A stretch of DNA of 64,000 nucleotides. Origin: Catellatospora vulcania (lineage in GTDB: Bacteria; Actinomycetota; Actinomycetes; Mycobacteriales; Micromonosporaceae). Within the stretch, counting starts at the first letter, position 1. Every line of letters starts with the position of its first letter. Below the pieces are notes generated by a model. That model made no database searches and was not told the origin of the DNA. It saw nothing but the letters and a program-made list of their open reading frames with translations. The stretch is taken from NCBI RefSeq assembly GCF_009720385.1, contig NZ_ML769302.1:592937-656936 (forward strand), written 5' to 3'. Shown in pieces: positions 1-64,000 of this stretch. A program made the position numbers and the translations under genes.

Positions 1-1
1 C

Positions 2-265
2 ACCGCGCGGCTGGCCTGGCGCGACGCGGCGCAGCGGCTGGTCGCCGGCGAGGACTTCAAGCGCCAGGCGGCAATCGCGAAGCTGCACGCCAGTACGGTC
101 GCGGTGGACAACGCCCGGGACGCCACGCAGATCCACGGCGGCTACGGCTTCATGAACGAGTTCCCGGTCGCCCGCATGTGGCGCGACAGCAAGATCCTCG
201 AAATCGGCGAAGGCACCTCCGAGATCCAGCGCATGATCATCGCCCGCGACCTCGGCCTCCGCTGA
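2..265 (+). CDS. Acyl-CoA dehydrogenase, C-terminal part (5' end outside window)
   Basis: The open frame runs in from the left edge and gives about 87 residues of the C-terminal helical domain of an FAD-dependent acyl-CoA dehydrogenase. The diagnostic stretch is [19 protein letters not shown] followed by [18 protein letters not shown], which forms the FAD/acyl-CoA end of the family. The enzyme would oxidise a fatty or branched-chain acyl-CoA and pass electrons to ETF; the substrate cannot be told from this fragment. It is convergent with the lipoprotein gene downstream, with a long palindrome between them. The family is certain, the subfamily is not. Confidence 0.93.
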
Positions 266-292
266 CCCTGCCCCCCGCGCCCCTTCTCCTGC

Positions 293-355
293 CGCAACTC
301 TTGAGGAGTCGCGCCTTTCCGGCGGTCCGGAAGGCACGACTCCTCAAGAGTTGTG
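293..355. repeat. Dispersed palindrome, copy 1 (convergent junction)
   Basis: Near-perfect hairpin. The outer arms CAACTCTTGAGGAGTCG (295-311) and CGACTCCTCAAGAGTTG (337-353) are exact inverses, and inside them GCCTTTCCGG faces CCGGAAGGC. It lies between two genes that end toward each other. Five related copies occur in the window. No strong T-run follows, so a bidirectional terminator role is an inference. Confidence 0.9.
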
Positions 356-371
356 CGGGGGAACGGCCGGG

Positions 372-1175
372 TCAGGGCGTAGGGAGGAGGCGGGCGGCGT
401 CGGTGAAGACGGTGGTGATGGCGGCGGTGCGGGTGGGGGTGCCTTCCCAGCCGTGGTCGAAGACGACGGCCACGTGGTCGCCCCGGCGGATCACGGCGAT
501 GAGGTATCGCGCCTCTCGGGGTGAGGCCTCCTGCGGTTGCAGGTAGCGGTGGTGCAGTACCAGCCGCAGTGACTCGTCGCCCAGCTTCGGCGCGGTGACC
601 AGGGAGTACTCGTAGCGGGCGCCGTCGCGGGTGTAGGAGCCGCAGCGGTTCACGGCCGCGCGCAGGTCGGCCAGGTAGTTCCGGGCGCCGCCGGCCGAAT
701 AGCGGGTGACCGTGTGGTCGTAACTGTCGGTGGAGATCTCGCCGGGGGTGCTGCTGCTGTTCCACAGCCGGCGGCCGCCGCGCCGGTCGGCGACCAGCGC
801 CTCGCTGGGCAGCGTGCCCGTAGCGCACACCCGCGGCAGGATGTCGTACCCCGCCGGGTCCGGCTCGCCGGGCGGGGCCGGCCGGACGTGATAGCAGAGC
901 TCGCCCCGGTCCTCGGTGAACGTGCCCGGCAGGAACAGCGCGTCGGCGATGAGGCCCGGGTAGGTGTCCAGGCAGCGGCCGCCCGCAGGCGGCTCGGGCG
1001 ACGGCTGCGCGGACGGTTGCCCGGTCGGCTCCGGGCTCGCCGGGGCGAGCGTTTGCGACGTGCCGGACGCCGGCGCGGTGACCGGCGGGGGCCCCGGCCG
1101 GTCGCAGCCCCCGGCCAGCGCTGCGACCAGCGCTGATACGGCCAGCACGCGCCACGGAATGTTCGGTGCGGTCAT
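372..1175 (-). CDS. Putative secreted lipoprotein, unknown function
   Basis: A 267-residue protein. The N-terminus MTAPNIPWRVLAVSALVAAL leads to AGGC, a lipobox-like cleavage site near residue 25, followed by a Pro/Ser/Thr-rich linker to about residue 60 and a globular domain with several Cys (CLDTYP, LCYHV, RVCATG, RCGSY). It is probably exported and lipid-anchored to the outer face of the membrane. The ATG at 1175 is chosen because GGAAGGAG lies six bases upstream and the signal sequence starts there; longer in-frame starts add only basic low-complexity sequence. The domain is not recognised; it vaguely resembles extracellular sensor domains of actinobacterial lipoproteins, but that is not claimed. 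Confidence 0.8.
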   Translation of the reverse strand: MTAPNIPWRVLAVSALVAALAGGCDRPGPPPVTAPASGTSQTLAPASPEPTGQPSAQPSPEPPAGGRCLDTYPGLIADALFLPGTFTEDRGELCYHVRPAPPGEPDPAGYDILPRVCATGTLPSEALVADRRGGRRLWNSSSTPGEISTDSYDHTVTRYSAGGARNYLADLRAAVNRCGSYTRDGARYEYSLVTAPKLGDESLRLVLHHRYLQPQEASPREARYLIAVIRRGDHVAVVFDHGWEGTPTRTAAITTVFTDAARLLPTP

Positions 1176-1439
1176 GAGCGCTCCTTCCACCGGTCGACCG
1201 CGGCACGGCCGAGGTCCCCGTCGTATACCGGACCGCCCCGTGACGGCCCGGTGACTGAAGACACTCGATGGGCGGCGATCCGGTTGCGGCCTGTCGCCGG
1301 TCGGACAGTGCCGCTCGGGCCCGGCACGCGGCCGGTCGGCGGAAAGGTTGCGGTGTGACACCGGTCATGCCCGGTGAGTGCGCCAAAAAGTAGACGCTCG
1401 ACTCCCACGTTCGGTTTCGGATGCGTAGTCTTTGCGGCC

Positions 1440-3905
1440 ATGGTCCCAGGTCACCCGGTTCCCGTTGAGGCCGCCGACACGTCGGCGGCCTCCTTCAGCG
1501 CGCTCCTTCGCGCGCACCGGGACGCCGCGCGGCTGACCCAGTCGGAACTCGCCGCGCGGGCCGGGCTCGGCGTGCGCACAGTCCGGGACCTGGAGCACGG
1601 CCGGGCTTCACGACCGCAGCGCAGCACGGTCGAGTTGCTGGTCGGCGCGCTGGGGCTGACCGGCGACCCGGCCACGGAGTTCTACACGGCCGCACGCGGC
1701 CAGGCCCAGCAGCGGCCCGAGCCGCCCCCGCGGCCCGCGACGTTCACCCTGCCGGCGCCGCCCGAGCTTTACGGCCGGGCGGAGGAGTCGGCCGCGCTGG
1801 CGGCACACCTGGTCGCCCAGCCGGGGCTCACCACGCTGGTGGGCCTCGCCGGGGTCGGCAAGAGCGCGCTGGCCCTGAGCGTCGCCCATCTGGTGCAGCC
1901 GCAGTTCCCGGCGGGGGTGGCCGCGATCAGCATCGCGGCGGGCGACACCGTCACCGATGTGCGCGACGTCGTCTGCGCGGTCCTCGGCGTGAACCGCCCC
2001 GCTGACCTGCCGACCCGGCTGGAGCAGCCGGTTCTGCTCATGATCGACGCGGTGGACCGGTCGCCGGACGCCTTCCGGACCGTGCTGGGCGAGTTGCTCG
2101 CGCAGGCCCCCGCGCTGCGCGTGCTCGCCTCGGCGCGGGCCCCGCTCGGTCCCGCGGGCGAGCAGGTGTGGCCGCTGGGCCCGCTGGCGCTGCCTCCGGC
2201 CGGAACACGCACGCTGGCCGAGGCGGAACGGCACCCGGCGAGCGCGCTCTTCCTGGCCCGGTGGCGGCAGGTGCGCCGCTCGTCGGCTGACGTCGAGGTC
2301 GAGGCGCTGGTCACGCTGGTACGCCGCCTCGGCGGGCTGCCGCTGGCGATCGAGCTGGCCGCCGCCCGGGGCCGGGTGCTCGACCCCGCCGAGATGCTCG
2401 CCCGGTACGGCAACCGCCTGCTGGAGTTGGGCAGCGCCGACGTCGCCGCCTCGCCGCCGCTGGTGACCCTGCGCGACGTGGTGACGGCGAGCTACCGCCT
2501 GCTGGAGCCGGCGCAGCGGGAGGCGCTGCGAAGGCTGGCCGTGTTCGGCTACCGCTGGTCCGTCGAGCTGGCCGAGGAGCTGCTCGGCCCGCAGGTCGAC
2601 GTGGTGCCCGTGCTGGAACGGCTGGTGGAACTGGGCCTGGTGCAGGTGCGCGGCTCGGGGGCGTTCCGCTTCGTGCTGCTGGACGTCGTGAAGGAGTACG
2701 CCGCCGAGCAGGCCGAGGTGGCCGGCGAGCTGGCCGCCGCACGCCGCCGGCACGGAGTGGTCTTCGCCCGGTTCGCGGCCCGCACCGCCCCGACGATGGT
2801 GGGGTCCACCCTGGCCGCGGCGGTGGCCCGGCTCGACGACCTGGCCAGCGACCTGTGGGCGGCGCTGGCCCACTCCGCCGAGCACGATCCGCACACCGCG
2901 CTGTGCCTGGCCTCGAAGCTGCCCCGGTGGTGGCGTTTCCGCGGCCGGGACCAGCAGGGCAGGCAGTGGCTGCTGCGGCTGCTCGACGACCCGCGTACCG
3001 CCGACGCCGACCCGATCGTGCGCGCCTGGGCGAACCTGGGCGTGGTGCAGCTCGCGGCCGAACACGGCGCGGGCCGGGCCGAGCTGGCCCGCGGCGAGAC
3101 CGCACTGGCGGCGTTCCTGCTGGTGGGCGATGTGACCGGGGAGCTGGCGGCGCGCGGGGTGCTGCAGTTCGTGCACCAGAGCGCGGGGGAGTACGACGAC
3201 GCCCGCCGCCACGGCGAGGCGACGCTGGCACTGGCCACCCGGACCGGCCGGGTGAACGACATGGCGGTGGCCCAGCACAACCTGATCTGGCACGACCTGC
3301 GCGAGGGTGATCTCGCCGCGGCGCAGCGGCGGCTGGCCGCGGTGGACCGGCTGTCGGCGCGGTCCGGGGAGCACAAACTGCGCGCGCTGGCGCGGGCCAA
3401 CCTGGCCGAGGTGCTACGCCTGGACGGCCGCTACGACGAGGCGGTGCGGGTGGGGCAGCAGGCCGTGGAGATGCTGGCCGAGGTCGGCAATCCGGGCGAG
3501 CGCCGGCGGCTGGTGGGCGTGGTGGGGCTGGCGTACGCCCAGGGCGGGCGGCTGGAGGAGGCGGACAAGACGCTGGCCGACATCCGCGCGATGCTGGAGG
3601 ACGAGCCGGACCCCGGATTCGACGTGCCAGGTTCGGTCGAGCCCGAGGAGGACTGGTACTGCGCCATGATCGAGGCGACGGTGGCCTGGCAGCGCGGGCA
3701 CCGCACGCTCGCGGCCTCGTGGTTCGCGGCGGCGGCACGGCTGACCAGCGGCCTCAACGACCGGCGGGACATGATGGAGGCCCTGGTCGGGCTGGCGGCG
3801 ACCAGCGACGAGCCGGCCGAGGTGGTGACCCGGCTCTATGAGCTGCGGGACAGCACGGGCATCTCGCTCACGCCGCGAACGCTGGAACTGCTCAGCCACC
3901 TCTGA
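1440..3905 (+). CDS. XRE-STAND-TPR transcriptional regulator
   Basis: A large cytoplasmic regulator of about 821 residues. Order: XRE-type helix-turn-helix at about 18-56 (LTQSELAARAGLGVRTVRDL), a linker, a STAND/NB-ARC ATPase starting at GRAEES near 112 with Walker A GLAGVGKSALA near 135 and the plant-R-like motif GGLPLAIELAAARGR near 297, then a long helical TPR-like region to the end. STAND proteins are ligand-gated switches that oligomerise on ATP binding; the XRE head suggests control of transcription. The ATG at 1440 is preferred: TAGTCT at 1426-1431 could be the -10 of a leaderless transcript. An in-frame GTG at 1374 would add 22 residues unlike the family. It is not in an obvious operon, and target and ligand are unknown. 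Confidence 0.88.
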   Translation: MVPGHPVPVEAADTSAASFSALLRAHRDAARLTQSELAARAGLGVRTVRDLEHGRASRPQRSTVELLVGALGLTGDPATEFYTAARGQAQQRPEPPPRPATFTLPAPPELYGRAEESAALAAHLVAQPGLTTLVGLAGVGKSALALSVAHLVQPQFPAGVAAISIAAGDTVTDVRDVVCAVLGVNRPADLPTRLEQPVLLMIDAVDRSPDAFRTVLGELLAQAPALRVLASARAPLGPAGEQVWPLGPLALPPAGTRTLAEAERHPASALFLARWRQVRRSSADVEVEALVTLVRRLGGLPLAIELAAARGRVLDPAEMLARYGNRLLELGSADVAASPPLVTLRDVVTASYRLLEPAQREALRRLAVFGYRWSVELAEELLGPQVDVVPVLERLVELGLVQVRGSGAFRFVLLDVVKEYAAEQAEVAGELAAARRRHGVVFARFAARTAPTMVGSTLAAAVARLDDLASDLWAALAHSAEHDPHTALCLASKLPRWWRFRGRDQQGRQWLLRLLDDPRTADADPIVRAWANLGVVQLAAEHGAGRAELARGETALAAFLLVGDVTGELAARGVLQFVHQSAGEYDDARRHGEATLALATRTGRVNDMAVAQHNLIWHDLREGDLAAAQRRLAAVDRLSARSGEHKLRALARANLAEVLRLDGRYDEAVRVGQQAVEMLAEVGNPGERRRLVGVVGLAYAQGGRLEEADKTLADIRAMLEDEPDPGFDVPGSVEPEEDWYCAMIEATVAWQRGHRTLAASWFAAAARLTSGLNDRRDMMEALVGLAATSDEPAEVVTRLYELRDSTGISLTPRTLELLSHL

Positions 3906-4192
3906 CCGGTGGCGGAGCCCGGAAGCTGCGTTCGGCGCGGGCGGCCCCCCGACGGATGATGTCCCTCCGCGGCCGCCGAAGCGAACCGCGCCCCCCGCCG
4001 TCTCCGCCCGCGCCGATGCAGCCCCGTGCAGGACCGCCGACAACCGTGTCGGCCCGGCCGTCCTCCACAGGGCCATGACGCTAGCAGCCCGGTTCACCCG
4101 ATTCGGGGCTTTAACCGTCCTTTCTGGCGCGACTTCGGCACTTCTGCCGCCGGTTCTGCCGCAGCGGCAGCACTGCCCGCGGCATGGGATCG

Positions 4193-4693
4193 TCACTGGT
4201 CATGAATGCCGGCGGTCGCCTCCGGGCGGACCGCGTCGCGCACCACGCGCAGGCCGACGAGCAAGCCCTGCAGTTGGCGCTGGGTCAGTGGGCCGATGAG
4301 CCATTCGTCAAGCAGTTCCAGGTGGCCCGGAACGGTCTCCTGCAGGCGGGCCAGGCCTTTGCTGGTGAGGGCGGCGAACGAGCTGCGCCGGTCGATGTCG
4401 CAGGGGACCCGGCAGACCAGGGCCTCCCGCTCGAGCCGGTCGATCATGCGGGTCACCCCGCTCGTGCTCATGGAGGTCTGTCGGGACAGGTCGGTCATGC
4501 GCAGCCGTCGTTCGGGAGAGCGGGCCAGTCGCAGCAGCACTTCGAACTCGACGGGTGCCAGGCCGTGCGCGGCGAGCTGCTCCGCGCAGAGGGTGTTGAG
4601 GCTGGTGTACGCCTCTGTCAAAAGGCCCATGGCGGTGAGCCTCGAATCCTCGAGTAGCTCCATTTGCGCATCGTATATGGAGAGATGGCACAT
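4193..4693 (-). CDS. MarR-family transcriptional regulator
   Basis: A 166-residue winged-helix repressor. The core APVEFEVLLRLARSPERRLR, MTDLSRQTSMSTSGVTRMID and LVCRVPCDIDRRSSF matches helix 2, the recognition helix and the beta wing of MarR, including the conserved DxRxS wing. The start at 4693 has AAGGG about seven bases upstream; an alternative ATG at 4663 follows a TATACG box and could be leaderless. It is divergent from the glutamate-cysteine-ligase-like gene, with 127 bp between them, so the regulator probably controls that gene and itself. MarR proteins usually sense phenolics, oxidants or thiol-reactive compounds. The 287 bp downstream (3906-4192) show no gene. Confidence 0.92.
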   Translation of the reverse strand: MCHLSIYDAQMELLEDSRLTAMGLLTEAYTSLNTLCAEQLAAHGLAPVEFEVLLRLARSPERRLRMTDLSRQTSMSTSGVTRMIDRLEREALVCRVPCDIDRRSSFAALTSKGLARLQETVPGHLELLDEWLIGPLTQRQLQGLLVGLRVVRDAVRPEATAGIHDQ

Positions 4694-4820
4694 TTGTTGC
4701 CCTTCGTTTCCCGCAGAGTGGGACGACGGGTGTGCCAATCGGGACGACCACCCGATACGACTGTCGCCCGCGAACCGTACTCTGAGGGTTCGTTTGGTGA
4801 CCGTGTGTCGGGGAGGGCTC
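4694..4820. promoter_or_regulatory. Divergent promoter region of marR and the GCS2-like gene
   Basis: The 127 bp between the divergent starts contain two direct copies of GGGACGAC (near 4729 and 4742), flanked by short inverted CGGGT/ACCCG arms. This is where a MarR dimer could act on both genes. No clean -35/-10 pair was identified. Confidence 0.4.
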
Positions 4821-6296
4821 ATGGGCAAGGACGTTTCGCTGCAGACGTTCACCCGCCAGGAACGGGAGCACTACCGCCAGAAGGTGAGACGCTGCCTGGA
4901 CGTGTTCGCGTTGATGCTCAACGACTTCAGCTTCGACCACGACCATCCGACCACCGGGCTGGAGATCGAGCTGAACCTCGTCGACGCGGACCACCTGCCG
5001 ACGATGGTGAACGAGGAGGTCCTGCGCGACCTGGCCGATCCCCAGTTCCAGACCGAACTCGGACGGTTCAATCTGGAGCTGAACGTCCCGCCGCGGCTCA
5101 TCTCGGAAGACGGGCTGGTGCTGTATGAGCAGCAGATCATTGAGAGCCTGCGCCGCGCGGACGCACACGCCCGCAAGCACGACGCCGCGATCCTCACCAT
5201 CGGCATCCTGCCGACGCTCACCACCGACCACACGGTCACCGAGAACCTGTCCGTCAACGGGCGCTACCGCTCGCTCAACGAGGAGATCCTGGCCGCCCGG
5301 GGCGAGCAGATCGGCGTCGACATCAGGGGAGCGGACCGGCTGCGCATCCGCACCGACTCCATCGCCCCCGAGGCGGCCTGCACCAGCCTGCAGTTCCACC
5401 TGCAGGTCTCGCCCGCGGAGTTCGCCGCCTACTGGAACGCCTCGCAGGTCATCGCGGGGGTGCAGGTCGCGGTCGGGGCGAACTCGCCCTACCTGTTCGG
5501 CCACCAGCTCTGGTCGGAGACCCGGATCGCGCTGTTCGAGCAGGCCACCGACACCCGCCCGGACGAGCTGAAGGCCCAGGGCGTACGCCCCCGGGTCTGG
5601 TTCGGCGAGCGCTGGGTCACCTCGATCTTCGACCTGTTCGAGGAGAACGTCCGCTACTTCCCGCCGCTGCTGCCGATCGCGGAGGAGGAGGACCCGCTGG
5701 CCGTGCTGCACAGCGGCGGCGTGCCCCGGCTGGGCGAGCTGCGGCTGCACAACGGCACCATCTACCGCTGGAACCGGCCGGTGTACGACATCATGGGCGG
5801 CCGCCCGCACCTGCGGGTGGAGAACCGGGTGCTGCCCGCGGGCCCGACCGTGGTCGACATGCTGGCCAACGGCGCGCTCTACTTCGGACTCGTGCGTGCG
5901 CTGGTGGAGGAGGACCGTCCGCTCTGGACGCAGCTGCCCTTCAGCGTGGCGCAGGACAACTTCCACGCCGCCGCCCGCCGCGGCATCGCCGCACCGGTCT
6001 GGTGGCCGCGCCTCGGCGAGATCCGGGTGACCGACCTGGTGCTGGAGATGCTGCTGCCGAAGGCCGCCGAAGGGCTCGACCGGTTCGGCGTCGACCCGGC
6101 GCACCGCGACCGCCTGCTGGGCATCATCGAGCAGCGCTGCCTCACCGGGCGCAACGGCTCCACCTGGCAGGTCGCCACGGTACGGGCGCTGGAGGCGGCC
6201 GGCGCGACCCGGCCCGCGGCGCTGCGCGCCATGGTCGGCCGGTACGCCGAACACCAGCGCACCAACGAACCGGTGCACACCTGGCCCGTGGGCTGA
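4821..6296 (+). CDS. Glutamate-cysteine ligase family (GCS2-like) enzyme
   Basis: A 491-residue cytoplasmic enzyme of the GCS2 carboxylate-amine ligase family. GLEIELNLVDADHLP near residue 46 is the conserved acidic metal/ATP-binding start, ELGRFNLELNVPP follows, and the C-terminal half keeps RVENRVLPAGPTVVDMLANG. The family makes gamma-glutamyl amide bonds with ATP. Actinobacteria of this type normally use mycothiol rather than glutathione, so the acceptor may not be cysteine. The ATG at 4821 has GGGAGG just upstream. Divergent from a MarR repressor, which suggests induction by a small molecule. The family is clear, the substrate is not. Confidence 0.85.
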   Translation: MGKDVSLQTFTRQEREHYRQKVRRCLDVFALMLNDFSFDHDHPTTGLEIELNLVDADHLPTMVNEEVLRDLADPQFQTELGRFNLELNVPPRLISEDGLVLYEQQIIESLRRADAHARKHDAAILTIGILPTLTTDHTVTENLSVNGRYRSLNEEILAARGEQIGVDIRGADRLRIRTDSIAPEAACTSLQFHLQVSPAEFAAYWNASQVIAGVQVAVGANSPYLFGHQLWSETRIALFEQATDTRPDELKAQGVRPRVWFGERWVTSIFDLFEENVRYFPPLLPIAEEEDPLAVLHSGGVPRLGELRLHNGTIYRWNRPVYDIMGGRPHLRVENRVLPAGPTVVDMLANGALYFGLVRALVEEDRPLWTQLPFSVAQDNFHAAARRGIAAPVWWPRLGEIRVTDLVLEMLLPKAAEGLDRFGVDPAHRDRLLGIIEQRCLTGRNGSTWQVATVRALEAAGATRPAALRAMVGRYAEHQRTNEPVHTWPVG

Positions 6297-6348
6297 TTCG
6301 GCCTGACAGCGGATGGTGTGACCGTCGACCTCGGGGGAGGGTGCAGCC

Positions 6349-7596
6349 GTGACCGGTGACAGTGATGACGCCCGGCCCTGGGCGCTGCCGGCGACGCTGG
6401 CCGCGCTGGCGGCTGTGGTCGCCGCGGTGGCGCTGCCGCCGTGGCTGCCCGGGGGAGCCCCGCGGCCTTCGTCGACGCAGGTCCTGCCGGCCGCGAGCGT
6501 GCCGGTGCCGCAGCCCGCGCCGAGCCGGTCCCCGGTGCCCTCACCGAGCCCGGCGACCGGTTCGCCTGCTCCCGTGGGCGGGCCGTTCGTGCCGCGTTCG
6601 TTCACCGTCGTCGGCAGCGGCGACGTGCTGCTGCACGGGGGCCTGTGGCGGCAGGCGCAGCGGGACGCGGGCGGCCGCGGCTACGACTTCGCGCCGCTGC
6701 TCAAGGGGGTGCGCCCGGTGATCGAGTCGGCCGACCTGGCCGTCTGCCACCTGGAGACGCCGCTGGGCGGCCCGCAGGGCCCGTTCACCGGTTATCCGAT
6801 CTTCAAGGTTCCGCCGCAGATCGTGCCCGCCCTGCAGCAGACCGGCTACGACGCCTGCTCCACCGCGTCCAACCACTCCCTGGACGGCGGCGAGGCCGGG
6901 GTGCGGCGCACGCTCGCCGCCCTCGACGCGGCCGGGATCGCCCACGCGGGCATGGCCCGCAGCCGGGCCGAGCAGGACAAGCCCACCATCGTCACGGTAC
7001 GCGGAGTGCGGGTCGCGCTGCTGTCCTACACCTTCTCGTTCAACGGCCTGACCCGGCCGAAGGGCAAGGACTGGCTGGTCAACGCCCTCGATCCGGCGCG
7101 CGTCCGGCAGGCGGCGGGCCGGGCCCGGCAGGCCGGGGCCGAGGTCGTCATCGTGTCGATCCACTGGGGCACCGAGTACCAGCACCGCCCGAACGAGCAG
7201 CAGGTGGCCGTCGCACGGCAGCTGCTCCGGGACGGCGCGGTGGACCTGATCCTGGGCCACCACGCGCACGTGGTGCAGCCGTTCGAGCGGATCGCGGGGC
7301 GCTGGGTCGCGTACGGCATGGGCAACCACGTGTCGAACCAGAGTTTCTCCGACGACACCCGCGACGGGGTGATCAGCAGGTTCACCTTCGTGGAGACCGC
7401 GCCGGGCCGGTTCACCGTCTCCGCGGTCGCCGCGCTGCCGACGTACATGCAGCTCAACGATGGTCCGGCCCGGGTGCTGCTGGTGACTGCGTGTCCGGCG
7501 GCCCGCCGCGCGGCCTGCCGGGCCAGCGGCGAGCGCTCCGCCCGGGTGCTGCGCTCGCGTGGGGCGGGCAGCGTCGGCCTGGTCGTGGTGCGCTGA
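6349..7596 (+). CDS. CapA/YwtB-type metallophosphoesterase-like protein
   Basis: A 415-residue protein with an N-terminal hydrophobic anchor at about 12-30, a Pro/Ser linker to about 80, then a PGA_cap domain. Visible motifs are GSGDVLLHGG (metal-binding Asp), SNHSLDGG, IVSIHWGTEYQHRPN and LILGHHAHVVQP (metal-binding His). In Bacillus, CapA acts in poly-gamma-glutamate capsule synthesis, but actinobacterial relatives without capBC have no known substrate; no capB or capC is nearby. The GTG at 6349 follows GGGGGAGGG. The active site faces outside the membrane. It lies 52 bp after the ligase-like gene and may be co-transcribed with it. Confidence 0.87.
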   Translation: MTGDSDDARPWALPATLAALAAVVAAVALPPWLPGGAPRPSSTQVLPAASVPVPQPAPSRSPVPSPSPATGSPAPVGGPFVPRSFTVVGSGDVLLHGGLWRQAQRDAGGRGYDFAPLLKGVRPVIESADLAVCHLETPLGGPQGPFTGYPIFKVPPQIVPALQQTGYDACSTASNHSLDGGEAGVRRTLAALDAAGIAHAGMARSRAEQDKPTIVTVRGVRVALLSYTFSFNGLTRPKGKDWLVNALDPARVRQAAGRARQAGAEVVIVSIHWGTEYQHRPNEQQVAVARQLLRDGAVDLILGHHAHVVQPFERIAGRWVAYGMGNHVSNQSFSDDTRDGVISRFTFVETAPGRFTVSAVAALPTYMQLNDGPARVLLVTACPAARRAACRASGERSARVLRSRGAGSVGLVVVR

Positions 7597-7654
7597 GCCG
7601 AGCTGTCGTGACGGGCCGCCCGACTGCCGGGAGGGCCGTGCCGATCAGGGCAGG

Positions 7655-8893
7655 TCAGCGCTTCTTGCGGGGCTGCTTCGGGCTGGGCGGGCCAGCCGTG
7701 GGGGAGACGGCGTCGCCCGTGCCGGCCGGTGTGTCGCTGACCGGCACGTCAGCGGTGGGTTCGTCCGCCGGCTTCTCGGCGGCGGCCTGCGCCGGGGCGG
7801 CCTTGGCGACGGAGGCCCTGCCGTAGGCCGGTTTGCCGGAGGCGGCCTTGCCCGACGCCTCCTTGCCGGAGGTGTCCTTGAGCGATCCGGTCCTGTCCGC
7901 GTCGCTCTTGTCCGGGGTGGCCTGCGCTGGCACGGCCGGAGCCGGGGTGGCGTCGGCACCGGTGTACTGCGGTGGGACGGGCGCGGTCGCCGCCTTCACC
8001 GGCCGGGGGCGGCGCGGGCTGCAGAGCACCAGCGCCAGCACCGAGCCGATCAGGCCGGCGAACACGGCGTAGGGCGCGACCAGATGGGCGGAGAGCTGCT
8101 CCGGCAGCGCGCCGGTCAGCTTCGGCGCGGCCAGCAGGTAGGCCACGGCGACCAGGGCCGGGCCGGCGGCGCCCGAGAGCGCGACCCCAGCCTGGCCGTC
8201 CCGGCGGCGGGCGGCGGGCAGTGCGGCGAGGAACCCGATGACCACGGCGGCCAGCGCGGCGATGGCCGCGCCGGGCAGGTAGACGCTGCGGAACCAGGGC
8301 CCGTCGGTGGTGACCGGCCAGGAGCCGAGCTGCGCCACGACGGTCTGGCGCCCGGCCGCGATGCCGTCGGCCACCGCGGTGACCGCGAGCAGCCACAACC
8401 AGCCGCCGGTGGCCAGCACGTTGGCCGCGATCGAGCGGGCGACCAGGGCGGCCACCGAGATGAACAGGCCGAGCAGCACCCCGGCGATGGCGTATCCGCC
8501 GACGATCAGGTGCGGGGCGAACGTGTCGGCACGCTCGGCGACCCGGGCGGGCACCGCGGTCAGCGCGACGACGACCAGACCACCCAGTGCCGCCGCGATC
8601 GACAGCGCGGCGCGGCGCAGCACGCGGACCGCTGTCGACGACTGGACAGTCGGCTGGCCGACGCGATCGGCCACTACGGCACCGAGCACCACCGACAGGG
8701 CGGAAATCCACACCGTCCAGGCCAGACTCGCCAGCCAGGCGGCCTCGTCCCCGCCGTGCACGGTGGGGACCCAGGAGAAGACGCCCAAGCCGTATCCGAC
8801 GCCCAACTGTGCTGCTCCCGCTGCGGCGGCGACTCCCACCGCGACGGCGACGGAGCTCAGTCCCAGCCGCGTACCCGGGCCCTGAAGTGACAT
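7655..8893 (-). CDS. Polytopic membrane protein with Lys/Ala-rich cytosolic tail
   Basis: A 412-residue protein. About seven or eight hydrophobic segments occupy roughly residues 10-275 (for example LGGLVVVALTAV and AAIAALAAVVIGFLAAL), followed by a hydrophilic tail of about 135 residues rich in Ala, Pro, Ser and Lys, with repeated SGK units (KDTSGKEASGKAASGKPAYG) and a basic end, PKQPRKKR. The ATG at 8893 has no Shine-Dalgarno, but TATACG lies 10-15 bases upstream on the coding strand, so the mRNA is probably leaderless. It is divergent from the PASTA genes. No family was recognised; membrane location is secure, function is not. Confidence 0.8.
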   Translation of the reverse strand: MSLQGPGTRLGLSSVAVAVGVAAAAGAAQLGVGYGLGVFSWVPTVHGGDEAAWLASLAWTVWISALSVVLGAVVADRVGQPTVQSSTAVRVLRRAALSIAAALGGLVVVALTAVPARVAERADTFAPHLIVGGYAIAGVLLGLFISVAALVARSIAANVLATGGWLWLLAVTAVADGIAAGRQTVVAQLGSWPVTTDGPWFRSVYLPGAAIAALAAVVIGFLAALPAARRRDGQAGVALSGAAGPALVAVAYLLAAPKLTGALPEQLSAHLVAPYAVFAGLIGSVLALVLCSPRRPRPVKAATAPVPPQYTGADATPAPAVPAQATPDKSDADRTGSLKDTSGKEASGKAASGKPAYGRASVAKAAPAQAAAEKPADEPTADVPVSDTPAGTGDAVSPTAGPPSPKQPRKKR

Positions 8894-8990
8894 GACGCGA
8901 GCGTATAGCAATGCGAGGGCGGTTCGTGTGAACGGTTTACTCTCGTTGCGGCGTAGCGTTCGCCGGGCGTACCCGAAAGAGGAGACCATC

Positions 8991-9668
8991 ATGACCGACC
9001 CGTGGGCACAGACGGCGCCGTTGACGCCGCAGCGACCACGTGGGTTCAGCCCCGGCACCATCGCGATCCTGGCGACGGCGACCGTGCTGCTGGCCGTCGC
9101 GGGGCTCGCGATCGGATGGTTCGTCGCCGGCGACGGCGACCCGAACGCCCAGGTCACCCCCACCCCGAGTGTGGTGGCATCGGCGGAGGCCAGCCCTTCC
9201 CCGAGCGAGCTGCCCTCGCCCACCCCGACGGTCGAGCCGAGCACCTCGGCGGCTCCCGAGGGCACGCGTATGCCGAACGTGCTAGGCCAGGAGTTCCAGG
9301 GCACCCGCCGCCACCTCATCACGGAACTGAAGGTGACCGTCAACGTCGTCTTCGACCAGGAGGGCGAGCCCGGAACCATCGTCAAGACCGAGCCCGCCGC
9401 GGACGCCCCGGTGCGCCCGGGTACGAGCATCAAGATCTTCGTCGCCGGCTCGACCGTCGACGTGGACGTGCCGACGCTGGTGGGCACGTCCTGCGAGGAG
9501 GCCAAGAAGGCCGTGGTCGCGGCAGGCCTGCGGGTCGGGCCGTATCCGGCCGAGAAGGTCGGCACGGTCACCGCGGCCAGCGCCGAGGCCGGCACGAAGC
9601 TCAAGTGGAACACGGAGGTCTCGCTCACCTGCGAGACGGCCGCACCACCGTCCCCGGCCGCGGGCTGA
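8991..9668 (+). CDS. Membrane-anchored PASTA-domain protein
   Basis: A 225-residue protein: short cytosolic N-terminus, one transmembrane segment at about 22-45 (AILATATVLLAVAGLAIGWF), a Ser/Pro/Thr linker to about 88, and two PASTA-type repeats (MPNVLGQEFQGTRRHL ... VPTLVGTSCEEAKKAVV) on the outside. PASTA domains bind muropeptides or lipid II and usually belong to PknB kinases or PBPs; here there is no catalytic domain. Strong RBS AAAGAGGAG before ATG 8991. A second PASTA membrane gene follows after 78 bp. It may act as a wall-fragment sensor or a scaffold for wall enzymes (inference). Confidence 0.87.
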   Translation: MTDPWAQTAPLTPQRPRGFSPGTIAILATATVLLAVAGLAIGWFVAGDGDPNAQVTPTPSVVASAEASPSPSELPSPTPTVEPSTSAAPEGTRMPNVLGQEFQGTRRHLITELKVTVNVVFDQEGEPGTIVKTEPAADAPVRPGTSIKIFVAGSTVDVDVPTLVGTSCEEAKKAVVAAGLRVGPYPAEKVGTVTAASAEAGTKLKWNTEVSLTCETAAPPSPAAG

Positions 9669-9746
9669 TGACGGTGCCTGGCCTGCTCCGGTGCGCCACG
9701 CACCCGGTAAGGCGTAACCGACCCGTCGACGTGGTAGGACCTCAGC

Positions 9747-10649
9747 ATGTCCGATGAGCAGCGGCACGACGACAGCGATCCGGCAGCGAGCGGGAGCGAC
9801 CCCTGGTCGCCCCCACCCGATGAGACCGCCCCGATGCCTGCTCACCGAGCGGACGAGCGGCCCGCGCCCGGCGACGAGCCGACGACGGTGCTGCCGGCCG
9901 GCGGGCAGGGCGACGAGGCGACGACCGTGCTGCCCGCGGGCGGGGGGCGCGGTGACGACGCGACGACCGTGCTGCCCGCGGGCGGGCCTGCCGCGACGCC
10001 GACGGGTAACGAGCCGACCTCGGTGATCCCGCCGGTCGGCGGCCGCTCCGTGCCGCCGGACGAGCGCACCTCGGTCATGCCGGCTCAGGACGTCTGGACC
10101 GGCCGCGCGGGTGTGCCCGAGCGGGAGCCCCGGCCGATGCGGGACGCCACCCCGCCGCCGGGCGTCGAGTACGGCGAGGGCGAGCGCACCTGGCGGGCAC
10201 CTCTGATCATCATCGGCATCGCGCTGCTGCTGCTGGCGCTGTTCGGGGTGGGTGCCTGGTTCGCGCTGCGCGGCAGCGGACCGACGCCGGCCCCGAGCAG
10301 CTCACCGAGCCCTGCGCTGACCTCGGCCGCGCCCAGCAGCGCCGCGCCGAGCCCGTCGGCGTCGCCGTCACCGCAGGCGTCGGCGGTCCCGGTGCCGGCC
10401 GACCTGGTGGGCCTGTCGCAGCAGGAGGCCATCGACGCGCTGAACGCGGTGGGCCTGAACCCGCGGATCACCGAGCGCGTCACCGACGAGGCCGACCCGG
10501 GCACCGTGGTGGACGTGGAACCGGAACCCGGCACGCTGCTGGAACCCGGATCGACGGTGACCATCGTGGTGGCCTCGGCGCCGCCGGCCAGCCCGTCCCC
10601 CGAGGCGAGCCCCAGCCCGGAGGAGAGCCCGAGCCCGGACGGCGACTGA
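9747..10649 (+). CDS. PASTA membrane protein with repeated TTVLP cytosolic motifs
   Basis: A 300-residue single-pass protein. The cytosolic N-terminus (1-150) carries five related motifs: DEPTTVLPAGG (43-53), DEATTVLPAGG (56-66), DDATTVLPAGG (70-80), NEPTSVIPP (88-96) and DERTSVMP (105-112). The transmembrane segment is at 152-173, then a Ser/Pro linker, one PASTA domain at about 217-276 (VPADLVGLSQQEAIDALNAV) and a Pro/Ser tail. The acidic-x-Thr-Thr motif resembles the GarA ETT phospho-acceptor of PknB/PknG (known), so it may be a kinase substrate or FHA ligand (inference). Start chosen at the ATG opening the acidic N-terminus. A terminator follows. Confidence 0.88.
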   Translation: MSDEQRHDDSDPAASGSDPWSPPPDETAPMPAHRADERPAPGDEPTTVLPAGGQGDEATTVLPAGGGRGDDATTVLPAGGPAATPTGNEPTSVIPPVGGRSVPPDERTSVMPAQDVWTGRAGVPEREPRPMRDATPPPGVEYGEGERTWRAPLIIIGIALLLLALFGVGAWFALRGSGPTPAPSSSPSPALTSAAPSSAAPSPSASPSPQASAVPVPADLVGLSQQEAIDALNAVGLNPRITERVTDEADPGTVVDVEPEPGTLLEPGSTVTIVVASAPPASPSPEASPSPEESPSPDGD

Positions 10650-10663
10650 CCGTCCTGCACGTG

Positions 10664-10705
10664 AACAGCGCCCATGCCGTCATACGGCATGGGCGCGTTC
10701 TGTTT
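10664..10705. terminator. Intrinsic-type terminator between convergent genes
   Basis: GCGCCCATGCCGT (10668-10680), a 3-base loop, then the exact inverse at 10684-10696 followed by GTTCTGTTT. It begins 15 bases after the stop of the PASTA gene and also faces the end of the small exported-protein gene on the other strand. Confidence 0.85.
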
Positions 10706-10719
10706 CGGGAGAGCGGTCG

Positions 10720-11043
10720 TCACCACTGGCGGCGCCGGTGGGTGACGATGACGATCCCGCCCAGCGCGAGACCGATGCCGATCATCCCGGTGGAGATGAG
10801 TGAGTGTGCCATCAGCTCAGACGGCACCGAATGGGCACTGACTGCGGCGGGCGCCGGTGCCTGCCGGGCGATGGATGCGTCCGCTACCGTTGCGGACCGC
10901 ACCTCGGTCGTTCCGGCCGTGGCCGGCACCGGCGTGAAGAACGCCGCTGCCAGCGCCGCACCGCACAGTGCGGCCAGCCGGTGGGACCGATGTGGAATGG
11001 TCGCCCTGGGCTCACGTCCAGAAGCGATCGTTCTGATGTCCAT
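10720..11043 (-). CDS. Small exported membrane-anchored protein
   Basis: A 107-residue protein. A basic N-region is followed by LAALCGAALAAAFFTPVPAT and a likely signal-peptidase site at ATAG near residue 45. A short Ala/Ser/Val-rich exposed segment leads to a C-terminal membrane helix (GMIGIGLALGGIVIVTH) and the basic end RRRQW. This is the layout of a type I single-pass protein; there is no LPXTG motif before the helix, so it is not an evident sortase substrate. Start at ATG 11043 with GGGGGAC upstream; a longer ATG at 11145 would bury the signal sequence. No family was recognised. Confidence 0.65.
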   Translation of the reverse strand: MDIRTIASGREPRATIPHRSHRLAALCGAALAAAFFTPVPATAGTTEVRSATVADASIARQAPAPAAVSAHSVPSELMAHSLISTGMIGIGLALGGIVIVTHRRRQW

Positions 11044-11215
11044 GGCGCCGTCCCCCGGGTGAGCGGGTGCCGTGCCACGCGGAGGCAGACGATAGAGACT
11101 CGTCGCGGCCGCCTGCGGACCGCATTCGGCCGGGCGAGTCGCCACCGTCGTTCAACTAGGGTTCTTCGAGCGTAGATCCGGTGTGGGCCGACCGGAGGCG
11201 GATCGCGAGAAATTC

Positions 11216-11533
11216 TCAGCGTGCGCCGGCGGTCGCGGGGCGCAGGTGCGGGGTGCGGCTCAGCGAAGGACGCTGGCCGGCCCGTGCGGGCGACGTGCGG
11301 GCGCGGGCCGCGGCGCTGTTGTCGGGCACGATACGCAGGCCGGCGCGCTGTACGAAGATCGAGCGCCGTTCCACCGCGTCACCGGCAGCGTTGAGCTGGT
11401 AACCGTCGAGCCAGACCCAGCCCTCGTACGTCGGCCAGTCGTGCACGCGGATCACCCGGAACATCATCGGGCGGAGGAACTGGACGCTGGCTTCGCGAGT
11501 GACGTGGAGGATGTCGCCGGCTTGGGGAGTCAC
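11216..11533 (-). CDS. Hypothetical protein next to the Scr1/DUF397 pair
   Basis: A 105-residue hydrophilic protein. The first 70 residues look like a compact beta-rich domain (GDILHVTREASVQFLRPMM, VIRVHDWPTYEGWVWLDGYQ), the rest is a basic Arg/Ala/Pro tail. The start is taken as GTG 11533, which has AGGAGAAAAG directly upstream; an ATG at 11635 would add about 34 residues without an RBS. It is divergent from the XRE regulator and lies in the same lower-GC patch, so it may be part of that accessory unit. No function can be assigned. Confidence 0.6.
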   Translation of the reverse strand: MTPQAGDILHVTREASVQFLRPMMFRVIRVHDWPTYEGWVWLDGYQLNAAGDAVERRSIFVQRAGLRIVPDNSAAARARTSPARAGQRPSLSRTPHLRPATAGAR

Positions 11534-11915
11534 CTTTTCTCCTGCTCTCTCGTACCGGTGCGATATGGACAACACGTATTCGGGAGTCGCTCGTTGAACG
11601 CTAGAGGTGAAGCTCCGCCCACCGTGCGTGATCATGAAAACGGAAGATCAGCACAGCGAGGGCCATAACAGACACTGTGCCGGAAGACTTTGCTGAATGC
11701 AAGTTGCAAAGTGCGTATGCGCTCTGGTGTCCTTCGTCCGGTATATGACAAGCTGGTGTCGGTCAGCCCAGTGATGTCGTGTCGCACCCTCTGTGCGTTC
11801 GGCCGGTTGAAGATTCGCCGATCGTCGGAGCAGACTCGCAACACGACATATGCAATTCCACCGGGCGGGGGCACCGACTTCGTGCCTCCGCCGACGTGCG
11901 TCGCGGAGGTGCGCC
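11534..11915. promoter_or_regulatory. 382-bp divergent intergenic region before the Scr1 regulator
   Basis: No credible gene is seen here. The region is clearly more AT-rich than its surroundings (for example GGTATATGACAAGC near 11752 and ACGACATATGCAATTCC near 11846) and must hold the promoters of the two divergent genes. The RBS GGAGG at 11905-11909 belongs to the GTG start at 11916. No clear operator palindrome was found. Confidence 0.45.
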
Positions 11916-12800
11916 GTGACAACCCGACAGAGCCCGACCGTGCGCCGAAGAAGACTCGGCGCCGAACTGCGCAAGCGGCGCGAACATGCCGGCATCACGC
12001 TGGAGTTCGTGGCCGAGAGGATGGAGTGCTCACAGTCCAAGATCTCGCGGATCGAGACCGGGCACAGCTCGGTGACCAGTCGCGACGTCCGCGACATGCT
12101 GACCATCTACGGCACGCCGACCGACGAGGTCGACGTGCTCGTGGAGATCGCCAAGGAGGCACGGCAGAAGGGCTGGTGGCATCCGTACAGCAGCGTGCTC
12201 GTGGGCGCTTATGTCGGACTGGAGGCCGCGGCCAGCTCCATCCGCGCGTACGAACAGCAGGTTGTCCCCGGCCTGCTGCAATCAGCTGAGTATGCCGAGG
12301 CGATGATTCGCGGCGCCTGGCCGGACTGGGACGAAGAAGCGATCATGAATCGTGTCCGTGTCCGGATGGGCCGTCAATCGTTGCTCACGCGACAAGACGA
12401 TGCGATCAGGTTTCAGGTGGTGCTCGATGAGTCGGTGTTGAGCCGGCCCGTGGGCGGCGACAAGGTTATGCGAGACCAGCTTCGACTACTGGCCGAAGCA
12501 ACCTCGTGGCCTAACGTGACCTTGCAGGTGTTGCCGTTCGAGGCAGGTCCACACGCCGGTATGGACGGTACTTTCGCCATTCTGGAGTTTCCCGAACAGG
12601 GTGACTCAGATGTCGTTTACGCGGAGAATGCGACCGGGGGACTCTTCCTGGAGAAAAACGACGAGCTGGGGAAGTACACCAAGATCTTCGAGAACATCCG
12701 GAGGGCTGCGTTGAGCCCCGAGGAGTCCGCCGAGCTGATCGCACAACTGGCGGAGGAGCCACTATGGAAATCGAGACCAAGGGGTTTCGAGTCGATCTGA
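11916..12800 (+). CDS. Scr1-family XRE helix-turn-helix regulator
   Basis: A 294-residue protein of the actinobacterial Scr1/WhiJ-type group: an N-terminal XRE HTH at about 13-70 (ELRKRREHAGITLEFVAERM, CSQSKISRIETGHSSV), then the family's alpha/beta DUF5753-like C-terminal domain (RAYEQQVVPGLLQSAEYAEA, LRLLAEATSWPNVTLQVLPF, ENIRRAALSPEESAELI). GTG 11916 has GGAGG seven bases upstream. Its last 37 bases overlap the DUF397 gene, the classic arrangement in which the HTH protein and the small DUF397 protein act as a regulator/partner pair (known from Streptomyces whiJ and abaA loci). The target process here is unknown; such pairs often affect development or antibiotic production. Confidence 0.95.
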   Translation: MTTRQSPTVRRRRLGAELRKRREHAGITLEFVAERMECSQSKISRIETGHSSVTSRDVRDMLTIYGTPTDEVDVLVEIAKEARQKGWWHPYSSVLVGAYVGLEAAASSIRAYEQQVVPGLLQSAEYAEAMIRGAWPDWDEEAIMNRVRVRMGRQSLLTRQDDAIRFQVVLDESVLSRPVGGDKVMRDQLRLLAEATSWPNVTLQVLPFEAGPHAGMDGTFAILEFPEQGDSDVVYAENATGGLFLEKNDELGKYTKIFENIRRAALSPEESAELIAQLAEEPLWKSRPRGFESI

Positions 12801-12988
12801 GCGAAGCACGTTGGTACAAGAGCACACGGAGTGGACCGAACTGCGACAACTGTGTTGAAGTCGCATTCGTGGGTGGTGCGATCGCGCTGCGCGACTCCAA
12901 GAACCCCACCGGTCCGGCACTGATCTTCACGCCGGACGAGTGGGACGCTTTTGTGGAGGGTGCCAAAGACGGGGAGTTCGATCTCTAG
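12764..12988 (+). CDS. DUF397 small protein, partner of the Scr1 regulator
   Basis: A 74-residue protein with the DUF397 signature: WYKSTRSGPNCDNCVEVAF, IALRDSKNPTGPALIFTPDEW and AFVEGAKDGEFDL. DUF397 proteins are encoded next to XRE regulators and modulate them, in a toxin-antitoxin-like pairing. The ATG at 12764 lies inside the upstream gene (37-base overlap, different frame), implying translational coupling and fixed stoichiometry. A hairpin terminator follows about 45 bases after the stop. Confidence 0.96.
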   Translation: MEIETKGFRVDLSEARWYKSTRSGPNCDNCVEVAFVGGAIALRDSKNPTGPALIFTPDEWDAFVEGAKDGEFDL

Positions 12989-13032
12989 GTCGGACCCGCG
13001 CCCGGGGCCGACAACTCTGGATCATGCTTGCG

Positions 13033-13079
13033 AAGGACCCCCTTTCGCGCCACCCTCAAAGGCGCCGAAGGGGGTCCTT
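13033..13079 (+). terminator. Hairpin terminator after the XRE/DUF397 operon
   Basis: AAGGACCCCCTTTCG (13033-13047) pairs with CGAAGGGGGTCCTT (13066-13079) with one bulged T; GCGCC/GGCGC extends the stem inward. It also faces the convergent gene ending at 13095. Confidence 0.85.
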
Positions 13080-13094
13080 TGCCGTGCCGGCCCG

Positions 13095-13868
13095 TTAGAG
13101 CAAAACCCTGTGCAGGTTGGCCCGCCGCCGCTCGATCATGGTCTCGCGGGCCTGCTGCAGCCACTCCCGGCGGGTACCCGGCTCCGGTGGGTAGTCCAGC
13201 CCGAACTTGAACCAGGCGGGCGGCTGCGTCATCCGGGCGTACCGGTCGATCAGGTCGTCGAGCACCCGGGTCAGCTCCACCCGCGCGTTGCGCCCGGCCT
13301 CCAGCGTGGCGCGATGCATCGTGAGGTAGTCCGCCCGCCGGTTGGAGACCGCACGCAGCCGCCCGCGGATCTCCTCGATCCGCCCCCGCTGGATCGCGGT
13401 CAGCACGGCGGCGGACCGGTCCTCGCGCAGATGCCGGGCGAGCGCGGCCCGATGGCGTGGCCGCAGCCAGGACGACGGCTGGGCCAGCGCGGCGATGGTC
13501 GCATGGATGCGCGCCTGCACCTTCTGCTCGGCCTCGTAGGCCTCCAGGCAGCGCTGCTCGGCGAGCGCGACCTGGCGCGGGTCCGGTCCGGGCGGCGCCG
13601 CCTCGGCCACCCGCTCGGCCTCCTCGACCAGCCGCCACAGCCAGCGTTCCTCGTCGCCGATCTCGTCCAGCGGATCGAGCGGGGCGACGTCGTCGTAGGG
13701 CTCCCGGGCGGCCGGGACCAGCGCCTGGTAGTGGGCTCGCGTGGAGCCGGCGTCCTCCTGGCCGCAGTGCGGGCACGGCAATTGCCGTACCAGCCGGCTG
13801 ATCTCGCCGATGAGCTGCGCCGGCGTGACCTGGGACGGCAATGGTGTGGACGCCGGTTCAGCAGCCAT
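13095..13868 (-). CDS. Orphan cytoplasmic protein with a CPHC knuckle
   Basis: A 257-residue, mostly alpha-helical, charged protein without signal or membrane segments. Near residue 35, LPCPHCGQ is a zinc-knuckle half-site; a TTG start 27 bases upstream would add CFTCG, which could complete a four-Cys zinc site, but ATG 13868 has the better RBS (GGGGGAA). The middle (about 90-210) looks like coiled helices rich in Arg and Ala; the C-terminus is PPAWFKFGLDYPPEPG followed by REWLQQARETMIERRRANLH. Divergent from the small gene at 14035 with 166 bp between. Not recognised. Confidence 0.7.
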   Translation of the reverse strand: MAAEPASTPLPSQVTPAQLIGEISRLVRQLPCPHCGQEDAGSTRAHYQALVPAAREPYDDVAPLDPLDEIGDEERWLWRLVEEAERVAEAAPPGPDPRQVALAEQRCLEAYEAEQKVQARIHATIAALAQPSSWLRPRHRAALARHLREDRSAAVLTAIQRGRIEEIRGRLRAVSNRRADYLTMHRATLEAGRNARVELTRVLDDLIDRYARMTQPPAWFKFGLDYPPEPGTRREWLQQARETMIERRRANLHRVLL

Positions 13869-14034
13869 GGTGGTTCCCCCGCACGTGAAGCACAACTGGT
13901 TAGCTTGCGCTTAGTCACGCAAGCAACACGTGCAGTGACGATCGCGGGTAGACCGTCGCCTGCATTCCGTTGCGGTCGTTGTATCAGACGGCGCCCCACC
14001 ACACCGCGAAACTCGCCGACCGGGTAGGACGAAG

Positions 14035-14373
14035 ATGACGATGCCTGAACACGTGCCCAGCCAGAACGCCAGCCCCGCCCCGCGCGAGCGCAGCCTGCGC
14101 GACTCCGAACGGGCCCAGCTGCCCGGCGACACCCTGCTGGAGCCGGGCCCCGGGCCGCTGCAGGCGCTCGGCCTGGACCGGTTCGGCGACCAGTCGTTCA
14201 CCCCGTCGAGCTGGCTGGACATGCCCGCCGAGTCGACGCTGGTAGACCACCCGCTGCTACGCGGCCTGCTCCTGGAGCTCCCGCCCCGCAACACCCCGCC
14301 CACCGAGGAATGGTTCGACCGCTGGTTCGACGCCACCCGCTCAGTCCTGGGCCTCATCTACCTCCGCAAATAA
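14035..14373 (+). CDS. Small hypothetical protein
   Basis: A 112-residue hydrophilic, Pro/Leu-rich protein (LPGDTLLEPGPGPLQALGLD, LLLELPPRNTPPTEEWFD, WFDATRSVLGLIYLRK). Two in-frame ATGs (14035 and 14041) follow TAGGACGAAG. No signal peptide, membrane helix or known motif. It ends 48 bases before palindrome copy 2 and is convergent with the glycosyltransferase gene. Confidence 0.55.
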   Translation: MTMPEHVPSQNASPAPRERSLRDSERAQLPGDTLLEPGPGPLQALGLDRFGDQSFTPSSWLDMPAESTLVDHPLLRGLLLELPPRNTPPTEEWFDRWFDATRSVLGLIYLRK

Positions 14374-14420
14374 CCCCACCCACCGACCTGCCATCCGCCG
14401 ACCCGCCCTCACTCCGGGTC

Positions 14421-14481
14421 GCAACTCTTAAAAGGTCGCGGCATCCGACTCCCCTGGAAGCCGCGACTTTTTAAGAGTTGC
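14421..14481. repeat. Dispersed palindrome, copy 2 (convergent junction)
   Basis: The left arm at 14421-14442 begins GCAACTCTTAAAAGGTCGCG; the right arm at 14460-14481 begins GCCGCGACTTTTTAAGAGTT. The stem has mismatches only at the AAAAGG/TTTTT step. Both neighbouring genes end toward it. Confidence 0.9.
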
Positions 14482-14524
14482 GGCCAGGGGCGGGGCAGGG
14501 CCGGTGGTGGCAGGCCCGGGGCGG

Positions 14525-15343
14525 TCAGACCGCGAAGGTGGCGGGGGAGTCCGTGGCCGGGGTCACCGGGGTGGCGCGCCACAGGCGGGTCTTCTGGGCG
14601 CCGAGGCGGGCCAGGTACTTCGGGTTGAGGATCAGGTAGCGGCGCCACAGGCGCTTGGGCTCCAGGCCCAGCCGCCACAGCCACTCCAGGGCGTGCCGCT
14701 GCATCCACGCGGGCGGCTTGCGCAGCCCGCCGGCGTGGTAGTCGAACGCCGCCCCGACCGCCAGCAGCGGCATCTCCAGGTGCGGGCGCATCGCGTAGGC
14801 GAACTTCTCCTGTCGCGGGCAGCCGAGGCCGACCAGCACGATACGCGCGCCCGAATCGGTGATCCGGGCGGCGATCTGCTCGGCCTCGCCGGGCTGTACG
14901 CCGCGGAACTTCGACGGCTCGCTACCGGCGATCTTCAGCGCCGGGTACTTCGCGATCAGCGCCGGGATGAGCAGGTCCAGCACGGGCTGGGTGGAGCCGT
15001 AGAGATATACCGGCAGGCCCTGCTCGGCGGCGCGGCCGAGCACCCGCAGGGTGAGCTCCGGGCCGTAGACCCGGTCGCGCAGGCCCGCGCCGTGCAGCAG
15101 GTTCAGCGCCCAGCGCACCGGCTGGCCGTCCGGGGTGATCAGGTCGAAGCTGTTGAGCTGCGCGCCGAGCGTGCCGTCGGCGACGCCCTCCATCACCCCG
15201 TGCACCGCGAGCGCGGTGACCGCGTACGGCCGCCCCTCCGCCGCGGCGCGGATGATCCGCTCGGTGGCGTCGGCGTAGTCGGTGGCGTCGACGAGGACGC
15301 CGAGCACGTTGCGCTTGCTGCCGCTGTTCAGCGTCGTCGTCAT
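14525..15343 (-). CDS. WecG/TagA/CpsF-family glycosyltransferase
   Basis: A 272-residue GT26 enzyme. Family marks are VLGVLVDATDYADATERI, VTALAVHGVMEG (the conserved T..N..H region), LITPDGQPVRWALNLLHG, PVYLYGSTQPVLD and IVLVGLGCPRQEKFA. GT26 enzymes transfer N-acetylmannosaminyl-type residues to lipid-linked intermediates of teichoic acids or exopolysaccharides, working at the inner membrane face. ATG 15343 has AAGGAA upstream. It follows the epimerase gene by 29 bp on the same strand, so the two probably form one operon for synthesis and transfer of a surface sugar; no polymerase or flippase is in view. Confidence 0.92.
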   Translation of the reverse strand: MTTTLNSGSKRNVLGVLVDATDYADATERIIRAAAEGRPYAVTALAVHGVMEGVADGTLGAQLNSFDLITPDGQPVRWALNLLHGAGLRDRVYGPELTLRVLGRAAEQGLPVYLYGSTQPVLDLLIPALIAKYPALKIAGSEPSKFRGVQPGEAEQIAARITDSGARIVLVGLGCPRQEKFAYAMRPHLEMPLLAVGAAFDYHAGGLRKPPAWMQRHALEWLWRLGLEPKRLWRRYLILNPKYLARLGAQKTRLWRATPVTPATDSPATFAV

Positions 15344-15372
15344 CCGGGTTCCTTGTTCGCGCAGGTGGGGGC

Positions 15373-16437
15373 CTACATCCACTTGTCGGCGTTGGCCTCG
15401 TAGATCTCGTTGAGGATAGCGGGCACGTTGTAGGTCATCTGCCAGTCCGGGTAGTGCGCCTGGAACTTGGCCATGTCGCTCACGTACCACTGGTGGTCGC
15501 CCATGCGGGCCTGCTCCACGTAGTTGACCTTCGCTTCCTTGCCGGCGATCTTCTCGGCGATGGCGAAGGCCTCGAGGTGCGAGGTGTTGGAGAAGCGGCC
15601 GCCGCCCAGGTTGTAGACCTCGCCGGAGCGCGGGCTGCGGAAGAACGCCTCGAACGCGGTGAGCACGTCGTGCGAGTGGATGGCGTCGCGGACCATCTTG
15701 CCCTTGTAGCCGAACAGGTTGTAGGTCCGGCCCTCCATCACGCAGCGCATCAGGTACGCCAGGAAGCCGTGCAGCTCGGCGGCGGAGTGGGCCGGGCCGG
15801 TCAGCGTGCCGCCGCGGAAGGAGGCCGTCTTCATGCCGAAGTAGCGGCCGTACTCCTGCACCGCCACGTCCGCGGCGACCTTCGAGACGCCGAAGATCGA
15901 GTGCATGCTGTTGTCGATCGTCATGTCTTCGGTGATGCCGTTGGCGAACTGGTGGTTCGCGTCGATCTCGTACCGGGTCTCCTGCTCGACCAGCGGCAGG
16001 CGGTTCGGGGTGTCGCCGTACACCTTGTTCGTCGAGCAGAAGATGAACGCCGCGTCGGGGCTGTGCTGGCGGGTGTACTCCAGCACGTTCAGGGTGCCGA
16101 CGGCGTTGACGTCGAAGTCGGTGAACGGCTCCTTGGCCGCCCAGTCGTGGCTGGGCTGGGCCGCGGTGTGGATCACCAGGGAGATGTCCCTGCCGTACCG
16201 CTCGAAGATCTTCTTGAGCACGTCACGGTCGCGGATGTCGACGTCGTAGTGCGTGTACGAGTCGCCGAGCTTGCTGGTGAGGTTCACCAGGCTCCAGGCG
16301 GTGGACCCGTCCTCGCCGAAGAAGTACTTGCGCATGTCGTTGTCGAGCCCGACGACGTGCATACCCAGGCCGGCGAAGTGGCGGGCTGCCTCGGAACCGA
16401 TCAGACCGGCCGAACCGGTCACCAACGCAACGCTCAC
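15373..16437 (-). CDS. NAD-dependent nucleotide-sugar epimerase/dehydratase
   Basis: A 354-residue extended SDR enzyme. The Rossmann start [20 protein letters not shown] gives GxxGxx[12 protein letters not shown] binds the ribose; the active-site region reads [20 protein letters not shown], so the usual YxxxK is FGVSK, a Tyr-to-Phe change. [20 protein letters not shown] resembles CDP-paratose/tyvelose 2-epimerases, where chemistry goes through a different route. GTG 16437 follows AGGGAG. Likely role: supplying a modified nucleotide sugar to the adjacent GT26 enzyme. The exact sugar is unknown. Confidence 0.88.
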
Positions 16438-16608
16438 CAGACACTCCCTGTAACCAATCGACGAACGCGACCAGCGGAGAGCTTACCTGGCCCACTACGC
16501 CCCGTGCCTACCCGTCAGCCGGGGTCCGGATCACTCCGCCGACGGGGCGGTGCCGACGTCCTCTGGGGCGTGACGCCCGGGGGAGGAGTCGACACCGCCC
16601 GCCCGCCG

Positions 16609-17919
16609 CTATTGGATCTTGATCCAGGGACGGTCGGCGGCCGTGCCGGTGCCGGGGCTCAGCCAGACCGAGCCGATCGCGTAGCCGCGCAGGGTACCGT
16701 CGGGCAGGTGGTTCAGGCTCATCTCGGGCAGGCCGGGCACCTGGGCGAAGACGCCGTCCTGCAGCCGCCACACCCCTGCCGCGTTGGCGGCGAGCAGGAT
16801 GCCGCCGCCCAGCGCCACGATCTGGTACGGCGGGCTCTCCTCGGGCAGATCCGCCTGGCGCTGCCAGGCTCGGTCGACCAGCCGCCAGAGCTGCTGCGCG
16901 TCGCCCGTGAGCCAGACCTCGGCGCCGTCGGGGGACAGCAGCAGGCCGAAGCTGCTCGCCTGCGCGGGTACGGGCACCTGCCGCCAGGTGCGCGCGCCGT
17001 CCTCGCTCAGCTGGATCCGCATGGCACCGCCCTCGCGTTCGGGCGAGGTGAGCAGCCAGAACCGGCCGTCCGCGCCGCGGTGCAGCGAGGACGCGCTGTT
17101 GGGCATGCCGCCGAGCCTGGGCTGCGGCCGCACCGGGCCAGAACCGATCTTGACGAGCTGCTCACGCTCGCACTCGACGCCGGACGCGCCGTCCTCGAAA
17201 CCCGTCGCGCCCGGGCAGGTCACCATGTAGCCCTCGTGGCCGTACGCGCGGGCGTCGGCCAGCAGCGCCTCCTTCGGCGGGGTGGAGAGCCGGTGGCTCG
17301 AGAAGGTCGCTCCGCCGTCCCGCGTCAGCAGGAACCTCTCCCTGATGAGGTGCAGCGTGATGGTCTGCGCGTCGAGGGCGTACATGTTGATCACCTTGCC
17401 GTCCAGGCTCGGCACGCCGGTGACCCGGCGCCAGGTGCGCCCGCCGTCCTCGGTGCGGGCCAGCACCACGGCGCACGTGTGGCCGGCCTGCGAGCAGTCG
17501 TCCTCCACACATGCCGTGCTGTCGGCCGGACACCGCTCCAGCAGGGCCCATCCGTGGTCGGCGTCGGTGAACACGAGGTGCGGGGGGAAGCCGGGCGGGA
17601 CCCCGGGCACCTGCACCGGCCGGACTTCGACGGCGGGGCCGGCTTCCGGCGACGGGCTGGGCGACGGGCTGCCCGTGGGGCTGGTCACCGCGGGTGTGGA
17701 CGGAGTGATCACAGGCGGCGGGGTCTCGCCGCGCCCGCCGAGGCTCAGCAGCGTCAGCGGCGCGATGACCGCGGCCAGCGCGAGCGCGGCCAGTGCGCCG
17801 CGCCGGGTGCGCCGGCGGCGGCGTACCGCCACGGCCACGGCCTCGACCGGCGCGGCCCGGAAGGTGCCCGCGGTGCGGTCTGCGAAGTCGGCGAAGGTCT
17901 GGTCCATCGGCTCAGGCAC
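16609..17919 (-). CDS. Membrane-anchored Asp-box propeller protein, coupled to an ECF sigma factor
   Basis: A 436-residue protein. A short cytosolic N-terminus (about 1-35, ending in an Arg cluster) precedes one transmembrane segment (ALAALALAAVIAPLTLLSL), a Pro/Ser/Thr linker and a large extracellular region with Asp-box/BNR motifs TEDGGRTWRR, TRDGGATFSS and SEDGARTWRQ, typical of sialidase-like beta-propellers. GTG 17919 overlaps the end of the sigma gene by eight bases with GAGGAG upstream, implying translational coupling. The layout is that of an anti-sigma or co-sensor: cytosolic tail for the sigma factor, propeller outside. No zinc anti-sigma HxxxCxxC motif is seen in the tail, so the mechanism is open. 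Confidence 0.82.
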   Translation of the reverse strand: MPEPMDQTFADFADRTAGTFRAAPVEAVAVAVRRRRRTRRGALAALALAAVIAPLTLLSLGGRGETPPPVITPSTPAVTSPTGSPSPSPSPEAGPAVEVRPVQVPGVPPGFPPHLVFTDADHGWALLERCPADSTACVEDDCSQAGHTCAVVLARTEDGGRTWRRVTGVPSLDGKVINMYALDAQTITLHLIRERFLLTRDGGATFSSHRLSTPPKEALLADARAYGHEGYMVTCPGATGFEDGASGVECEREQLVKIGSGPVRPQPRLGGMPNSASSLHRGADGRFWLLTSPEREGGAMRIQLSEDGARTWRQVPVPAQASSFGLLLSPDGAEVWLTGDAQQLWRLVDRAWQRQADLPEESPPYQIVALGGGILLAANAAGVWRLQDGVFAQVPGLPEMSLNHLPDGTLRGYAIGSVWLSPGTGTAADRPWIKIQ

Positions 17920-18397
17920 GGCTGCTCTCCTCGCTGACATGGGCGGCCAGCGCGGCCCGGCCGCGCGACAGCCAGGACCGGACGGTGCCTTCGGCGACGC
18001 CCTGCTGCTCGGCGATCTCGGCGGTGGACAGCCGGCCGAGGTGGTGCAGCACGACCGCGAGCCGGTGCTTGGCGGGCAGCTTCGCCAGCGCCTCCACGAG
18101 CGCGACCCGGTCCGGCTCCGGCCCGGCCACGTGCTCCTGGCGCTGGCGGGCCAGGTAGCGCAGCGCGGTGGCGCGCCGCCGCAGGCGGCTGGTGGCCAGG
18201 TTCCAGGCGACCCGGCGCACCCAGCCGATCGGGTCGTCGTACGCGCTGATCCGGTGCCAGCGGTCGTAGGCCCGGCAGAACGCCTCCTGCGCCAGGTCCT
18301 GCGCCTCGGCGTGGTCGCCGAGGTAGGCGTAGAGCTGCGTGGCGAGGCGCTGGAAGTGGGTCGCGTAGAGCTCGGTGAACCCTGCGGGTGGTGACAT
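17912..18397 (-). CDS. ECF sigma factor (SigE-like family)
   Basis: A 161-residue sigma-70 ECF protein. Region 2: FTELYATHFQRLATQLYAYL and DHAEAQDLAQEAFCRAYDRW (core-binding DAEDxxQE-like motif), then DPIGWVRRVAWNLATSRLRR. Region 4: VEALAKLPAKHRLAVVLHHL and STAEIAEQQGVAEGTVRSWL with the HTH. ATG 18397 follows GGGGAGCG. It is the first gene of a two-gene unit with the propeller protein. ECF factors direct RNA polymerase to envelope-stress promoters when an inhibitor lets go; the signal here is unknown. Confidence 0.95.
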   Translation of the reverse strand: MSPPAGFTELYATHFQRLATQLYAYLGDHAEAQDLAQEAFCRAYDRWHRISAYDDPIGWVRRVAWNLATSRLRRRATALRYLARQRQEHVAGPEPDRVALVEALAKLPAKHRLAVVLHHLGRLSTAEIAEQQGVAEGTVRSWLSRGRAALAAHVSEESSRA

Positions 18398-18485
18398 ACG
18401 ACGCTCCCCGTGCGGGCCGGGGCCGCCCACAGCGGCGGCTTTCCTCTGGCACGCGGTGGGACGCGGGAATGTTGCAGGCGAATAT

Positions 18486-19688
18486 CTAGCGGGGCAGCGA
18501 GACCGTCACCACGAGCCCGCCGCCCTCGCGCGGCCGGGCCGCGACCGTGCCGCCGTGCGCGCGGGCGATCGCGCGCACGATCGACAGGCCGAGCCCCACG
18601 CCCTGGTCGGAGCGGGTGCGCTCGCTGCCCCGGCGGAACGGCTCGAACAACCCCTCCACCTCGTACGCCGCCACCGCCGGCCCGCTGTTGGACACCTCCA
18701 GTTCCACCCGGTCGCCCCGGGTGGCGGTCGCGGCCCGCACCCAGCCGCCCCGGACGTTGTGCCGGATGCCGTTGCCGATGAGGTTCTGCGCCACCCGCTC
18801 CAGCAGCACCGGGTCACCGGTGGTCTCCGCGGGGGCCGGCTCGACGGCCACTGCGACGTCGGCCTCGGCCGCCGCACCCGCGCTCTGCAGGCCGACGTGG
18901 TCGACGACGTCGGCGAGGTCCACCGGCCGCCGCTCCACGACCTCGTTCTCCGAGCGGGCCAGCAGCAGCAGCCCTTCGATCAGGCGCTCGTGCCGCCCGT
19001 TGATGTCCAGCAGCGTCTCGCCGAGCCGTTTCACGTCGTCGGACGCGGTCTTGCGGTGCATCGCCAGCTCCACCAGCGACCGGTTCAGCGTCAGCGGCGT
19101 ACGCAGCTCGTGCGAGGCGTTCGCGACGAAGCGCCGCTGCCCGTCGAAGGCCTGGTCGAGCCGGGCCAGCATGGCGTCGAAGGTGTCGGCCAGCTCCTGG
19201 ATCTCGTCGTTCGGGCCGCGCAGCGCGATGCGCTCGTGCAGGCCGCGGTCGGCGGCCGGGGCGGTGCTGATCCGGCGGGCGGTGTCGGTGATCCGGTGCA
19301 GCGGCGACAGCAGCCGGCCCGCGAGCAGCCAGCCCAGCGCGATGGCGACGGCGCCGACCACGACCAGCGCGATCGCACCCTGCTGGAGCAGCGCGATCAT
19401 GGTCGCGTGGCGCAGCGACTCGGCCTGCTTGTCCATGTAGTAGACGAGGTCGGGGTTGTTGTCGATGAGCACCCGCACCCGCGTGCCGCCCTGCTCGGCC
19501 AGCCCGGCCACCCCGGGCGGCTGGGCCAGGTCGGGCAGCGGGGCGCGGAAGGTGAACTTCTGCAGCAGCGACTGGTCGACCAGGAAGTAGGTCACCACCA
19601 GCAGGGCGAGCCCGGCCAGGAAGAACAGCCCGCCGTAGACGAGGGTGAGGCGGGCCCGGATGGTCAGGCGGTACGACGGCAGTCTCAC
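18486..19688 (-). CDS. Sensor histidine kinase
   Basis: A 400-residue membrane kinase. Transmembrane segments at about 14-37 and 99-124 flank a roughly 60-residue extracytoplasmic sensor. A HAMP linker follows, then HisKA with FVANASHELRTPLTLN (His near 193) and an HATPase domain with N-box NLIGNGIRHN and G-box GVGLGLSIVRAIARAHGG. It autophosphorylates and passes phosphate to the OmpR-type regulator whose stop overlaps its GTG start (GTGA at 19685-19688). The divergent MacAB-like export operon is the probable target, so the signal may be an antimicrobial or envelope stress (inference). Confidence 0.96.
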   Translation of the reverse strand: MRLPSYRLTIRARLTLVYGGLFFLAGLALLVVTYFLVDQSLLQKFTFRAPLPDLAQPPGVAGLAEQGGTRVRVLIDNNPDLVYYMDKQAESLRHATMIALLQQGAIALVVVGAVAIALGWLLAGRLLSPLHRITDTARRISTAPAADRGLHERIALRGPNDEIQELADTFDAMLARLDQAFDGQRRFVANASHELRTPLTLNRSLVELAMHRKTASDDVKRLGETLLDINGRHERLIEGLLLLARSENEVVERRPVDLADVVDHVGLQSAGAAAEADVAVAVEPAPAETTGDPVLLERVAQNLIGNGIRHNVRGGWVRAATATRGDRVELEVSNSGPAVAAYEVEGLFEPFRRGSERTRSDQGVGLGLSIVRAIARAHGGTVAARPREGGGLVVTVSLPR

Positions 19689-20341
19689 GGGAGGCGATAC
19701 CCCACTCCGGCGACGGTGGTGATGACGGGCGGGTCGCCCAGCTTGCGGCGCAGCTTGAGGATGGTCAGCCGGACCGCGGAGGTGAACGGGTCGGCGTGCT
19801 CGTCCCAGACCTTCTCCAACAGGCTCTCCGCGGAGACCACCGCCCCCTCCGCCCGCAGCAGCTCGGCCAGCACACCGAACTCCTTGCGCGACAGCGGCAC
19901 GTAGTGGCCGTCCCGGAAGACCTCCCGCCGGGCCTGGTCGAGCCGGATCCCCCCGCGGACCAGGGTCGGCGCGGCAGCCGGGCGGGCACGCCGGCCCAGC
20001 GCGTGCACCCGGGCGGCGAGTTCGGCGAACGCGAACGGCTTGGACAGGTAGTCGTCGGCCCCCAGGGTCAGCCCGGACACCCGGTCGCCCACCTCGGCGG
20101 CCGCGGTCAGCATCAGCACCCGGGCGTCGGCCTGCGAGTCGACCAGGAACCGGCAGACGTCGTCGCCGTGCACCACCGGCAGGTCCCGGTCCAGCAGCAC
20201 CACGTCGTAGTCGTGCACGGCCAGCCGTTCCAGCGCCGCGTCACCGTCGTACACCACGTCGACGGCGTGCGCGTCGTCACGCAGCCATTCGGCGATGGCG
20301 TCGGCGAGCAGCGCCTCGTCTTCGACCACGAGTACCCGCAT
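19685..20341 (-). CDS. OmpR/PhoB-family response regulator
   Basis: A 218-residue regulator. The receiver domain has VVEDE acidic residues near 7-9, phospho-acceptor Asp near 51 (DVVLLDRDLP), Thr in MLTAAA and Lys in YLSKPFAFAE. The C-terminal winged helix shows LSRKEFGVLAELLRAEGAVV, VWDEHADPFTSAVRLTILKL and TTVAGVGYRLP. ATG 20341 starts directly at the receiver; GGGGAGG lies about 10 bases upstream. It is paired with the histidine kinase and divergent from the export operon. A direct repeat in the 164-bp divergent region is a candidate binding site. Confidence 0.96.
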   Translation of the reverse strand: MRVLVVEDEALLADAIAEWLRDDAHAVDVVYDGDAALERLAVHDYDVVLLDRDLPVVHGDDVCRFLVDSQADARVLMLTAAAEVGDRVSGLTLGADDYLSKPFAFAELAARVHALGRRARPAAAPTLVRGGIRLDQARREVFRDGHYVPLSRKEFGVLAELLRAEGAVVSAESLLEKVWDEHADPFTSAVRLTILKLRRKLGDPPVITTVAGVGYRLP

Positions 20342-20421
20342 GTCCGGTCCGCCTCCCCGCCGGTTGGTCCGGCCCGCCAATAGTTACCCGACGTGATGTT
20401 TCCTCGGCGTTATCGCGAGCG

Positions 20422-20441
20422 GAAACGGCCGCGAAACGGCC
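20422..20441. promoter_or_regulatory. Direct repeat GAAACGGCC x2, candidate response-regulator site
   Basis: GAAACGGCC occurs at 20422-20430 and 20433-20441, 11 bases apart (one helical turn), in the divergent region between the two-component genes and the export operon. OmpR-type dimers bind such head-to-tail sites (known); assignment to this regulator is an inference. Confidence 0.5.
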
Positions 20442-20505
20442 CCCCGCGTGAACTGGCCCCCGTGCCGCCGGCGACCGGCCGGCGGCCCGACGAAGGAGAC
20501 ACGCG

Positions 20506-21045
20506 ATGAAGCGAGGGCTACTGGGGGCGGCGTTGGCGCTGCCCCTGATGGCGGCGCTGGCGCTGACCGGCTGCGCGCAGCCGGACGGCGACGACGGCAT
20601 CGCCTCGGTCGGCAACGGGACCGCGGCGGCGACGCCCAGCGCCGGGCCGAGCCTGAGCCAGGAGGAGAAAAGCCTCAAGTTCGCGCAGTGCATGCGCGAG
20701 AACGGCGTCGACATGCCGGACCCCGATCCCAACGGCGGTCCGGTCCGGATACGTATCAGCGGCGGACCGGTCGACCGGGACAAGTTCGAGAAGGCGCAGG
20801 AGGCGTGCAAGCAGTACTCGCCGTTCGGCGAGGGCGGGCCGGGTCAGCTCGACCCCGAGGCGGCGGAGAACATGCGCAAGTTCGCCCAGTGCATGCGTGA
20901 CAACGGGGTGCCGAACTTCCCGGACCCGGACGGCGGCCGCGTGATGATCGACAAGTCGATCGGCGACGACCCGGACTTCGAGGCCGCGCAGAAGCTGTGC
21001 CAGGAGAAGTTCATGCCCGGCGCGACCATGAAGAAGGCGCCGTGA
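20506..21045 (+). CDS. Lipoprotein with two Cys-containing FAQCMR repeats
   Basis: A 179-residue lipoprotein. The signal peptide ends in LALTGC with lipidated Cys near 23. After a short linker there are two homologous units, KFAQCMRENGVDMPDPD (about 58-74) and KFAQCMRDNGVPNFPDPD (about 126-143), each followed by a second Cys (EACKQYS and KLCQEKF), which suggests an internal duplication with one disulphide per unit. The RBS GAAGGAGAC precedes ATG 20506. Its stop overlaps the GTG of the MacA-like gene (GTGA), so it is the first gene of the export operon and may be a substrate-binding or accessory lipoprotein. The family is frequent in actinobacteria but uncharacterised. Confidence 0.85.
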   Translation: MKRGLLGAALALPLMAALALTGCAQPDGDDGIASVGNGTAAATPSAGPSLSQEEKSLKFAQCMRENGVDMPDPDPNGGPVRIRISGGPVDRDKFEKAQEACKQYSPFGEGGPGQLDPEAAENMRKFAQCMRDNGVPNFPDPDGGRVMIDKSIGDDPDFEAAQKLCQEKFMPGATMKKAP

Positions 21046-22162
21046 CCGAGACCGCACAGCTCGCCCCACTGGAGACCCCCGATGCGGCGGCTCCCGTCCG
21101 GCGCCGCCGCCGACGCGGGGCACGTACCGCGCTGCTCGTCGTCGGCGCGCTGGCCGCTGGCGGGGCCGCGGCCGCCGCCGCGGTCGGCTTCGGCGGCGGG
21201 AACGGCAGCACGCCGCCCGCGAGCAACCTGCCTCCGGCCACCGCCCCGGTCACCCGGCAGACCCTGCAGGACAGTCAGACCCTCGACGGCGAGCTCGGCT
21301 TCGGCCCGACCTACTCGGCCGTGAACCGGCTCAACGGGACGGTGACCTGGCTGCCCGAGTCCGGCGCGGTGGTCAACCGCGGCAAACCCCTCTACAAGAT
21401 CGATAACAGTCCGGCCGTGCTGATGTACGGCAACGTGCCCGCGTACCGCGAGCTCAAGGCAGGCGACAAGGGGGCCGACGTCAGGCAGCTGGAGCAGAAC
21501 CTCAAGGCGCTCGGCTACACCGGCTTCACGGTGGACAGCGAGTTCACCGCGTCCACCGCCACCGCGGTGAAGAAGTGGCAGGACAAGCTCGGGCTCGCGG
21601 AGACGGGCCGGGTCGAGTTCGGCCGGGTCGTCTTCGCGTCCGGGCAGGTCCGGGTGGAGAGTCTGGAGGCCACGGTGAGCGCGCCGGCGCAGCCCGGTGC
21701 GGCGGTGCTCAAGTACACGGGCACGGTCCGGGTCGTGGTGGTGCAACTCGACGTCGCCGACCAGCGGCTGGCCAAGGTGGGCGCAGATGTGAAGGTCGAG
21801 TTGCCCGCGGGCGGCACGGCCGAGGGCAAGGTGGCCAAGGCGTACACCGTGATCGAGGCGGGCGGCCAGGGCGAGGAGGCCACCACCAAGATCGAGGCGG
21901 TGGTCTCGCTGGCCGACCAGAAGGCGGTCGCGGGCTTCAACCAGGCTGCCGTCGACGTCACCTTCACCGCCGCGGAGCGCGCCGACGTGCTCACCGTGCC
22001 AGTGTCGGCGCTGGTCGCGCTGCGCGAGGGCGGGTACGGCGTCGAGGTCGTCGAGAACGGCGCGAGCCGCTACCTCGCGGTGGAGACCGGCCTGTTCTCC
22101 GGTGGCCGGGTCGAGGTCAACGGCGAGGGCCTCGCCGAAGGCATGACCGTGGGGATCCCCCG

Positions 22163-22166
<4 letters not shown>
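21042..22166 (+). CDS. MacA/HlyD-like adaptor with peptidoglycan-binding domain
   Basis: A 374-residue membrane-anchored adaptor. An Arg-rich cytosolic start is followed by a helix ([20 protein letters not shown]), a lipoyl/barrel segment, and a PG_binding_1 domain at about 146-185 ([20 protein letters not shown]). Beta-barrel sequence with VKVELPAGG and [20 protein letters not shown] closes the HlyD-like fold. In this actinobacterial type the periplasmic adaptor works with a MacB-type ABC transporter; the wall-binding domain could fix the pump to peptidoglycan. GTG 21042 and the ATGA overlap at its end tie it into a four-gene operon. Confidence 0.9.
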
Positions 22167-22983
<817 letters not shown>

Positions 22984-22987
<4 letters not shown>

Positions 22988-24198
22988 CCGCCCCCGCCCT
23001 GCCCAGGCTCCATCCGGCCCGGATGCGACCCCGCGACGTGCTCCGCGTCGGGGGAGTGGGGCTGCGTACCCGGCCGGTGCGGGCGTTCCTGTCGGCGCTG
23101 GGCATCGCGATCGGCATCGCGGCGATGATCGCCGTGGTGGGCATCTCGTCGTCGTCCCGGGCCGAACTGGACCGCACCCTGGCCGCACTGGGCACCAACC
23201 TGCTCACGGTGACCCCGGGCCGGACCATGTTCGGCGCGGATGCCCAGCTGCCGATGGAGTCGGTCGCGATGATCGCTCGGATCGCCCCGGTGGAGCAGGT
23301 GTCGGCGGTCGGCAAGGTCGACGGAGCCAAGGTCTACCGGTCGGACCGCATCCCCGCGGCGCAGACCAACGGACTGGGCGTGTACGCCGCCCGGCTCGAC
23401 CTGATGGACACGGTCGGGGCGAAACTCCGGGCCGGGACCTGGCTCAACGAGGCCACCGAGCGCTACCCGGCGGTGGTGATCGGCGCGGACACGGCCACTC
23501 GGCTCGGCATCGGCGCGGTCGGCCCGGACACCCAGATCATGGTCGGCGGCCAGCGGTTCACCGTGGTGGGCGTGCTGGAGCCGGTGCCGCTGGCGCCCGA
23601 ACTGGACGCCGCGGTGCTCGTCGGCTGGCCCGCTGCCGCCGACCGGCTCGCCTTCGACGGTCATCCGACGATCGTTTACACCCGTTCGGTCGAGTCGGCC
23701 GTGACCGCGGTGCAGGGCGTGCTCGCGGCGACCGCGAACCCGGAGGCCCCGAACGAGGTCGACGTGTCGCGGCCGTCCGACGCGCTGCAGGCCAAGCAGG
23801 CCGCCAACCAGGCGTTCACCGGGCTGCTGCTCGGGCTGGGCGCGGTGGCGCTGCTGGTCGGCGGGGTCGGGGTGGCCAACACGATGGTCATCTCGGTGCT
23901 GGAGCGGCGGGCCGAGATCGGGCTGCGGCGCTCGCTGGGCGCGACCCGCGGGCAGGTCCGCCTGCAGTTCCTCGCCGAGTCGCTGCTGCTGTCCGCGCTG
24001 GGCGGGGTCGGCGGGGTGCTCCTGGGCATCGCGGTGACCTCCGCCTACTCGGCGTACCAGGGCTGGCCGACGGTGGTCCCGGCCTGGGCGATGCTCGGCG
24101 GGCTGGGGGCGACGCTGGTGATCGGGGGGTTGGCCGGGCTGTATCCGGCGATCCGGGCGTCCCGGCTCTCGCCCACGGAAGCCCTCGCCACGCCGTGA
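22984..24198 (+). CDS. MacB/FtsX-type ABC transporter permease
   Basis: A 404-residue permease with the MacB topology: first helix at about 37-60 ([20 protein letters not shown]), a large extracytoplasmic domain to about 275, then three helices ([57 protein letters not shown]). [20 protein letters not shown] is the conserved cytosolic coupling helix. It forms the transporter with the upstream ATPase and adaptor. A perfect hairpin starts seven bases after the stop and ends the operon. Probable role: drug or peptide export under the divergent two-component system. Confidence 0.95.
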
Positions 24199-24204
24199 CT
24201 GCGA

Positions 24205-24250
24205 GGAAGGGCACCTTCTTGACGCTCCGCGTAGAAGAAGGTGCCCTTCC
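24205..24250 (+). terminator. Perfect 16-bp hairpin ending the export operon
   Basis: GGAAGGGCACCTTCTT (24205-24220) and AAGAAGGTGCCCTTCC (24235-24250) are exact inverses around a 14-base loop. The GAAGGGC arm recurs in hairpins at 43011 and 50035. Confidence 0.85.
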
Positions 24251-24323
24251 GAACACCGGGACCCGTCTGGGCCGGGGGACGGTCGGCCCGGTGGCGCAGG
24301 TGAGGCCGAGGTGAGGCGGTACT

Positions 24324-24342
24324 GACCGGAAACAGCGATCTT
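24324..24342 (-). repeat. Half copy of the AAGATCGCTGTTT repeat
   Basis: GACCGGAAACAGCGATCTT on the plus strand; its complement matches 56337-56355 at 18 of 19 bases. At 56337 the element is a full inverted repeat; here only one arm is present, flanked by GGCGGT/ACCGCC. Confidence 0.6.
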
Positions 24343-24385
24343 TCTGTGAAACCGCCGACAGTCCGGTGCCCGCTGCCCAACCTGG

Positions 24386-24417
24386 ACAAAAAGAAGAGGT
24401 CTCCCGGAGGAGACCTC
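24386..24417 (-). terminator. Intrinsic terminator of the tRNA-Leu gene
   Basis: Read on the minus strand: GAGGTCTCC, loop TCCG, GGAGACCTC, then TTCTTTTTG. Stem arms are 24396-24404 and 24409-24417; the T-run lies at 24388-24395. It starts eight bases after the CCA end of the tRNA and is the clearest rho-independent terminator in the window. Confidence 0.9.
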
Positions 24418-24424
24418 AACTTGC

Positions 24425-24510
24425 TGGTGGGGATGGGGGGAGTTGAACCCCCACGTCCTTTCGGACACACGGACCTGAACCGTGCGCGTCTGCCATTCCG
24501 CCACATCCCC
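24425..24510 (-). tRNA. tRNA-Leu (anticodon CAG), CCA encoded
   Basis: On the minus strand the acceptor arm GGGGATG (from 24510) pairs with CATCCCC, followed by A and the encoded CCA (24425-24427). The anticodon arm is CACGG-TTCAGGT-CCGTG, giving CAG. The long variable arm (TGTCCGAAAGGACGT) is the class II type of leucine tRNAs, and the T arm carries GGTTCAACT. 86 bases including CCA. It reads the CTG codon, the dominant leucine codon in this GC-rich genome. Confidence 0.97.
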
Positions 24511-24789
24511 GCGGCGTGTGCAGGAACTTTGGGAGTCCCCGCGGTTCGCAAGGGAGTCACCTCCCGTTGCGTGCTGGCACAGCTTACGCTATGCCTGCTC
24601 CGCCTCGCCAACCGGTTATCCCGGTCGGCGTTGCGGGGAGAACATTAACACGACCACCTGGCCATGGGTGAAATCGGAGGCAAGGATGGTCGTCATGCTG
24701 GCGTGGCGTCGGCAACGGCGGACGTATTGGGCGAAGACGCGGGAGTGGAGGGCAGATAACATCATGTCCTCGGAACCCGAGGAGGACCG
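24511..24789. promoter_or_regulatory. 279-bp region between tRNA-Leu and fhaA
   Basis: Must contain the divergent promoters of the tRNA (minus) and the fhaA-pknB operon (plus). TAACAT at 24757-24762 is a possible -10 for the operon, but no matching -35 at normal spacing was found. GAGGAGGACC just before 24790 is the RBS of fhaA. Confidence 0.4.
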
Positions 24790-25539
24790 GTGAGCGTGTT
24801 GCAACGCTTCGAGAAACGCCTGGAAGGCCTGGTTGAGGGCGCCTTCGCGAAGGTATTCAAGGGGGTCGTCCACCCTGTGGAGATCCTGAATGCCATGCAG
24901 CGTGAGGCAGAAGCTCACAAGGCGATCCTGGTTGGTGGGCGCACGCTCGTGCCGAACCGCTATGTGATCGATCTCTCGCCCTACGACCACAGTCGTCTGG
25001 CGCCGTACGCGGCCGCGCTGGCTCAGGAGCTGGCGCAGTCGCAGGCCGAGTTCATCGGCGAGCAGGCCTGGACGGTGTACGGCGACGTGATCGTCGAGAT
25101 CGAGCGTGGAGACGGGCTGGACACGGGCATGTTCCGGGTCTCGGCCGAGGTCTACACGGCCGATCAGGCGCCGCAGGCGAGCTACGAGGCCCCGCCGCAG
25201 CAGTACCCGCCGTACGGCGGCCAGCAGGCCGGCCCACCGCCGGGTGGCGGCGGCGCGCGCAACGTGCGCCTCGTCTCCGGTGACGGGCGGACGTTCCCGC
25301 TGGCCATCGGCTCGACCACGATCGGTCGTGGGGACCAGGCCAACCTGCGCCTGCCCGACGTCGGCATCTCGCGGCGGCACGCCCGGCTGGACTTCGACGG
25401 CGCCCAGGTGGTGCTGACCGATCTCGGGTCGACCAACGGGACGATGGTCAACGGCCAGCGGGTCTCCGCGGTCGCCCTGAATCCCGGCGACATGATCCAG
25501 ATCGGCACGACCACCCTGACGTTCCGCGTGGACGGCTGA
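24790..25539 (+). CDS. fhaA: FhaA, DUF3662 and FHA domain protein
   Basis: A 249-residue protein. The N-terminal DUF3662 (1-125: LQRFEKRLEGLVEGAFAKVF, VVHPVEILNAMQREAEAHK, LVPNRYVIDLSPYDH) is joined by a Pro/Gln/Gly linker to a C-terminal FHA domain (about 160-249) with IGRGDQANLRL, VGISRRHARLDF and LGSTNGTMVNG. Mycobacterial FhaA binds the phosphorylated pseudokinase MviN and controls lipid II export and polar growth; PknB phosphorylates it. GTG 24790 directly follows GAGGAGGACC. First gene of the seven-gene operon ending with pknB. Shorter than the mycobacterial protein because the linker is short. Confidence 0.97.
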   Translation: MSVLQRFEKRLEGLVEGAFAKVFKGVVHPVEILNAMQREAEAHKAILVGGRTLVPNRYVIDLSPYDHSRLAPYAAALAQELAQSQAEFIGEQAWTVYGDVIVEIERGDGLDTGMFRVSAEVYTADQAPQASYEAPPQQYPPYGGQQAGPPPGGGGARNVRLVSGDGRTFPLAIGSTTIGRGDQANLRLPDVGISRRHARLDFDGAQVVLTDLGSTNGTMVNGQRVSAVALNPGDMIQIGTTTLTFRVDG

Positions 25540-25545
25540 TCGGCC

Positions 25546-26037
25546 TTGCCTGAAATCGTCCTCACCGCCGCCCGGTTCGGTTTCCTCGTGCTGCTGTGGA
25601 TCTTCGTGTTCACGGTGGTCGGCGTCATCCGACGGGATCTGTTCGCCGGCTCGCGTACGAGCCGGCTGGTCGCCGCACCCCGCGGAGTCGCGGGGAACGC
25701 GCAGGCGGCGGGTAGCGCGCGCCCGGCCAAGGTCAAGAAGGGCCGGGCCGCGCACACCTTGGTGGTCACGGCGGGCTCGCTCGCCGGCACCAAGATCACG
25801 CTGGGCGAGGCTCAGATCACCATCGGCCGGGCGGAGGACTCCACGCTGGTCATCACCGACGACTACGCCTCCGCCCGCCACGCCCGCCTGGTCCCCCGGG
25901 ACGGGCAGTGGATGGTGGAGGACCTCGGCTCGACCAATGGCACGTATCTGGACCGCAGCAAGGTGAGCGGACCTACTCCCGTACCCCTCGGCGTGCCGAT
26001 TCGCATCGGCCGCACGTCCCTCGAATTACGGCCATGA
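25546..26037 (+). CDS. fhaB: FhaB/FipA, membrane-linked FHA protein
   Basis: A 163-residue protein starting at TTG 25546, which aligns with the start of mycobacterial FhaB: LTAARFGFLVLLWIFVFTVV forms the membrane anchor at about 5-28. The FHA domain at about 75-160 has IGRAEDSTLVI, ASARHARLVP and LGSTNGTYLD. FhaB (FipA) in mycobacteria links phospho-signals to FtsZ/FtsQ at division. Only six bases follow fhaA, and its stop overlaps the pstP start (ATGA). Confidence 0.95.
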   Translation: MPEIVLTAARFGFLVLLWIFVFTVVGVIRRDLFAGSRTSRLVAAPRGVAGNAQAAGSARPAKVKKGRAAHTLVVTAGSLAGTKITLGEAQITIGRAEDSTLVITDDYASARHARLVPRDGQWMVEDLGSTNGTYLDRSKVSGPTPVPLGVPIRIGRTSLELRP

Positions 26038-27401
26038 CAATCATCCTGCGCTACGCGGCCCGCAGTGACCGCGGCCTCATCCGAGACGGAAATCAGGACT
26101 CCGTCTACGCTGGGCCGCGGCTGCTCGCCGTTGCCGACGGCATGGGCGGCATGGCCGCCGGTGACGTCGCCAGCAACATCGTCATCGGCGCCATGGCCCC
26201 GCTCGACGAGGACGTCCCCGGCGATGCGATCGTCGACGCCCTCCGGTCGGCCGTCAACCTCGCCAACCAGCAGCTTCGCGACACCGTGGACGCCAACCCC
26301 CACCTGGAGGGTATGGGCACCACCCTGACCGCGATGCTCTTCACCGGCTCCAAACTCGGCATGGCCCACATCGGCGACTCGCGGGCCTACCTCCTGCGCG
26401 ACGGCGAGTTCAACCAGATCACCAAGGACGACACGTACGTCCAGATGCTGGTGGACGAGGGTCGCATCAGCGCGGAGGAGGCCAGCAGCCATCCCCAGCG
26501 CTCGCTGCTCACCCGCGCGATGGACGGGCGCGACATCGAACCGGACTACACGGTCCGGCCGGTGCACCCCGGCGACCGCTACCTGATCTGCTCCGACGGA
26601 CTGTCGGGCGTGGTCAGCGCGGACACCATCGGGCAGACCATGCGCGAGTACGTCGACCCGACCGCCTGCGTCGAGCGCCTCATCGCGCTCGCCCTGCGGG
26701 GCGGCGGGCCGGACAACATCACCGTGATCATCGCGGACGCCACCGACGAGGACATCGTCGAGCAGGCGCCCGTGGTCGGCGGAGCCGCCGCCCGCGATCG
26801 CGGCAACACCAGCGAAGCCCAGGTCGAGTCGACCCCGGCGGCCCGCGCTTCGGCGCTGACCGCCACCCCGCGCCCGGCCGCAGCCGAGCCGCCGCCGCCC
26901 GCGGAACCCGCGGCGCGGCGCGCCCGGCACCCGGTGCGTGCCGGGCTGCTCGTGCTGGGCCTGCTCGTGGTGCTTGGCGCGGGCGTCTGGTTCGCCTGGG
27001 ACTACTCGCAGTCGCGCTACTACATCGGCGCGACCGAGGCCGGGCAGGTGGCGATCTTCCGCGGCGTGCCGGGCCAGATCGCGGGCTTCGACCTCTCCCA
27101 GCCGGAGCAGGTCAGCGAGGTCACGCTGGACGACCTGACCAGCATCGCCCAGGAGCAGGTCCGCAAGGGGATCCAGGCCGACAACGAGGCCGACGCGGTC
27201 TCCCGGCTGGAGAACCTGATCCGCGACGATCCGGCCAACATGAACATCCTGCCCAGCTGCCCGACCTCGGCCAGCCCCGCTCCCTCGGCGACGCCGTCGC
27301 CCGGGGTCACGCCGACGGCCACCCCGCTGCCGGCCGCCGACGCGAGCAGCCCGCCCAGCGAGCCGGTGGTGCCGAGTCCGGTGCCCTGCCGGCCGAATTG
27401 A
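26034..27401 (+). CDS. pstP: PstP, PP2C-type Ser/Thr phosphatase
   Basis: A 455-residue membrane phosphatase. The PP2C domain (1-235) has RSDRGLIRDGNQDSVYAG, VADGMGGMAAGDVASN, MGTTLTAML, IGDSRAYLLRDG, CSDGLSGVV and GGPDNITVI with metal-binding Asp residues in place. A Pro/Ala linker leads to one helix at about 302-322 (GLLVLGLLVVLGAGVWFAWD) and an extracellular domain of about 130 residues. It dephosphorylates PknA/PknB and their substrates. ATG 26034 overlaps the fhaB stop. Confidence 0.97.
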   Translation: MTIILRYAARSDRGLIRDGNQDSVYAGPRLLAVADGMGGMAAGDVASNIVIGAMAPLDEDVPGDAIVDALRSAVNLANQQLRDTVDANPHLEGMGTTLTAMLFTGSKLGMAHIGDSRAYLLRDGEFNQITKDDTYVQMLVDEGRISAEEASSHPQRSLLTRAMDGRDIEPDYTVRPVHPGDRYLICSDGLSGVVSADTIGQTMREYVDPTACVERLIALALRGGGPDNITVIIADATDEDIVEQAPVVGGAAARDRGNTSEAQVESTPAARASALTATPRPAAAEPPPPAEPAARRARHPVRAGLLVLGLLVVLGAGVWFAWDYSQSRYYIGATEAGQVAIFRGVPGQIAGFDLSQPEQVSEVTLDDLTSIAQEQVRKGIQADNEADAVSRLENLIRDDPANMNILPSCPTSASPAPSATPSPGVTPTATPLPAADASSPPSEPVVPSPVPCRPN

Positions 27402-27414
27402 GCTTGAGGACGTC

Positions 27415-28875
27415 GTGACCACCCCCCATACCGCCCCTCCCGCAGCAGCCGCAGTCGTCCCCGAGACGCCTGTGGCGGCCAAGCCGTCGCTGCTGCGCCT
27501 GGATCCGGCGGCCCGCAGGGTGCGCCGCACCGAGCTGTGGCTGCTCCTGCTGGCCATGGCCATGGTCGCCGGTTACCTGGCGGCGGTCGAGGCGAACATG
27601 CTCGACACGGTCACGATGGACTTCTGGTACCCGGCAGGTGTGCTGACCGCCGTGTTCCTGGCGCTGCACGTGGTCATCAGGCTGCGTGCGCCGTTCGCCG
27701 ACCCGGTGCTGGTGCCGACAGTGGCCCTGCTCAACGGTCTCGGCGTGGCGTTCCTGCGCCGGCTCGACCTGGGCCGCGCGAAGATCGACGACCGGCCCGA
27801 GCTCGCGATCTTCGCGGGCGACGGCGGCAAGCAGCTGCTCTGGACGCTGATCGCGGTGACCGGGGCGATGGTGCTGCTGTGGTTCGTCCGTGACCACCGC
27901 GAGGTCTCCAAGTTCGCCTGGACGCTCGGCCTGGCCGGCATCGTCCTGGTCATGCTGCCCGCGGTGCTGCCGGGCAGCGTCTCCGAGGTCAACGGCGCCA
28001 AGCTGTGGATCCGGTTCGGCAGCTTCTTCGCCATTCAGCCCGGTGAGTTCGCCAAGCTGATGCTGCTGGCCTTCTTCGCGTACTACCTGGTCCGCAAGCG
28101 CGAGGTGCTGGCGCTGGCCAGCCGCCGTTTCCTCGGCATCGACTTCCCGCGCGGGCGCGACCTGGGCCCGGTCATCGTGGTCTGGGCGATGAGCCTCCTG
28201 GTCCTCATCTTCGAGAAGGACCTGGGCACCTCGCTGCTGTACTTCGGCATGTTCGTGGTGACGCTCTACATCGCCACCGAGCGGGTCAGCTGGCTGATCA
28301 TCGGTCTGGTGCTGTTCTTCGGCGGGGCCGTGCTGGCGTACGTGCTGGCCGGCGTGGTGGGCGGCCCGTTCACCAACTTCGGCCAGCGGGTCGAGATCTG
28401 GCTGGACCCGTTCGCCGAGCCGTACGACCGCGGCTACCAGCTCGTGCAGTCGCTGATGGGCCTGGGCACCGGTGGCATGTTCGGCACCGGGCCCGGCGCG
28501 GGCAACCCGCTGCTGGTGCCCGAGGTGCGCAACGACTTCATCTTCGCCGGTATGGGCGAGGAGGTCGGCCTGTTCGGCCTCGCCGCGATGCTGGCGCTGT
28601 ACCTGCTCGTCGTCTCCCGCGGCCTGCGCGCCGCGCTGGCCGTTCGCGACTCGTTCGGCAAGCTGCTGGCCGGCGGTCTGGCGTTCACGCTGGCGCTGCA
28701 GGTGTTCGTGATCATCGGTGGGGTGAGCAAGCTGATCCCGCTGACGGGTCAGACCACGCCGTTCCTGTCCGCGGGCGGCTCGTCCCTGGTGGCCAACTGG
28801 CTGCTGGTGGCGCTGCTGCTGCGGATCTCAGACGCGGCGCGCACGCCCGCATCGACGGGAGGTGTACGCCGGTGA
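27415..28875 (+). CDS. rodA: RodA/FtsW-family peptidoglycan glycosyltransferase (SEDS)
   Basis: A 486-residue polytopic protein with about 12 membrane helices. SEDS marks: NGAKLWIRFGSFFAIQPGEF, IVVWAMSLLVLIFEKDLGTS, PYDRGYQLVQSLMGLGTGGM, VRNDFIFAGMGEEVGLFG and QTTPFLSAGGSSLVANW. It polymerises lipid II together with the class B PBP encoded next (GTGA overlap). Hydrophilic N-terminus of about 40 residues. GTG 27415 has GAGGACG upstream. Confidence 0.97.
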   Translation: MTTPHTAPPAAAAVVPETPVAAKPSLLRLDPAARRVRRTELWLLLLAMAMVAGYLAAVEANMLDTVTMDFWYPAGVLTAVFLALHVVIRLRAPFADPVLVPTVALLNGLGVAFLRRLDLGRAKIDDRPELAIFAGDGGKQLLWTLIAVTGAMVLLWFVRDHREVSKFAWTLGLAGIVLVMLPAVLPGSVSEVNGAKLWIRFGSFFAIQPGEFAKLMLLAFFAYYLVRKREVLALASRRFLGIDFPRGRDLGPVIVVWAMSLLVLIFEKDLGTSLLYFGMFVVTLYIATERVSWLIIGLVLFFGGAVLAYVLAGVVGGPFTNFGQRVEIWLDPFAEPYDRGYQLVQSLMGLGTGGMFGTGPGAGNPLLVPEVRNDFIFAGMGEEVGLFGLAAMLALYLLVVSRGLRAALAVRDSFGKLLAGGLAFTLALQVFVIIGGVSKLIPLTGQTTPFLSAGGSSLVANWLLVALLLRISDAARTPASTGGVRR

Positions 28876-30392
28876 ACGCCCCTCTGCGACGAGTCGGCGT
28901 GGTCGTGATGGTGCTGTTCGGTCTGCTCTTCGCCAACCTGAACTGGGTCCAGGCGTACAAGGGCAACGACTACCGGACCAGCCCCTACAACGGGCGCGTG
29001 CAGATCGACGAGTACGACCGCCAGCGCGGCTACATCATGGTCAGCAACCCCGGCAGCAAGCCGATCGCGCTCTCCACGGCCACCAAGAACAACCTGAAGT
29101 ACCTGCGCAGCTACCCCGGTGGCGCGGCCTACGCGCACGTGATCGGCTACAAGCCGGTCAACGGCACGGCAACCGGCGTGGAGCAGCTGGAGAACGACAT
29201 CCTCTCCGGCACCTCCGACAAGCTCTTCGCCGACCGGCTGCGCGACATCTTCACCGGCTCGCACACCGCCGGCGGCAACGTGACGCTGACGCTGTCCAAG
29301 ACCGCGCAGGACACGGCGTACGACCAGCTGGCCAAGAACAAGCTCGGCGCGAAGTCGGGCGCGGTGGTCGCGCTGGACCCGAACACCGGCGCGATCCTCG
29401 CCATGGCGTCCTTCCCCAGCTTCGACCCGAACCCGCTGGTCGCCCACGACGGCAAGGCGAGTGACGCGTACAAGAAGCTGGAAGGCCAGGCCGGCAACCC
29501 GCTGCTGAACCGGGCGCTGCAGGAGACCTACCCGCCGGCGTCGACGTTCAAGGTGCTGGTCTCGGCCGCGGCGCTGTCCGCCAACCGGAACCCGGACACG
29601 CCACTGCAGGCCGGTCCGGGCTACCAGGCGCCGGGCACGTCGCACATCATCCGCAACGCGACCTCGTCGACCTGTCCCGAGGAGCAGCTCACGCTGAAGG
29701 AGGCGCTGACCGTCTCCTGCAACACGGCGTTCGCCCGCCTCGGCGTCGAGCTCGGCTCGCAGCGGCTCAACGACACCGCGCGGGCGTTCGGCTTCTACGA
29801 CAACAGCCTGCGGGTGGGCAACCTGTCCGCGACCGACCGCGGCCTGCGCGTCGAGGAGAGCGTGCTCGGCCCGCTGACCACCAGCTCGGGCGGCGACGAC
29901 AAGCCGAACATCGCGATCTCGTCGATCGGCCTCAACGAGGTCCGGGTGACCCCGCTGCAGAACGCGATGGTCGCCGCGGCGATCGCCAACGGCTGCTCGC
30001 AGATGCGGCCGTACCTGATCGAGCGGCTGGTCGGGCCGGACCTCACCACCGGCCTGTACTCCGCGGCCCCGAAGGAGCTGCGCCGCAGCTGCACCACGGG
30101 CGAGGCGGCCCAGCTGCGCGAGATGATGTTCAGCGTCGTCGAGAACGGCACCGGCAAGAAGGCGCAGATCGACGGGTACCAGGTCGGTGGCAAGACCGGC
30201 ACCGGCACCGCCGACGAGGAGGCCAACGCGGGCTCCGACGGCTGGTTCATCGGGTTCGCGATGAAGGACGGCCGACCGGTCGCCGCTGTCGCAGTGATCC
30301 TGGATGATGCCGGCAAGGGTGGTAGCGGGGAAGCGGCCCGGATCGCGGGGCTGGTCATGAAAGGCGTGATCGAGGACAAGGGTGGCAAGTGA
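28872..30392 (+). CDS. pbpA: PbpA, class B penicillin-binding protein
   Basis: A 506-residue transpeptidase with one N-terminal helix (about 8-25: VVVMVLFGLLFANLNWV). The penicillin-binding domain shows ASTFK (active Ser near 222), SCN near 281 and GGKTGTGTA near 437. It cross-links the glycan made by RodA during elongation or septation. GTG 28872 overlaps the rodA stop, and its own stop overlaps the pknA start. Confidence 0.97.
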   Translation: MNAPLRRVGVVVMVLFGLLFANLNWVQAYKGNDYRTSPYNGRVQIDEYDRQRGYIMVSNPGSKPIALSTATKNNLKYLRSYPGGAAYAHVIGYKPVNGTATGVEQLENDILSGTSDKLFADRLRDIFTGSHTAGGNVTLTLSKTAQDTAYDQLAKNKLGAKSGAVVALDPNTGAILAMASFPSFDPNPLVAHDGKASDAYKKLEGQAGNPLLNRALQETYPPASTFKVLVSAAALSANRNPDTPLQAGPGYQAPGTSHIIRNATSSTCPEEQLTLKEALTVSCNTAFARLGVELGSQRLNDTARAFGFYDNSLRVGNLSATDRGLRVEESVLGPLTTSSGGDDKPNIAISSIGLNEVRVTPLQNAMVAAAIANGCSQMRPYLIERLVGPDLTTGLYSAAPKELRRSCTTGEAAQLREMMFSVVENGTGKKAQIDGYQVGGKTGTGTADEEANAGSDGWFIGFAMKDGRPVAAVAVILDDAGKGGSGEAARIAGLVMKGVIEDKGGK

Positions 30393-31669
30393 TGGTCTCC
30401 CCTGGCACCGTGCTGAACGGCCGCTACCGCATCGACTCGCGGATCGCCTCCGGCGGCATGGGCGACGTCTGGAAGGGCACCGACGACGTGCTCGACCGCA
30501 CCGTCGCCATCAAGATCATGCTCTCGGCGCTGCTGGAGGAGCCCGGCTTCGTCAAGCGCTTCCACGCCGAGGCCAAGACGATGGCCGGCATCAACCACCC
30601 GGGCGTCGTGCGTATCTACGACTTCGGCAACGACCAGCACCTGGCGTACCTGATCATGGAGCTGATCGAGGGCGACCCGCTCAACCGGACGCTCAACAAG
30701 GTCGGCCGGCTCACCCCGGCCCGCACCATGCTGCTGATCGCGCAGGCCGCCGACGCGCTGCAGGCCGCCCATGACAAGGGCATCGTGCACCGCGACGTGA
30801 AGCCGGGCAACCTGCTGGTGCGCCCCAACGGCACGCTGGTGCTGACCGACTTCGGCATCGCCCGGTCGGCGGCGGCCAGCCAGCTGACGGCCACCGGCGC
30901 CGTCATGGGCACCGCCTCCTACCTCGCCCCGGAGCAGGCCTCCGGCGTCGGCGCCTCGGCCGCGTCCGACGTGTACTCGCTGGGCGTGGTGGCCTACCAG
31001 TGCCTCACCGGCCACCGGCCCTACGACGGGGACACCCCGCTCGAGATCGCGATGAAGCACGTCACCGGCACCCCCAAGGCGATGCCGAACGACATCCCGC
31101 CGGTGGTCCGCCAGATCGTCGAGCGGGCCATGTCCAAGGAGCCCGGCAACCGGTGGCCGACGGCGGCCTCGTTCGCCAACGCCGCCCGCCAGGCCGCTGG
31201 GGCATTGACCCACGGCACCGGACCGACGCTGCCCGTGCAGCCGGTGTCGCCGAACCCGGTCTCGGCCAGCCCGGTCTCGCCGGGCCCGTCGCGCCCGCTG
31301 AGCCCGGCCACCCCCGTTCCGGTTCGCCCCAACGGGGGCTACCAGCGAGGATCTGCGCCTGTCCCGGCTGCGCCTGCCTCACTGACCCCCGTCCACGGGG
31401 TACCGTACGGGCCGCAGGCTCCCACACCCGCCGGCAGCGGCGGGCGGACCGCCCTGACCGTGATCCTGGTGGTCCTCGGGATGCTGGCAGTGCTCGCGTG
31501 CGCCGGCTACATCGGCTACCTGGTCCGAGAGAACGAGAAGAAGAAGGGCAACGCCCTCGGGGGCAGCGCCGTACATTCCGAACTTGTCACACTTTCGGCC
31601 CGCGGATGGCTGAACGGGGCGGACCACGTGAGCATGGACCCAATGACCGAAGGACGACGTACGCGATGA
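30389..31669 (+). CDS. pknA: PknA-like Ser/Thr protein kinase
   Basis: A 426-residue kinase. Glycine loop RIASGGMGDVWKG, Lys in VAIKIM, catalytic loop IVHRDVKPGNLL near 131-142, DFGIARS, activation segment TATGAVMGTASYLAPEQA. A Pro/Ser/Val juxtamembrane linker leads to one helix at about 352-375 (VILVVLGMLAVLACAGYIGY) and an extracellular tail of about 50 residues without PASTA. PknA works with PknB on cell shape and division. It starts at GTG 30389 inside the pbpA stop (or ATG 30392) and overlaps pknB by ATGA. Confidence 0.95.
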   Translation: MMVSPGTVLNGRYRIDSRIASGGMGDVWKGTDDVLDRTVAIKIMLSALLEEPGFVKRFHAEAKTMAGINHPGVVRIYDFGNDQHLAYLIMELIEGDPLNRTLNKVGRLTPARTMLLIAQAADALQAAHDKGIVHRDVKPGNLLVRPNGTLVLTDFGIARSAAASQLTATGAVMGTASYLAPEQASGVGASAASDVYSLGVVAYQCLTGHRPYDGDTPLEIAMKHVTGTPKAMPNDIPPVVRQIVERAMSKEPGNRWPTAASFANAARQAAGALTHGTGPTLPVQPVSPNPVSASPVSPGPSRPLSPATPVPVRPNGGYQRGSAPVPAAPASLTPVHGVPYGPQAPTPAGSGGRTALTVILVVLGMLAVLACAGYIGYLVRENEKKKGNALGGSAVHSELVTLSARGWLNGADHVSMDPMTEGRRTR

Positions 31670-33372
31670 ACGCGCAGGCCCGCCTGCTGGGTGGCAGGTA
31701 TCAAGTCGGCGAGTTGCTCGGCTACGGCGGCATGGCCGAGGTGCACCGCGGACGCGACCTGCGCCTCGGGCGCGACGTCGCGATCAAGTTGCTGCGCACG
31801 GACCTGGCACGGGATGCGACGTTCCAGATGCGGTTCCGCCGCGAGGCGCAGAACGCGGCGGCCCTGAACCACCCGGCCATCGTCGCGGTCTACGACACCG
31901 GCGAGGAGCGCGGGCCCACCGGCGAGGTCCTGCCCTACATCGTGATGGAGTTCGTGGCCGGCCGCACCCTCAAGGAGGTGCTGGCCGCCGAGGGGCGACT
32001 GATGCCCCGGCGCGCCATGGAGATCACCGCGGACATCTGCGCCGCGCTGGAGTTCAGCCACCGGCACGGCATCATCCACCGCGACATCAAGCCCGGCAAC
32101 GTCATGTTCACGCCGAACGCCCAGGTCAAGGTCATGGACTTCGGCATCGCGCGGGCGCTCGCGTCCGGCGCGACCACCATGACGCAGACCTCCGCCGTCA
32201 TCGGCACCGCGCAGTACCTCTCCCCGGAGCAGGCCCGCGGCGAGGCAGTGGACGCCCGTTCCGATGTGTACGCCGCCGGTTGTGTGCTGTTCGAGCTGCT
32301 CTGCGGGCACCCGCCGTTCGTCGGCGACTCCCCGGTCGCGGTGGCCTACCAGCACGTACGGGAGGAGCCCCCGGCCCCGAGCGAGTCGAACCGGGACGTC
32401 ACCCCCGACATCGACGCGGTCGTGCTCAAGGCGCTGTCCAAGAACCCGGCCAACCGCTACCAGTCGGCCGGTGAGATGCGTGCCGACCTGCTGCGCGCCG
32501 CCGCGGGCCGCCCGGTCCTGGCGACGCCGGTGCTCCGCGAGGAGCAGACGATCCCGATGACCGCCCCCGCGCGGACCGGCGGCAACCGCAGCAACGCCCC
32601 GGCCCGGGTCGGCGACGCCCGCCGCCGCCGCGCCTCCGGCTGGGTCATCGCGACATTGACCGCCCTGGGCGTGCTGGCCGTGGTCGCGCTGACCGCCGGC
32701 CTGATCATCGCCAGCCAGCCCAAGGACGTCCCGGTCCCGGACCTGTTCGGCCTGACCGAGGCCCAGGCGCGGGAAACCCTGACGGCCGCCGGCCTCAAGG
32801 CGCGCCTCGACGACCCGCTGCTGCAGTCGGACTGCCAGGAGAACACCGTCGCCAAACAGAACCCGGCGAAGGGCAGCGAGGTCCGGGAGAAGTCCGAGGT
32901 CGGCTTCCAGATCTGCGGCGGCAAGCCGCTGGTCGAGGTGCCGCCGATGGTCGGGTCGACCCGTGCCAACGCGGAGAGCCTGCTGTCCGGCCGCAAGCTC
33001 GTCGGGGAGTTCAAGGAGCGCGACAGCGACCGGCCCGCCGGTGAGGTGCTGGAGACGAACCCGGCCGCCGGCGAGAAGGTCACCGAGGGTGGGACCGTTC
33101 AGGTCTTCGTGTCGAAGGGCAACCGCAAGGCGGTGCCGCCGGTCACCGGTAAGACCGAGGCGCAGGCCATCGCGATCCTGGAGGGGGCCGGCTTCAAGTA
33201 CGACGTGAAGCAGGGGCCGCCGACCGGCGATCCCGACAAGGTCGGCACGGTGCAGTTCCAGGATCCGCCGGCGGGCACGATGAAGGCGCTGGGCTCGACC
33301 ATCACCATCGTCGTCTTCAAGGCCGAGGAGCCGCCGCCGACCTCGCCGAGCCCTTCGGCGTCGCCGGGCTGA
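31666..33372 (+). CDS. pknB: PknB, PASTA Ser/Thr protein kinase
   Basis: A 568-residue kinase. Kinase domain about 11-275: LLGYGGMAEVHRGRD, VAIKLLR, IIHRDIKPGN near 136, VMDFGIARAL, and activation loop TMTQTSAVIGTAQYLSPEQA with the TxT autophosphorylation pair known from mycobacterial PknB. Juxtamembrane REEQTIPMTAP, helix at about 325-348, then three PASTA repeats (VPVPDLFGLTEAQARETL; VEVPPMVGSTRANAESLL; KAVPPVTGKTEAQAIAIL). It senses muropeptides/lipid II and phosphorylates wall and division proteins. Last gene of the operon; a hairpin follows. Confidence 0.98.
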   Translation: MNAQARLLGGRYQVGELLGYGGMAEVHRGRDLRLGRDVAIKLLRTDLARDATFQMRFRREAQNAAALNHPAIVAVYDTGEERGPTGEVLPYIVMEFVAGRTLKEVLAAEGRLMPRRAMEITADICAALEFSHRHGIIHRDIKPGNVMFTPNAQVKVMDFGIARALASGATTMTQTSAVIGTAQYLSPEQARGEAVDARSDVYAAGCVLFELLCGHPPFVGDSPVAVAYQHVREEPPAPSESNRDVTPDIDAVVLKALSKNPANRYQSAGEMRADLLRAAAGRPVLATPVLREEQTIPMTAPARTGGNRSNAPARVGDARRRRASGWVIATLTALGVLAVVALTAGLIIASQPKDVPVPDLFGLTEAQARETLTAAGLKARLDDPLLQSDCQENTVAKQNPAKGSEVREKSEVGFQICGGKPLVEVPPMVGSTRANAESLLSGRKLVGEFKERDSDRPAGEVLETNPAAGEKVTEGGTVQVFVSKGNRKAVPPVTGKTEAQAIAILEGAGFKYDVKQGPPTGDPDKVGTVQFQDPPAGTMKALGSTITIVVFKAEEPPPTSPSPSASPG

Positions 33373-33384
33373 CCACAGCTGTGA

Positions 33385-33417
33385 ACGGCGCCCGTCCCTC
33401 GCGGGGACGGGCGCCGT
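33385..33417. terminator. Terminator hairpin between pknB and pabA (convergent)
   Basis: ACGGCGCCCGTCCC (33385-33398), loop TCGCG, and the exact inverse to 33417. No T-run follows, as is common in GC-rich actinobacteria. It serves both converging operons. Confidence 0.8.
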
Positions 33418-33446
33418 CGTCGTTCCGGGCCGGCTCGGCGGGGCGG

Positions 33447-34094
33447 CTAGGCGGGGAAGGCGGCCAGGCGGCGCTGCTCGACCTCTTCGGCGAGCTCGGG
33501 CGCGCGGTCCAGGGCCTGCGGGTGGCCGCAGGAGGCCAGCCAGTTCGCCAGCATCAGGTGGCCGCCCTGGGTGAGCACCGACTCCGGGTGGAACTGCACG
33601 CCCTCGATCGGCAGCGTGCGGTGCCGCATCGCCATCACCACGCCCGACTCCGTCCGCCCGGTGACCTCGATCTCGGCGGGCAAGGTCTCCTCCAGCACGG
33701 CCAGCGAGTGGTACCGGGTGGCCGTGAACGGGTCCGGGAGCCCCGCCAGCACGCCCACGCCGGTGTGCGTGACCTGCGAGGTCTTGCCGTGCAGCAGTTC
33801 CGGGGCGCGGGTCACCGTGCCGCCGAACGCCTGGCCGATCGCCTGGTGCCCCAGGCACACCCCGAACAGCGGGATCTTCCCGGCGTACGCGGCGATGACG
33901 TCGAGGCAGATGCCGGCCGACTCGGGCGCGCCCGGCCCGGGAGAGAGCAGCACGCCGCCCGCGCCGACCCGCCCGACGTCGGCGACGCTGATCTGGTCGT
34001 TGCGCCGGACCTCGCAGTCGACCCCGAGCTGGCCGAGGTACTGCACCAGGTTGTAGACGAACGAGTCGTAGTTGTCGATCACCAGTACACGCAT
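33447..34094 (-). CDS. pabA: Glutamine amidotransferase of aminodeoxychorismate/anthranilate synthase
   Basis: A 215-residue class I amidotransferase. VLVIDNYDSFVYNLVQYL opens the domain, LLSPGPGAPESAG holds the oxyanion region, GVCLGHQAIGQAFGG carries the nucleophilic Cys, and VQFHPESVLTQGG the catalytic His-Glu. It releases ammonia from glutamine for the chorismate-using partner in folate (PabB) or tryptophan (TrpE) synthesis; the partner is not in the window. Position next to pknB and the sortase is the conserved actinobacterial location, where the gene is named either trpG or pabA. Starts five bases after the small membrane gene. Confidence 0.93.
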   Translation of the reverse strand: MRVLVIDNYDSFVYNLVQYLGQLGVDCEVRRNDQISVADVGRVGAGGVLLSPGPGAPESAGICLDVIAAYAGKIPLFGVCLGHQAIGQAFGGTVTRAPELLHGKTSQVTHTGVGVLAGLPDPFTATRYHSLAVLEETLPAEIEVTGRTESGVVMAMRHRTLPIEGVQFHPESVLTQGGHLMLANWLASCGHPQALDRAPELAEEVEQRRLAAFPA

Positions 34095-34099
34095 GGGCC

Positions 34100-34390
34100 T
34101 CACCTGGCGCTGGTCGACGGCGCCGGGGTCTCGCCGGTGTCGTAGGGGATGTCGTGGCCGTCGCCCGAATCGCCGGACGGCGTGCCCGACGGGTCCGGGA
34201 TCGTCTCGTCCAGCTGCGTGTACCCGCTGTCGGGGTCGCCGACCTGGACGTCGTCGAAGGGCAGCAGGGGCTCGGCCCAGGGGAAGATCACATACCACAG
34301 CAGCGCCCCGACGACGCCGAGCAGCACCAGCGAGCCGGCCAGCTTGCCGCCGAGGCCGAAGGGCAGTTTGCGCCAGATCCACGCGTACAT
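34100..34390 (-). CDS. Small membrane protein between sortase and pabA
   Basis: A 96-residue protein: [20 protein letters not shown] then a membrane helix (VLLGVVGALLWYVIFPWAEP) and an acidic, Asp/Ser/Pro-rich outer tail. A protein of this pattern (MYAYIWR... FPWVEP.LPF) is conserved at this place in many actinobacteria, always between the class E sortase and pabA. The ATG shares its A with the sortase stop (TGATG), so translation is coupled. Role unknown; a sortase partner is possible. Confidence 0.88.
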   Translation of the reverse strand: MYAWIWRKLPFGLGGKLAGSLVLLGVVGALLWYVIFPWAEPLLPFDDVQVGDPDSGYTQLDETIPDPSGTPSGDSGDGHDIPYDTGETPAPSTSAR

Positions 34391-35619
34391 CAGGCCATCC
34401 CCGCCAGCTCGACCGGGCGTCCCTCGGAGCGCGGCTGCTCGTCGACGAGCTTGCCGTGGATGATCAGCCGCTGGTAGTTGTCGAACTTCGGGTTGCAGGT
34501 GGTCAGCGTGATCAGCTTGCCCGCCTCCATGGTCGGCGGCACCGCGCGCACCACCTCCACCGCGGTCGGCAGCACGATGCGCTGCTTGACCACCTCGTAG
34601 ACGTAGAAGGCGGACTTCGTCTCCACGACGATCTTGTCGCCGGCGTGCAGCTTGTCGAGGTCCCAGAAGGTGGCCCGGTTGCGGTGGCCGGCGACCGAGA
34701 AGTTGCCCTTCTGGCCCGGCATCGCGCTGTTGGGGTAGTGGCCCGGGGCGTACCGGATGTCGCGCTGGGTGACGCCCTGCACCACCACCCAGTGCTTCTT
34801 CAGCGAGGGCAGGTAGAGCTTGGCCACGGCGTTGCCGGGCAGCGGCGCGAGCGGTGGGGCCGCCGACGCCGTCGGGGTCGGGCCGACGGTCGGCTCGTCC
34901 CAGTTGAGCGCCTGCTCCAGCTCGCTCTGGTGGGCGTCGACGATGGCCGTCTTGCCCCACACCTCGTACCCGGCGAACAGCAGGATGATCAGGCCGAACG
35001 TGATCATGAGCTCGCCGGTGCCCCGCAGCGTCGTGCGGACCACCGAGCCCACCGTGGTACGGGTGTACTCGGAGTGGATGCTCCGGTAGTTCTTCTCGCC
35101 CGCCCGGATCGCCTTGACCGGAACCGGCGGCGGCTCGCCGCTCCAGCGGGGCCGGGGCGACGGTTTGACCTCGTCCTCGGGCGAGGGCGGCGGCGCGGGC
35201 GGAATCGCGCCCAGCAGGCCCGTCTCGTCGGTGGCGACCGCTCGTCCGGTCACCACGGCGGGCGCGGGCCGGGCGATCCCGGGCGGTCGGGCGGTCTGGT
35301 CGGTGATCAGGGGCAGCAGCGTCGTCTCGTCGGCCGCAGCGGGGCTCGAGGGCGCGGAAGGACTGACGGGCGCGGCCGGGCTCGTCGGCGCGGCCGGACT
35401 CAGCGGCGCGGCCGGGCTGACCTGGTCCAGCGGCGCGGCGGGCCGAGGTGCCGGTGGCGCGCCGGCGGAGGTGATGATCGGCAGCACGGTGGTGGCGTCC
35501 GCGGGGACGATCGGCAGCACGCTGGTGATGGAGGCGTCCGCCGTGGGCGCGGCCTCGACCACGCGGGGGAACGTGGTCGTCTGGTCGTCCTCGGGTTCTT
35601 GTGCCCGATGCCTGCTCAT
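34390..35619 (-). CDS. Class E sortase with long TTVLP-motif cytosolic N-terminus
   Basis: A 409-residue sortase. The catalytic domain has VAGHRNR (His near 312), TLTTCNPKF (Cys near 375) and [11 protein letters not shown] (Arg near 383), all intact. The membrane helix is at about 203-222 ([20 protein letters not shown]). The N-terminal 190 residues are unusually long, disordered, Pro/Ala-rich and contain [33 protein letters not shown] and DETGLLG, similar to motifs in the PASTA protein at 9747. Class E sortases anchor LAXTG-type proteins to peptidoglycan. GGAGA precedes ATG 35619. Same operon as the DUF881 gene (18 bp gap). Confidence 0.94.
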
Positions 35620-35637
35620 CCGTGTCTCCGGCTCTTA

Positions 35638-36444
35638 CTAACGCGGCACCGAGGCATGGCGCAGCAGCACCGATCCCTGGTACGCGGGAGCAACGATGTC
35701 GGTCTCCCGGGTGACGCTATATCCCAGCCCGTATGCGCGTACAGCGTCACGGAACGCCCGCACGCCCTGGGCCGCGTCGAGTGACGCCTGCATCTTGACC
35801 GGGTCGCCGATCGCCGAGATCACGAACTCGGGGGAGTAGCGCCGTCCTTCGAGCAGCAGGGTGTTGCCCACGCACTGCACGGCGGTGGTGGTGACGACGC
35901 GGACGCCCATGATCGTCATGGCTTCGGCCCCGCCCGCCCACAGGGCGTTCACCACGGCCTGCACGTCCTGCTGGTGCACGACCAGGTCGTCCTGGGTGGC
36001 CCCGGTGGACAGGCCGTTGCCGCCGGGCGGCGCGTCGTCCATGCGTACGGTCAGGCCCGGCCCGTGCACCGCGGTCAGCCCGGCGTCGGCCAGGTAGCTC
36101 TCGCCACGGGCGCGCTCCTCCGCCAGCGGGCCGTCGCCGCCGGCCTGCGCGCCGGTCAGCCGGTCGACGTCGGCGCGCAGCCGGTTCACGTCCCGCAGGG
36201 CTGCGCCGACCTCGGCCTCTTTTTTGCCTACCACTTGATCCAGCCGAACGCTGTTGTCCTCGCGTAGCGTGGTTCCCTGGGAGGTGGTCGCGCTCACGGT
36301 GAACAGCAGGCCTGCAGTGACCGCGATCAGCGGCACGCCGAGGGTCCACCCGCTGCGGCGTCGACCGGGCAGGCGATTGAACGCGCGCCCGGCTCGGAGC
36401 ACGGCTTTACGCCATGACGAGGTGCCGGATGTGTATTCCACCAC
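35638..36444 (-). CDS. DUF881 membrane protein
   Basis: A 268-residue protein with a basic N-terminus, one helix at about 36-53 (GVPLIAVTAGLLFTVSATTS), a short coiled coil (VGKKEAEVGAALRDVNRLRA) and the DUF881 domain: GPGLTVRMDDAPPG, LVVHQQDVQAVVNALWAGGA, EAMTIMGVRVVTTTAVQCVG and FVISAIGDP. The family is typical of Gram-positives and found near crgA and division genes; its function is unknown. GGAGGGGGA precedes the GTG at 36444. Divergent from crgA with 112 bp between. Confidence 0.92.
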   Translation of the reverse strand: MVEYTSGTSSWRKAVLRAGRAFNRLPGRRRSGWTLGVPLIAVTAGLLFTVSATTSQGTTLREDNSVRLDQVVGKKEAEVGAALRDVNRLRADVDRLTGAQAGGDGPLAEERARGESYLADAGLTAVHGPGLTVRMDDAPPGGNGLSTGATQDDLVVHQQDVQAVVNALWAGGAEAMTIMGVRVVTTTAVQCVGNTLLLEGRRYSPEFVISAIGDPVKMQASLDAAQGVRAFRDAVRAYGLGYSVTRETDIVAPAYQGSVLLRHASVPR

Positions 36445-36556
36445 TCCCCCTCCGTGCCAAAACGCGACGATCTGACTACGCTATCCGTCGAACATTATTC
36501 AGGCCCATGCTCGAGGTCATCGACCGGTGTGGGCAGGGCCCCTCCAGGAGACAACC

Positions 36557-36820
36557 GTGCCGAAGTCGCAGGTCCGCAAGAAGAAGATCTACACGCCGCC
36601 CACCGACGTGCTGCCCTCGGCGACCGCCGGGGACAAGAAGCCGAGCCCGATCTGGCTGCCGATCACCGCGGTCAGTCTGATCGTCTTCGGCATCGCGTGG
36701 CTGGTGGTGTACTACCTGTCCGAAACGCTGTACCCGGTGGCGGGCTGGGGGTACTGGAACCTCGCTGTCGGCTTCGGCGCCATGGTCGGCGCGCTCGGTC
36801 TTCTCTCCAAGTGGCGCTGA
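36557..36820 (+). CDS. crgA: CrgA, cell-division membrane protein
   Basis: An 87-residue protein with two membrane helices: basic start VPKSQVRKKKIYTPP, helix 1 IWLPITAVSLIVFGIAWLVV, then YYLSETLYPVAGWGYWNLAV and helix 2 AVGFGAMVGALGLL, ending SKWR. CrgA regulates FtsZ-ring formation and recruits PBPs to the septum in Streptomyces and mycobacteria. GTG 36557 follows AGGAGACAACC; length matches the family (about 85-93). Confidence 0.97.
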   Translation: MPKSQVRKKKIYTPPTDVLPSATAGDKKPSPIWLPITAVSLIVFGIAWLVVYYLSETLYPVAGWGYWNLAVGFGAMVGALGLLSKWR

Positions 36821-36977
36821 GCTTCCGCAGCCGCCCACGATAGCTCGCGAACCGGGGTCGCGGCCGCCTGCGCCATGCGCGCGGCGGCCGTGACCCCGGT
36901 TGCTGTCCGGGACCGTCCGCGGCCCCGCTGACCTGCTGCTGGCCTAGGGTGATGGACAGCCTGTGCGAACCCTCACA

Positions 36978-36991
36978 TTACTGAACGGTAA
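36978..36991. promoter_or_regulatory. Operator candidate TTAC-TGAACG-GTAA upstream of the EtfD-like gene
   Basis: TTACTGAACGGTAA lies 62 bases before the ATG at 37054 and 23 bases before TTTATA (37015-37020), a plausible -10. Two sites of the same TTAC-N6-GTAA form precede the FadE5-like gene at 56513. This is the shape of a TetR-type fatty-acid-degradation operator; the protein that binds it is not identified. Confidence 0.6.
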
Positions 36992-37053
36992 CTAGGGCGT
37001 AGGCTGCGGTGGGATTTATACAAAAGGCTGTTCCGACGCAGGGAGGCGTGGGT

Positions 37054-39222
37054 ATGGGCGGCGTACAGATCGTAAGTACGGTCCTCGCAGTGGCCGTGAC
37101 CGCGGTCGCGGTGGCGCTGGTCGTACGGGCGGTGCGGCAGATGCTCGCCGTGATCAGGCTCGGCCAGCCCGACCCCACGCGCTCCAACGACCGGGGCACC
37201 CGGCTCGCCACCATGTTCCGGGAGACCTTCGGCCACACCCGGATGTTCAAGTGGTCCGTGGTCGGCGCGGCCCACTGGTTCGTGATGATCGGCTTCATAG
37301 TGCTGTCGACGCTGGTCGCCGGCGCCTACTTCGAGGTCGTCAACCCGGCCTGGGAGCTGCCGGTCCTCGGCGGCTGGGACGTCTTCGCCTTCGTGACCGA
37401 GTGGATCGGCATCCTCGGCATCCCGGCGATCATCGTGCTGATCGCGATCCGGCTGCGCCAGCGGCCCAGCCGCACCTCGAACTCCCGCTTCGCCGGCTCG
37501 ACGATGTGGCAGGCCTACTTCGTCGAGTACGTCATCCTCGCGGTGCTGATCCTGGGCTTCCTGATCCGCGGCTTCAAGGTCGCCAACGACATGTTCCACC
37601 ACCCGGCCTGGGCCACCCCGCTGTCGCACGCGCTCGGGGCCGTCCTGCCCGCCTGGCCGAACGCCATCACGATCACCGCGCTGATCAAGATCCTGGTCTC
37701 GATGGCCTGGGCGATCACCATCGGCCTGAACGTGACCATGGGCGTGGCCTGGCACCGCTTCCTGGCCTTCTTCAACATCTACTACAAGCGCAACGCCGAC
37801 GGAGCCCCCGCGCTCGGCGCGCTCAAGCCGATGACCTCCAACGGCGCCCCGATCGACCTCGAAGAGGCCGACCCGGAGAAGGACACCTTCGGCGTCTCCC
37901 AGGTCGAGCACTTCGGGTGGAAGGGCCTGCTGGACTTCTCCACCTGCACCGAGTGCGGCCGCTGCCAGTCGCAGTGCCCGGCCTGGAACACCGGCAAGCC
38001 GCTGTCGCCGAAGCTGGTCGTGCTGTCGCTGCGCGACCACGCCTACGCCAAGGCCCCCTACCTGCTGGCCGGCGGCGGCAAGGACCTGTCCGGCGACGAG
38101 AAGGGCACCGCGGAGCAGCTGGCGAACGTCAACGTGCTCGCGCTGGCCGAGGCCGAGCGGCCGCTCGTCGGCGGCGCGGCCGAGCTGGGCGTCATCGACC
38201 CGGACGCGCTGTGGTCCTGCACCATGTGCGGCGCCTGCGTGGAGCAGTGCCCGGTCGACATCGAGCACATCGACCACATCGTCGACATGCGCCGCTACCA
38301 GGTGATGATCGAGTCGAGCTTCCCGTCGGAGGCCGGTGCGATGCTGCGCAACCTGGAGAACAAGGGCAACCCGTGGGGCGCGCCGCCCAACACCCGCGAG
38401 GACTGGACCAAGGGCCTGGACTTCGCGGTGCCGCGGGTCGGCGAGACCGAGGAGTTCGAGTACCTGTTCTGGGTCGGCTGCGCCGGCGCGTTCGAGGACA
38501 AGGCCAAGAAGACCACCCGGGCCGTCGCCACGCTGCTCAACGAGGCCGGAGTCAACTTCGCCATCCTCGGCAACAACGAGACCTGCACCGGTGACCCGGC
38601 CCGGCGCATCGGCAACGAGTTCGTCTACCAGATGCTCGCCCAGCAGAATGTCGAGACGATCAAGGAGTCGGGCGCGCTGAAGATCGTCGCGACCTGCCCG
38701 CACTGCTTCAACACCATCGGCAACGAGTACCAGGAGCTGGGTCTCGACGTCGAGGTGGTGCACCACACCGAGCTGCTGGCACACCTGGTCAAGACCGGCA
38801 AGCTCACCCCGGTCGCGCCGATCGACGGCGGGCTGACCTACCACGACCCGTGCTTCCTGGGCCGCCACAACCGCGTCTTCACCCCGCCGCGCGAGGTGCT
38901 CGGGGCGGCCATCGGCGCGGGCGCGACCACGTCCGCCGGGGGCGGCACCGGGATCATCGAGATGGGCCGCCGCGAGGAGCGCTCGTTCTGCTGCGGCGCC
39001 GGTGGCGCCCGCATGTGGATGGAGGAGCGCATCGGCAAGCGGATCAACGTCGAGCGCACCGAGGAGGCCCTGGCCACCGGCGCGAAGACGATCGCCGTCG
39101 GCTGCCCCTTCTGCTCCACGATGATCACCGACGGCGTCCGCTCCAAGGGCCAGGAGGAGGTCGAGGTCATCGACGTCGCCTCAGTCCTCCTCCGCTCCGT
39201 CAAGCCGACCCCCACCGCCTGA
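37054..39222 (+). CDS. etfD: EtfD-like membrane Fe-S oxidoreductase (Rv0338c type)
   Basis: A 722-residue fusion. The N-terminal 245 residues hold about five membrane helices of the HdrE/NarI type with conserved His. Next come two [4Fe-4S] motifs, STCTECGRCQSQCP and SCTMCGACVEQCP, then two CCG domains: WVGCAGAFEDKA ... CPHCFNT and YHDPCFLGR ... FCCGAGGARM ... GCPFCSTM. In Mycobacterium tuberculosis the homologue EtfD takes electrons from ETF, and so from acyl-CoA dehydrogenases, to the quinone pool and is essential for beta-oxidation (known). ATG 37054 has GGGAGG upstream. Likely same role here, supported by the operator shared with a fadE gene. Confidence 0.92.
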   Translation: MGGVQIVSTVLAVAVTAVAVALVVRAVRQMLAVIRLGQPDPTRSNDRGTRLATMFRETFGHTRMFKWSVVGAAHWFVMIGFIVLSTLVAGAYFEVVNPAWELPVLGGWDVFAFVTEWIGILGIPAIIVLIAIRLRQRPSRTSNSRFAGSTMWQAYFVEYVILAVLILGFLIRGFKVANDMFHHPAWATPLSHALGAVLPAWPNAITITALIKILVSMAWAITIGLNVTMGVAWHRFLAFFNIYYKRNADGAPALGALKPMTSNGAPIDLEEADPEKDTFGVSQVEHFGWKGLLDFSTCTECGRCQSQCPAWNTGKPLSPKLVVLSLRDHAYAKAPYLLAGGGKDLSGDEKGTAEQLANVNVLALAEAERPLVGGAAELGVIDPDALWSCTMCGACVEQCPVDIEHIDHIVDMRRYQVMIESSFPSEAGAMLRNLENKGNPWGAPPNTREDWTKGLDFAVPRVGETEEFEYLFWVGCAGAFEDKAKKTTRAVATLLNEAGVNFAILGNNETCTGDPARRIGNEFVYQMLAQQNVETIKESGALKIVATCPHCFNTIGNEYQELGLDVEVVHHTELLAHLVKTGKLTPVAPIDGGLTYHDPCFLGRHNRVFTPPREVLGAAIGAGATTSAGGGTGIIEMGRREERSFCCGAGGARMWMEERIGKRINVERTEEALATGAKTIAVGCPFCSTMITDGVRSKGQEEVEVIDVASVLLRSVKPTPTA

Positions 39223-39260
39223 CCCCCACCCGCCCGGCCCGGTCCTGGGCCGGTCCTGGG

Positions 39261-39325
39261 CCGCAACTCTTAAAGACTCGCGCCCTCCGCCACGTGCTGA
39301 GGGCGCGAGTCTTCAAGAGTTGCGG
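39261..39325. repeat. Dispersed palindrome, copy 3 (only tandem-gene copy)
   Basis: A perfect stem apart from one mismatch. The left arm at 39261-39287 begins CCGCAACTCTTAAAGACTCG; the right arm at 39299-39325 begins GAGGGCGCGAGTCTTCAAGA. It follows the EtfD-like gene by 38 bases and precedes a gene in the same direction, so here it would act as a plain terminator. An 11-bp tandem repeat (GGTCCTGGGCC twice) sits just before it at 39241. Confidence 0.9.
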
Positions 39326-39416
39326 CAGGTGTGCGGGGGTCGGCGCGCCCGCGGGGGTGGGTGGGGTGCGAGGTTCTGGCAGAATCGGGCGCTGAGGTGA
39401 TCTCGTCATCGACGCG

Positions 39417-40721
39417 TTGTCGGCAATCCTGCCCATTTTGTTCTTCGTGCTGCTCACGGTCGGCACCGCGTTCTTCGTGGCGGCCGAGTTCGCGCTGGTC
39501 ACGGTCGACCGGGCCGAGATCGACACCCGGGCCGACCGGGGCGAGCGCCCGGCCCGCACGGTGCGCCGGGCCCTGCGGGAGCTGTCCTTCCAGCTCTCCG
39601 GGGCGCAACTGGGCATCACGCTGACCGCACTGCTCACCGGTTACCTGGCCGAGCCCGCGCTGCGGCCGCTCGTCGAGCCGCTGGGCGTGTCCGCCGGGCT
39701 CAGCCACGTGATCTCGCTGGGCATCGCGACCCTGTTCTCCATGCTCTTCGGCGAGCTGGTGCCGAAGAACGCGGCGCTGTCCCGACCGATGCCGGTGGCA
39801 CTGCGTACGGCGGGACCGATGCGGGTCTTCTCGCGCATGTTCAAGCCGCTGATCTTCACGCTGAACGGCACCGCCAACTGGCTGGTCCGCCGGATGGGCA
39901 TCGAGCCGCAGGAGGAGCTGGCCAGCGCCCGCTCGCCCGAGGAGCTGGGCCTGCTGGCCGCCATCTCGGCGCAGGCCGGCGCGCTGCCCTCCGACACCGC
40001 CCTGCTGCTGCAGCGCACGGTGCGCTTCGGCGACAAGCACGCGGCCGAGGCGATGACACCCCGCATCGACGTGGTGGGCCTGGCCGGCTCGGCCACGGTC
40101 GCGGAGCTGTTCGAGGCCGCGCGGGAGACCGGGCACAGCCGCTTCCCGGTGTACGAGCAGACGCTGGACACCGTCACCGGTGTGGTCTCGGTCAACGACG
40201 CGCTCGCGGTGCCCCCGGCCCGCCGCTCGCTGACCACGGTCGCCGCGGTGGCTCGCGAACCCGTGCTCGTGCCGGGCTCGCTCGACCTGGACAAGGTCGT
40301 CGCCGCGCTGCGGGCGGGCCGCTCCGACTTCGCCATCGTCGTCGACGAGTACGGCGGCACCGACGGTGTGGTCACCATCGAGGACCTGGTCGAGGAGCTG
40401 GTCGGCGAGATCGCCGACGAGCACGACACCGCCGAGGAGGAGGAGTCGGGCTCGATCGAGGTGACCGTCCCCGGCGGTGTGCGCACCTGGCTGGTCGACG
40501 GCATGCTGCGCGAGGACGAGCTGGACGAGCAGACCGGGTTCCGGCTGCCCGAGGGGCCGTACGAGACGCTGGCCGGATACCTGATGGCGGAGCTGGGCCG
40601 GATCCCGGTGGTGGGCGACGCCCTGGTCGCCAACGACTGGGAGTTCACCGTGGTGGAGATGGACCGGCACCGGGTGGAGCAGGTGCGGCTGGTCCGGCTG
40701 GCGGGCGACGACGATGACTGA
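39417..40721 (+). CDS. CNNM/CBS membrane protein (CorC/HlyC family), first of a pair
   Basis: A 434-residue protein: CNNM (DUF21) membrane domain at about 1-190 with VGTAFFVAAEFALVTVDRAE, LSGAQLGITLTALLTGY and LFGELVPKNAAL; two CBS domains (AAEAMTPRIDVVGLAGSATV; VVAALRAGRSDFAIVVDEYG); and the C-terminal CorC_HlyC domain (SIEVTVPGGVRTWLVDGML). The family handles Mg2+/Co2+ transport or protein quality control. TTG 39417 is the only start that begins at the membrane segment; no good RBS precedes it, so the start is uncertain. Overlaps the next paralogue by eight bases. Confidence 0.92.
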   Translation: MSAILPILFFVLLTVGTAFFVAAEFALVTVDRAEIDTRADRGERPARTVRRALRELSFQLSGAQLGITLTALLTGYLAEPALRPLVEPLGVSAGLSHVISLGIATLFSMLFGELVPKNAALSRPMPVALRTAGPMRVFSRMFKPLIFTLNGTANWLVRRMGIEPQEELASARSPEELGLLAAISAQAGALPSDTALLLQRTVRFGDKHAAEAMTPRIDVVGLAGSATVAELFEAARETGHSRFPVYEQTLDTVTGVVSVNDALAVPPARRSLTTVAAVAREPVLVPGSLDLDKVVAALRAGRSDFAIVVDEYGGTDGVVTIEDLVEELVGEIADEHDTAEEEESGSIEVTVPGGVRTWLVDGMLREDELDEQTGFRLPEGPYETLAGYLMAELGRIPVVGDALVANDWEFTVVEMDRHRVEQVRLVRLAGDDDD

Positions 40722-41724
40722 ACTGCTGATCACCGCGGCGCTGCTGCTGGGCAACGCGTTCTTCGTCGGCGCCGAGTTCGCGCTGATCGCCTCCCGGCGT
40801 ACCGTCATCGAGCCGAAGGCGCAGACCTCGCGCCCGGCGGCCTGGGCGCTGTCGGCGATGAACCAGATCCCGTTGATGATCGCGGGCGCGCAGCTGGGCA
40901 TCACGCTGTGCTCGCTGGCGCTGGGCGCGATCGCGGAGCCGGCGCTGGCCCATTTCATCGAGCCGGCGTTCCATGCCCTCGGCCTGCCCGAGAACCTGCG
41001 GCACCCGATCGCGTTCGTGATCGCCCTGCTCATCGTGGTGTTCCTGCACACCGTGATCGGCGAGATGGTGCCGAAGAACATCACGCTGGCCGGGCCCGAG
41101 GGCAGCGTGCTCTGGCTGGGGCCGCCGATGCTGGCGTTCTGCATCGCCACCAAGCCGCTGCTGGTGGCGATGAAGTGGGCGTCGCGCAAGGTGCTGCGGC
41201 TGTGGCGGGTCGAGGCCGCGGACGCGGTCAAGACCGTCTTCACGGCCGAGGAGCTGGCCGGTCTCGTCCAGCAGGCGCACACCGAGGGTCTGCTGGACCC
41301 GGAGCAGCACGCCCGGATCGCGGGCGCGCTGGCGCTGCACCAGCGCACCGCCGGGGACGCGCTGCGGCCTTGGTCGTCGGTCACCATCGTCACCGACGAC
41401 ACCTCCCCGGCGACGCTGGAGGTGCTGGCCACCCGCACCGGCCGGTCCCGGTTCCCGGTGGTGGCCCGCGGGACCCGGCGGGTGCTGGGCTTCGTGCACA
41501 TCAAGGACGTGCTGGGGCTGGAGGGCGCCAGCCGCCGTGAGCCGATCCCGGGCACCCTGATCCGGCCGCTGGCGATCGTGCCGCCGGACCGGTCGCTGGC
41601 CGAGCTGCTGCTGTCGATGCGCCGCGAGCGCCGGCACATCGTGCTGGTGAGCGAGGGCCAGCTGCCGGTGGGTGTGGTGACGCTGGACGATGTGCTCAAC
41701 GCCATCATGGCCCCGGCGGCCTGA
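40714..41724 (+). CDS. CNNM/CBS membrane protein, second of the pair
   Basis: A 336-residue paralogue of the preceding gene: DUF21 domain (ALLLGNAFFVGAEFALIASR, AGAQLGITLCSLALGAIAEP, IGEMVPKNITLAGPEG) and two CBS domains (DDTSPATLEVLATRTGRSRF; LLSMRRERRHIVLVSEGQLP). It lacks the C-terminal CorC_HlyC domain. Overlap with its neighbour suggests the two form a hetero-oligomer. The 278 bp after it hold no further gene. Confidence 0.93.
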   Translation: MTELLITAALLLGNAFFVGAEFALIASRRTVIEPKAQTSRPAAWALSAMNQIPLMIAGAQLGITLCSLALGAIAEPALAHFIEPAFHALGLPENLRHPIAFVIALLIVVFLHTVIGEMVPKNITLAGPEGSVLWLGPPMLAFCIATKPLLVAMKWASRKVLRLWRVEAADAVKTVFTAEELAGLVQQAHTEGLLDPEQHARIAGALALHQRTAGDALRPWSSVTIVTDDTSPATLEVLATRTGRSRFPVVARGTRRVLGFVHIKDVLGLEGASRREPIPGTLIRPLAIVPPDRSLAELLLSMRRERRHIVLVSEGQLPVGVVTLDDVLNAIMAPAA

Positions 41725-42002
41725 CGCGGTCCTGACCGAGCGTGACCGCGGCGACGCCCGCGCAGGTCAGGGCCTCCGCCGTCAGCTCCGCAGGCCGGGA
41801 ATCGTGGGGCACGCTGAGTGACATCAGGGCAGCTCAGCGAAGTTGTCTCCGTTCTGGCTTGAAACCAGCTCACCTTCTTTTCTAGGGTTGGTCACCGTCT
41901 GGTGCGTACGCCGGGTTGTGACCCCTCGCGACCCCGCCCCGGACACCGCGCCCGGGTTCACCCCCTGCTTCACCGGTCGCGGTCGGCGGAAAAGGAGCTC
42001 CG

Positions 42003-42995
42003 GTGACCCCCCTCCGTACCGCGTCGCGCTCGCTCACCCGAGCGCTTGTGCTGGTCGCAGCCATGCTCGTCGGCGTCGCGCCGGCGCTGCCCGCGCACGC
42101 CGAGCCGTCGATCAGTGAGATCGAGGCCGAGATCAGCAAGACGTGGGAGAAGCTCGAGCCGCTGATCGAGGACTACAACAAGGTCCACAGCGAGCTGAAG
42201 AAGCTGCAGAAGAAGGCGGCCACGCTCGACGCCAAGCTCCAGCCGCTGCGGGTGACCGTCGAGGTGACCCGGACCCGGGTCGGCGTCATCGCCTCGGAGT
42301 ACTACAAGGGCGGCCGCAGCACCGAGGTCAACGCGCTGCTGGGCAGCGGTTCGCCCAAGCAGTTCGCGGACCAGCTCATGATCCTCCAGCAGATCGCGCA
42401 CGGTAAGCAGGAGCAGATCTCCGCGACCGCGGAGGCGAAGGCCAAGTTCGACGTCGAGAAGGAGTCCCTCGACAAGGCCATCGCCGAGCAGAAGGTCAAG
42501 GACGAGGACATGGCCAAGAAGAAGAAGGTCATCGAGGCGGAGATGGCCAACCTGCAGAAGCTGCGGACGAAGGCCTACGGCTCGGGCGGCTCCGGTGGCG
42601 CGCTGAAGATCGGTGCGGCCTGCCCGGCGCAGATGGGCTCGGGCAAGGGCCAGACCGCCGCCTCGTGGGCCTGCAAGCAGATCAGCAAGCCGTACGTGTG
42701 GGGCGCCGCCGGCCCGAGCAGCTTCGACTGCTCCGGCCTGACCCAGTGGGCGTACGGCAAGGCGGGCGTCAGCCTCACCCACTACACCAAGGACCAGTGG
42801 GGCGAGACGACGAAGGTGTCCACGCCTCAGGTCGGTGACCTGGTCTTCTTCTACGGCGACCTGCACCACGTCGGCATGTACGTCGGCACGGTCGGCGGCC
42901 GCCGGGTGATGGTGCATGCGCCGCACACCGGTGACGTGGTCCGGATGCAGTACATCGACGTCATGCCGGTCGCCGGCTACCGCCGGGCCTACTGA
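42003..42995 (+). CDS. Secreted NlpC/P60 endopeptidase with coiled coil (RipA-like)
   Basis: A 330-residue exported wall hydrolase. Signal peptide cut near ALPAHAEP (about 37). A coiled coil at about 40-195 (EAEISKTWEKLEPLIEDYNK, KKLQKKAATLDAKLQPLRV) could keep the enzyme inactive. The NlpC/P60 domain at about 215-330 has FDCSGLTQWA (Cys near 242), LHHVGMYV and MVHAPHTG as the Cys-His-His centre. It would cut gamma-D-Glu-mDAP bonds. GTG 42003 follows AAAGGAG. A second copy of this architecture is at 46127. Confidence 0.95.
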   Translation: MTPLRTASRSLTRALVLVAAMLVGVAPALPAHAEPSISEIEAEISKTWEKLEPLIEDYNKVHSELKKLQKKAATLDAKLQPLRVTVEVTRTRVGVIASEYYKGGRSTEVNALLGSGSPKQFADQLMILQQIAHGKQEQISATAEAKAKFDVEKESLDKAIAEQKVKDEDMAKKKKVIEAEMANLQKLRTKAYGSGGSGGALKIGAACPAQMGSGKGQTAASWACKQISKPYVWGAAGPSSFDCSGLTQWAYGKAGVSLTHYTKDQWGETTKVSTPQVGDLVFFYGDLHHVGMYVGTVGGRRVMVHAPHTGDVVRMQYIDVMPVAGYRRAY

Positions 42996-43010
42996 CCCCC
43001 AACGCTTAAG

Positions 43011-43046
43011 AAGAAGGGCTCCCCGCGACCGCGGGGAGCCCTTCTT
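43011..43046. terminator. Bidirectional terminator hairpin
   Basis: AAGAAGGGCTCCCCGC, loop GACC, GCGGGGAGCCCTTCTT, 16-bp perfect arms, between the convergent NlpC/P60 and amidase genes. A- and T-rich ends on both sides suit termination in either direction. Confidence 0.88.
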
Positions 43047-43058
43047 CCGTGGTACCGG

Positions 43059-45038
43059 TCAGAAGGACACGGCCGGCTTCAGCACCACGTCGGCCCGCAG
43101 CACGTACCCGATGCGCTGGCCGAACTGGATCTGCACGTACTGCTGCTCGCCCCGGATGACGGTGCGGTCGCCGGGACCCGACCCGTCGAACGTGGCGGCG
43201 CGGTAGTACTCCCCGGCCAGCACCGGCCCGGCCGCGTAACGCTGACCAGCCGCGATCGTGTACTGCGCCAGCGGGCTGACCGCCTGCACCGGCACGCCGG
43301 CCGGGTAGGCCGCCGCCTCCGGGTAGGCCCGCCCGAACACCGGGATGCTCGCCAGGCCCGGCTTCGGCTCGACGACGAACCCGACGTTCCACAGCGGTCC
43401 CGCGTCGGCGTTGCGGAACCAGGCCTTCTGGCCGAGGTACCAGATCGCCGTCCACTCGCCGGAGCGCTCGGCCACGGCGTACGTCTGGCCCGCCGAGGCG
43501 CGGGCGCAGTGGTCGCTGACCACCATGGTGCTCGCCTTCGTGCCGCACCGGCCCGGGTCGCGGACCAGCGGGGCGGTCAGGTCGGGCGCGGTGCGCAGGA
43601 TGACCGACGAGCTGGACCGCAGCGGGCACGGGTTGCTCGCCGCACCGGTGCACCCGGTGAACGCGGGCTTGTTGGTGGCGTAGTCCGGGTTCAGGGTGAC
43701 CAGCCCGGCGTGGCCCGCCAGCGGCTCCGGCAGCCCGCGGAACGGGGCCTTGAGCAGGTCGAAGTAGTGCGACCAGTCCCAGTACGGGCCCGGGTCCCAG
43801 TGCATGCCGGCGACCGTGGAGGTGATGGTGCCGGGCACGTTGTCGTGGCCGATGATGTGCTTGCGGTCCAGCGGGATGCCCAGCCGCAGCGCCAGGTGCC
43901 GCACCAGCTTCGCCGAGGTGCGGTAGAGCGCCTCGGTGTACCAGGCGCCGTTCGCCGCGAAGCCCTCGTGCTCCAGGCCGATGGACTTGGCGTTGACGTA
44001 CCAGTTGCCCGCGTGCCAGCCGACGTCCTTGGCCTTCACGTGCTGGGCGACGTGCCCGTCGACCGAGCGCAGCGAGTAGTGCCAGCTGACGTACGTCGGG
44101 TCGGCGACCAGCTTCAGGGTCGTCGCCCAGCTGGCCTCGGTGTCGTGGATGACGATGTACTCGATGCGCTGCTGCTGCGGCCGGTTGCCCAGGTCGTGGT
44201 TGCCGTAGTCGCCGTCGCCGAACGCCTCGTACGGGGCGGGCAGCGACTCGCACGAGATGTCGATCGGGCACTCGATGCCGTCGGGGCGGGCCAGCTTGCG
44301 CAGGCCGAGCCGGATCAGCCAGTCCTTGATCGGGGTGACCGACCGGGCGCTCAGGGTGAGCGCGTGGCCCTCGTCGGTGGTGCGGGCGACGCCGTCGCGC
44401 AGCGTCGCGTACACCTCGTCGGCGAACGCCGCCGCCGCCTGCTCGCTGTCCGCGCCGGAGTAGCGGGCGACCGCGCCGTACCAGGCGGCCGGGTCGGTGT
44501 CCGCGCCCTTCGGCGCGCCGAGCGCCTCCTGGTACGAGGCCAGCAGCGCGGCGCCGCCGAGGATGTTCGCGACCGGGTCGGCACGCAGCGTCTCGGCGGA
44601 CAGGCCGGTCAGCTCCGCCGCGGCCGGCAGGGTGTGCAGCGCCGCCTCGGCCGGAGCCGGGGCGTCGACGGGGTGGCCGGCCGCTTTGGGGCGGCTGTCG
44701 TCGCCGCGGGCGTCCTCGGCGGGCGCGGGGTCACCCGCGGTCTCCGGAGCGGCGGCCGGGGCGAGCGCGGCCACGTAGGCCGCGTCGGTGAGGTGCATCG
44801 GGCCGTAGCCGCCCGAGGTGCTGGGCGCGCCCGCGTTGGCATCCCAGCGGGACTCCAGATAGGAGACGCCCAGCAGCACGTCCACGGGTACGCCGTACTC
44901 CTGGGCGGCGGCCTGGTAGTCGGCCTGCCGGGTGGGTGGTGATTCGGCCTGGGCGGCCACCGGCGTTACGCCGGCGCCGAGCCCCAGACCCACCGCGGTG
45001 AGCAGCGCCAACCGGCGCAGGGGGATTCGGGGTGACAC
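43059..45038 (-). CDS. Secreted bifunctional wall hydrolase: transglycosylase-like plus amidase
   Basis: A 659-residue exported protein. Signal peptide to about 29 (GAGVTPVAAQAES). Residues about 38-210 contain a lysozyme-like region (YGVPVDVLLGVSYLESRWDA, with the Glu of SLT enzymes, and GGYGPMHLTD). Residues about 280-440 are an N-acetylmuramoyl-L-alanine amidase_2 domain: YIVIHDTEASWATTL, GWHAGNWYVNAKSIGLEHEG, KHIIGHDNVPGT and HWDPGPYWDW with zinc His residues. The last 180 residues look like SH3-like or binding repeats. It would cut both glycan and peptide stems. GTG 45038 follows AAGGGAG. Confidence 0.9.
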   Translation of the reverse strand: MSPRIPLRRLALLTAVGLGLGAGVTPVAAQAESPPTRQADYQAAAQEYGVPVDVLLGVSYLESRWDANAGAPSTSGGYGPMHLTDAAYVAALAPAAAPETAGDPAPAEDARGDDSRPKAAGHPVDAPAPAEAALHTLPAAAELTGLSAETLRADPVANILGGAALLASYQEALGAPKGADTDPAAWYGAVARYSGADSEQAAAAFADEVYATLRDGVARTTDEGHALTLSARSVTPIKDWLIRLGLRKLARPDGIECPIDISCESLPAPYEAFGDGDYGNHDLGNRPQQQRIEYIVIHDTEASWATTLKLVADPTYVSWHYSLRSVDGHVAQHVKAKDVGWHAGNWYVNAKSIGLEHEGFAANGAWYTEALYRTSAKLVRHLALRLGIPLDRKHIIGHDNVPGTITSTVAGMHWDPGPYWDWSHYFDLLKAPFRGLPEPLAGHAGLVTLNPDYATNKPAFTGCTGAASNPCPLRSSSSVILRTAPDLTAPLVRDPGRCGTKASTMVVSDHCARASAGQTYAVAERSGEWTAIWYLGQKAWFRNADAGPLWNVGFVVEPKPGLASIPVFGRAYPEAAAYPAGVPVQAVSPLAQYTIAAGQRYAAGPVLAGEYYRAATFDGSGPGDRTVIRGEQQYVQIQFGQRIGYVLRADVVLKPAVSF

Positions 45039-45221
45039 GTACGGCTCCCTTCGACTGTCCGATGCGGTCACCCTGCCTTCGGCCGTACGGTTAGTCAATA
45101 GTTACCGCTATCAGTTGCAGACATGAAACTATTCTTCAGAAGTGGCATGGGCCGTTCCGGCAGGTGCGACGGCTGTTCACCGGGTATCCGGGGCGTGCGG
45201 AGCTCTGGTAAACATGTGCGA

Positions 45222-46055
45222 ATGGGAATCAAGCGGTGGCCCGCGATCATTGCCGGACTCGTCCTGCTGGCGGTGGTCGGCACGGTCCTGGTGGTGTGGC
45301 TGAGCGGTGACGAGCCCGAGGCTCCCAGCGCGACCCCGTCGCCGTCCGCCTCCGCGGCCCCGAGCCCCAGCGCCGCGGCCCCGAGCCCGTCCGCCCCGGT
45401 CATCGGCGAAGGCGTGGTGTTCGACTTCAAGAACGGCCTGGAGCAGGCCCGCGTGGTCGGCTCGGATGCCGGCACCCTCGCGGTGCGCGAGGAGAGCCAG
45501 ACCGGCGGCGACGTCTCGCTCGTGCCGCGCGACGGCGACTTCGCGGTGCGCTTCCCCGGCCCGTGCGCGAGCAAGGACGACAAGCAGTGCCCCCGCGCGA
45601 TCCTCGACGCCGGCGCGAGCCCGGCGCTCAACCCCGGCCTGCGCGCGTTCCGCTGGGGCGCGGCCGTGCTGATGGCCCCGGAGGAGACGAGCAAGGGCGC
45701 CAACGTGCTGCAGAAGGGCTACTCGCAGTTCGGCACGCAGTTCAAGCTGCAGGTCGACGGGGTCAAGGGCATCCCCTCCTGCGTCGTGGCCGGTCCGCAG
45801 AACGGCAAGAACGTCATCAACGTGGCGCAGGCCACGAAGGGTGTCGCCGACGGCAGCTGGCACACCGTCGAGTGCTCCCGCGACGGCGCCGTGCTGCGCA
45901 TCTCCGTGGACGGGGTGCCGCAGGGCGAGGCCACCATCCCCGCTGACCTGGCCATCTCCAACGACGCCCCGCTGCGTATCGGCGGCAAGGGCGTCGCCCC
46001 GAACAACGACCAGTTCCACGGCACGCTCGACGACCTGTTCGTCGCGATCGGATAG
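45222..46055 (+). CDS. Membrane-anchored LamG-domain protein
   Basis: A 277-residue protein with an N-terminal anchor at about 5-28 (WPAIIAGLVLLAVVGTVLVV), a Ser/Pro linker and a concanavalin-like LamG domain: VVFDFKNGLEQARV, FAVRFPGPC, AFRWGAAVLMAPEE, WHTVECSRDGAVLRISVDGV and FHGTLDDLFVAIG. Such domains bind glycans or proteins outside the cell. ATG 45222 is chosen because the anchor follows directly; upstream ATGs would add a 33-residue unrelated stretch. No good RBS; possibly leaderless. Lies in the wall-hydrolase island. Confidence 0.83.
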   Translation: MGIKRWPAIIAGLVLLAVVGTVLVVWLSGDEPEAPSATPSPSASAAPSPSAAAPSPSAPVIGEGVVFDFKNGLEQARVVGSDAGTLAVREESQTGGDVSLVPRDGDFAVRFPGPCASKDDKQCPRAILDAGASPALNPGLRAFRWGAAVLMAPEETSKGANVLQKGYSQFGTQFKLQVDGVKGIPSCVVAGPQNGKNVINVAQATKGVADGSWHTVECSRDGAVLRISVDGVPQGEATIPADLAISNDAPLRIGGKGVAPNNDQFHGTLDDLFVAIG

Positions 46056-46088
46056 AGCCCCAGGTGACACGCGACGGCATCGACGGAA

Positions 46089-46118
46089 TTGCGTTCTTGT
46101 AACGGTCTTGCCTAACGT
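46089..46118 (+). promoter_or_regulatory. Promoter of the second NlpC/P60 gene, probably leaderless
   Basis: TTGCGT (46089-46094), 18-bp spacer, TAACGT (46113-46118). The expected transcription start at about 46125 is two bases from the GTG at 46127, which has no Shine-Dalgarno, so the mRNA would be leaderless. Confidence 0.55.
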
Positions 46119-46126
46119 GAATCCCC

Positions 46127-47134
46127 GTGTGTAGCCATAATCGGCCCCACGACGCGGGGCTCCCCAGCGCACCACGCATACGGCGCGGCCTCATGACGGT
46201 CGCCGTCGTCCTTCTCGCCCTGCTCGCGCCCGCCGCGCAGGCCCAAGCCGGCCCGACCCCTGCCGAGATCGAGAAACAGATCGACGAGCAGTGGGACAAG
46301 CTGGAACCGGTCATCGAAGAGCACAACGCCACCAAGTCGAAGCTGGCCAAGCAGCGCAAGAAGGCCGACGAGCTGGCCGCCCAGCTCGCGCCCCTGGAGC
46401 AGCAGGTGTCCGTCACCCGCGCCCGCATCGGCGTGCTGGCCGACCAGCTCTACCGCGGTGGCACCCTGGCCCAGGTCAACGCGTTCCTGCGCAGCGGTGA
46501 CGCCACCGCCATGGCCGAGCGGCTGGTCGTGCTCGACCAGCTGGCGCACGACAAGAAGGCGCGCATCGCCGACACCATGACGGCGAAGGCCTCGTTGGAC
46601 GCCGTGAAACAGCCGCTGGACGAGACCATCGCGCAGCTGGCCAAGACGGAGGCTGAGCAGGGGACGCGGACCAAGGCCATCGAGGCGGAGATCGCCAAGC
46701 TGAACAAGCTGCGGCTGCAGGCGTACGGTTCCGGCTCCGGCATCGGCAAGCTCGCGCCCGTGCCCTGCCCGACGACGTATCCCGGTGGCGCCGCCGGTAA
46801 GGCGGTCCAGTTCGCCTGCCGCCAGATCGGCAAGATGTACGGCTGGGGCACCGACGGCCCGTCGACCTTCGACTGCTCGGGCCTGACCAAGGCCGCCTGG
46901 GCGCAGGCCGGCGTCTCCCTGCCGCACAACGCCAGATCCCAGCGCGCCGCCGTCAAGTCGGTCACCCGCGCCAACCTCAAACCCGGCGACCTGGTCTTCT
47001 ACTACAACGACCTGCACCACGTAGGCATGTACGCCGGCAACGGCTGGATCGTCCACGCCTCCCAGACCGGAAAACCCATCGCCATGCGCCGCATGGACGC
47101 CGCCCCCATCCACAGCTTCGGCCGCCCCGCCTGA
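46127..47134 (+). CDS. Secreted NlpC/P60 endopeptidase, paralogue of the gene at 42003
   Basis: A 335-residue exported hydrolase with the same plan as its paralogue: signal peptide (MTVAVVLLALLAPAAQAQAG), long coiled coil at about 45-205 (EKQIDEQWDKLEPVIEEHNA, KLAKQRKKADELAAQLAPLE) and NlpC/P60 domain with FDCSGLTKAAWAQAG (Cys near 249), LHHVGMYAGNGWIVHASQTG. Starts at GTG 46127 behind a promoter with no leader; an internal ATG just before the hydrophobic core is possible. It ends before palindrome copy 4. Confidence 0.94.
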   Translation: MCSHNRPHDAGLPSAPRIRRGLMTVAVVLLALLAPAAQAQAGPTPAEIEKQIDEQWDKLEPVIEEHNATKSKLAKQRKKADELAAQLAPLEQQVSVTRARIGVLADQLYRGGTLAQVNAFLRSGDATAMAERLVVLDQLAHDKKARIADTMTAKASLDAVKQPLDETIAQLAKTEAEQGTRTKAIEAEIAKLNKLRLQAYGSGSGIGKLAPVPCPTTYPGGAAGKAVQFACRQIGKMYGWGTDGPSTFDCSGLTKAAWAQAGVSLPHNARSQRAAVKSVTRANLKPGDLVFYYNDLHHVGMYAGNGWIVHASQTGKPIAMRRMDAAPIHSFGRPA

Positions 47135-47205
47135 CCCCGGGCCCGGCCTGAACCCGGGCCCGCCTGACCCCGCCCCCGGGCCTCCGGCCCGACCCCCACC
47201 CCGGC

Positions 47206-47266
47206 GCAACTTTTAAAGAGTCGCGGCTTCGGACACCCTCCGAGGCCGCGACTCTTTAAAAGTTGC
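47206..47266. repeat. Dispersed palindrome, copy 4 (convergent junction)
   Basis: The most regular copy: a 22-base left arm (47206-47227) beginning GCAACTTTTAAAGAGTCGCG and its exact inverse at 47245-47266, with TTCGG/CCGAGG extending inward. Both neighbours end toward it. Confidence 0.92.
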
Positions 47267-47294
47267 GGCAGGGGAGTCGCGGGCGCGGGAGGGG

Positions 47295-47972
47295 TCAGGG
47301 GGTGGGGCGGAGCATGGGCGGGTGGAGGAGGCGGGCGGGGCCGCGGCGGAAGAGCTGGGCCGGGCGGCCGCGTTCGGCGGCGATGCTGCGGCCTACGGGT
47401 TCCACGAAGCCGGGGGTGCCGGTCACCTTGCGGTGGAAGTTGCGGGGATCGAGCCGCGCGCCCCAGACCGTCTCGTAGACCTCGCGCAGTTCGGTGATGG
47501 TGAACTCGGGCGGGCAGAAAGCCGTCGCCAGCGGGGAGTACTCCAGCTTCGCGCGGGCGCGCTCGACGCCGTCGGCCAGGATGCGCGCGTGGTCGAAGGC
47601 CAGGTCTGCGACGGGCAGCGCCGCCCAGGCCGCGCCCTCCGCGTCGCTGCCCGCGACCGGGGCGGGCAGGTGCGGCAGCAGTGCCAGATACGCCACGGTC
47701 ACCACCCGGCCGCGCGGATCCCGGCCGGGTGCGCCGTAGCTGGCCAGCTGTTCGAGGTGGCCCACCGGCGCGGTCAGCCCGGTCTCCTCCCGCAGTTCGC
47801 GTACCGCGGCCGCGTCGAGGTCCTCGTCGGGCAGCACGAAGCCGCCGGGCAGCGCCCAGACCCCCCGGTAGGGCTCGATGCCCCGCCGCACCAGCAGCAC
47901 CCGCAACTCGTTGTCCTGCACCGTCAGCACCACCAGGTCAGCTGTGACGAAGCACGCGGGAAAGTCGGCCAT
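47295..47972 (-). CDS. NrtR-like Nudix regulator with winged helix
   Basis: A 225-residue protein. The Nudix domain (about 8-140) has an intact box, GGFVLPDEDLDAAAVRELRE followed by ETGL, so it may still hydrolyse a nucleotide. The C-terminal winged helix (about 150-215) shows EFTITELREVYETVWG and LDPRNFHRKVTGTPGFVEP, typical of NrtR. NrtR proteins sense ADP-ribose or related NAD metabolites and repress NAD genes (known). Divergent from the SPFH/NAD-kinase-like pair, with two near-identical 21-bp operator candidates between. ATG 47972 is used; a GTG at 47987 is possible. Confidence 0.88.
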   Translation of the reverse strand: MADFPACFVTADLVVLTVQDNELRVLLVRRGIEPYRGVWALPGGFVLPDEDLDAAAVRELREETGLTAPVGHLEQLASYGAPGRDPRGRVVTVAYLALLPHLPAPVAGSDAEGAAWAALPVADLAFDHARILADGVERARAKLEYSPLATAFCPPEFTITELREVYETVWGARLDPRNFHRKVTGTPGFVEPVGRSIAAERGRPAQLFRRGPARLLHPPMLRPTP

Positions 47973-47977
47973 CTGAT

Positions 47978-47998
47978 TTATCACCACCTTGACGAGAA
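47978..47998. promoter_or_regulatory. NrtR-type operator candidate 1
   Basis: A 21-bp block starting TTATCACCACC and ending TTGACGAGAA, matching operator 2 at 17 of 21 positions. It covers the region just upstream of the Nudix regulator's ATG, fit for autorepression. Confidence 0.6.
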
Positions 47999-48011
47999 TG
48001 TATCACGGAGC

Positions 48012-48032
48012 TTATCGTCATCTTGACGAAAA
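48012..48032. promoter_or_regulatory. NrtR-type operator candidate 2
   Basis: Contains the perfect inverted repeat TCGTCA-TCT-TGACGA (48015-48029) with A/T flanks. It begins 34 bases from the start of operator 1, about three helical turns, and lies 37 bases before the SPFH gene's ATG. Confidence 0.7.
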
Positions 48033-48068
48033 AGGGACCGGGGAATCCTCCGAAGGAGAACGATCACG

Positions 48069-49106
48069 ATGGCTGACGTGTCCAAGCGCTTCTTCATGCG
48101 CCACCTGCGCAGCACGCCGACGAACTGGGTGCGCCACAGCGTGCGCGGCCAGGCCAAGCGGGAAGGCGTCGGCCTGGCCTTCTGGTACCGGCCGCTGACC
48201 GCCGTGCTCAGCGAGGTGCCGGTCGACGACCGCGAACTGCCCCTGCTGTTCCACGCCCGCACCAGCGACTTCACCGACGTCACCGTGCAGGCCACGGTGA
48301 CCTACCGGGTAGCCGACCCGGCCGTCGCGGTCGGCCGGCTCGACTTCTCGATCGACCCGTACCTCGGCAAGGCCCGCGCCCGCCCGCTGGACCAGATCGC
48401 GACCCTGCTCGCCGAGCTCGCCCAGCAGCCCGCGCTCGACCTGCTCACCAAGCTCCCGCTGGCCCAGGCGCTGACCGAGGTCGCCGCGGTCCGCGAGGCG
48501 GTGTCGGTCGCGCTGGGCAACGAGCCGCGCCTGTCCGACCTGGGCGTGCAGGTGGTCAGCGCCCGCGTGGTGGCGATCCGGCCCGAGCCGGAGCTGGAGC
48601 GCGCCCTGCAGACCCCGACCCGGGAGGCGGTGCAGGTCGAAGCCGACCGGGCCACCTTCGCCCGCCGAGCCCAGGCCGTCGAGCAGGAGCGCGGCATCGC
48701 CGAGAACGAGCTCCAGAACAAGATCGAGCTGGCCCGGCGCGAGCAGCAGCTGGTCGAGCAGAACGGTGCCAACACCCGCCGCAAGGCCGAGCTGGTCGCT
48801 TCCGCGCAGCTCGTCGAGGCACAGGGCCGTGCCGAGCGCGAGAAGCTGCTCAACGCCGCCGAGGCGGAGAAGGAGCAGCTCCTGGCCGAGGCCAAGGCCG
48901 CCGGTGTCCGGGCCCTCGGCGTGGCCCAGGGCGAGGCGGAGGCGGCCAAGCTCGCGGCATACCGGGACCTGCGCCCCGAGGTGCTGCAGGGCCTGGCGCT
49001 GCGCGAGCTGGCCGGTCAGCTGCCCGAGATCGGCCAGCTCACGGTCACTCCCGATGTCATCACGGGCCTGCTGTCGCGCTTCGGCGCGGGCTCGTCGGAC
49101 CGCTGA
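48069..49106 (+). CDS. SPFH/Band-7 domain protein without membrane anchor
   Basis: A 345-residue protein. SPFH domain at about 25-190 (AFWYRPLTAVLSEVPVDDRE, DFTDVTVQATVTYRVADPAV, LGVQVVSARVVAIRPEPELE), then a long charged coiled coil (ARREQQLVEQNGANTRRKAE, AEAEKEQLLAEAKAAGVRAL) and a C-terminal helix. SPFH proteins build ring scaffolds on membranes, but no N-terminal helix is seen here, so it may attach through a partner. AAGGAGA precedes ATG 48069. The NAD-kinase-like gene follows after 20 bp. A link to NAD(P) metabolism is inferred from this neighbourhood. Confidence 0.9.
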   Translation: MADVSKRFFMRHLRSTPTNWVRHSVRGQAKREGVGLAFWYRPLTAVLSEVPVDDRELPLLFHARTSDFTDVTVQATVTYRVADPAVAVGRLDFSIDPYLGKARARPLDQIATLLAELAQQPALDLLTKLPLAQALTEVAAVREAVSVALGNEPRLSDLGVQVVSARVVAIRPEPELERALQTPTREAVQVEADRATFARRAQAVEQERGIAENELQNKIELARREQQLVEQNGANTRRKAELVASAQLVEAQGRAEREKLLNAAEAEKEQLLAEAKAAGVRALGVAQGEAEAAKLAAYRDLRPEVLQGLALRELAGQLPEIGQLTVTPDVITGLLSRFGAGSSDR

Positions 49107-49126
49107 GCGAGCAGCGAGGAGGAGTC

Positions 49127-50029
49127 ATGAGCGCGACGCTGGCCCCGCGGGTGGTCGTGGTGTCCCGGCGCAGCGAGCTCGACGAGCTGCTGGGCCGGCA
49201 CGGCACGCGCGCCGCCGCGGCGTACTTCCTGAGGGAACGGGGGAGGGAGATCGCCGAGGTGGAGGCGCGCCACGCCGCGCAGGAGGCGGCGCTGTCGACG
49301 GTCAGCGCCGCCGTGCCGGCGGATTGGCGGCGCGGGCAGGTGCACCGCGACGACCTGTCCCGCTTCCTGTTCGCCGCCGAGGACATCGTGGTCACCGTCG
49401 GGCAGGACGGCCTGGTCGCGAACGTGGCGAAGTACCTGGCCGGGCAGCCGGTGCTCGGCGTGAACCCCGAGCCCGACCGCAACCCCGGGGTGCTCGCCCG
49501 GTTCGCCGCCCGCGACCTGGCGGACCTGCTGCCCGCCGTGCTCGCGGGCCGCGCCGCCACCCAGTCGCGCGCGATGGCGGTCGCCACTCTCGACGACGGC
49601 CAGCAGCTTGCCGGCCTCAACGAGATCTACGTGGGCCACCAGACCCACCAGTCGTCCCGCTACGTCATCACCACGCCGCAGGGCGAGCAGGAACGGCACT
49701 CGTCGTCAGGGGTGCTGGTGGGCACAGGCACCGGCGCCACCGGCTGGTGCGCCTCGGTCGCCCTGATGCGCAACCTCGCGAACACGCTGCCCGGCCAGGA
49801 CGCCGCCGACCTGTGCTGGTTCGTCCGCGAGGCGTGGCCCTCGCCGGCCACCGGTGCGAAACTCACCGCCGGCCGCATCGGCGCAGGCCAGCGCCTCACC
49901 CTGACCAGCGAGAGCGAGCGCCTCGTCGCCTTCGCCGACGGCGTCGAATCCGACCACCTCGTGCTGGCCTGGGGCCAGCGCATCACCATCGCCACCGGCA
50001 CCCGCCACCTCAACCTCGTCACCCCCTGA
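49127..50029 (+). CDS. Divergent NAD kinase-like protein
   Basis: A 300-residue protein of the ATP-NAD kinase fold. VTVGQDGLVANVAKYLAGQ stands where NAD kinases have GGDGT, NPEPDRNPG matches the NE/D motif, and SSSGVLVGTGTGATGW stands for the TPTGSTAY-type substrate loop. The second G of GGDG is changed to Gln, so activity or substrate may differ. It is encoded next to an SPFH protein and divergent from an NrtR-like regulator. GAGGAG precedes ATG 49127. It is not the housekeeping NAD kinase by sequence; true function unproven. Confidence 0.8.
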   Translation: MSATLAPRVVVVSRRSELDELLGRHGTRAAAAYFLRERGREIAEVEARHAAQEAALSTVSAAVPADWRRGQVHRDDLSRFLFAAEDIVVTVGQDGLVANVAKYLAGQPVLGVNPEPDRNPGVLARFAARDLADLLPAVLAGRAATQSRAMAVATLDDGQQLAGLNEIYVGHQTHQSSRYVITTPQGEQERHSSSGVLVGTGTGATGWCASVALMRNLANTLPGQDAADLCWFVREAWPSPATGAKLTAGRIGAGQRLTLTSESERLVAFADGVESDHLVLAWGQRITIATGTRHLNLVTP

Positions 50030-50034
50030 ACCGA

Positions 50035-50113
50035 GGAAGGGCATCGTCAGCTCGCGTCGGCGAGACGAGCAGCAGCTCGATCCCTCGCTTTGCGATGCGG
50101 AAGATGCCCTTCC
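50035..50113 (+). terminator. Long-loop inverted repeat after the NAD-kinase-like gene
   Basis: GGAAGGGCATC (50035-50045) pairs with GATGCCCTTCC (50103-50113) across 57 bases. The arm begins like the 24205 hairpin. Probable terminator, though the long loop makes this less sure. Confidence 0.5.
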
Positions 50114-50180
50114 CGTCGGCTCGGTGGTGCTGAGCTGCGGCGACAGGCGCGATCTCGTGAGGCGCCTCACAAAACCGTAC

Positions 50181-50192
50181 GACCGATCGGTC
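50181..50192. promoter_or_regulatory. TetR operator candidate GACCGATCGGTC
   Basis: A perfect 12-bp palindrome immediately upstream of a TATACC box (50198-50203) and the TetR gene at 50213. The position in the promoter and the ACCGATCGGT core suggest autoregulation. Confidence 0.65.
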
Positions 50193-50212
50193 TTTTTTAT
50201 ACCCTGGCACCC

Positions 50213-50842
50213 ATGACCGGAACAGACGGCCGGCTGGCCCGCGGCGAGCGCACCCGCACCGCGGTGCTCGACGCCGCCGTGGCGCTGGCCAGCGAGGCAG
50301 GGCTTGACGGGCTGTCCCTGGGCCAGCTCGCCGACCGCCTGCACGTCAGCAAGTCCGGGCTCTTCGCGCACTGGTCCTCCAAGGAGGAGCTGCAGCTCGC
50401 CGCGATCGAGCACGCCCGCGACCAGTGGGCCCGCCGCGTCGTCGGCCCGGCCCTCGACGTACCCCGCGGGGTGCGCCGCCTGTTCGCGCTGCACGAGTCC
50501 CGCCTGGCCTTCTACAGCGAGCGAGTGCTCCCCGGCGGCTGCTTCTTCGCCAACGCCGAGTTCGAGTCCACCGGCCGCACCGGGGCAGTGCCCGACCGGC
50601 TCGCCGTCGTCCTCGGCGAGTGGATCACGCTGCTGGAGCGCCTGGTCACCGAGGCCGTCGAGCTGGGCGAGCTGCCCGCGGACACGGTACCCCAGCGGCT
50701 GGCCTTCGAGGTCGACGCGGCCGGGGTCGCGGCGCTGCTGCACTCACGCCTGCTGGCGCGCAGCCTCGACGACGCCCGCCAAGCCGTGCTCGCCCGCCTG
50801 CGCGGCCTCGCCACCGACCCCGACCTGCTCCCGCACCACTGA
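50213..50842 (+). CDS. TetR-family transcriptional regulator
   Basis: A 209-residue repressor: N-terminal HTH (RTAVLDAAVALASEAGLDGL, SLGQLADRLHVSKSGLFAHW, SKEELQLAAIEHA) and a TetR_C ligand-binding domain. ATG 50213 lies about ten bases after TATACC with no Shine-Dalgarno, so probably leaderless. The thioesterase gene follows after 10 bp and is likely co-transcribed and co-regulated. The ligand may be an acyl-CoA or aromatic compound (inference). Confidence 0.94.
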   Translation: MTGTDGRLARGERTRTAVLDAAVALASEAGLDGLSLGQLADRLHVSKSGLFAHWSSKEELQLAAIEHARDQWARRVVGPALDVPRGVRRLFALHESRLAFYSERVLPGGCFFANAEFESTGRTGAVPDRLAVVLGEWITLLERLVTEAVELGELPADTVPQRLAFEVDAAGVAALLHSRLLARSLDDARQAVLARLRGLATDPDLLPHH

Positions 50843-50852
50843 AAGGCCCCAG

Positions 50853-51290
50853 ATGACCACCGCCACGCTCGACGCCACCACCGGCACGGTCCGCCGGGCC
50901 GTCGTACACATCGACGACCTCGACATCGTCGGCATCATGCACAACGCCCGCTACGCCCTGATCCTGGAACGGGCCATGTCGGAGTTCTGGGCCGAGCACG
51001 GCTACGGCTTCCGTGACGGGGCGCCGAGCAGCCCCGACATGATCGCCGCGGTACGCGAGTTCGCCATCACCTACCACGCGCCGGTACGCGGCACCGGCCC
51101 GATCAAGGTCCAGTTCTGGCTGGACAGCATGGGCGAGACCAGCGCCGTGTACGGCTTCCGGTTCCTGTCCGAGGACGGCACGACGGTCTTCGCCGACGGC
51201 CGCCGCGTCATGGTGAAGATGGACCGCACCGGCCGCCCCGCACCGTGGACCGAGCAGGGTCGCAAGATCGCCGGCCGGCTGCTGCGCTGA
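50853..51290 (+). CDS. Acyl-CoA thioesterase, 4HBT hot-dog family
   Basis: A 145-residue YbgC/FadM-like thioesterase. VHIDDLDIVGIMHNARYALI holds the catalytic Asp of the D-x-x-G-x-x-x-N motif; EFAITYHAPVRGTGPIKVQF and FADGRRVMVKMD complete the hot-dog fold. It hydrolyses an acyl-CoA to acid and CoA. Directly downstream of a TetR gene in one operon, so it probably removes the ligand or a related thioester. Confidence 0.9.
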   Translation: MTTATLDATTGTVRRAVVHIDDLDIVGIMHNARYALILERAMSEFWAEHGYGFRDGAPSSPDMIAAVREFAITYHAPVRGTGPIKVQFWLDSMGETSAVYGFRFLSEDGTTVFADGRRVMVKMDRTGRPAPWTEQGRKIAGRLLR

Positions 51291-51344
51291 GAAGGTTTCG
51301 GGTTAGGGCGACAGGGGAGGCGCTCCACCTGCCATCATTGCCGC

Positions 51345-52226
51345 GTGCGTCTCCCCTCCGCCGTGCCCGCCCTGTGCGCCGTGGCCGCCGTCCTGCTGGC
51401 CGCGTGCGGGGCGGAGGCGGACGAGCCGACCTTCGTGGCACCCCCGCCCACCAGCAGCGCCGCCGCACCGTCCCCGGCTGCGCCGTCGCCCACGCCTAGC
51501 GTCACCGCGTCGCCGAGCGCCGCCCCGGGCCGCCCCGGCCAGACCAAGGCCGGGCTGCTGCCGCCGGTGGTCGACCACGGCCCGCGCACCGGCGACCTGG
51601 TCGCGCTCACCTTCGACGCGGACATGACCGACCGCATGCTGGCCCAGCTCAAGAACGGCAACGTCAAGTCGTACGCCAACGTCCGGATCATCGAGATGCT
51701 GGAGCGCGACAAGATCCCGGCCACCTTCTTCCTGACCGGCAAGTGGGTGCAGCGCTACCCGGAGCTGACCGAACGCCTCGCCCGTAATCCGCGCTTCGAG
51801 CTGGCCAACCACACCTTCGGCCACCAGGCGTTCACCGCCGACTGCTACGACCTGCCGCGCATCCCCTCGGCCGCGATGACCGAGGACGTCGCGAAGACCT
51901 TCAAAATCATCGAACGGTACGGCGGACGCCAGACCCGCTACTTCCGCTTCCCCGGCCTGTGCCACGACCGGGCCGCACTGCGCGCGATGGCCTCGCTGGG
52001 CCTGACCGTCGTCGACGGCGACGTCGTCAGCGGCGACCCGTTCGCCACCGACTGGCGGCCGATCGTCAACGCGGTGCTCAAGAAGGTCAAGCCCGGCTCC
52101 GTGATCATCCTGCACGTCACCGAGGCCAACGCCCGCTTCACCGACGAGGCCCTGCCGCACATCCTCAAAGGGCTGGCCGAGCGCGGCCTCAAGCCCGCGA
52201 CGCTGTCCGAGGTGCTGGCAGGCTGA
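51345..52226 (+). CDS. Lipoprotein polysaccharide deacetylase (NodB domain)
   Basis: A 293-residue lipoprotein with lipobox LLAAC near 21, a Pro/Ser/Thr linker, and a carbohydrate esterase 4 domain from about 75. Motif 1 TFDADMT holds the catalytic and metal Asp, NHTFGHQAF gives the HxxxxH metal site, RYFRFPGLCHD is motif 3. It removes N-acetyl or other acyl groups from a surface polysaccharide or peptidoglycan outside the membrane. GTG 51345 has no RBS. It follows the thioesterase by 54 bp, relation unclear. Confidence 0.9.
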   Translation: MRLPSAVPALCAVAAVLLAACGAEADEPTFVAPPPTSSAAAPSPAAPSPTPSVTASPSAAPGRPGQTKAGLLPPVVDHGPRTGDLVALTFDADMTDRMLAQLKNGNVKSYANVRIIEMLERDKIPATFFLTGKWVQRYPELTERLARNPRFELANHTFGHQAFTADCYDLPRIPSAAMTEDVAKTFKIIERYGGRQTRYFRFPGLCHDRAALRAMASLGLTVVDGDVVSGDPFATDWRPIVNAVLKKVKPGSVIILHVTEANARFTDEALPHILKGLAERGLKPATLSEVLAG

Positions 52227-52299
52227 ACCGGGCGAAGGAACGTCCCAGGCCGGCGGCCGCTGCCCCCACGAATCGGGCCGGATGTCATAGCCTCGCCGC

Positions 52300-52641
52300 A
52301 TGGGGGCGGCCAGATGGGTGCGACGGAGTTCAGGTGTCCTGGTCGGACTGTCTCCGGCAGCGCTGGTGTACCTGCTGAGCCGGTCCGACTTCGGCAACTG
52401 CGCACAGGCGTGGTACCTCACCGCCGCTTTCCTGGGCGTGGTTCCCTGGTCCATCGTGTTCCTGGGCAGCCTGTCCACGCTCTTCGAAACCGACGCGCCG
52501 GAGTCACGTGACTTCGCGGTCGGCGGGCTCGTCGGGGCGCTCGTCCTGGCGGCCGTGTTCGTCACCGGCTTCGCCACCGACTCCGTCCCGCTGGGCATAC
52601 GCACCACGGCGCACTGCCACAGCGGCGCGACCCTGGACTAG
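52300..52641 (+). CDS. Small membrane protein, unknown
   Basis: A 113-residue protein with three hydrophobic segments: VLVGLSPAALVYLLS, WYLTAAFLGVVPWSIVFLGS and VGGLVGALVLAAVFVTGFAT. Two Cys (SDFGNCAQ; TAHCHSG) lie on loops. The ATG at 52300 has no RBS. No family recognised; codon use fits a real gene. Confidence 0.6.
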   Translation: MGAARWVRRSSGVLVGLSPAALVYLLSRSDFGNCAQAWYLTAAFLGVVPWSIVFLGSLSTLFETDAPESRDFAVGGLVGALVLAAVFVTGFATDSVPLGIRTTAHCHSGATLD

Positions 52642-52755
52642 TGAGCGGGCACCAGGCCCGGCGGCAGCCCGGGTCAGGGGCGGAGGAGCCCAGGCAGTCA
52701 GCCTGTACCGTGTCGGCACTCGCCCGATCATGATGAGGACTGAGGTGCAGGACAA

Positions 52756-53265
52756 GTGTCCGCGATAGCAAGTTTCTACGTCCTCGACCGCGCGCACATC
52801 GCCAGGCTGGTGGCCGCGGCCGAACTCGCCGCCGCACTTGATGCGAGACCGGATGTCACGTTCGAGGATGTGGCCGACGGTGACTACGAGCTGCCGGGGG
52901 ACACGCTGCGCACAGTCGGCCGAGAGCTCGGGGATGACTACGGCTGGTCGGGTTACTGCATGCTGTACCTGCTGACGTACCTCAGCGACCGGGGTGTTGA
53001 CCTGTTCGAATCCGAGTACGGGACCGAGAGCGACGTCATCAACTCCTCGTACAACCTGACGGTGCTGATGACGTCGACGCACAAGGTGCACCTACCGCAG
53101 TTGGATCCCGCCGTGCACAGCGATCAGGAGCTGCTTCAGCACTTCGAAGAGATGGGCTACGGGTTCGAGGAAGCCGGCACAGCCGCGCGCGAGGGCCTGG
53201 AGATTCTGCGGGATCAGATAGCCGCGCTCGGGGATCACGAGGCCTTCGTGCTGCACGTCGGCTGA
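52756..53265 (+). CDS. Hypothetical acidic cytoplasmic protein
   Basis: A 169-residue protein, acidic and without signal or membrane segments (FYVLDRAHIARLVAAAELAA, DDYGWSGYCMLYLLTYLSDR, LPQLDPAVHSDQELLQHFEE). GTG 52756 has AGGTGCAGGAC upstream. It resembles small cytosolic proteins of the immunity or DUF1877 kind in composition, but no assignment is made. A hairpin follows 38 bases after the stop, before tRNA-Gly. Confidence 0.65.
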   Translation: MSAIASFYVLDRAHIARLVAAAELAAALDARPDVTFEDVADGDYELPGDTLRTVGRELGDDYGWSGYCMLYLLTYLSDRGVDLFESEYGTESDVINSSYNLTVLMTSTHKVHLPQLDPAVHSDQELLQHFEEMGYGFEEAGTAAREGLEILRDQIAALGDHEAFVLHVG

Positions 53266-53302
53266 CCGGTCTGGCGGGGAGACGTGATCGTGAGGAATAG
53301 AG

Positions 53303-53335
53303 AAGCCTGGTCAGGACTCGTGTCCTACCAGGCTT
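53303..53335. terminator. Terminator shared by the plus-strand gene and tRNA-Gly
   Basis: AAGCCTGGT-C-AGGAC, loop TCGT, GTCCT-ACCAGGCTT, then TTCTTC on the plus strand. It lies between the hypothetical gene and the 3' end of tRNA-Gly (minus), so it can serve both. Confidence 0.85.
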
Positions 53336-53342
53336 TTCTTCG

Positions 53343-53416
53343 TGGAGCGGGTGAAGGGAATCGAACCCTCACTGTCAGCTTGGGAAGCTGATGTTCTGCC
53401 ATTGAACTACACCCGC
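53343..53416 (-). tRNA. tRNA-Gly (anticodon CCC), CCA encoded
   Basis: On the minus strand GCGGGTG (from 53416) pairs with CACCCGC, then T and the encoded CCA (53343-53345). Anticodon arm TCAGC-TTCCCAA-GCTGA gives CCC. D loop TTCAATGGCAGAA and T arm AGGGTTCGATTCCCT are normal. 74 bases with CCA. It reads GGG. A tRNA-Gly next to dcd is a conserved actinobacterial neighbourhood. Confidence 0.96.
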
Positions 53417-53491
53417 GAGCGGCCACCACTGTACCTGACGTCACGGGTCACGTGCACGTAGGTAACCGCGGCAGTTCGCCGCGTACTTCGT

Positions 53492-53998
53492 TCACGCCGC
53501 CACTAGCTGCAGGAACGGTTTGCGGGGCCGGCGTTCGTGCGCCGGCCCGTTCCTGCCCGCGGCCGGGTCGCGCCAGGTGTGCGGGTATGCGCCGGCCTCG
53601 TGCCGGTGTAGCAGCGCCGACTCGACGGTGAGCTCGTACAGCCGCCAGTCGAGGGTGGGCGCGGCCCGGTGCCGGCGGACGAGGCGCTCGACGATGGTGG
53701 TGCTGGTGACGGGGTAGGAGCGGCCGCTGACGTACGCCTCGACGTCGCTGTCCTCGGCGGGGAAGGCGTGCAGGGCGTAGCGCCCGTCGCGTTCGAGGTC
53801 GCGCCGCTTCGGTGAGTCGATCACGAAGCAGTAGAGGCCCTCGTCGGTGACGATGGGGGAGACGGGGTGCACCCGCGGCCCGCCGTCGGCCCGTACGGTC
53901 GCCAGGTAGCCCATGCCCGGACCGTACTGGTGCAGCAGGGCGCGGATCGACGAGGCCAGCCACGGCGTGGCGGCGGCGAATTCGGTCCAGGTAGCCAT
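53492..53998 (-). CDS. Pyridoxamine 5'-phosphate oxidase family protein, SOS-box promoter
   Basis: A 168-residue split-barrel flavin-binding protein: GMGYLATVRADGGPRVHPVS, PIVTDEGLYCFVIDSPKRRD and RYALHAFPAEDSDVEAYVSG are the FMN/F420-binding core of the PNPOx-like superfamily. These proteins reduce or oxidise small substrates with FMN or F420. ATG 53998 has no RBS, but GATAAA at 54008-54013 gives a start at about 54001, so the mRNA is probably leaderless. A perfect LexA box lies 14-29 bases upstream. Divergent from dcd. Substrate unknown. Confidence 0.85.
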   Translation of the reverse strand: MATWTEFAAATPWLASSIRALLHQYGPGMGYLATVRADGGPRVHPVSPIVTDEGLYCFVIDSPKRRDLERDGRYALHAFPAEDSDVEAYVSGRSYPVTSTTIVERLVRRHRAAPTLDWRLYELTVESALLHRHEAGAYPHTWRDPAAGRNGPAHERRPRKPFLQLVAA

Positions 53999-54011
53999 GA
54001 GCGGGACTTTA

Positions 54012-54027
54012 TCGAACACATGTTCGA
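54012..54027 (-). promoter_or_regulatory. Perfect actinobacterial SOS (LexA) box
   Basis: TCGAACACATGTTCGA fits the known actinobacterial consensus TCGAAC-N4-GTTCGA at all twelve fixed positions and has two overlapping palindromic readings. It sits in the promoter spacer of the PNPOx-family gene (minus), 155 bases from dcd (plus). Confidence 0.85.
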
Positions 54028-54181
54028 GATCGCTATCGAGACACGCGGTACGTCCCCCATCGAGTGATCGCCGGCGGAAGAAGCGCTCGTGGGCTGCGGC
54101 GGAGCGGAGAATTCCGCCCGTTCGGACGGGCCGGGGCGGCGAAATCGCGGCGCGGCGCCGCCGGAAGGTAGGCTCCCCAGC

Positions 54182-54760
54182 GTGTTGCTATCCGACCGGG
54201 ACCTCGTGGCCGAGATCAAGTCCGGCCAGCTGGAGCTGGAGCCGTTCGAGCCGAGCCTGGTGCAGCCGTCGAGCATCGACGTCCGGCTGGACCGGCTGTT
54301 CCGGGTCTTCAACAACCACCTGTACACCCACATCGACCCGGCCGAGCAGCAGGACGACCTGACGACGCTGGTCGAGGTGCAGGACGGGCAGCCGTTCGTG
54401 CTGCACCCGGGCGAGTTCGTGCTCGCCTCGACGCTCGAGGTGGTCACCCTCGGCAACCAGCTCGCGGCGCGGCTGGAGGGCAAGTCGAGCCTGGGCCGGC
54501 TGGGCCTGCTGACGCACTCGACGGCCGGCTTCATCGACCCGGGCTTCTCCGGGCACGTGACGCTGGAGCTGTCCAATGTGGCGACGCTGCCGATCCGGCT
54601 CTGGCCGGGGATGAAGATCGGCCAGCTGTGCGTGCTGCGGCTGTCGTCGGAGGCCGAGCACCCGTACGGCTCCAGCGTGAACGGTTCGCGGTATCAGGGA
54701 CAGCGCGGCCCGACGGCGTCGCGGTCGTACCTCAACTGGCGCACGTGGCCGACGGCCTGA
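54182..54760 (+). CDS. dcd: dCTP deaminase
   Basis: A 192-residue trimeric enzyme of the dUTPase fold. [74 protein letters not shown] and [16 protein letters not shown] match mycobacterial Dcd, which converts dCTP to dUMP in one enzyme (known). Glu in LEGKSSLG is catalytic. GTG 54182 aligns exactly with the mycobacterial start. Divergent from the SOS-boxed gene. Confidence 0.97.
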
Positions 54761-54933
54761 GCCCGGCCGCCTGAGTCGAGACTCCGCCGGATGGCGGAAA
54801 GTACCCGGACGCTGCCCGTTTCCAAAACCAGCCAAACAGTTTCTGAAAAAACGTGAAAGACCGTCTCATCCGACCGTACAGAATGCGGTCCGCCGACGAG
54901 ACAATCTGAGCGGTGTGGCGGAGTTGATCAGGC

Positions 54934-56061
54934 ATGCTGGTTGCCGTACGCATACCACTTGCCCTGTCGGGCGGCCGCCCGCTAAGCCCTGGATTCCGCG
55001 CCGGACTCGGCGCGGCCTTCGTGCTGCTCTTTTTGATCAGCGCCGTGGAGCTGGCCGACGGCCGTGAGGCGCGCTTCATCGGCCTCATGGCGACGGTGCC
55101 GTTCCTCGCCGCGGTGTTCGCGCCGTGGCAGGCCGTGCTGGTCGCGGGGGGCGTCGCGACGGCGGTCGGCACGGTCTTCGCCTTTTTCGGGATGAGCCAG
55201 GACGACCTGTCCGCGTTCATCAACGTCATCGGCATCGGTCTGGCGACCGGCATCGCGGCGCTGGTCGCGGTGGTCCGGCAGCGGCAGGCCGAACGCATCG
55301 CCGAGCTGGCCAAGCTCGCCACCATCGCGCAGCAGGCCGTGCTGCGGCCCCTTGGCCCGAAGGTGGGCACGCTGGCGGTGGCGGGCCGGTACATCTCCGC
55401 GACCGCCGCGGCCGACATCGGCGGCGACCTGTACGAGGCGCTGGACACCCCGTACGGCGTGCGCATGATCATCGGTGATGTGCGGGGCAAGGGCCTGGAC
55501 GCGGTGCGCACGGCGAGCATCGTGCTGGGCTCGTACCGCCATGTCGCCTTCGAACGGGCCGACCTGCGTGCCATCGTCGCCGACCTGGACCGGGCCGTGG
55601 CCCGCAGCGTGGGCGACGAGGACTTCGTCACGGCGTGCCTGGTCGAGGAGCGCGGCGGCACGCTCACCATCGTCAACTGCGGCCACCCGGCCCCGATCCT
55701 GATCCGGCGCGGCGAGGTGATCACCCTTGATCCGCCCTCGCCGGCGCCGCCGCTGGGCTTCATGCCGGTGGTCCGCAGCCGGGTGGAGCGGCTGGAGCCG
55801 GGGGACCGGCTGCTGATGCTGACCGACGGCCTGGCCGAGGCGCGACGCGACGGCGAGTTCTTCCCGATCACCGAGCGGGCCTGGAAGCTGCTCGGCCACG
55901 GCACCGTGGGCGACGGACTGGCCTCGGTCGAGTCGGCACTGATGGAATGGGTGCACAACCGGCTCGACGACGACATCGCGCTGATCCTGATGGAGTACGC
56001 GGGCCCGTCGCAGCCCACCCCGTTGCCGGTGCCCAGCTGGGAACTCGGCGCGACGAACTAG
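54934..56061 (+). CDS. Membrane SpoIIE/RsbU-type PP2C phosphatase
   Basis: A 375-residue protein. Three to four N-terminal helices (about 20-110) and then a PP2C_SIG domain from about 140 with GRYISATAAADIGGDLYEAL, IGDVRGKGLDAVRTASIVLG, VNCGHPAPILIRRG, LMLTDGLAEARR and DDDIALILMEY; metal-binding Asp residues are present. Such phosphatases dephosphorylate anti-anti-sigma factors in partner-switching. No anti-sigma or STAS gene is adjacent. The ATG at 54934 is tentative. The 173 bp upstream are AT-rich, with a possible TACAGAAT -10 and inverted GTCTC/GAGAC. Confidence 0.9.
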   Translation: MLVAVRIPLALSGGRPLSPGFRAGLGAAFVLLFLISAVELADGREARFIGLMATVPFLAAVFAPWQAVLVAGGVATAVGTVFAFFGMSQDDLSAFINVIGIGLATGIAALVAVVRQRQAERIAELAKLATIAQQAVLRPLGPKVGTLAVAGRYISATAAADIGGDLYEALDTPYGVRMIIGDVRGKGLDAVRTASIVLGSYRHVAFERADLRAIVADLDRAVARSVGDEDFVTACLVEERGGTLTIVNCGHPAPILIRRGEVITLDPPSPAPPLGFMPVVRSRVERLEPGDRLLMLTDGLAEARRDGEFFPITERAWKLLGHGTVGDGLASVESALMEWVHNRLDDDIALILMEYAGPSQPTPLPVPSWELGATN

Positions 56062-56192
56062 GCGACCGAGGTCGACCGGTTGCGGCGGACCGCGAGGGTC
56101 AGTGCCGGCAGCGCGCTCGGGGCCCGGTGGCGGCCGATGTAGCGGACCGGGTAGCGGGGCTCGAACAGCAGCTTGCGCAGGTTCTCGATCAT
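56058..56192 (-). CDS. Small 44-residue protein, strong RBS
   Basis: A 44-residue basic protein: MIENLRKLLFEPRYPVRYIG then RHRAPSALPALTLAVRRNRS. It is too short for routine gene callers, but GGGGAGGAAG lies directly upstream of ATG 56192, the best Shine-Dalgarno in this part. Its stop overlaps the stop of the phosphatase gene on the other strand by three bases. No membrane helix or known motif; it could be a peptide precursor or a small regulator. Confidence 0.6.
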   Translation of the reverse strand: MIENLRKLLFEPRYPVRYIGRHRAPSALPALTLAVRRNRSTSVA

Positions 56193-56336
56193 CTTTTCTT
56201 CCTCCCCTGTGGCGGCGGGGCGAGGGTGCCCGCGCGTCACCCGGAAGAACGACGTCGATGCGGAAAGGTTGCGCGGCGCGGCGTGGTGGCTTGCTTATGT
56301 CCGTTTTGGGGACTATGTCCTGGCGGGTTGCGGGCG

Positions 56337-56401
56337 AAGATCGCTGTTTGCGGTCGGAAAGTGGTGCGTGACCGCAATTTCTGGCCGTAAACAGCGATCT
56401 T
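56337..56401. repeat. AAGATCGCTGTTT inverted repeat, full copy
   Basis: Outer arms AAGATCGCTGTTT (56337-56349) and AAACAGCGATCTT (56389-56401) are exact inverses; inside, TTGCGGTC (56348-56355) pairs with GACCGCAA (56370-56377). A half copy is at 24324. It lies in the 320-bp region between the small gene and fadE5, which otherwise holds only the operators below. Confidence 0.8.
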
Positions 56402-56449
56402 GGACCCACTGGTGTGATGTGAACTTCTCGGCAGTTCGCTTGCCGGTGG

Positions 56450-56463
56450 TTACTGGTGAGTAA
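56450..56463. promoter_or_regulatory. Operator candidate TTAC-TGGTGA-GTAA, site 1 before fadE5
   Basis: TTACTGGTGAGTAA, 25 bases upstream of a second site of the same form. Together they cover the likely -35 and -10 region of the acyl-CoA dehydrogenase gene. Confidence 0.6.
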
Positions 56464-56474
56464 TAGAGTCGGAC

Positions 56475-56488
56475 TTACTGGTCGGTAA
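56475..56488. promoter_or_regulatory. Operator candidate TTAC-TGGTCG-GTAA, site 2 before fadE5
   Basis: TTACTGGTCGGTAA differs from the EtfD-gene site (36978) at only two positions. It lies 24 bases before the ATG at 56513. Confidence 0.65.
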
Positions 56489-56512
56489 CTGAATGCGCTG
56501 AGGGCGGGAAGA

Positions 56513-58348
56513 ATGAGCCACTACCGGAGCAACCTGCGGGATCTTGAGTTCAACCTGTTCGAGGTCTTCGACACGCCCTTCGGCGAGGGCCACTTCGCCG
56601 ACATCGACGCCGACACCGCGCGCAGCGTGCTGAGCGAGATCGATCGCATGGCCCGCGTCGACCTGGCCGCGAGCTACGCCGACGCCGACCGCAACCCGCC
56701 GGTCTACGACCCGGCGAACTACACCGTGGCCATGCCGGAGAGCTTCAAGCAGTCCTTCAAGACCTGGATGGACTCGGAGTTCTGGCGCCTGGACCTGCCG
56801 CCCGCCCTCGGTGGCAGCTCCGCCCCGCGCACCCTGACCTGGGCGTTCGCCGAGCTGGTGCTCGGCTCGAACGCGCCGGTCTGGATGTTCGGCTCGGGCC
56901 CGTCGTTCGCGCACGTGCTCTTCCTGGAGGGCACCGACGAGCAGAAGAAGTGGGCCGAGCTGTTCGTCGACAAGAAGTGGGGCTCGACGATGGTGCTCAC
57001 CGAGCCCGACGCGGGCTCGGACGTCGGGGCCGGCCGCACCAAGGCGGTCAAGCAGGAGGACGGCTCCTGGCACATCGAGGGCGTGAAGCGCTTCATCACC
57101 TCGGCCGAGCACGACATGTCCGACAACATCATCCACTACGTGCTGGCCCGCCCCGAGGGCCACGCTGCGGGCACCAAGGGCCTGTCCCTGTTCGTGGTGC
57201 CGAAGTTCCACTTCGACGCCGAGAGCGGCGAGCTGGGCGAGCGCAACGGCGTCTTCGTCACCAACGTCGAGCACAAGATGGGCATCAAGGTCTCCACGAC
57301 CTGCGAGACCACCTTCGGCGGCCACGGCGTCCCGGCCAAGGGCTGGCTCGTCGGCGAGGTGCACGAGGGCATCCGCCAGATGTTCTTGATCATCGAGAAC
57401 GCCCGCATGATGGTCGGCACCAAGGCCATCGCGACGCTGTCGACCGGCTACCTCAACGCGCTGGACTACGCCAAGGAGCGGGTGCAGGGCGCCGACCTGC
57501 TGAAGATGACGGACAAGACCGCGCCCCGGGTCGCCATCACCAACCACCCGGACGTGCGGCGCTCGCTGCTGCTGCAGAAGTCGTACGCCGAGGGCCTGCG
57601 CGCTCTGGTCGCGTACACCGCGTACTGGCAGGACCGGGTCGCCATCGCCACCGCGGCGGGCGACGAGAAGGCCGCCAAGCGGGCCTCGGCGATCAACGAC
57701 TTCCTGCTGCCGCTGGTCAAGGGCTGCGGCTCCGAGCGCGCGTTCGAGCTGCTGGGCTCGGAGTCGCTGCAGACCTTCGGCGGTTCGGGCTTCCTGCAGG
57801 ACTACCCGCTGGAGCAGTACGTCCGCGACGCGAAGATCGACTCCCTGTACGAGGGCACCACCGCGATCCAGAGCCTCGACCTGCTCTTCCGCAAGATCGT
57901 GCGGGACAACGGCCGGGCCCTGATGTCGGTGGCCGGCGAGATCCAGGAGTTCCTCACCAACGAGTCCGGCAACGGCCAGCTCAAGGAGGAGCGGGTATCG
58001 CTCGCCGCCGCCCTGGGCGACGTGCAGGCGATGCTGGGCACCTTCACCGGCTGGCTGGCCGAGTCGCAGGGCGACGACCCGCGCGCGCTGTACAAGGTCG
58101 GCCTGCACTCCCGCCGCCTGCTGCTCGCCATCGGCGACCTGGTCGTCGGCTGGCTGCTGCTGCGCCGCGCCGAGGTGGCGCTGCGCAAGCTGTCCGGCGA
58201 GCCGGGCAGCGACGAGGCCTTCTACAACGGCGTCGTGGCCACCGCCCGCTTCTTCTCGCGCGAGGTGCTGCCGCGGCTGGGCTCCGACCGGCGCATCGTC
58301 GAGCTGGCCACGCTCGACGCCATGGACCTGGACGAGGCCTCCTTCTGA
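56513..58348 (+). CDS. fadE5: Acyl-CoA dehydrogenase, FadE5-like
   Basis: A 611-residue long-form acyl-CoA dehydrogenase, the same length as mycobacterial FadE5. Motifs: [20 protein letters not shown] and [12 protein letters not shown] (FAD/substrate), [15 protein letters not shown] with the catalytic Glu near 446, and a C-terminal AcylCoADH_C domain from about 480. FadE5 enzymes oxidise acyl-CoAs of broad chain length and hand electrons to ETF, then EtfD. Expression is probably controlled by the two TTAC-N6-GTAA sites. A hairpin follows the stop. Confidence 0.95.
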
Positions 58349-58400
58349 CCCCACGGGACGCGGCCCCGGCCACGCCCCGCGCCCATCCCACGAATAGGTG

Positions 58401-58432
58401 AACGGCGCTTCCGCAGCAGCGGGGGCGCCGTT
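58401..58432 (+). terminator. Terminator hairpin after fadE5
   Basis: AACGGCGCTTCCGC, loop AGCA, GCGGGGGCGCCGTT: 14-base arms with one internal mismatch, 52 bases after the stop. Confidence 0.75.
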
Positions 58433-58518
58433 CCCGTATCCGCGGGTCGGCCGGGTGCCCGGGTTGTTATCGCCGAAGTTGGGATGCGCAACCGCGCCGC
58501 TTGCGGCAAGCTGGGCTC

Positions 58519-59040
58519 ATGGCTCCGCTGACCGGCGCCGCAACGCGCCCACGCACTCTGGTGCTGCTGCGTCACGCCAAGGCCGACCGCCCGGTCGGCC
58601 TGTCCGACACCGATCGCCCGCTCACCGACCGCGGGCACGCCGATGCCGCCACGGCCGGCGCGTGGCTGGTCAACCACGGATACGTGCCCGACCTCGTGCT
58701 CTGCTCGCCTGCTCGGCGTACCCGCCAGACCTGGCACGGGGTCGCGGTCGCGCTGGCCGGCGCCGGGTCGCCGGTGGTCCGCTACGAACGCCAGCTGTAC
58801 GAAGGAGCGCCCGACGACCTGATGGACCTCATCCGGACCGTGGAACCGGAGTTCCGCACGGTCCTCGTCATCGGGCACAACCCGACCATCTCCCAGCTCT
58901 CCGAACTGCTCGACACGGGCGGCGGCGAGGTCGACTCCGACGGCCTGCGCACCTGCGGCATAGCCGTCCACCAGCCCGAGTCCGACTGGCCCGTCACCGA
59001 CACCGCCAAACTCGTCGCCGCCCACACCGCCCGCGCCTGA
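58519..59040 (+). CDS. SixA-type phosphohistidine phosphatase
   Basis: A 173-residue histidine-phosphatase-superfamily protein: LVLLRHAKAD carries the RHG-like catalytic His (RHA form of SixA), LCSPARRTRQTW the second Arg, LYEGAPDDL the acid, and VLVIGHNPTISQLSELLD the second His. SixA proteins dephosphorylate His residues in relay or PTS proteins. ATG 58519 begins the conserved region. Convergent with the TrhA gene, with palindrome copy 5 between. Confidence 0.93.
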   Translation: MAPLTGAATRPRTLVLLRHAKADRPVGLSDTDRPLTDRGHADAATAGAWLVNHGYVPDLVLCSPARRTRQTWHGVAVALAGAGSPVVRYERQLYEGAPDDLMDLIRTVEPEFRTVLVIGHNPTISQLSELLDTGGGEVDSDGLRTCGIAVHQPESDWPVTDTAKLVAAHTARA

Positions 59041-59046
59041 CCCGCC

Positions 59047-59078
59047 GCTCCCCTGCGCTCCCCTGCGCTCCCCTGCCG
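59047..59078. repeat. Short tandem decamer GCTCCCCTGC x3
   Basis: Three units of GCTCCCCTGC directly before palindrome copy 5. Probably slippage in a C-rich spacer. Confidence 0.8.
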
Positions 59079-59138
59079 CAACTCTTAAAGAGTCGCGGCT
59101 TCCGAGGGCCGTTGAGTCCGCGACTCCTTAAGAGTTGC
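59078..59138. repeat. Dispersed palindrome, copy 5 (convergent junction)
   Basis: The left arm at 59078-59098 begins GCAACTCTTAAAGAGTCGCG; the right arm at 59118-59138 begins CCGCGACTCCTTAAGAGTTG. One mismatch in the arm. Lies between the converging sixA-like and TrhA genes. Confidence 0.92.
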
Positions 59139-59209
59139 GCCGGGGCGGGCCGGCGGGCCGGCGGGGCGCCGGCGGGCTGGCGGGCGGTCCGCGGGGCGAA
59201 GGCGGTGGG

Positions 59210-59890
59210 TCAGGCGAAGAGGGCGAAGTAGATGGCTATGTGGTGGCAGATCGCGGCGAGCAGGGTGCAGGCGTGGAAGAACTCGTGGTGGCCGAAGACG
59301 GTCGGCCAGGGGTTGGGGCGGCGCAGCGCGTAGAAGACGGCGCCGACGCTGTAGGTCAGGCCGCCGACGATGAGCAGGACTAGCGCGGTGACGCCGCCGT
59401 TGTGCAGGATGTCGGGCAGCACGGCGACGGCGACCCAGCCCAGCGCGAGGTAGAGCGGCGCGGACACCCAGCGCGGCGCGTGCGGCCAGATCAGCGACAT
59501 CGCCGCCCCGCCCAGTGCGCCCGCCCAGACCAGCGCCAGCAGCAGCGCGGCCTTGCCCGGCGGCAGCAGGAGCAGGCAGAACGGCGTGTACGTGCCCGCG
59601 ATGAAGATGAAGATCATGGCGTGGTCGAGCCGCCGCATGGTCTGGTAGCCGCGTTCGCTCCAGACCCGCCGGTGGTAGAGCCCGCTGACGCCGAACAGCC
59701 CGCAGACGGTGATGCTGTAGACCGCGACGCTGATCACGGGTGTGCTGCCTGGCCGGAACGCGGCGATGGACACCAGGACGATGCCGCAGACCAGCGCGAC
59801 GAAGAAGGCGTACGCGTGCAGCCAGCCGCGCATCCGGGGCTTGCCGATGTCGACGGGGCGCAGGCGCTGCGGGGTGGCTGTGCCAGTCAT
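59210..59890 (-). CDS. TrhA/hemolysin III family membrane protein
   Basis: A 226-residue seven-helix protein of the PAQR/hemolysin III family: SGLYHRRVWSERGYQTMRRL DHAMIFIFIAGTYTPF is split here as LYHRRVWSERGY and DHAMIFIFIAGTYTP, with FGHHEFFHACTLLAAICHHI near the end; His and Asp of the metal site are present. TrhA homologues in Bacillus affect membrane fluidity and energetics. ATG 59890. The 71-bp divergent region to pxpB contains a TTAC-like half palindrome. Confidence 0.9.
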   Translation of the reverse strand: MTGTATPQRLRPVDIGKPRMRGWLHAYAFFVALVCGIVLVSIAAFRPGSTPVISVAVYSITVCGLFGVSGLYHRRVWSERGYQTMRRLDHAMIFIFIAGTYTPFCLLLLPPGKAALLLALVWAGALGGAAMSLIWPHAPRWVSAPLYLALGWVAVAVLPDILHNGGVTALVLLIVGGLTYSVGAVFYALRRPNPWPTVFGHHEFFHACTLLAAICHHIAIYFALFA

Positions 59891-59961
59891 GCCCCCTAGG
59901 CTACGGCACCGTAGGTTACTCGCGCGTAGCCTCTGGGCGTGAGGCCGGTAACATCTGGGAC

Positions 59962-60540
59962 GTGCTGGTCAGGAGGTACGGCTGGGACGGCCTGCTGCTG
60001 GAGGTCGACGACCCGGCGGCGTGGTTCCGCACGCTGCGCGCCGCCCGCGAGCGCGGCGAGCTGACGTGCGAGGAGATCGTGCCCGCGGCACGAACCGTGC
60101 TGCTGCGCGGCGTGCGGGGCGAGCCGCGCTGGACCGACCTCACACCCTCGGCGGCCCCGCCCGCCCCGCCGTCGCGCCTGGACGTCCCGGTGCACTGGGA
60201 CGGGCCGGACCTCGACGCCGTCGCCTCGGCCTGGCAGGCCGACCCGGCGCGGGTGCTCCGGGAGACCGAGTTCACGGTCGCGTTCTGCGGGTTCGCGCCC
60301 GGCTTCGGCTACCTGGCCGGGCTGCCCGAGCGGCGGTGGCTACCCCGACTGGCCAGCCCGCGGGCCCGGGTGCCGGCAGGATCCGTCGCGCTCGCGGGGC
60401 CGTACGCCGGGATCTATCCACGCAGCTCACCCGGCGGCTGGCAGCTCGTCGGCCGCACCGAGCTGGTCCTGTTCGACCTCGACCGGGAGCCGCCCGCGCT
60501 GCTCGCACCGGGCACGTCGGTCAGGTTCACCGATGCTTGA
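59962..60540 (+). CDS. pxpB: 5-oxoprolinase subunit PxpB (KipI-like)
   Basis: A 192-residue protein of the allophanate-hydrolase subunit 1 fold: LEVDDPAAWFRTLRAARERG, FTVAFCGFAPGFGYLAGLPE, VPAGSVALAGPYAGIYPRSS and PGGWQLVGRTEL. With PxpC and PxpA it forms the ATP-dependent enzyme that opens 5-oxoproline to glutamate (known). GTG 59962. It overlaps pxpC by eight bases; the three genes form one operon. Confidence 0.94.
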   Translation: MLVRRYGWDGLLLEVDDPAAWFRTLRAARERGELTCEEIVPAARTVLLRGVRGEPRWTDLTPSAAPPAPPSRLDVPVHWDGPDLDAVASAWQADPARVLRETEFTVAFCGFAPGFGYLAGLPERRWLPRLASPRARVPAGSVALAGPYAGIYPRSSPGGWQLVGRTELVLFDLDREPPALLAPGTSVRFTDA

Positions 60541-61510
60541 GGTGCTGGCGCCGGGGCCGCTGGCGACCGTGCAGGACCTGGGCCGGGTCGGCTACGCCGA
60601 ACTCGGGGTGTCCCGGTCCGGCGCGCTCGACATCGCGGCGCTGCGGCTGGCCAACCGGCTCGTCGGCAACCCGGAGAGCTGTGCCGCGATCGAGCTCACC
60701 TACGGCGGCGCGGCCCTGCGGGCCCACACGTCGGTCTGGTGCGCGCTCACCGGCGCGGCCGCGCCACTGTCGGTCGACGGCCGCCCGGCGCCCTACGGGG
60801 TGGCCTTCGGGCTGCCCGCAGGCTCGAGCCTCGCGATCGGACTCCCGCGGTACGGCATCCGCAGTTACCTGGCCGTGTCGGGCGGCATCGCGGTCGCGCC
60901 CGTGCTCGGCTCCCGCAGCACCGACACCCTCTCCGGCATCGGCCCCGAGCCACTGAACACCGGCCGGATCCTGCCGGTCGGACCGGGCGACCCCGGTGCG
61001 CGGGCCGCAAGCAGCGTGCTGCCCGGAGCAGGCGACGCGAGGCGCGCCGCCGCGCCCCCCGCCCGCGACGCCGTCAGCCCTGAAGTCCGCGGTCCGGAAA
61101 CCGGGGCGATGCCGGCGTCCGGAGCGGGACCGTTCGCGGTCGACTTCGTTCCGGCGACCATGCCGGGCGGCGAGATCCGGCTGCGGGTGCGGCGCGGTCC
61201 GCGCGACGACTGGTTCAGCGACCCCGGTGAGCTGCTGCGACATGCGTACACGGTGGGCCAGGGCGACCGGATCGGGGTGCGGCTGGACGGGCCGCCGCTG
61301 GCCCGCGCGGTGACCGGCGAGCTGCCCAGCGAAGGCCTGCTGGCCGGGGCGGTCCAGGTGCCCGGCGACGGGCGGCCGCTGGTGTTCCTCGCCGATCACC
61401 CGACCACCGGGGGCTACCCGGTCGTCGCGGTGGTCCATCCCGCCGATCTCGGGCTGCTCGCGCAGGCGCGTCCAGGCACTAGGGTGTTCTTCCATGGATC
61501 TCAACGCTGA
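60533..61510 (+). CDS. pxpC: 5-oxoprolinase subunit PxpC (KipA-like), with linker insertion
   Basis: A 325-residue protein of the allophanate-hydrolase subunit 2 fold: LATVQDLGRVGYAELGVSRS, ALDIAALRLANRLVGNPE, YLAVSGGIAVAPVLGSRSTD and LADHPTTGGYPVVAVVHPAD. A 45-residue Ala/Pro/Arg-rich stretch at about 165-205 is not part of the usual fold and looks like an inserted disordered loop. ATG 60533 overlaps pxpB; its end overlaps pxpA by 17 bases. Confidence 0.93.
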   Translation: MLEVLAPGPLATVQDLGRVGYAELGVSRSGALDIAALRLANRLVGNPESCAAIELTYGGAALRAHTSVWCALTGAAAPLSVDGRPAPYGVAFGLPAGSSLAIGLPRYGIRSYLAVSGGIAVAPVLGSRSTDTLSGIGPEPLNTGRILPVGPGDPGARAASSVLPGAGDARRAAAPPARDAVSPEVRGPETGAMPASGAGPFAVDFVPATMPGGEIRLRVRRGPRDDWFSDPGELLRHAYTVGQGDRIGVRLDGPPLARAVTGELPSEGLLAGAVQVPGDGRPLVFLADHPTTGGYPVVAVVHPADLGLLAQARPGTRVFFHGSQR

Positions 61511-62228
61511 TCTCGGCGAGGGCTTCGGCCGCTGGGAACTCGGTGACGACGAGGCCCTGCTCGACGTGGTGACCAGCGCCAACGTCGCCTGCGGCTTCCA
61601 CGCCGGGGACGCGGCGACCATGCGCCGCACCTGTGAGCTGGCCGCGCGGCAGGGCGTGACCGTCGGCGCGCAGGTCGGCTACCGCGACCTGGCCGGCTTC
61701 GGCCGCCGGTTCATCGAGTACGACCTAGACCAGCTCCGCGACGAGATCATCTACCAGGTCGGGGCGCTGCAGGCGCTCGCCGCGGCCGAGGGCGCCCGGG
61801 TTCGCTACCTCAAACCCCACGGCGCGCTCTACCACGCGACCGCGCACATCGACGCGATCGTCGAGGCAGCGCAGGCCACCGCGCTGCCGGTGCTGTGCGC
61901 GCCCGGCTCGCCGCTGGCGACCGCGGCCGGGGACGCGGTCGTGCCGGTCTACGCGGAGGGCTTCGCCGACCGGGCCTACCGGGCCGACGGCACCCTGCTC
62001 CCGCGCAGCAAGCCCGGGGCTGTCATCACCGACCAGGAGGAGGTGGTGGCCCGCGCCCTGCTGATGGCGGTGGACCAGCGGGTCATCGCGCTGGACGGCA
62101 CGGTGCTGCCGCACGCCGTCGACTCCATCTGCCTGCACGGCGACACGCCCGGCGCGGTCGCCCTCGCCCGCGCCGTCCGCGAAGCCCTCCAGTACGCCGA
62201 CGTCCGCCTGCGCCCCTTCCTCTCCTGA
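61494..62228 (+). CDS. pxpA: 5-oxoprolinase subunit PxpA (LamB/YcsF family)
   Basis: A 244-residue TIM-barrel-like protein: MDLNADLGEGFGRWELGDD, SANVACGFHAGDAATMRRTC, GAQVGYRDLAGFGRRF and VRYLKPHGALYHATA are the LamB/YcsF signatures; length matches the family. Supplies the 5-oxoproline-binding part of the PxpABC enzyme. 17-base overlap with pxpC means coupled translation. Ends 19 bases before palindrome copy 6. Confidence 0.96.
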   Translation: MDLNADLGEGFGRWELGDDEALLDVVTSANVACGFHAGDAATMRRTCELAARQGVTVGAQVGYRDLAGFGRRFIEYDLDQLRDEIIYQVGALQALAAAEGARVRYLKPHGALYHATAHIDAIVEAAQATALPVLCAPGSPLATAAGDAVVPVYAEGFADRAYRADGTLLPRSKPGAVITDQEEVVARALLMAVDQRVIALDGTVLPHAVDSICLHGDTPGAVALARAVREALQYADVRLRPFLS

Positions 62229-62247
62229 CCCCCCACCCACCGTGGCC

Positions 62248-62296
62248 GCGACTCCTAAAAGTCGGGGCCAGGTGGGGGTCGAAGCTTAAGAGTTGC
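62248..62296. repeat. Dispersed palindrome, copy 6 (degenerate)
   Basis: Left GCGACTCCTAAAAGTCGGGG and right CTTAAGAGTTGC match the family with several changes that break the stem. Still between converging genes. It looks like a decaying copy. Confidence 0.75.
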
Positions 62297-62318
62297 GCCG
62301 CGGGAGTCGGGGCGGAGG

Positions 62319-63998
62319 TCAGGCGTCGAGGCCGCGCAGGATGAGGGGAAGGCGGTCAAGGCCGTCGGGCGTGATGACGACGGGCACGCCCCAGTCCTGA
62401 CGGGTCAGGTGGCAGGCCGGGTACTCGGCGTCGGCGTCGCAGGTCGCCGCCTGCGCCACGACCTGGAGCACGCCCTGCGGGACCGCCGGGTTGAGGACCA
62501 GCTTGCGGGACAGGTCGGTGGTCACCCCGGACCCTTCGAGCAGCAGCTCGGGCGGAGAGGCGGACACCTCCAGCCGGGTCGGGTCGCCGAAGCTGCGGTC
62601 CAGCTTCTGGCCCGGCGCGGGCGTGAAGATGACGTCCAGCGTGATCGTGCCGGCAGCCAGCGGCGACGGCGGCCGCTCGACCTTGTGCCGCCCGCCGTCG
62701 ACCACGCCGGCCGTGGTGGCGGCCAGCCGGACCAGCCGGTGCGCGGCCGACTCGACCACGATCACGCTGCCGTCCGCGTCGAGCACGACGTCGCTGGGCT
62801 CGGCCAGTCCGCTGTCCACGGTGGACACCGTGCCGTCCTGCCAGCGCCGGACCGCGCCGTTGTACGTGTCGGCGATCAGCACCGAGCCGTCGGGCAGCGC
62901 GCACACACCCAGCGGGTGCTGCAGCAGCGCCTGCTCGGCCGGGCCGTCCACGTGCCCGAAGTCGAACAGCCCCTGCCCGACCGCGGTGTGCATCTGCCCG
63001 TCCTCGATCCAGCGCAGCGAGCTGGTCTCCGAGTCGGCGAGCCACAGCCGGCGGCCGTCGGGCGAGGTGGACAGGCCGGACGGCTGCGCCATCCACACCT
63101 GGTCCAGCGCGCCGTCGCGCAGCGCCTCGACGGTGGTGCCCGCGTACAGGCCGACGGTCCGCTTCACCGGGTCGAACCACCACAGCGTGTGCGTGCCCGC
63201 CATGGCGACGATGACCTTGCCGTCGTACCAGGCGACGTCCCACGGCGAGGACAGGTCCATGGCACGGGCGTCGTGGGCGTGGTCGTCGAGGCTGGACCGC
63301 CACTGCTTGCCGGTGCCGGCGACCGTCGTCACGGCCAGGTCGTCCAGGCGTACGCCGCGCAGCAGGTGGTTCACCGTGTCCGCGACGACGACGTCATAGC
63401 CGACCAGGGCGGCGACGTCCGGCGGCAGCAGGCACACGCCCTGCGGCTCGGAGAAGCTCGCCTGCTCGGGGCCGCCGTCGGCGTGCCCGCGCGCGCCCGT
63501 GCCGACGCGCCGTCGCACCGCAGACAGGTCCCGGTCGAGCACGGCCAGGCTGTGCCGGGCCGAGTCGGAGACGAGCACGGTGCCGTCGGGCAGCGGCAGC
63601 GCCTTGCCGGGGAAGCGCAGCAGGGTGTCGCTCGGCGGCGGGGCCACGAACGGGCCGTCGCCGCGGTGCAGCGTGCCCTTCGCCTCGTGCTTGGCGATCA
63701 GCTGGTCCAGCAGCCGGCGCAGGCCTTCGGCGTGGCCCTCGCCGGCCATGTTCGCCACCACGTAGCCCTCGGGGTCGATCACCGACAGGGTCGGCCAGGC
63801 CTTGGCGGCGTACTGCTGCCACATGTCCATGGTCGGGTCGTCAAGCACCGGGTGGTCCACTCCGTAGCGCTCCACCGCGGCGGCCAGCGCCACCGGGTCG
63901 CGCTCGTGCTCGAACTTCGGCGAGTGCACCCCGATGATCACGAGCACGTCGGCGTACTGCTCCTCGAGCGGGCGCAGCTCGTCGAGCACATGCAGGCA
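62319..63998 (-). CDS. Thioredoxin-like plus NHL-repeat protein (5' end outside window)
   Basis: At least 560 residues; the frame continues through the right edge, where NCLHVLDELRPLE is the helix after the thioredoxin CxxC, so the start lies outside. A thioredoxin-like domain (VIIGVHSPKFEHERDPVALA, WPTLSVIDPEGYVVANMAG) is followed by an NHL/YVTN beta-propeller (LPLPDGTVLVSDSARHSLAV, FSEPQGVCLLPP, ALPDGSVLIADTYNGAVRRW, LDADGSVIVVESAAHRLVRL) and a beta-rich C-terminus with two Cys (CDADAEYPACHL). NHLRC2-like architecture; role in bacteria unknown. Confidence 0.92.
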   Translation of the reverse strand, partial: CLHVLDELRPLEEQYADVLVIIGVHSPKFEHERDPVALAAAVERYGVDHPVLDDPTMDMWQQYAAKAWPTLSVIDPEGYVVANMAGEGHAEGLRRLLDQLIAKHEAKGTLHRGDGPFVAPPPSDTLLRFPGKALPLPDGTVLVSDSARHSLAVLDRDLSAVRRRVGTGARGHADGGPEQASFSEPQGVCLLPPDVAALVGYDVVVADTVNHLLRGVRLDDLAVTTVAGTGKQWRSSLDDHAHDARAMDLSSPWDVAWYDGKVIVAMAGTHTLWWFDPVKRTVGLYAGTTVEALRDGALDQVWMAQPSGLSTSPDGRRLWLADSETSSLRWIEDGQMHTAVGQGLFDFGHVDGPAEQALLQHPLGVCALPDGSVLIADTYNGAVRRWQDGTVSTVDSGLAEPSDVVLDADGSVIVVESAAHRLVRLAATTAGVVDGGRHKVERPPSPLAAGTITLDVIFTPAPGQKLDRSFGDPTRLEVSASPPELLLEGSGVTTDLSRKLVLNPAVPQGVLQVVAQAATCDADAEYPACHLTRQDWGVPVVITPDGLDRLPLILRGLDA

Positions 63999-64000
63999 GT

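Follow-up and report, generated by a model that had tools for sequence, protein, structure and literature searches.

A recurrent gene unit for an NrtR-type regulator, an SPFH protein and an NAD-kinase-like protein, with a supported link to NAD and ADP-ribose metabolism

Catellatospora vulcania carries a unit of three genes in which a gene for an NrtR-type regulator is divergent from a pair coding for an SPFH/Band 7 protein and an NAD-kinase-like protein. Judged by gene order and domain content, this unit with its putative ADP-ribose-type repressor recurs in very different bacteria. We read it, at a probability of roughly 60%, as an NrtR-controlled module of NAD/ADP-ribose homeostasis, and it probably represents a little-studied side of bacterial NAD management. 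The copy described here lies in a 64,000-nucleotide stretch of contig NZ_ML769302.1, which as a whole is referred to as the window. A first-pass annotation had described the divergent arrangement, and all of its parts were located where it had placed them. The features are as follows (window coordinates).

47295..47987, minus strand: NrtR-type regulator (nrtR), with an N-terminal Nudix domain including an intact Nudix box and a C-terminal NrtR winged helix.
47978..47998, no strand: predicted operator 1, TTATCACCACCTTGACGAGAA, a repeat and one of two sites genome-wide.
47989..47994, plus strand: predicted spfh -35 element, TTGACG, in the right half of operator 1 (a consensus reading only).
48012..48032, no strand: predicted operator 2, TTATCGTCATCTTGACGAAAA, a repeat recovered in the genome-wide search.
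48013..48018, plus strand: predicted spfh -10 element, TATCGT, in the left half of operator 2 and 18 bp from the -35 element (a consensus reading only).
48069..49106, plus strand: SPFH/Band 7 protein (spfh), 345 aa, matching PF01145.
49127..50029, plus strand: NAD-kinase-fold protein (nadkL), 300 aa, NADK2-like, with GQDG for GGDG.
49400..49411, plus strand: GQDG motif, read directly at residues 92–95 of the kinase-like protein.

The proposal that the three genes form one unit was borne out by a search in other actinobacteria, where the neighbourhood is conserved. In the 80 named actinobacterial loci, the SPFH gene adjoins the kinase-like gene in every case and overlaps it in 56, and a divergent nrtR is present in 68. 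Five of the 12 named loci that lack an adjacent nrtR have no operators, five have both, and two are cut by a contig end. In regions from the order, the SPFH gene was adjacent in 40/40 and nrtR in 37/40. The same gene order was found in two Rhizobium records, Methylomonas, Providencia and Moraxella, and NrtR_WHD was detected in all four of their five regulators that were scanned. Two Rhizobium etli records bear the annotation 'ATP-NAD kinase PpnK-type protein'. The SPFH and kinase-like genes occur as a pair in a spirochaete and, with no adjacent nrtR, in Roseomonas. At blastn sensitivity, no copy of the Providencia version was found in E. coli. The flanking NlpC/P60, LamG-like, TetR, thioesterase and polysaccharide deacetylase genes of the window were rejected as members of the module because, as judged by tblastn, their recurrence beside it is confined to the nearest relatives (L082–L084), two distant TetR matches (L109 and L138) apart.

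The regulator includes a Nudix domain (PF00293, 79.5 bits) followed by an NrtR winged helix (PF21906, 53.7 bits; cut-off 27), both over the Pfam cut-offs, which is the domain order of the NrtR family. Its score of 139.1 bits against the NCBIfam equivalog NF050029 (ADPR-responsive NtrR; cut-off 400) places it outside the subgroup of that equivalog. The solved relatives include AraR (5bs6) and 3gz5, labelled only MutT/nudix, which we take to be the Shewanella NrtR. The start codon is probably ATG at 47972, which fits the relatives better than GTG at 47987; operator 1 would overlap the first codons with the GTG start and sits 6–26 bp upstream with the ATG start. The Nudix box is intact in the actinobacterial regulators and not intact in any of the five regulators read outside Actinomycetota; hence, hydrolysis of the signal by NrtR is not general. 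In Plantactinospora and Allorhizocola, an NAD partner for the in-trans NrtR was considered and rejected, the divergent genes coding for an M28 peptidase and a PNP_UDP_1 phosphorylase.

The two 21-bp operators suggested earlier between the divergent genes are repeats with 17 of 21 positions identical. A search with TTATCGTCANNNTGACGAWAA at ≤3 mismatches recovered just this pair in the 8,828,844-base genome and 0 in the control, which rules out chance repeats. As the only operator sites predicted in the genome are these two, the possibility that the regulator binds only elsewhere finds no support. A palindromic operator at its own promoter or at those of NAD genes, as expected of an NrtR protein, is predicted from the sequence. 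Paired operators are present in 68/68 NrtR-bearing named actinobacterial loci and are mostly 34 bp apart. Among 73 two-site loci, TTGAC lies within site 1 in all, and TTGAC-N17/18-TATCGT was found in 66.

No operator target beyond this module was recovered in the window genome at ≤3 mismatches, so the link of the window copy to NAD rests on its relatives. The operator search across 394 genomes of the class gave 60 sites, and the reversed control gave 0. The 40 sites examined precede the module (16), nadB-nadC (8), nadE (4), pnuC (6) and ADP-ribosylglycohydrolase genes (4), with two unclear, and comparison of lists placed 13 of the remaining 20 ~1 kb upstream of a match to the kinase-like protein. 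Since these operators are common to the module and to NAD and ADP-ribose genes, a link of this NrtR group to NAD/ADP-ribose metabolism is supported at the level of predicted sites. In one genome (G306), the module, nadA, nadBC and nadE all lie behind the common operator at ≤2 mismatches; among 20 related genomes, for which part of the extra matches was examined, nad genes behind the operator were seen only there. Of the NAD-responsive scaffold proposed in the first-pass annotation, the NAD connection of the regulator group has thereby gained support, and the scaffold itself stays a proposal. At ≤1 mismatch, no site was found in 38 of the 65 genomes with the kinase-like gene. Operator matches at L218, L219, L221, L222, L268 and L272 are unexplained or lie within genes, and that at L220 was not recovered with the search consensus.

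These distributions bear on a different reading, in which the three genes would serve in defence or the response to stress, being switched on by ADP-ribose when NAD is destroyed, e.g. by phage-triggered NADases. The kinase-like gene is patchily distributed (65/394 genomes of the class), copies occur in 57 of 72,556 plasmid records, and the operator-like site at L268 is 73 bp from a SIR2-domain gene. ADP-ribose-type sensing by the regulator would suit such a role, and Nudix-type regulators in anti-viral ADP-ribose systems are predicted in a review (PMC9503650). However, neither the SPFH nor the kinase-like protein matches a PADLOC family, no relative was confirmed in phage records or IMG/VR, and the other regulon members are genes for NAD synthesis, uptake and ADP-ribose. 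The regulator has one PADLOC match, of 27.1 bits over the Nudix region. We regard a defence or stress role of this kind as distinctly improbable.

The SPFH protein has the SPFH/Band 7 domain and fold (Band_7, 54.5 bits; cut-off 23.6). As claimed earlier, it has no N-terminal membrane anchor of the stomatin, prohibitin or HflK/C type: its highest hydropathy over 19 residues is 1.2, and among five further Band 7 proteins encoded in the genome three reach ~3.0 and two reach 1.2 and 1.5. The AlphaFold2 model of the monomer (pLDDT 84.1, pTM 0.50) starts with strands and includes the SPFH core followed by a helix of ~125 residues. Its structural matches include SPFH proteins that form rings and cages, as well as vault structures that, by their titles, contain PARP4 or ADP-ribose. 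These last matches make the vault parallel worth testing, no more.

The kinase-like protein scores 19.9 bits with Pfam NAD_kinase, under the gathering score of 25.5, and among solved structures the family profile matches human NADK2 best (7r4j, 7n29; E 4e-16). The replacement of GGDG noted in the window is fixed in the family, with GQDG in 68 and GPDG in 12 of 80 actinobacterial relatives and Gln at the loop position in 7/7 relatives read outside the phylum. Alignment with the canonical kinases of the same genome showed that the catalytic Asp and the NE/D motif, whose roles in NAD kinase are given in PMC8553519, are kept; together with the TGW segment they persist from actinobacteria to a spirochaete. 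The window genome has two canonical GGDGT kinases (L192 and L193), and the kinase-like protein is thus unlikely to replace NAD kinase.

The presence of Gln or Pro within the GGDG loop may just as well signify lost catalysis. The protein might accordingly be a pseudokinase, a sensor for NAD(H), NADP or ADP-ribose that gates an SPFH oligomer by binding its ligand and without catalysis, as the changed loop, the replacement of the region-II Asp by Ser and the canonical kinases already present would allow. A pure sensor, however, would have no need of the catalytic Asp, the NE/D motif and the TGW segment, which persist as far as a spirochaete, and the same Ser-Gly and Trp are found in NADK2, which is an enzyme. 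We consider the pseudokinase unlikely on balance. That an ordinary extra NAD kinase and an unrelated SPFH protein of membrane quality control merely have one promoter appears improbable: both folds are common and NADK2 is a true NAD kinase, but the two genes are adjacent wherever they were examined (see above), the SPFH protein has no anchor, and the GGDG change is fixed.

For the homeostasis module that we favour, the following course is proposed. By analogy with the family, NrtR dimers would bind the two TTATCGTCA-N3-TGACGATAA operators and cover the spfh promoter, so that spfh-nadkL, and probably nrtR too, would be repressed. An increase in ADP-ribose, or in a similar compound formed as NAD is broken down, would release NrtR, as in the NrtR proteins studied. 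The actinobacterial regulators, with their intact Nudix box, may in addition degrade this signal themselves. The SPFH and kinase-like proteins, whose genes often overlap, would then act together; gene order suggests that a soluble SPFH oligomer may hold or gate the NADK2-derived kinase. In our view, the latter is still active on dinucleotides as a kinase but has changed either its phosphoryl donor or its substrate (NAD(H) or ADP-ribose), and it would supply or detoxify during NAD breakdown. A bolder version, in our opinion a long shot, is a widespread bacterial NAD-stress compartment, i.e. a soluble vault- or HflKC-like SPFH cage without an anchor that carries the NADK2-derived kinase, turned from ATP-NAD phosphorylation to a new donor or substrate, e.g. 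ADP-ribose, and is induced by ADP-ribose through NrtR.

The claim that the system had not been described is doubtful. In SEED/RAST, the names 'NrtR-regulated hypothetical OrfX, Band 7 protein domain' and 'OrfY, PpnK-type ATP-NAD kinase domain' presumably denote the SPFH and the kinase-like protein, and would be the same pair. To our knowledge, no function has been assigned to OrfX and OrfY, which are predicted NrtR targets. A literature search, with Rodionov et al. 2008 outside its scope, found neither NrtR with SPFH, nor SPFH with Nudix and NAD kinase, nor band 7/SPFH with NAD kinase, nor the SEED names. NAD homeostasis is central to every cell, and the two effectors of the module, which occurs in actinobacteria and proteobacteria, are, as far as found, without an assigned function. 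With its fixed G[Q/P]DG loop, the NADK2-like protein amounts to a clean natural experiment on how the phosphoryl donor is chosen. An SPFH protein that has no anchor and is tied to a single enzyme would allow a test of whether SPFH assemblies can serve as soluble enzyme cages.

Among known systems, human mitochondrial NADK2 aligns with the kinase-like family in two stretches, the Ser that replaces the region-II Asp, the adjoining Gly and the Trp of region II being common to both. The family differs in having G[Q/P]DGL in place of GGDGT, and the window gene lies in an operon with spfh and beside nrtR. HflK/C, Erlin, prohibitin and flotillin rings and cages match the SPFH protein in structure, whereas the latter has no N-terminal membrane segment; major vault protein, also in these comparisons, is soluble too. 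The comparisons are of a monomer model only and show a large rmsd along the helix. The regulator resembles MsNrtR of Mycobacterium smegmatis (PMC6800001). MsNrtR is a Nudix and winged-helix repressor encoded beside its targets with a palindromic operator between, as is predicted for the window regulator, and the auto-repression of MsNrtR is likewise proposed here. ADP-ribose is reported to release MsNrtR, the effect being given at 50 mM, a concentration far above likely cell levels that counts against ADP-ribose release. The MsNrtR operator is GTTTTCGA-N7-TCGAAAAC, as compared with TTATCGTCA-N3-TGACGATAA in the window, and its Nudix box is degenerate, whereas that of the window regulator is intact. 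MsNrtR controls nadABC, and the predicted target of the window regulator is the SPFH-kinase pair.

The first-pass annotation had described an NrtR-like regulator gene divergent from genes for an SPFH protein and an NAD-kinase-like protein, with two 21-bp operators between them. This layout was borne out, with a correction to the start of the regulator gene.

Features of the unit in the window
47295–47987, minus strand: regulator with Nudix and NrtR winged-helix domains (nrtR), gene of its own divergent transcription unit
47978–47998 and 48012–48032, between the regulator and SPFH genes: two 21-base repeats (putative operators, sites 1 and 2), identical at 17 of 21 positions and 34 bases apart
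48069–49106, plus strand: SPFH/Band 7 protein (spfh), first gene of the opposite-strand unit
49127–50029, plus strand: NAD-kinase-fold protein (kinase-like protein), same strand as the SPFH gene

The SPFH and kinase-like genes are separated by 20 bases. Operator 1 overlaps the regulator gene when a GTG start is assumed, and an ATG at 47972 agrees with relatives better than GTG. A long perfect inverted repeat with 22-base arms (47206–47266, read by eye), located where the NlpC/P60 and regulator genes converge, is probably a bidirectional terminator.

A search of the order with the kinase-like protein gave matches at E 0.001 or better in 42 of 298 genomes, and 40 regions (the 42 matches minus two weak ones, the window's own region counted) were compared. 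The SPFH gene lies directly upstream of the kinase-like gene in all 40, and the divergent regulator is present in 37, one of the three exceptions being cut by a contig end. Among 80 named loci, the best 80 of 423 confirmed relatives and all from Actinomycetota by their record titles, the SPFH gene adjoins the kinase-like gene in every locus and the regulator is adjacent in 68. Thus, the proposed three-gene neighbourhood is conserved elsewhere. In 56 of the 80 loci, spfh overlaps the kinase-like gene, and a gap of at most 30 bases separates them in 14 more. Clustering of genes within ~5 kb of these loci, based on rough gene prediction that overlooks some copies, revealed no further shared neighbour family in more than seven loci, bar one (15 genes in 13 loci). 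This family lies antisense inside the kinase-like gene in both loci with positions (L099 and L133), and hence was taken as an artefact. Locus L147 (L142–L161 region) includes a second, partial kinase-like match (8349–8705, 53% identity) ~2.5 kb downstream of the unit. In loci L265 and L271, an arginine-deiminase-like gene, identified by Pfam in L265 and by an identical start sequence in L271, is divergent from spfh, and the two operators are located between them.

In a plasmid collection, a relative is encoded in 57 of 72,556 records, 42 of them from Rhizobium. The annotation of 11 of the 57 records was inspected, and the order NUDIX (minus), SPFH (plus), kinase-like (plus) was found in two Rhizobium records, Methylomonas, Providencia, and Moraxella. 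An Acinetobacter record has the NUDIX and kinase-like genes, the SPFH gene being absent from its incomplete gene table. The SPFH-kinase pair is also annotated in Roseomonas, where no NrtR was found beside it, and in Treponema, where a NUDIX-domain gene lies ~4 kb upstream. All four NUDIX proteins scanned from outside the actinobacteria include the NrtR winged helix, and the five compared are 35–42% identical to the window regulator. IMG/VR gave no confirmed relatives, and none turned up among phage records. In the Acinetobacter, Moraxella, and Proteus records (L319, L320, and L322), tet(H) or tet(J) adjoins the unit or the kinase-like gene.

For the named loci, the 250 bp preceding spfh were searched for operators as TTATCGTCA-N3-TGACGATAA with up to four mismatches. 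Exactly two sites are present in all 68 loci with an adjacent regulator, and the 12 loci without one have two sites (five loci) or none (seven, two of them cut by a contig end). All 10 genomes of the uncut loci without an adjacent regulator encode an NrtR relative elsewhere (42–75% identity); in both Plantactinospora genomes, this in-trans NrtR is 73–74% identical and has its own two operators 34 bases apart. The spacing of sites in the 73 two-site loci is 34 bases in 59, 33 in five, 44–45 in seven, and 27 in two. The T that completes TTGAC is present at site 1 in 73/73 loci and at site 2 in 11/73, and TTGAC-N17/18-TATCGT was found in 66/73. Since the operator itself implies part of this match and seven loci deviate, we only infer, as the simplest reading, that site 1 provides the -35 element of the spfh promoter and site 2 its -10 element. 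A repressor bound at both sites would then block RNA polymerase from this promoter. Another palindrome, TTATAGTC-N5-GACTATTA or TTATAGTC-N5-GACTATAA, lies near two additional NrtR relatives from a single family (L296, L298, and L301), and a weaker copy in L301 precedes a gene resembling nadR/nadM by eye.

In the window genome, the two sites of the unit are the only ones at up to three mismatches (control, 0), and NrtR looks dedicated to the unit there. In 20 related genomes picked for carrying the unit, sites at up to two mismatches were found in 19 (control, 0), most being those of the unit itself. Additional sites lie by in-trans NrtR genes in G300, G301, and G303, and G308, G312, G314, and G322 have extra matches without an assigned target. 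Streptosporangiaceae bacterium NEAU-GS5 (G306, the genome of L136), which carries the unit, has further sites that closely precede three genes named by NCBIfam, namely nadE, nadA, and a nadB-nadC fusion; a fourth extra place, L218, has no assigned target.

Across 394 genomes of the class, 60 sites at up to one mismatch occur in 46 genomes (reversed control, 0). The 40 that were fetched belong to 11 modules with and five without an adjacent nrtR, eight nadB-nadC, four nadE, six pnuC (two by Pfam, four by identical start sequence), and four ADP-ribosylglycohydrolase genes (all by Pfam), two being unclear. The kinase-like gene is present in 27 of the 46 site-bearing genomes versus 65 of 394 overall, a comparison of two lists that relatedness inflates; of those 65, 38 lack any site at up to one mismatch, a count subject to the same inflation. 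In four genomes of one family (L263, L266, L269, and L273), the operator is at most ~42 bp from the called ADP-ribosylglycohydrolase start. An operator-like site also lies 73 bp upstream of a gene for a SIR2-like-domain protein (L268, 1173–2999), possibly an NADase.

An NrtR relative is encoded in 20/20 tested genomes from two families with nadBC/pnuC or ADP-ribosylglycohydrolase targets. In a FastTree tree, read by leaf order with no support printed for joining nodes, one in-trans group from each family stands among the module-linked regulators, and other NrtR copies of the same genomes stand elsewhere. By shared operators and tree placement, the unit's regulator appears to belong to a group that elsewhere controls the synthesis of NAD, the uptake of its precursors, and the removal of ADP-ribose. 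The second NrtR of the window genome groups with copies lacking such an operator. This protein heads an apparent operon (G000:C11; L191, 4464–8374) that also encodes a protein with weak kinase-family matches, one lacking Pfam matches, and one resembling adenylosuccinate synthetase; L186 and L308 have similar genes.

The family profile of the kinase-like protein matches human mitochondrial NAD kinase NADK2 best (E 4e-16, two stretches), followed by bacterial NAD kinases. Compared with the two canonical GGDGT kinases encoded by the window genome, it retains the NE/D motif, the Thr-x-aromatic segment, in which Trp stands in place of Tyr, and the Asp of GGDG. At the second Gly of this last motif, 68 of the relatives from the 80 named loci have Gln and 12 have Pro, and 7/7 relatives outside Actinomycetota have Gln. 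According to published work, the Asp of GGDG in LmNADK1 takes the 2'-hydroxyl proton and the residue following GGDG affects polyphosphate use (PMC8553519), and an altered motif in phosphofructokinases accompanies use of pyrophosphate instead of ATP (PMC12203962). From the altered loop and these precedents, we guess at a changed donor or substrate; the protein may instead be a pseudokinase.

The Nudix box is intact in 67/68 module-linked actinobacterial regulators (68/69 with the window added and Arg required), whereas the box is degenerate in MsNrtR, the nadABC regulator of Mycobacterium smegmatis, for which hydrolase activity could not be detected (PMC6800001). The nadBC/pnuC-family in-trans group (6/6) and the proteobacterial regulators (5/5) fail the match. 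Hence, self-resetting sensing with destruction of the ligand is possible for NrtR of the actinobacterial unit and is not general.

It is already known that NrtR proteins regulate NAD genes. The system had been proposed as undescribed, and no literature linking SPFH or band 7 proteins to NrtR or to NAD kinase was found, nor is SPFH mentioned in the portions of NrtR literature examined. This claim is weakened by SEED role names in which a Band 7 protein and a PpnK-type protein are described as NrtR-regulated; if these names are right, the pair, which is not known to have been assigned a function, was predicted as NrtR targets around 2008. As far as could be checked, this analysis adds the cross-phylum spread, the fixation of G[Q/P]DG in place of GGDG, the layout of paired operators over the promoter, and an operator common to the unit and nadA, nadBC, nadE, pnuC, and ADP-ribosylglycohydrolase genes.
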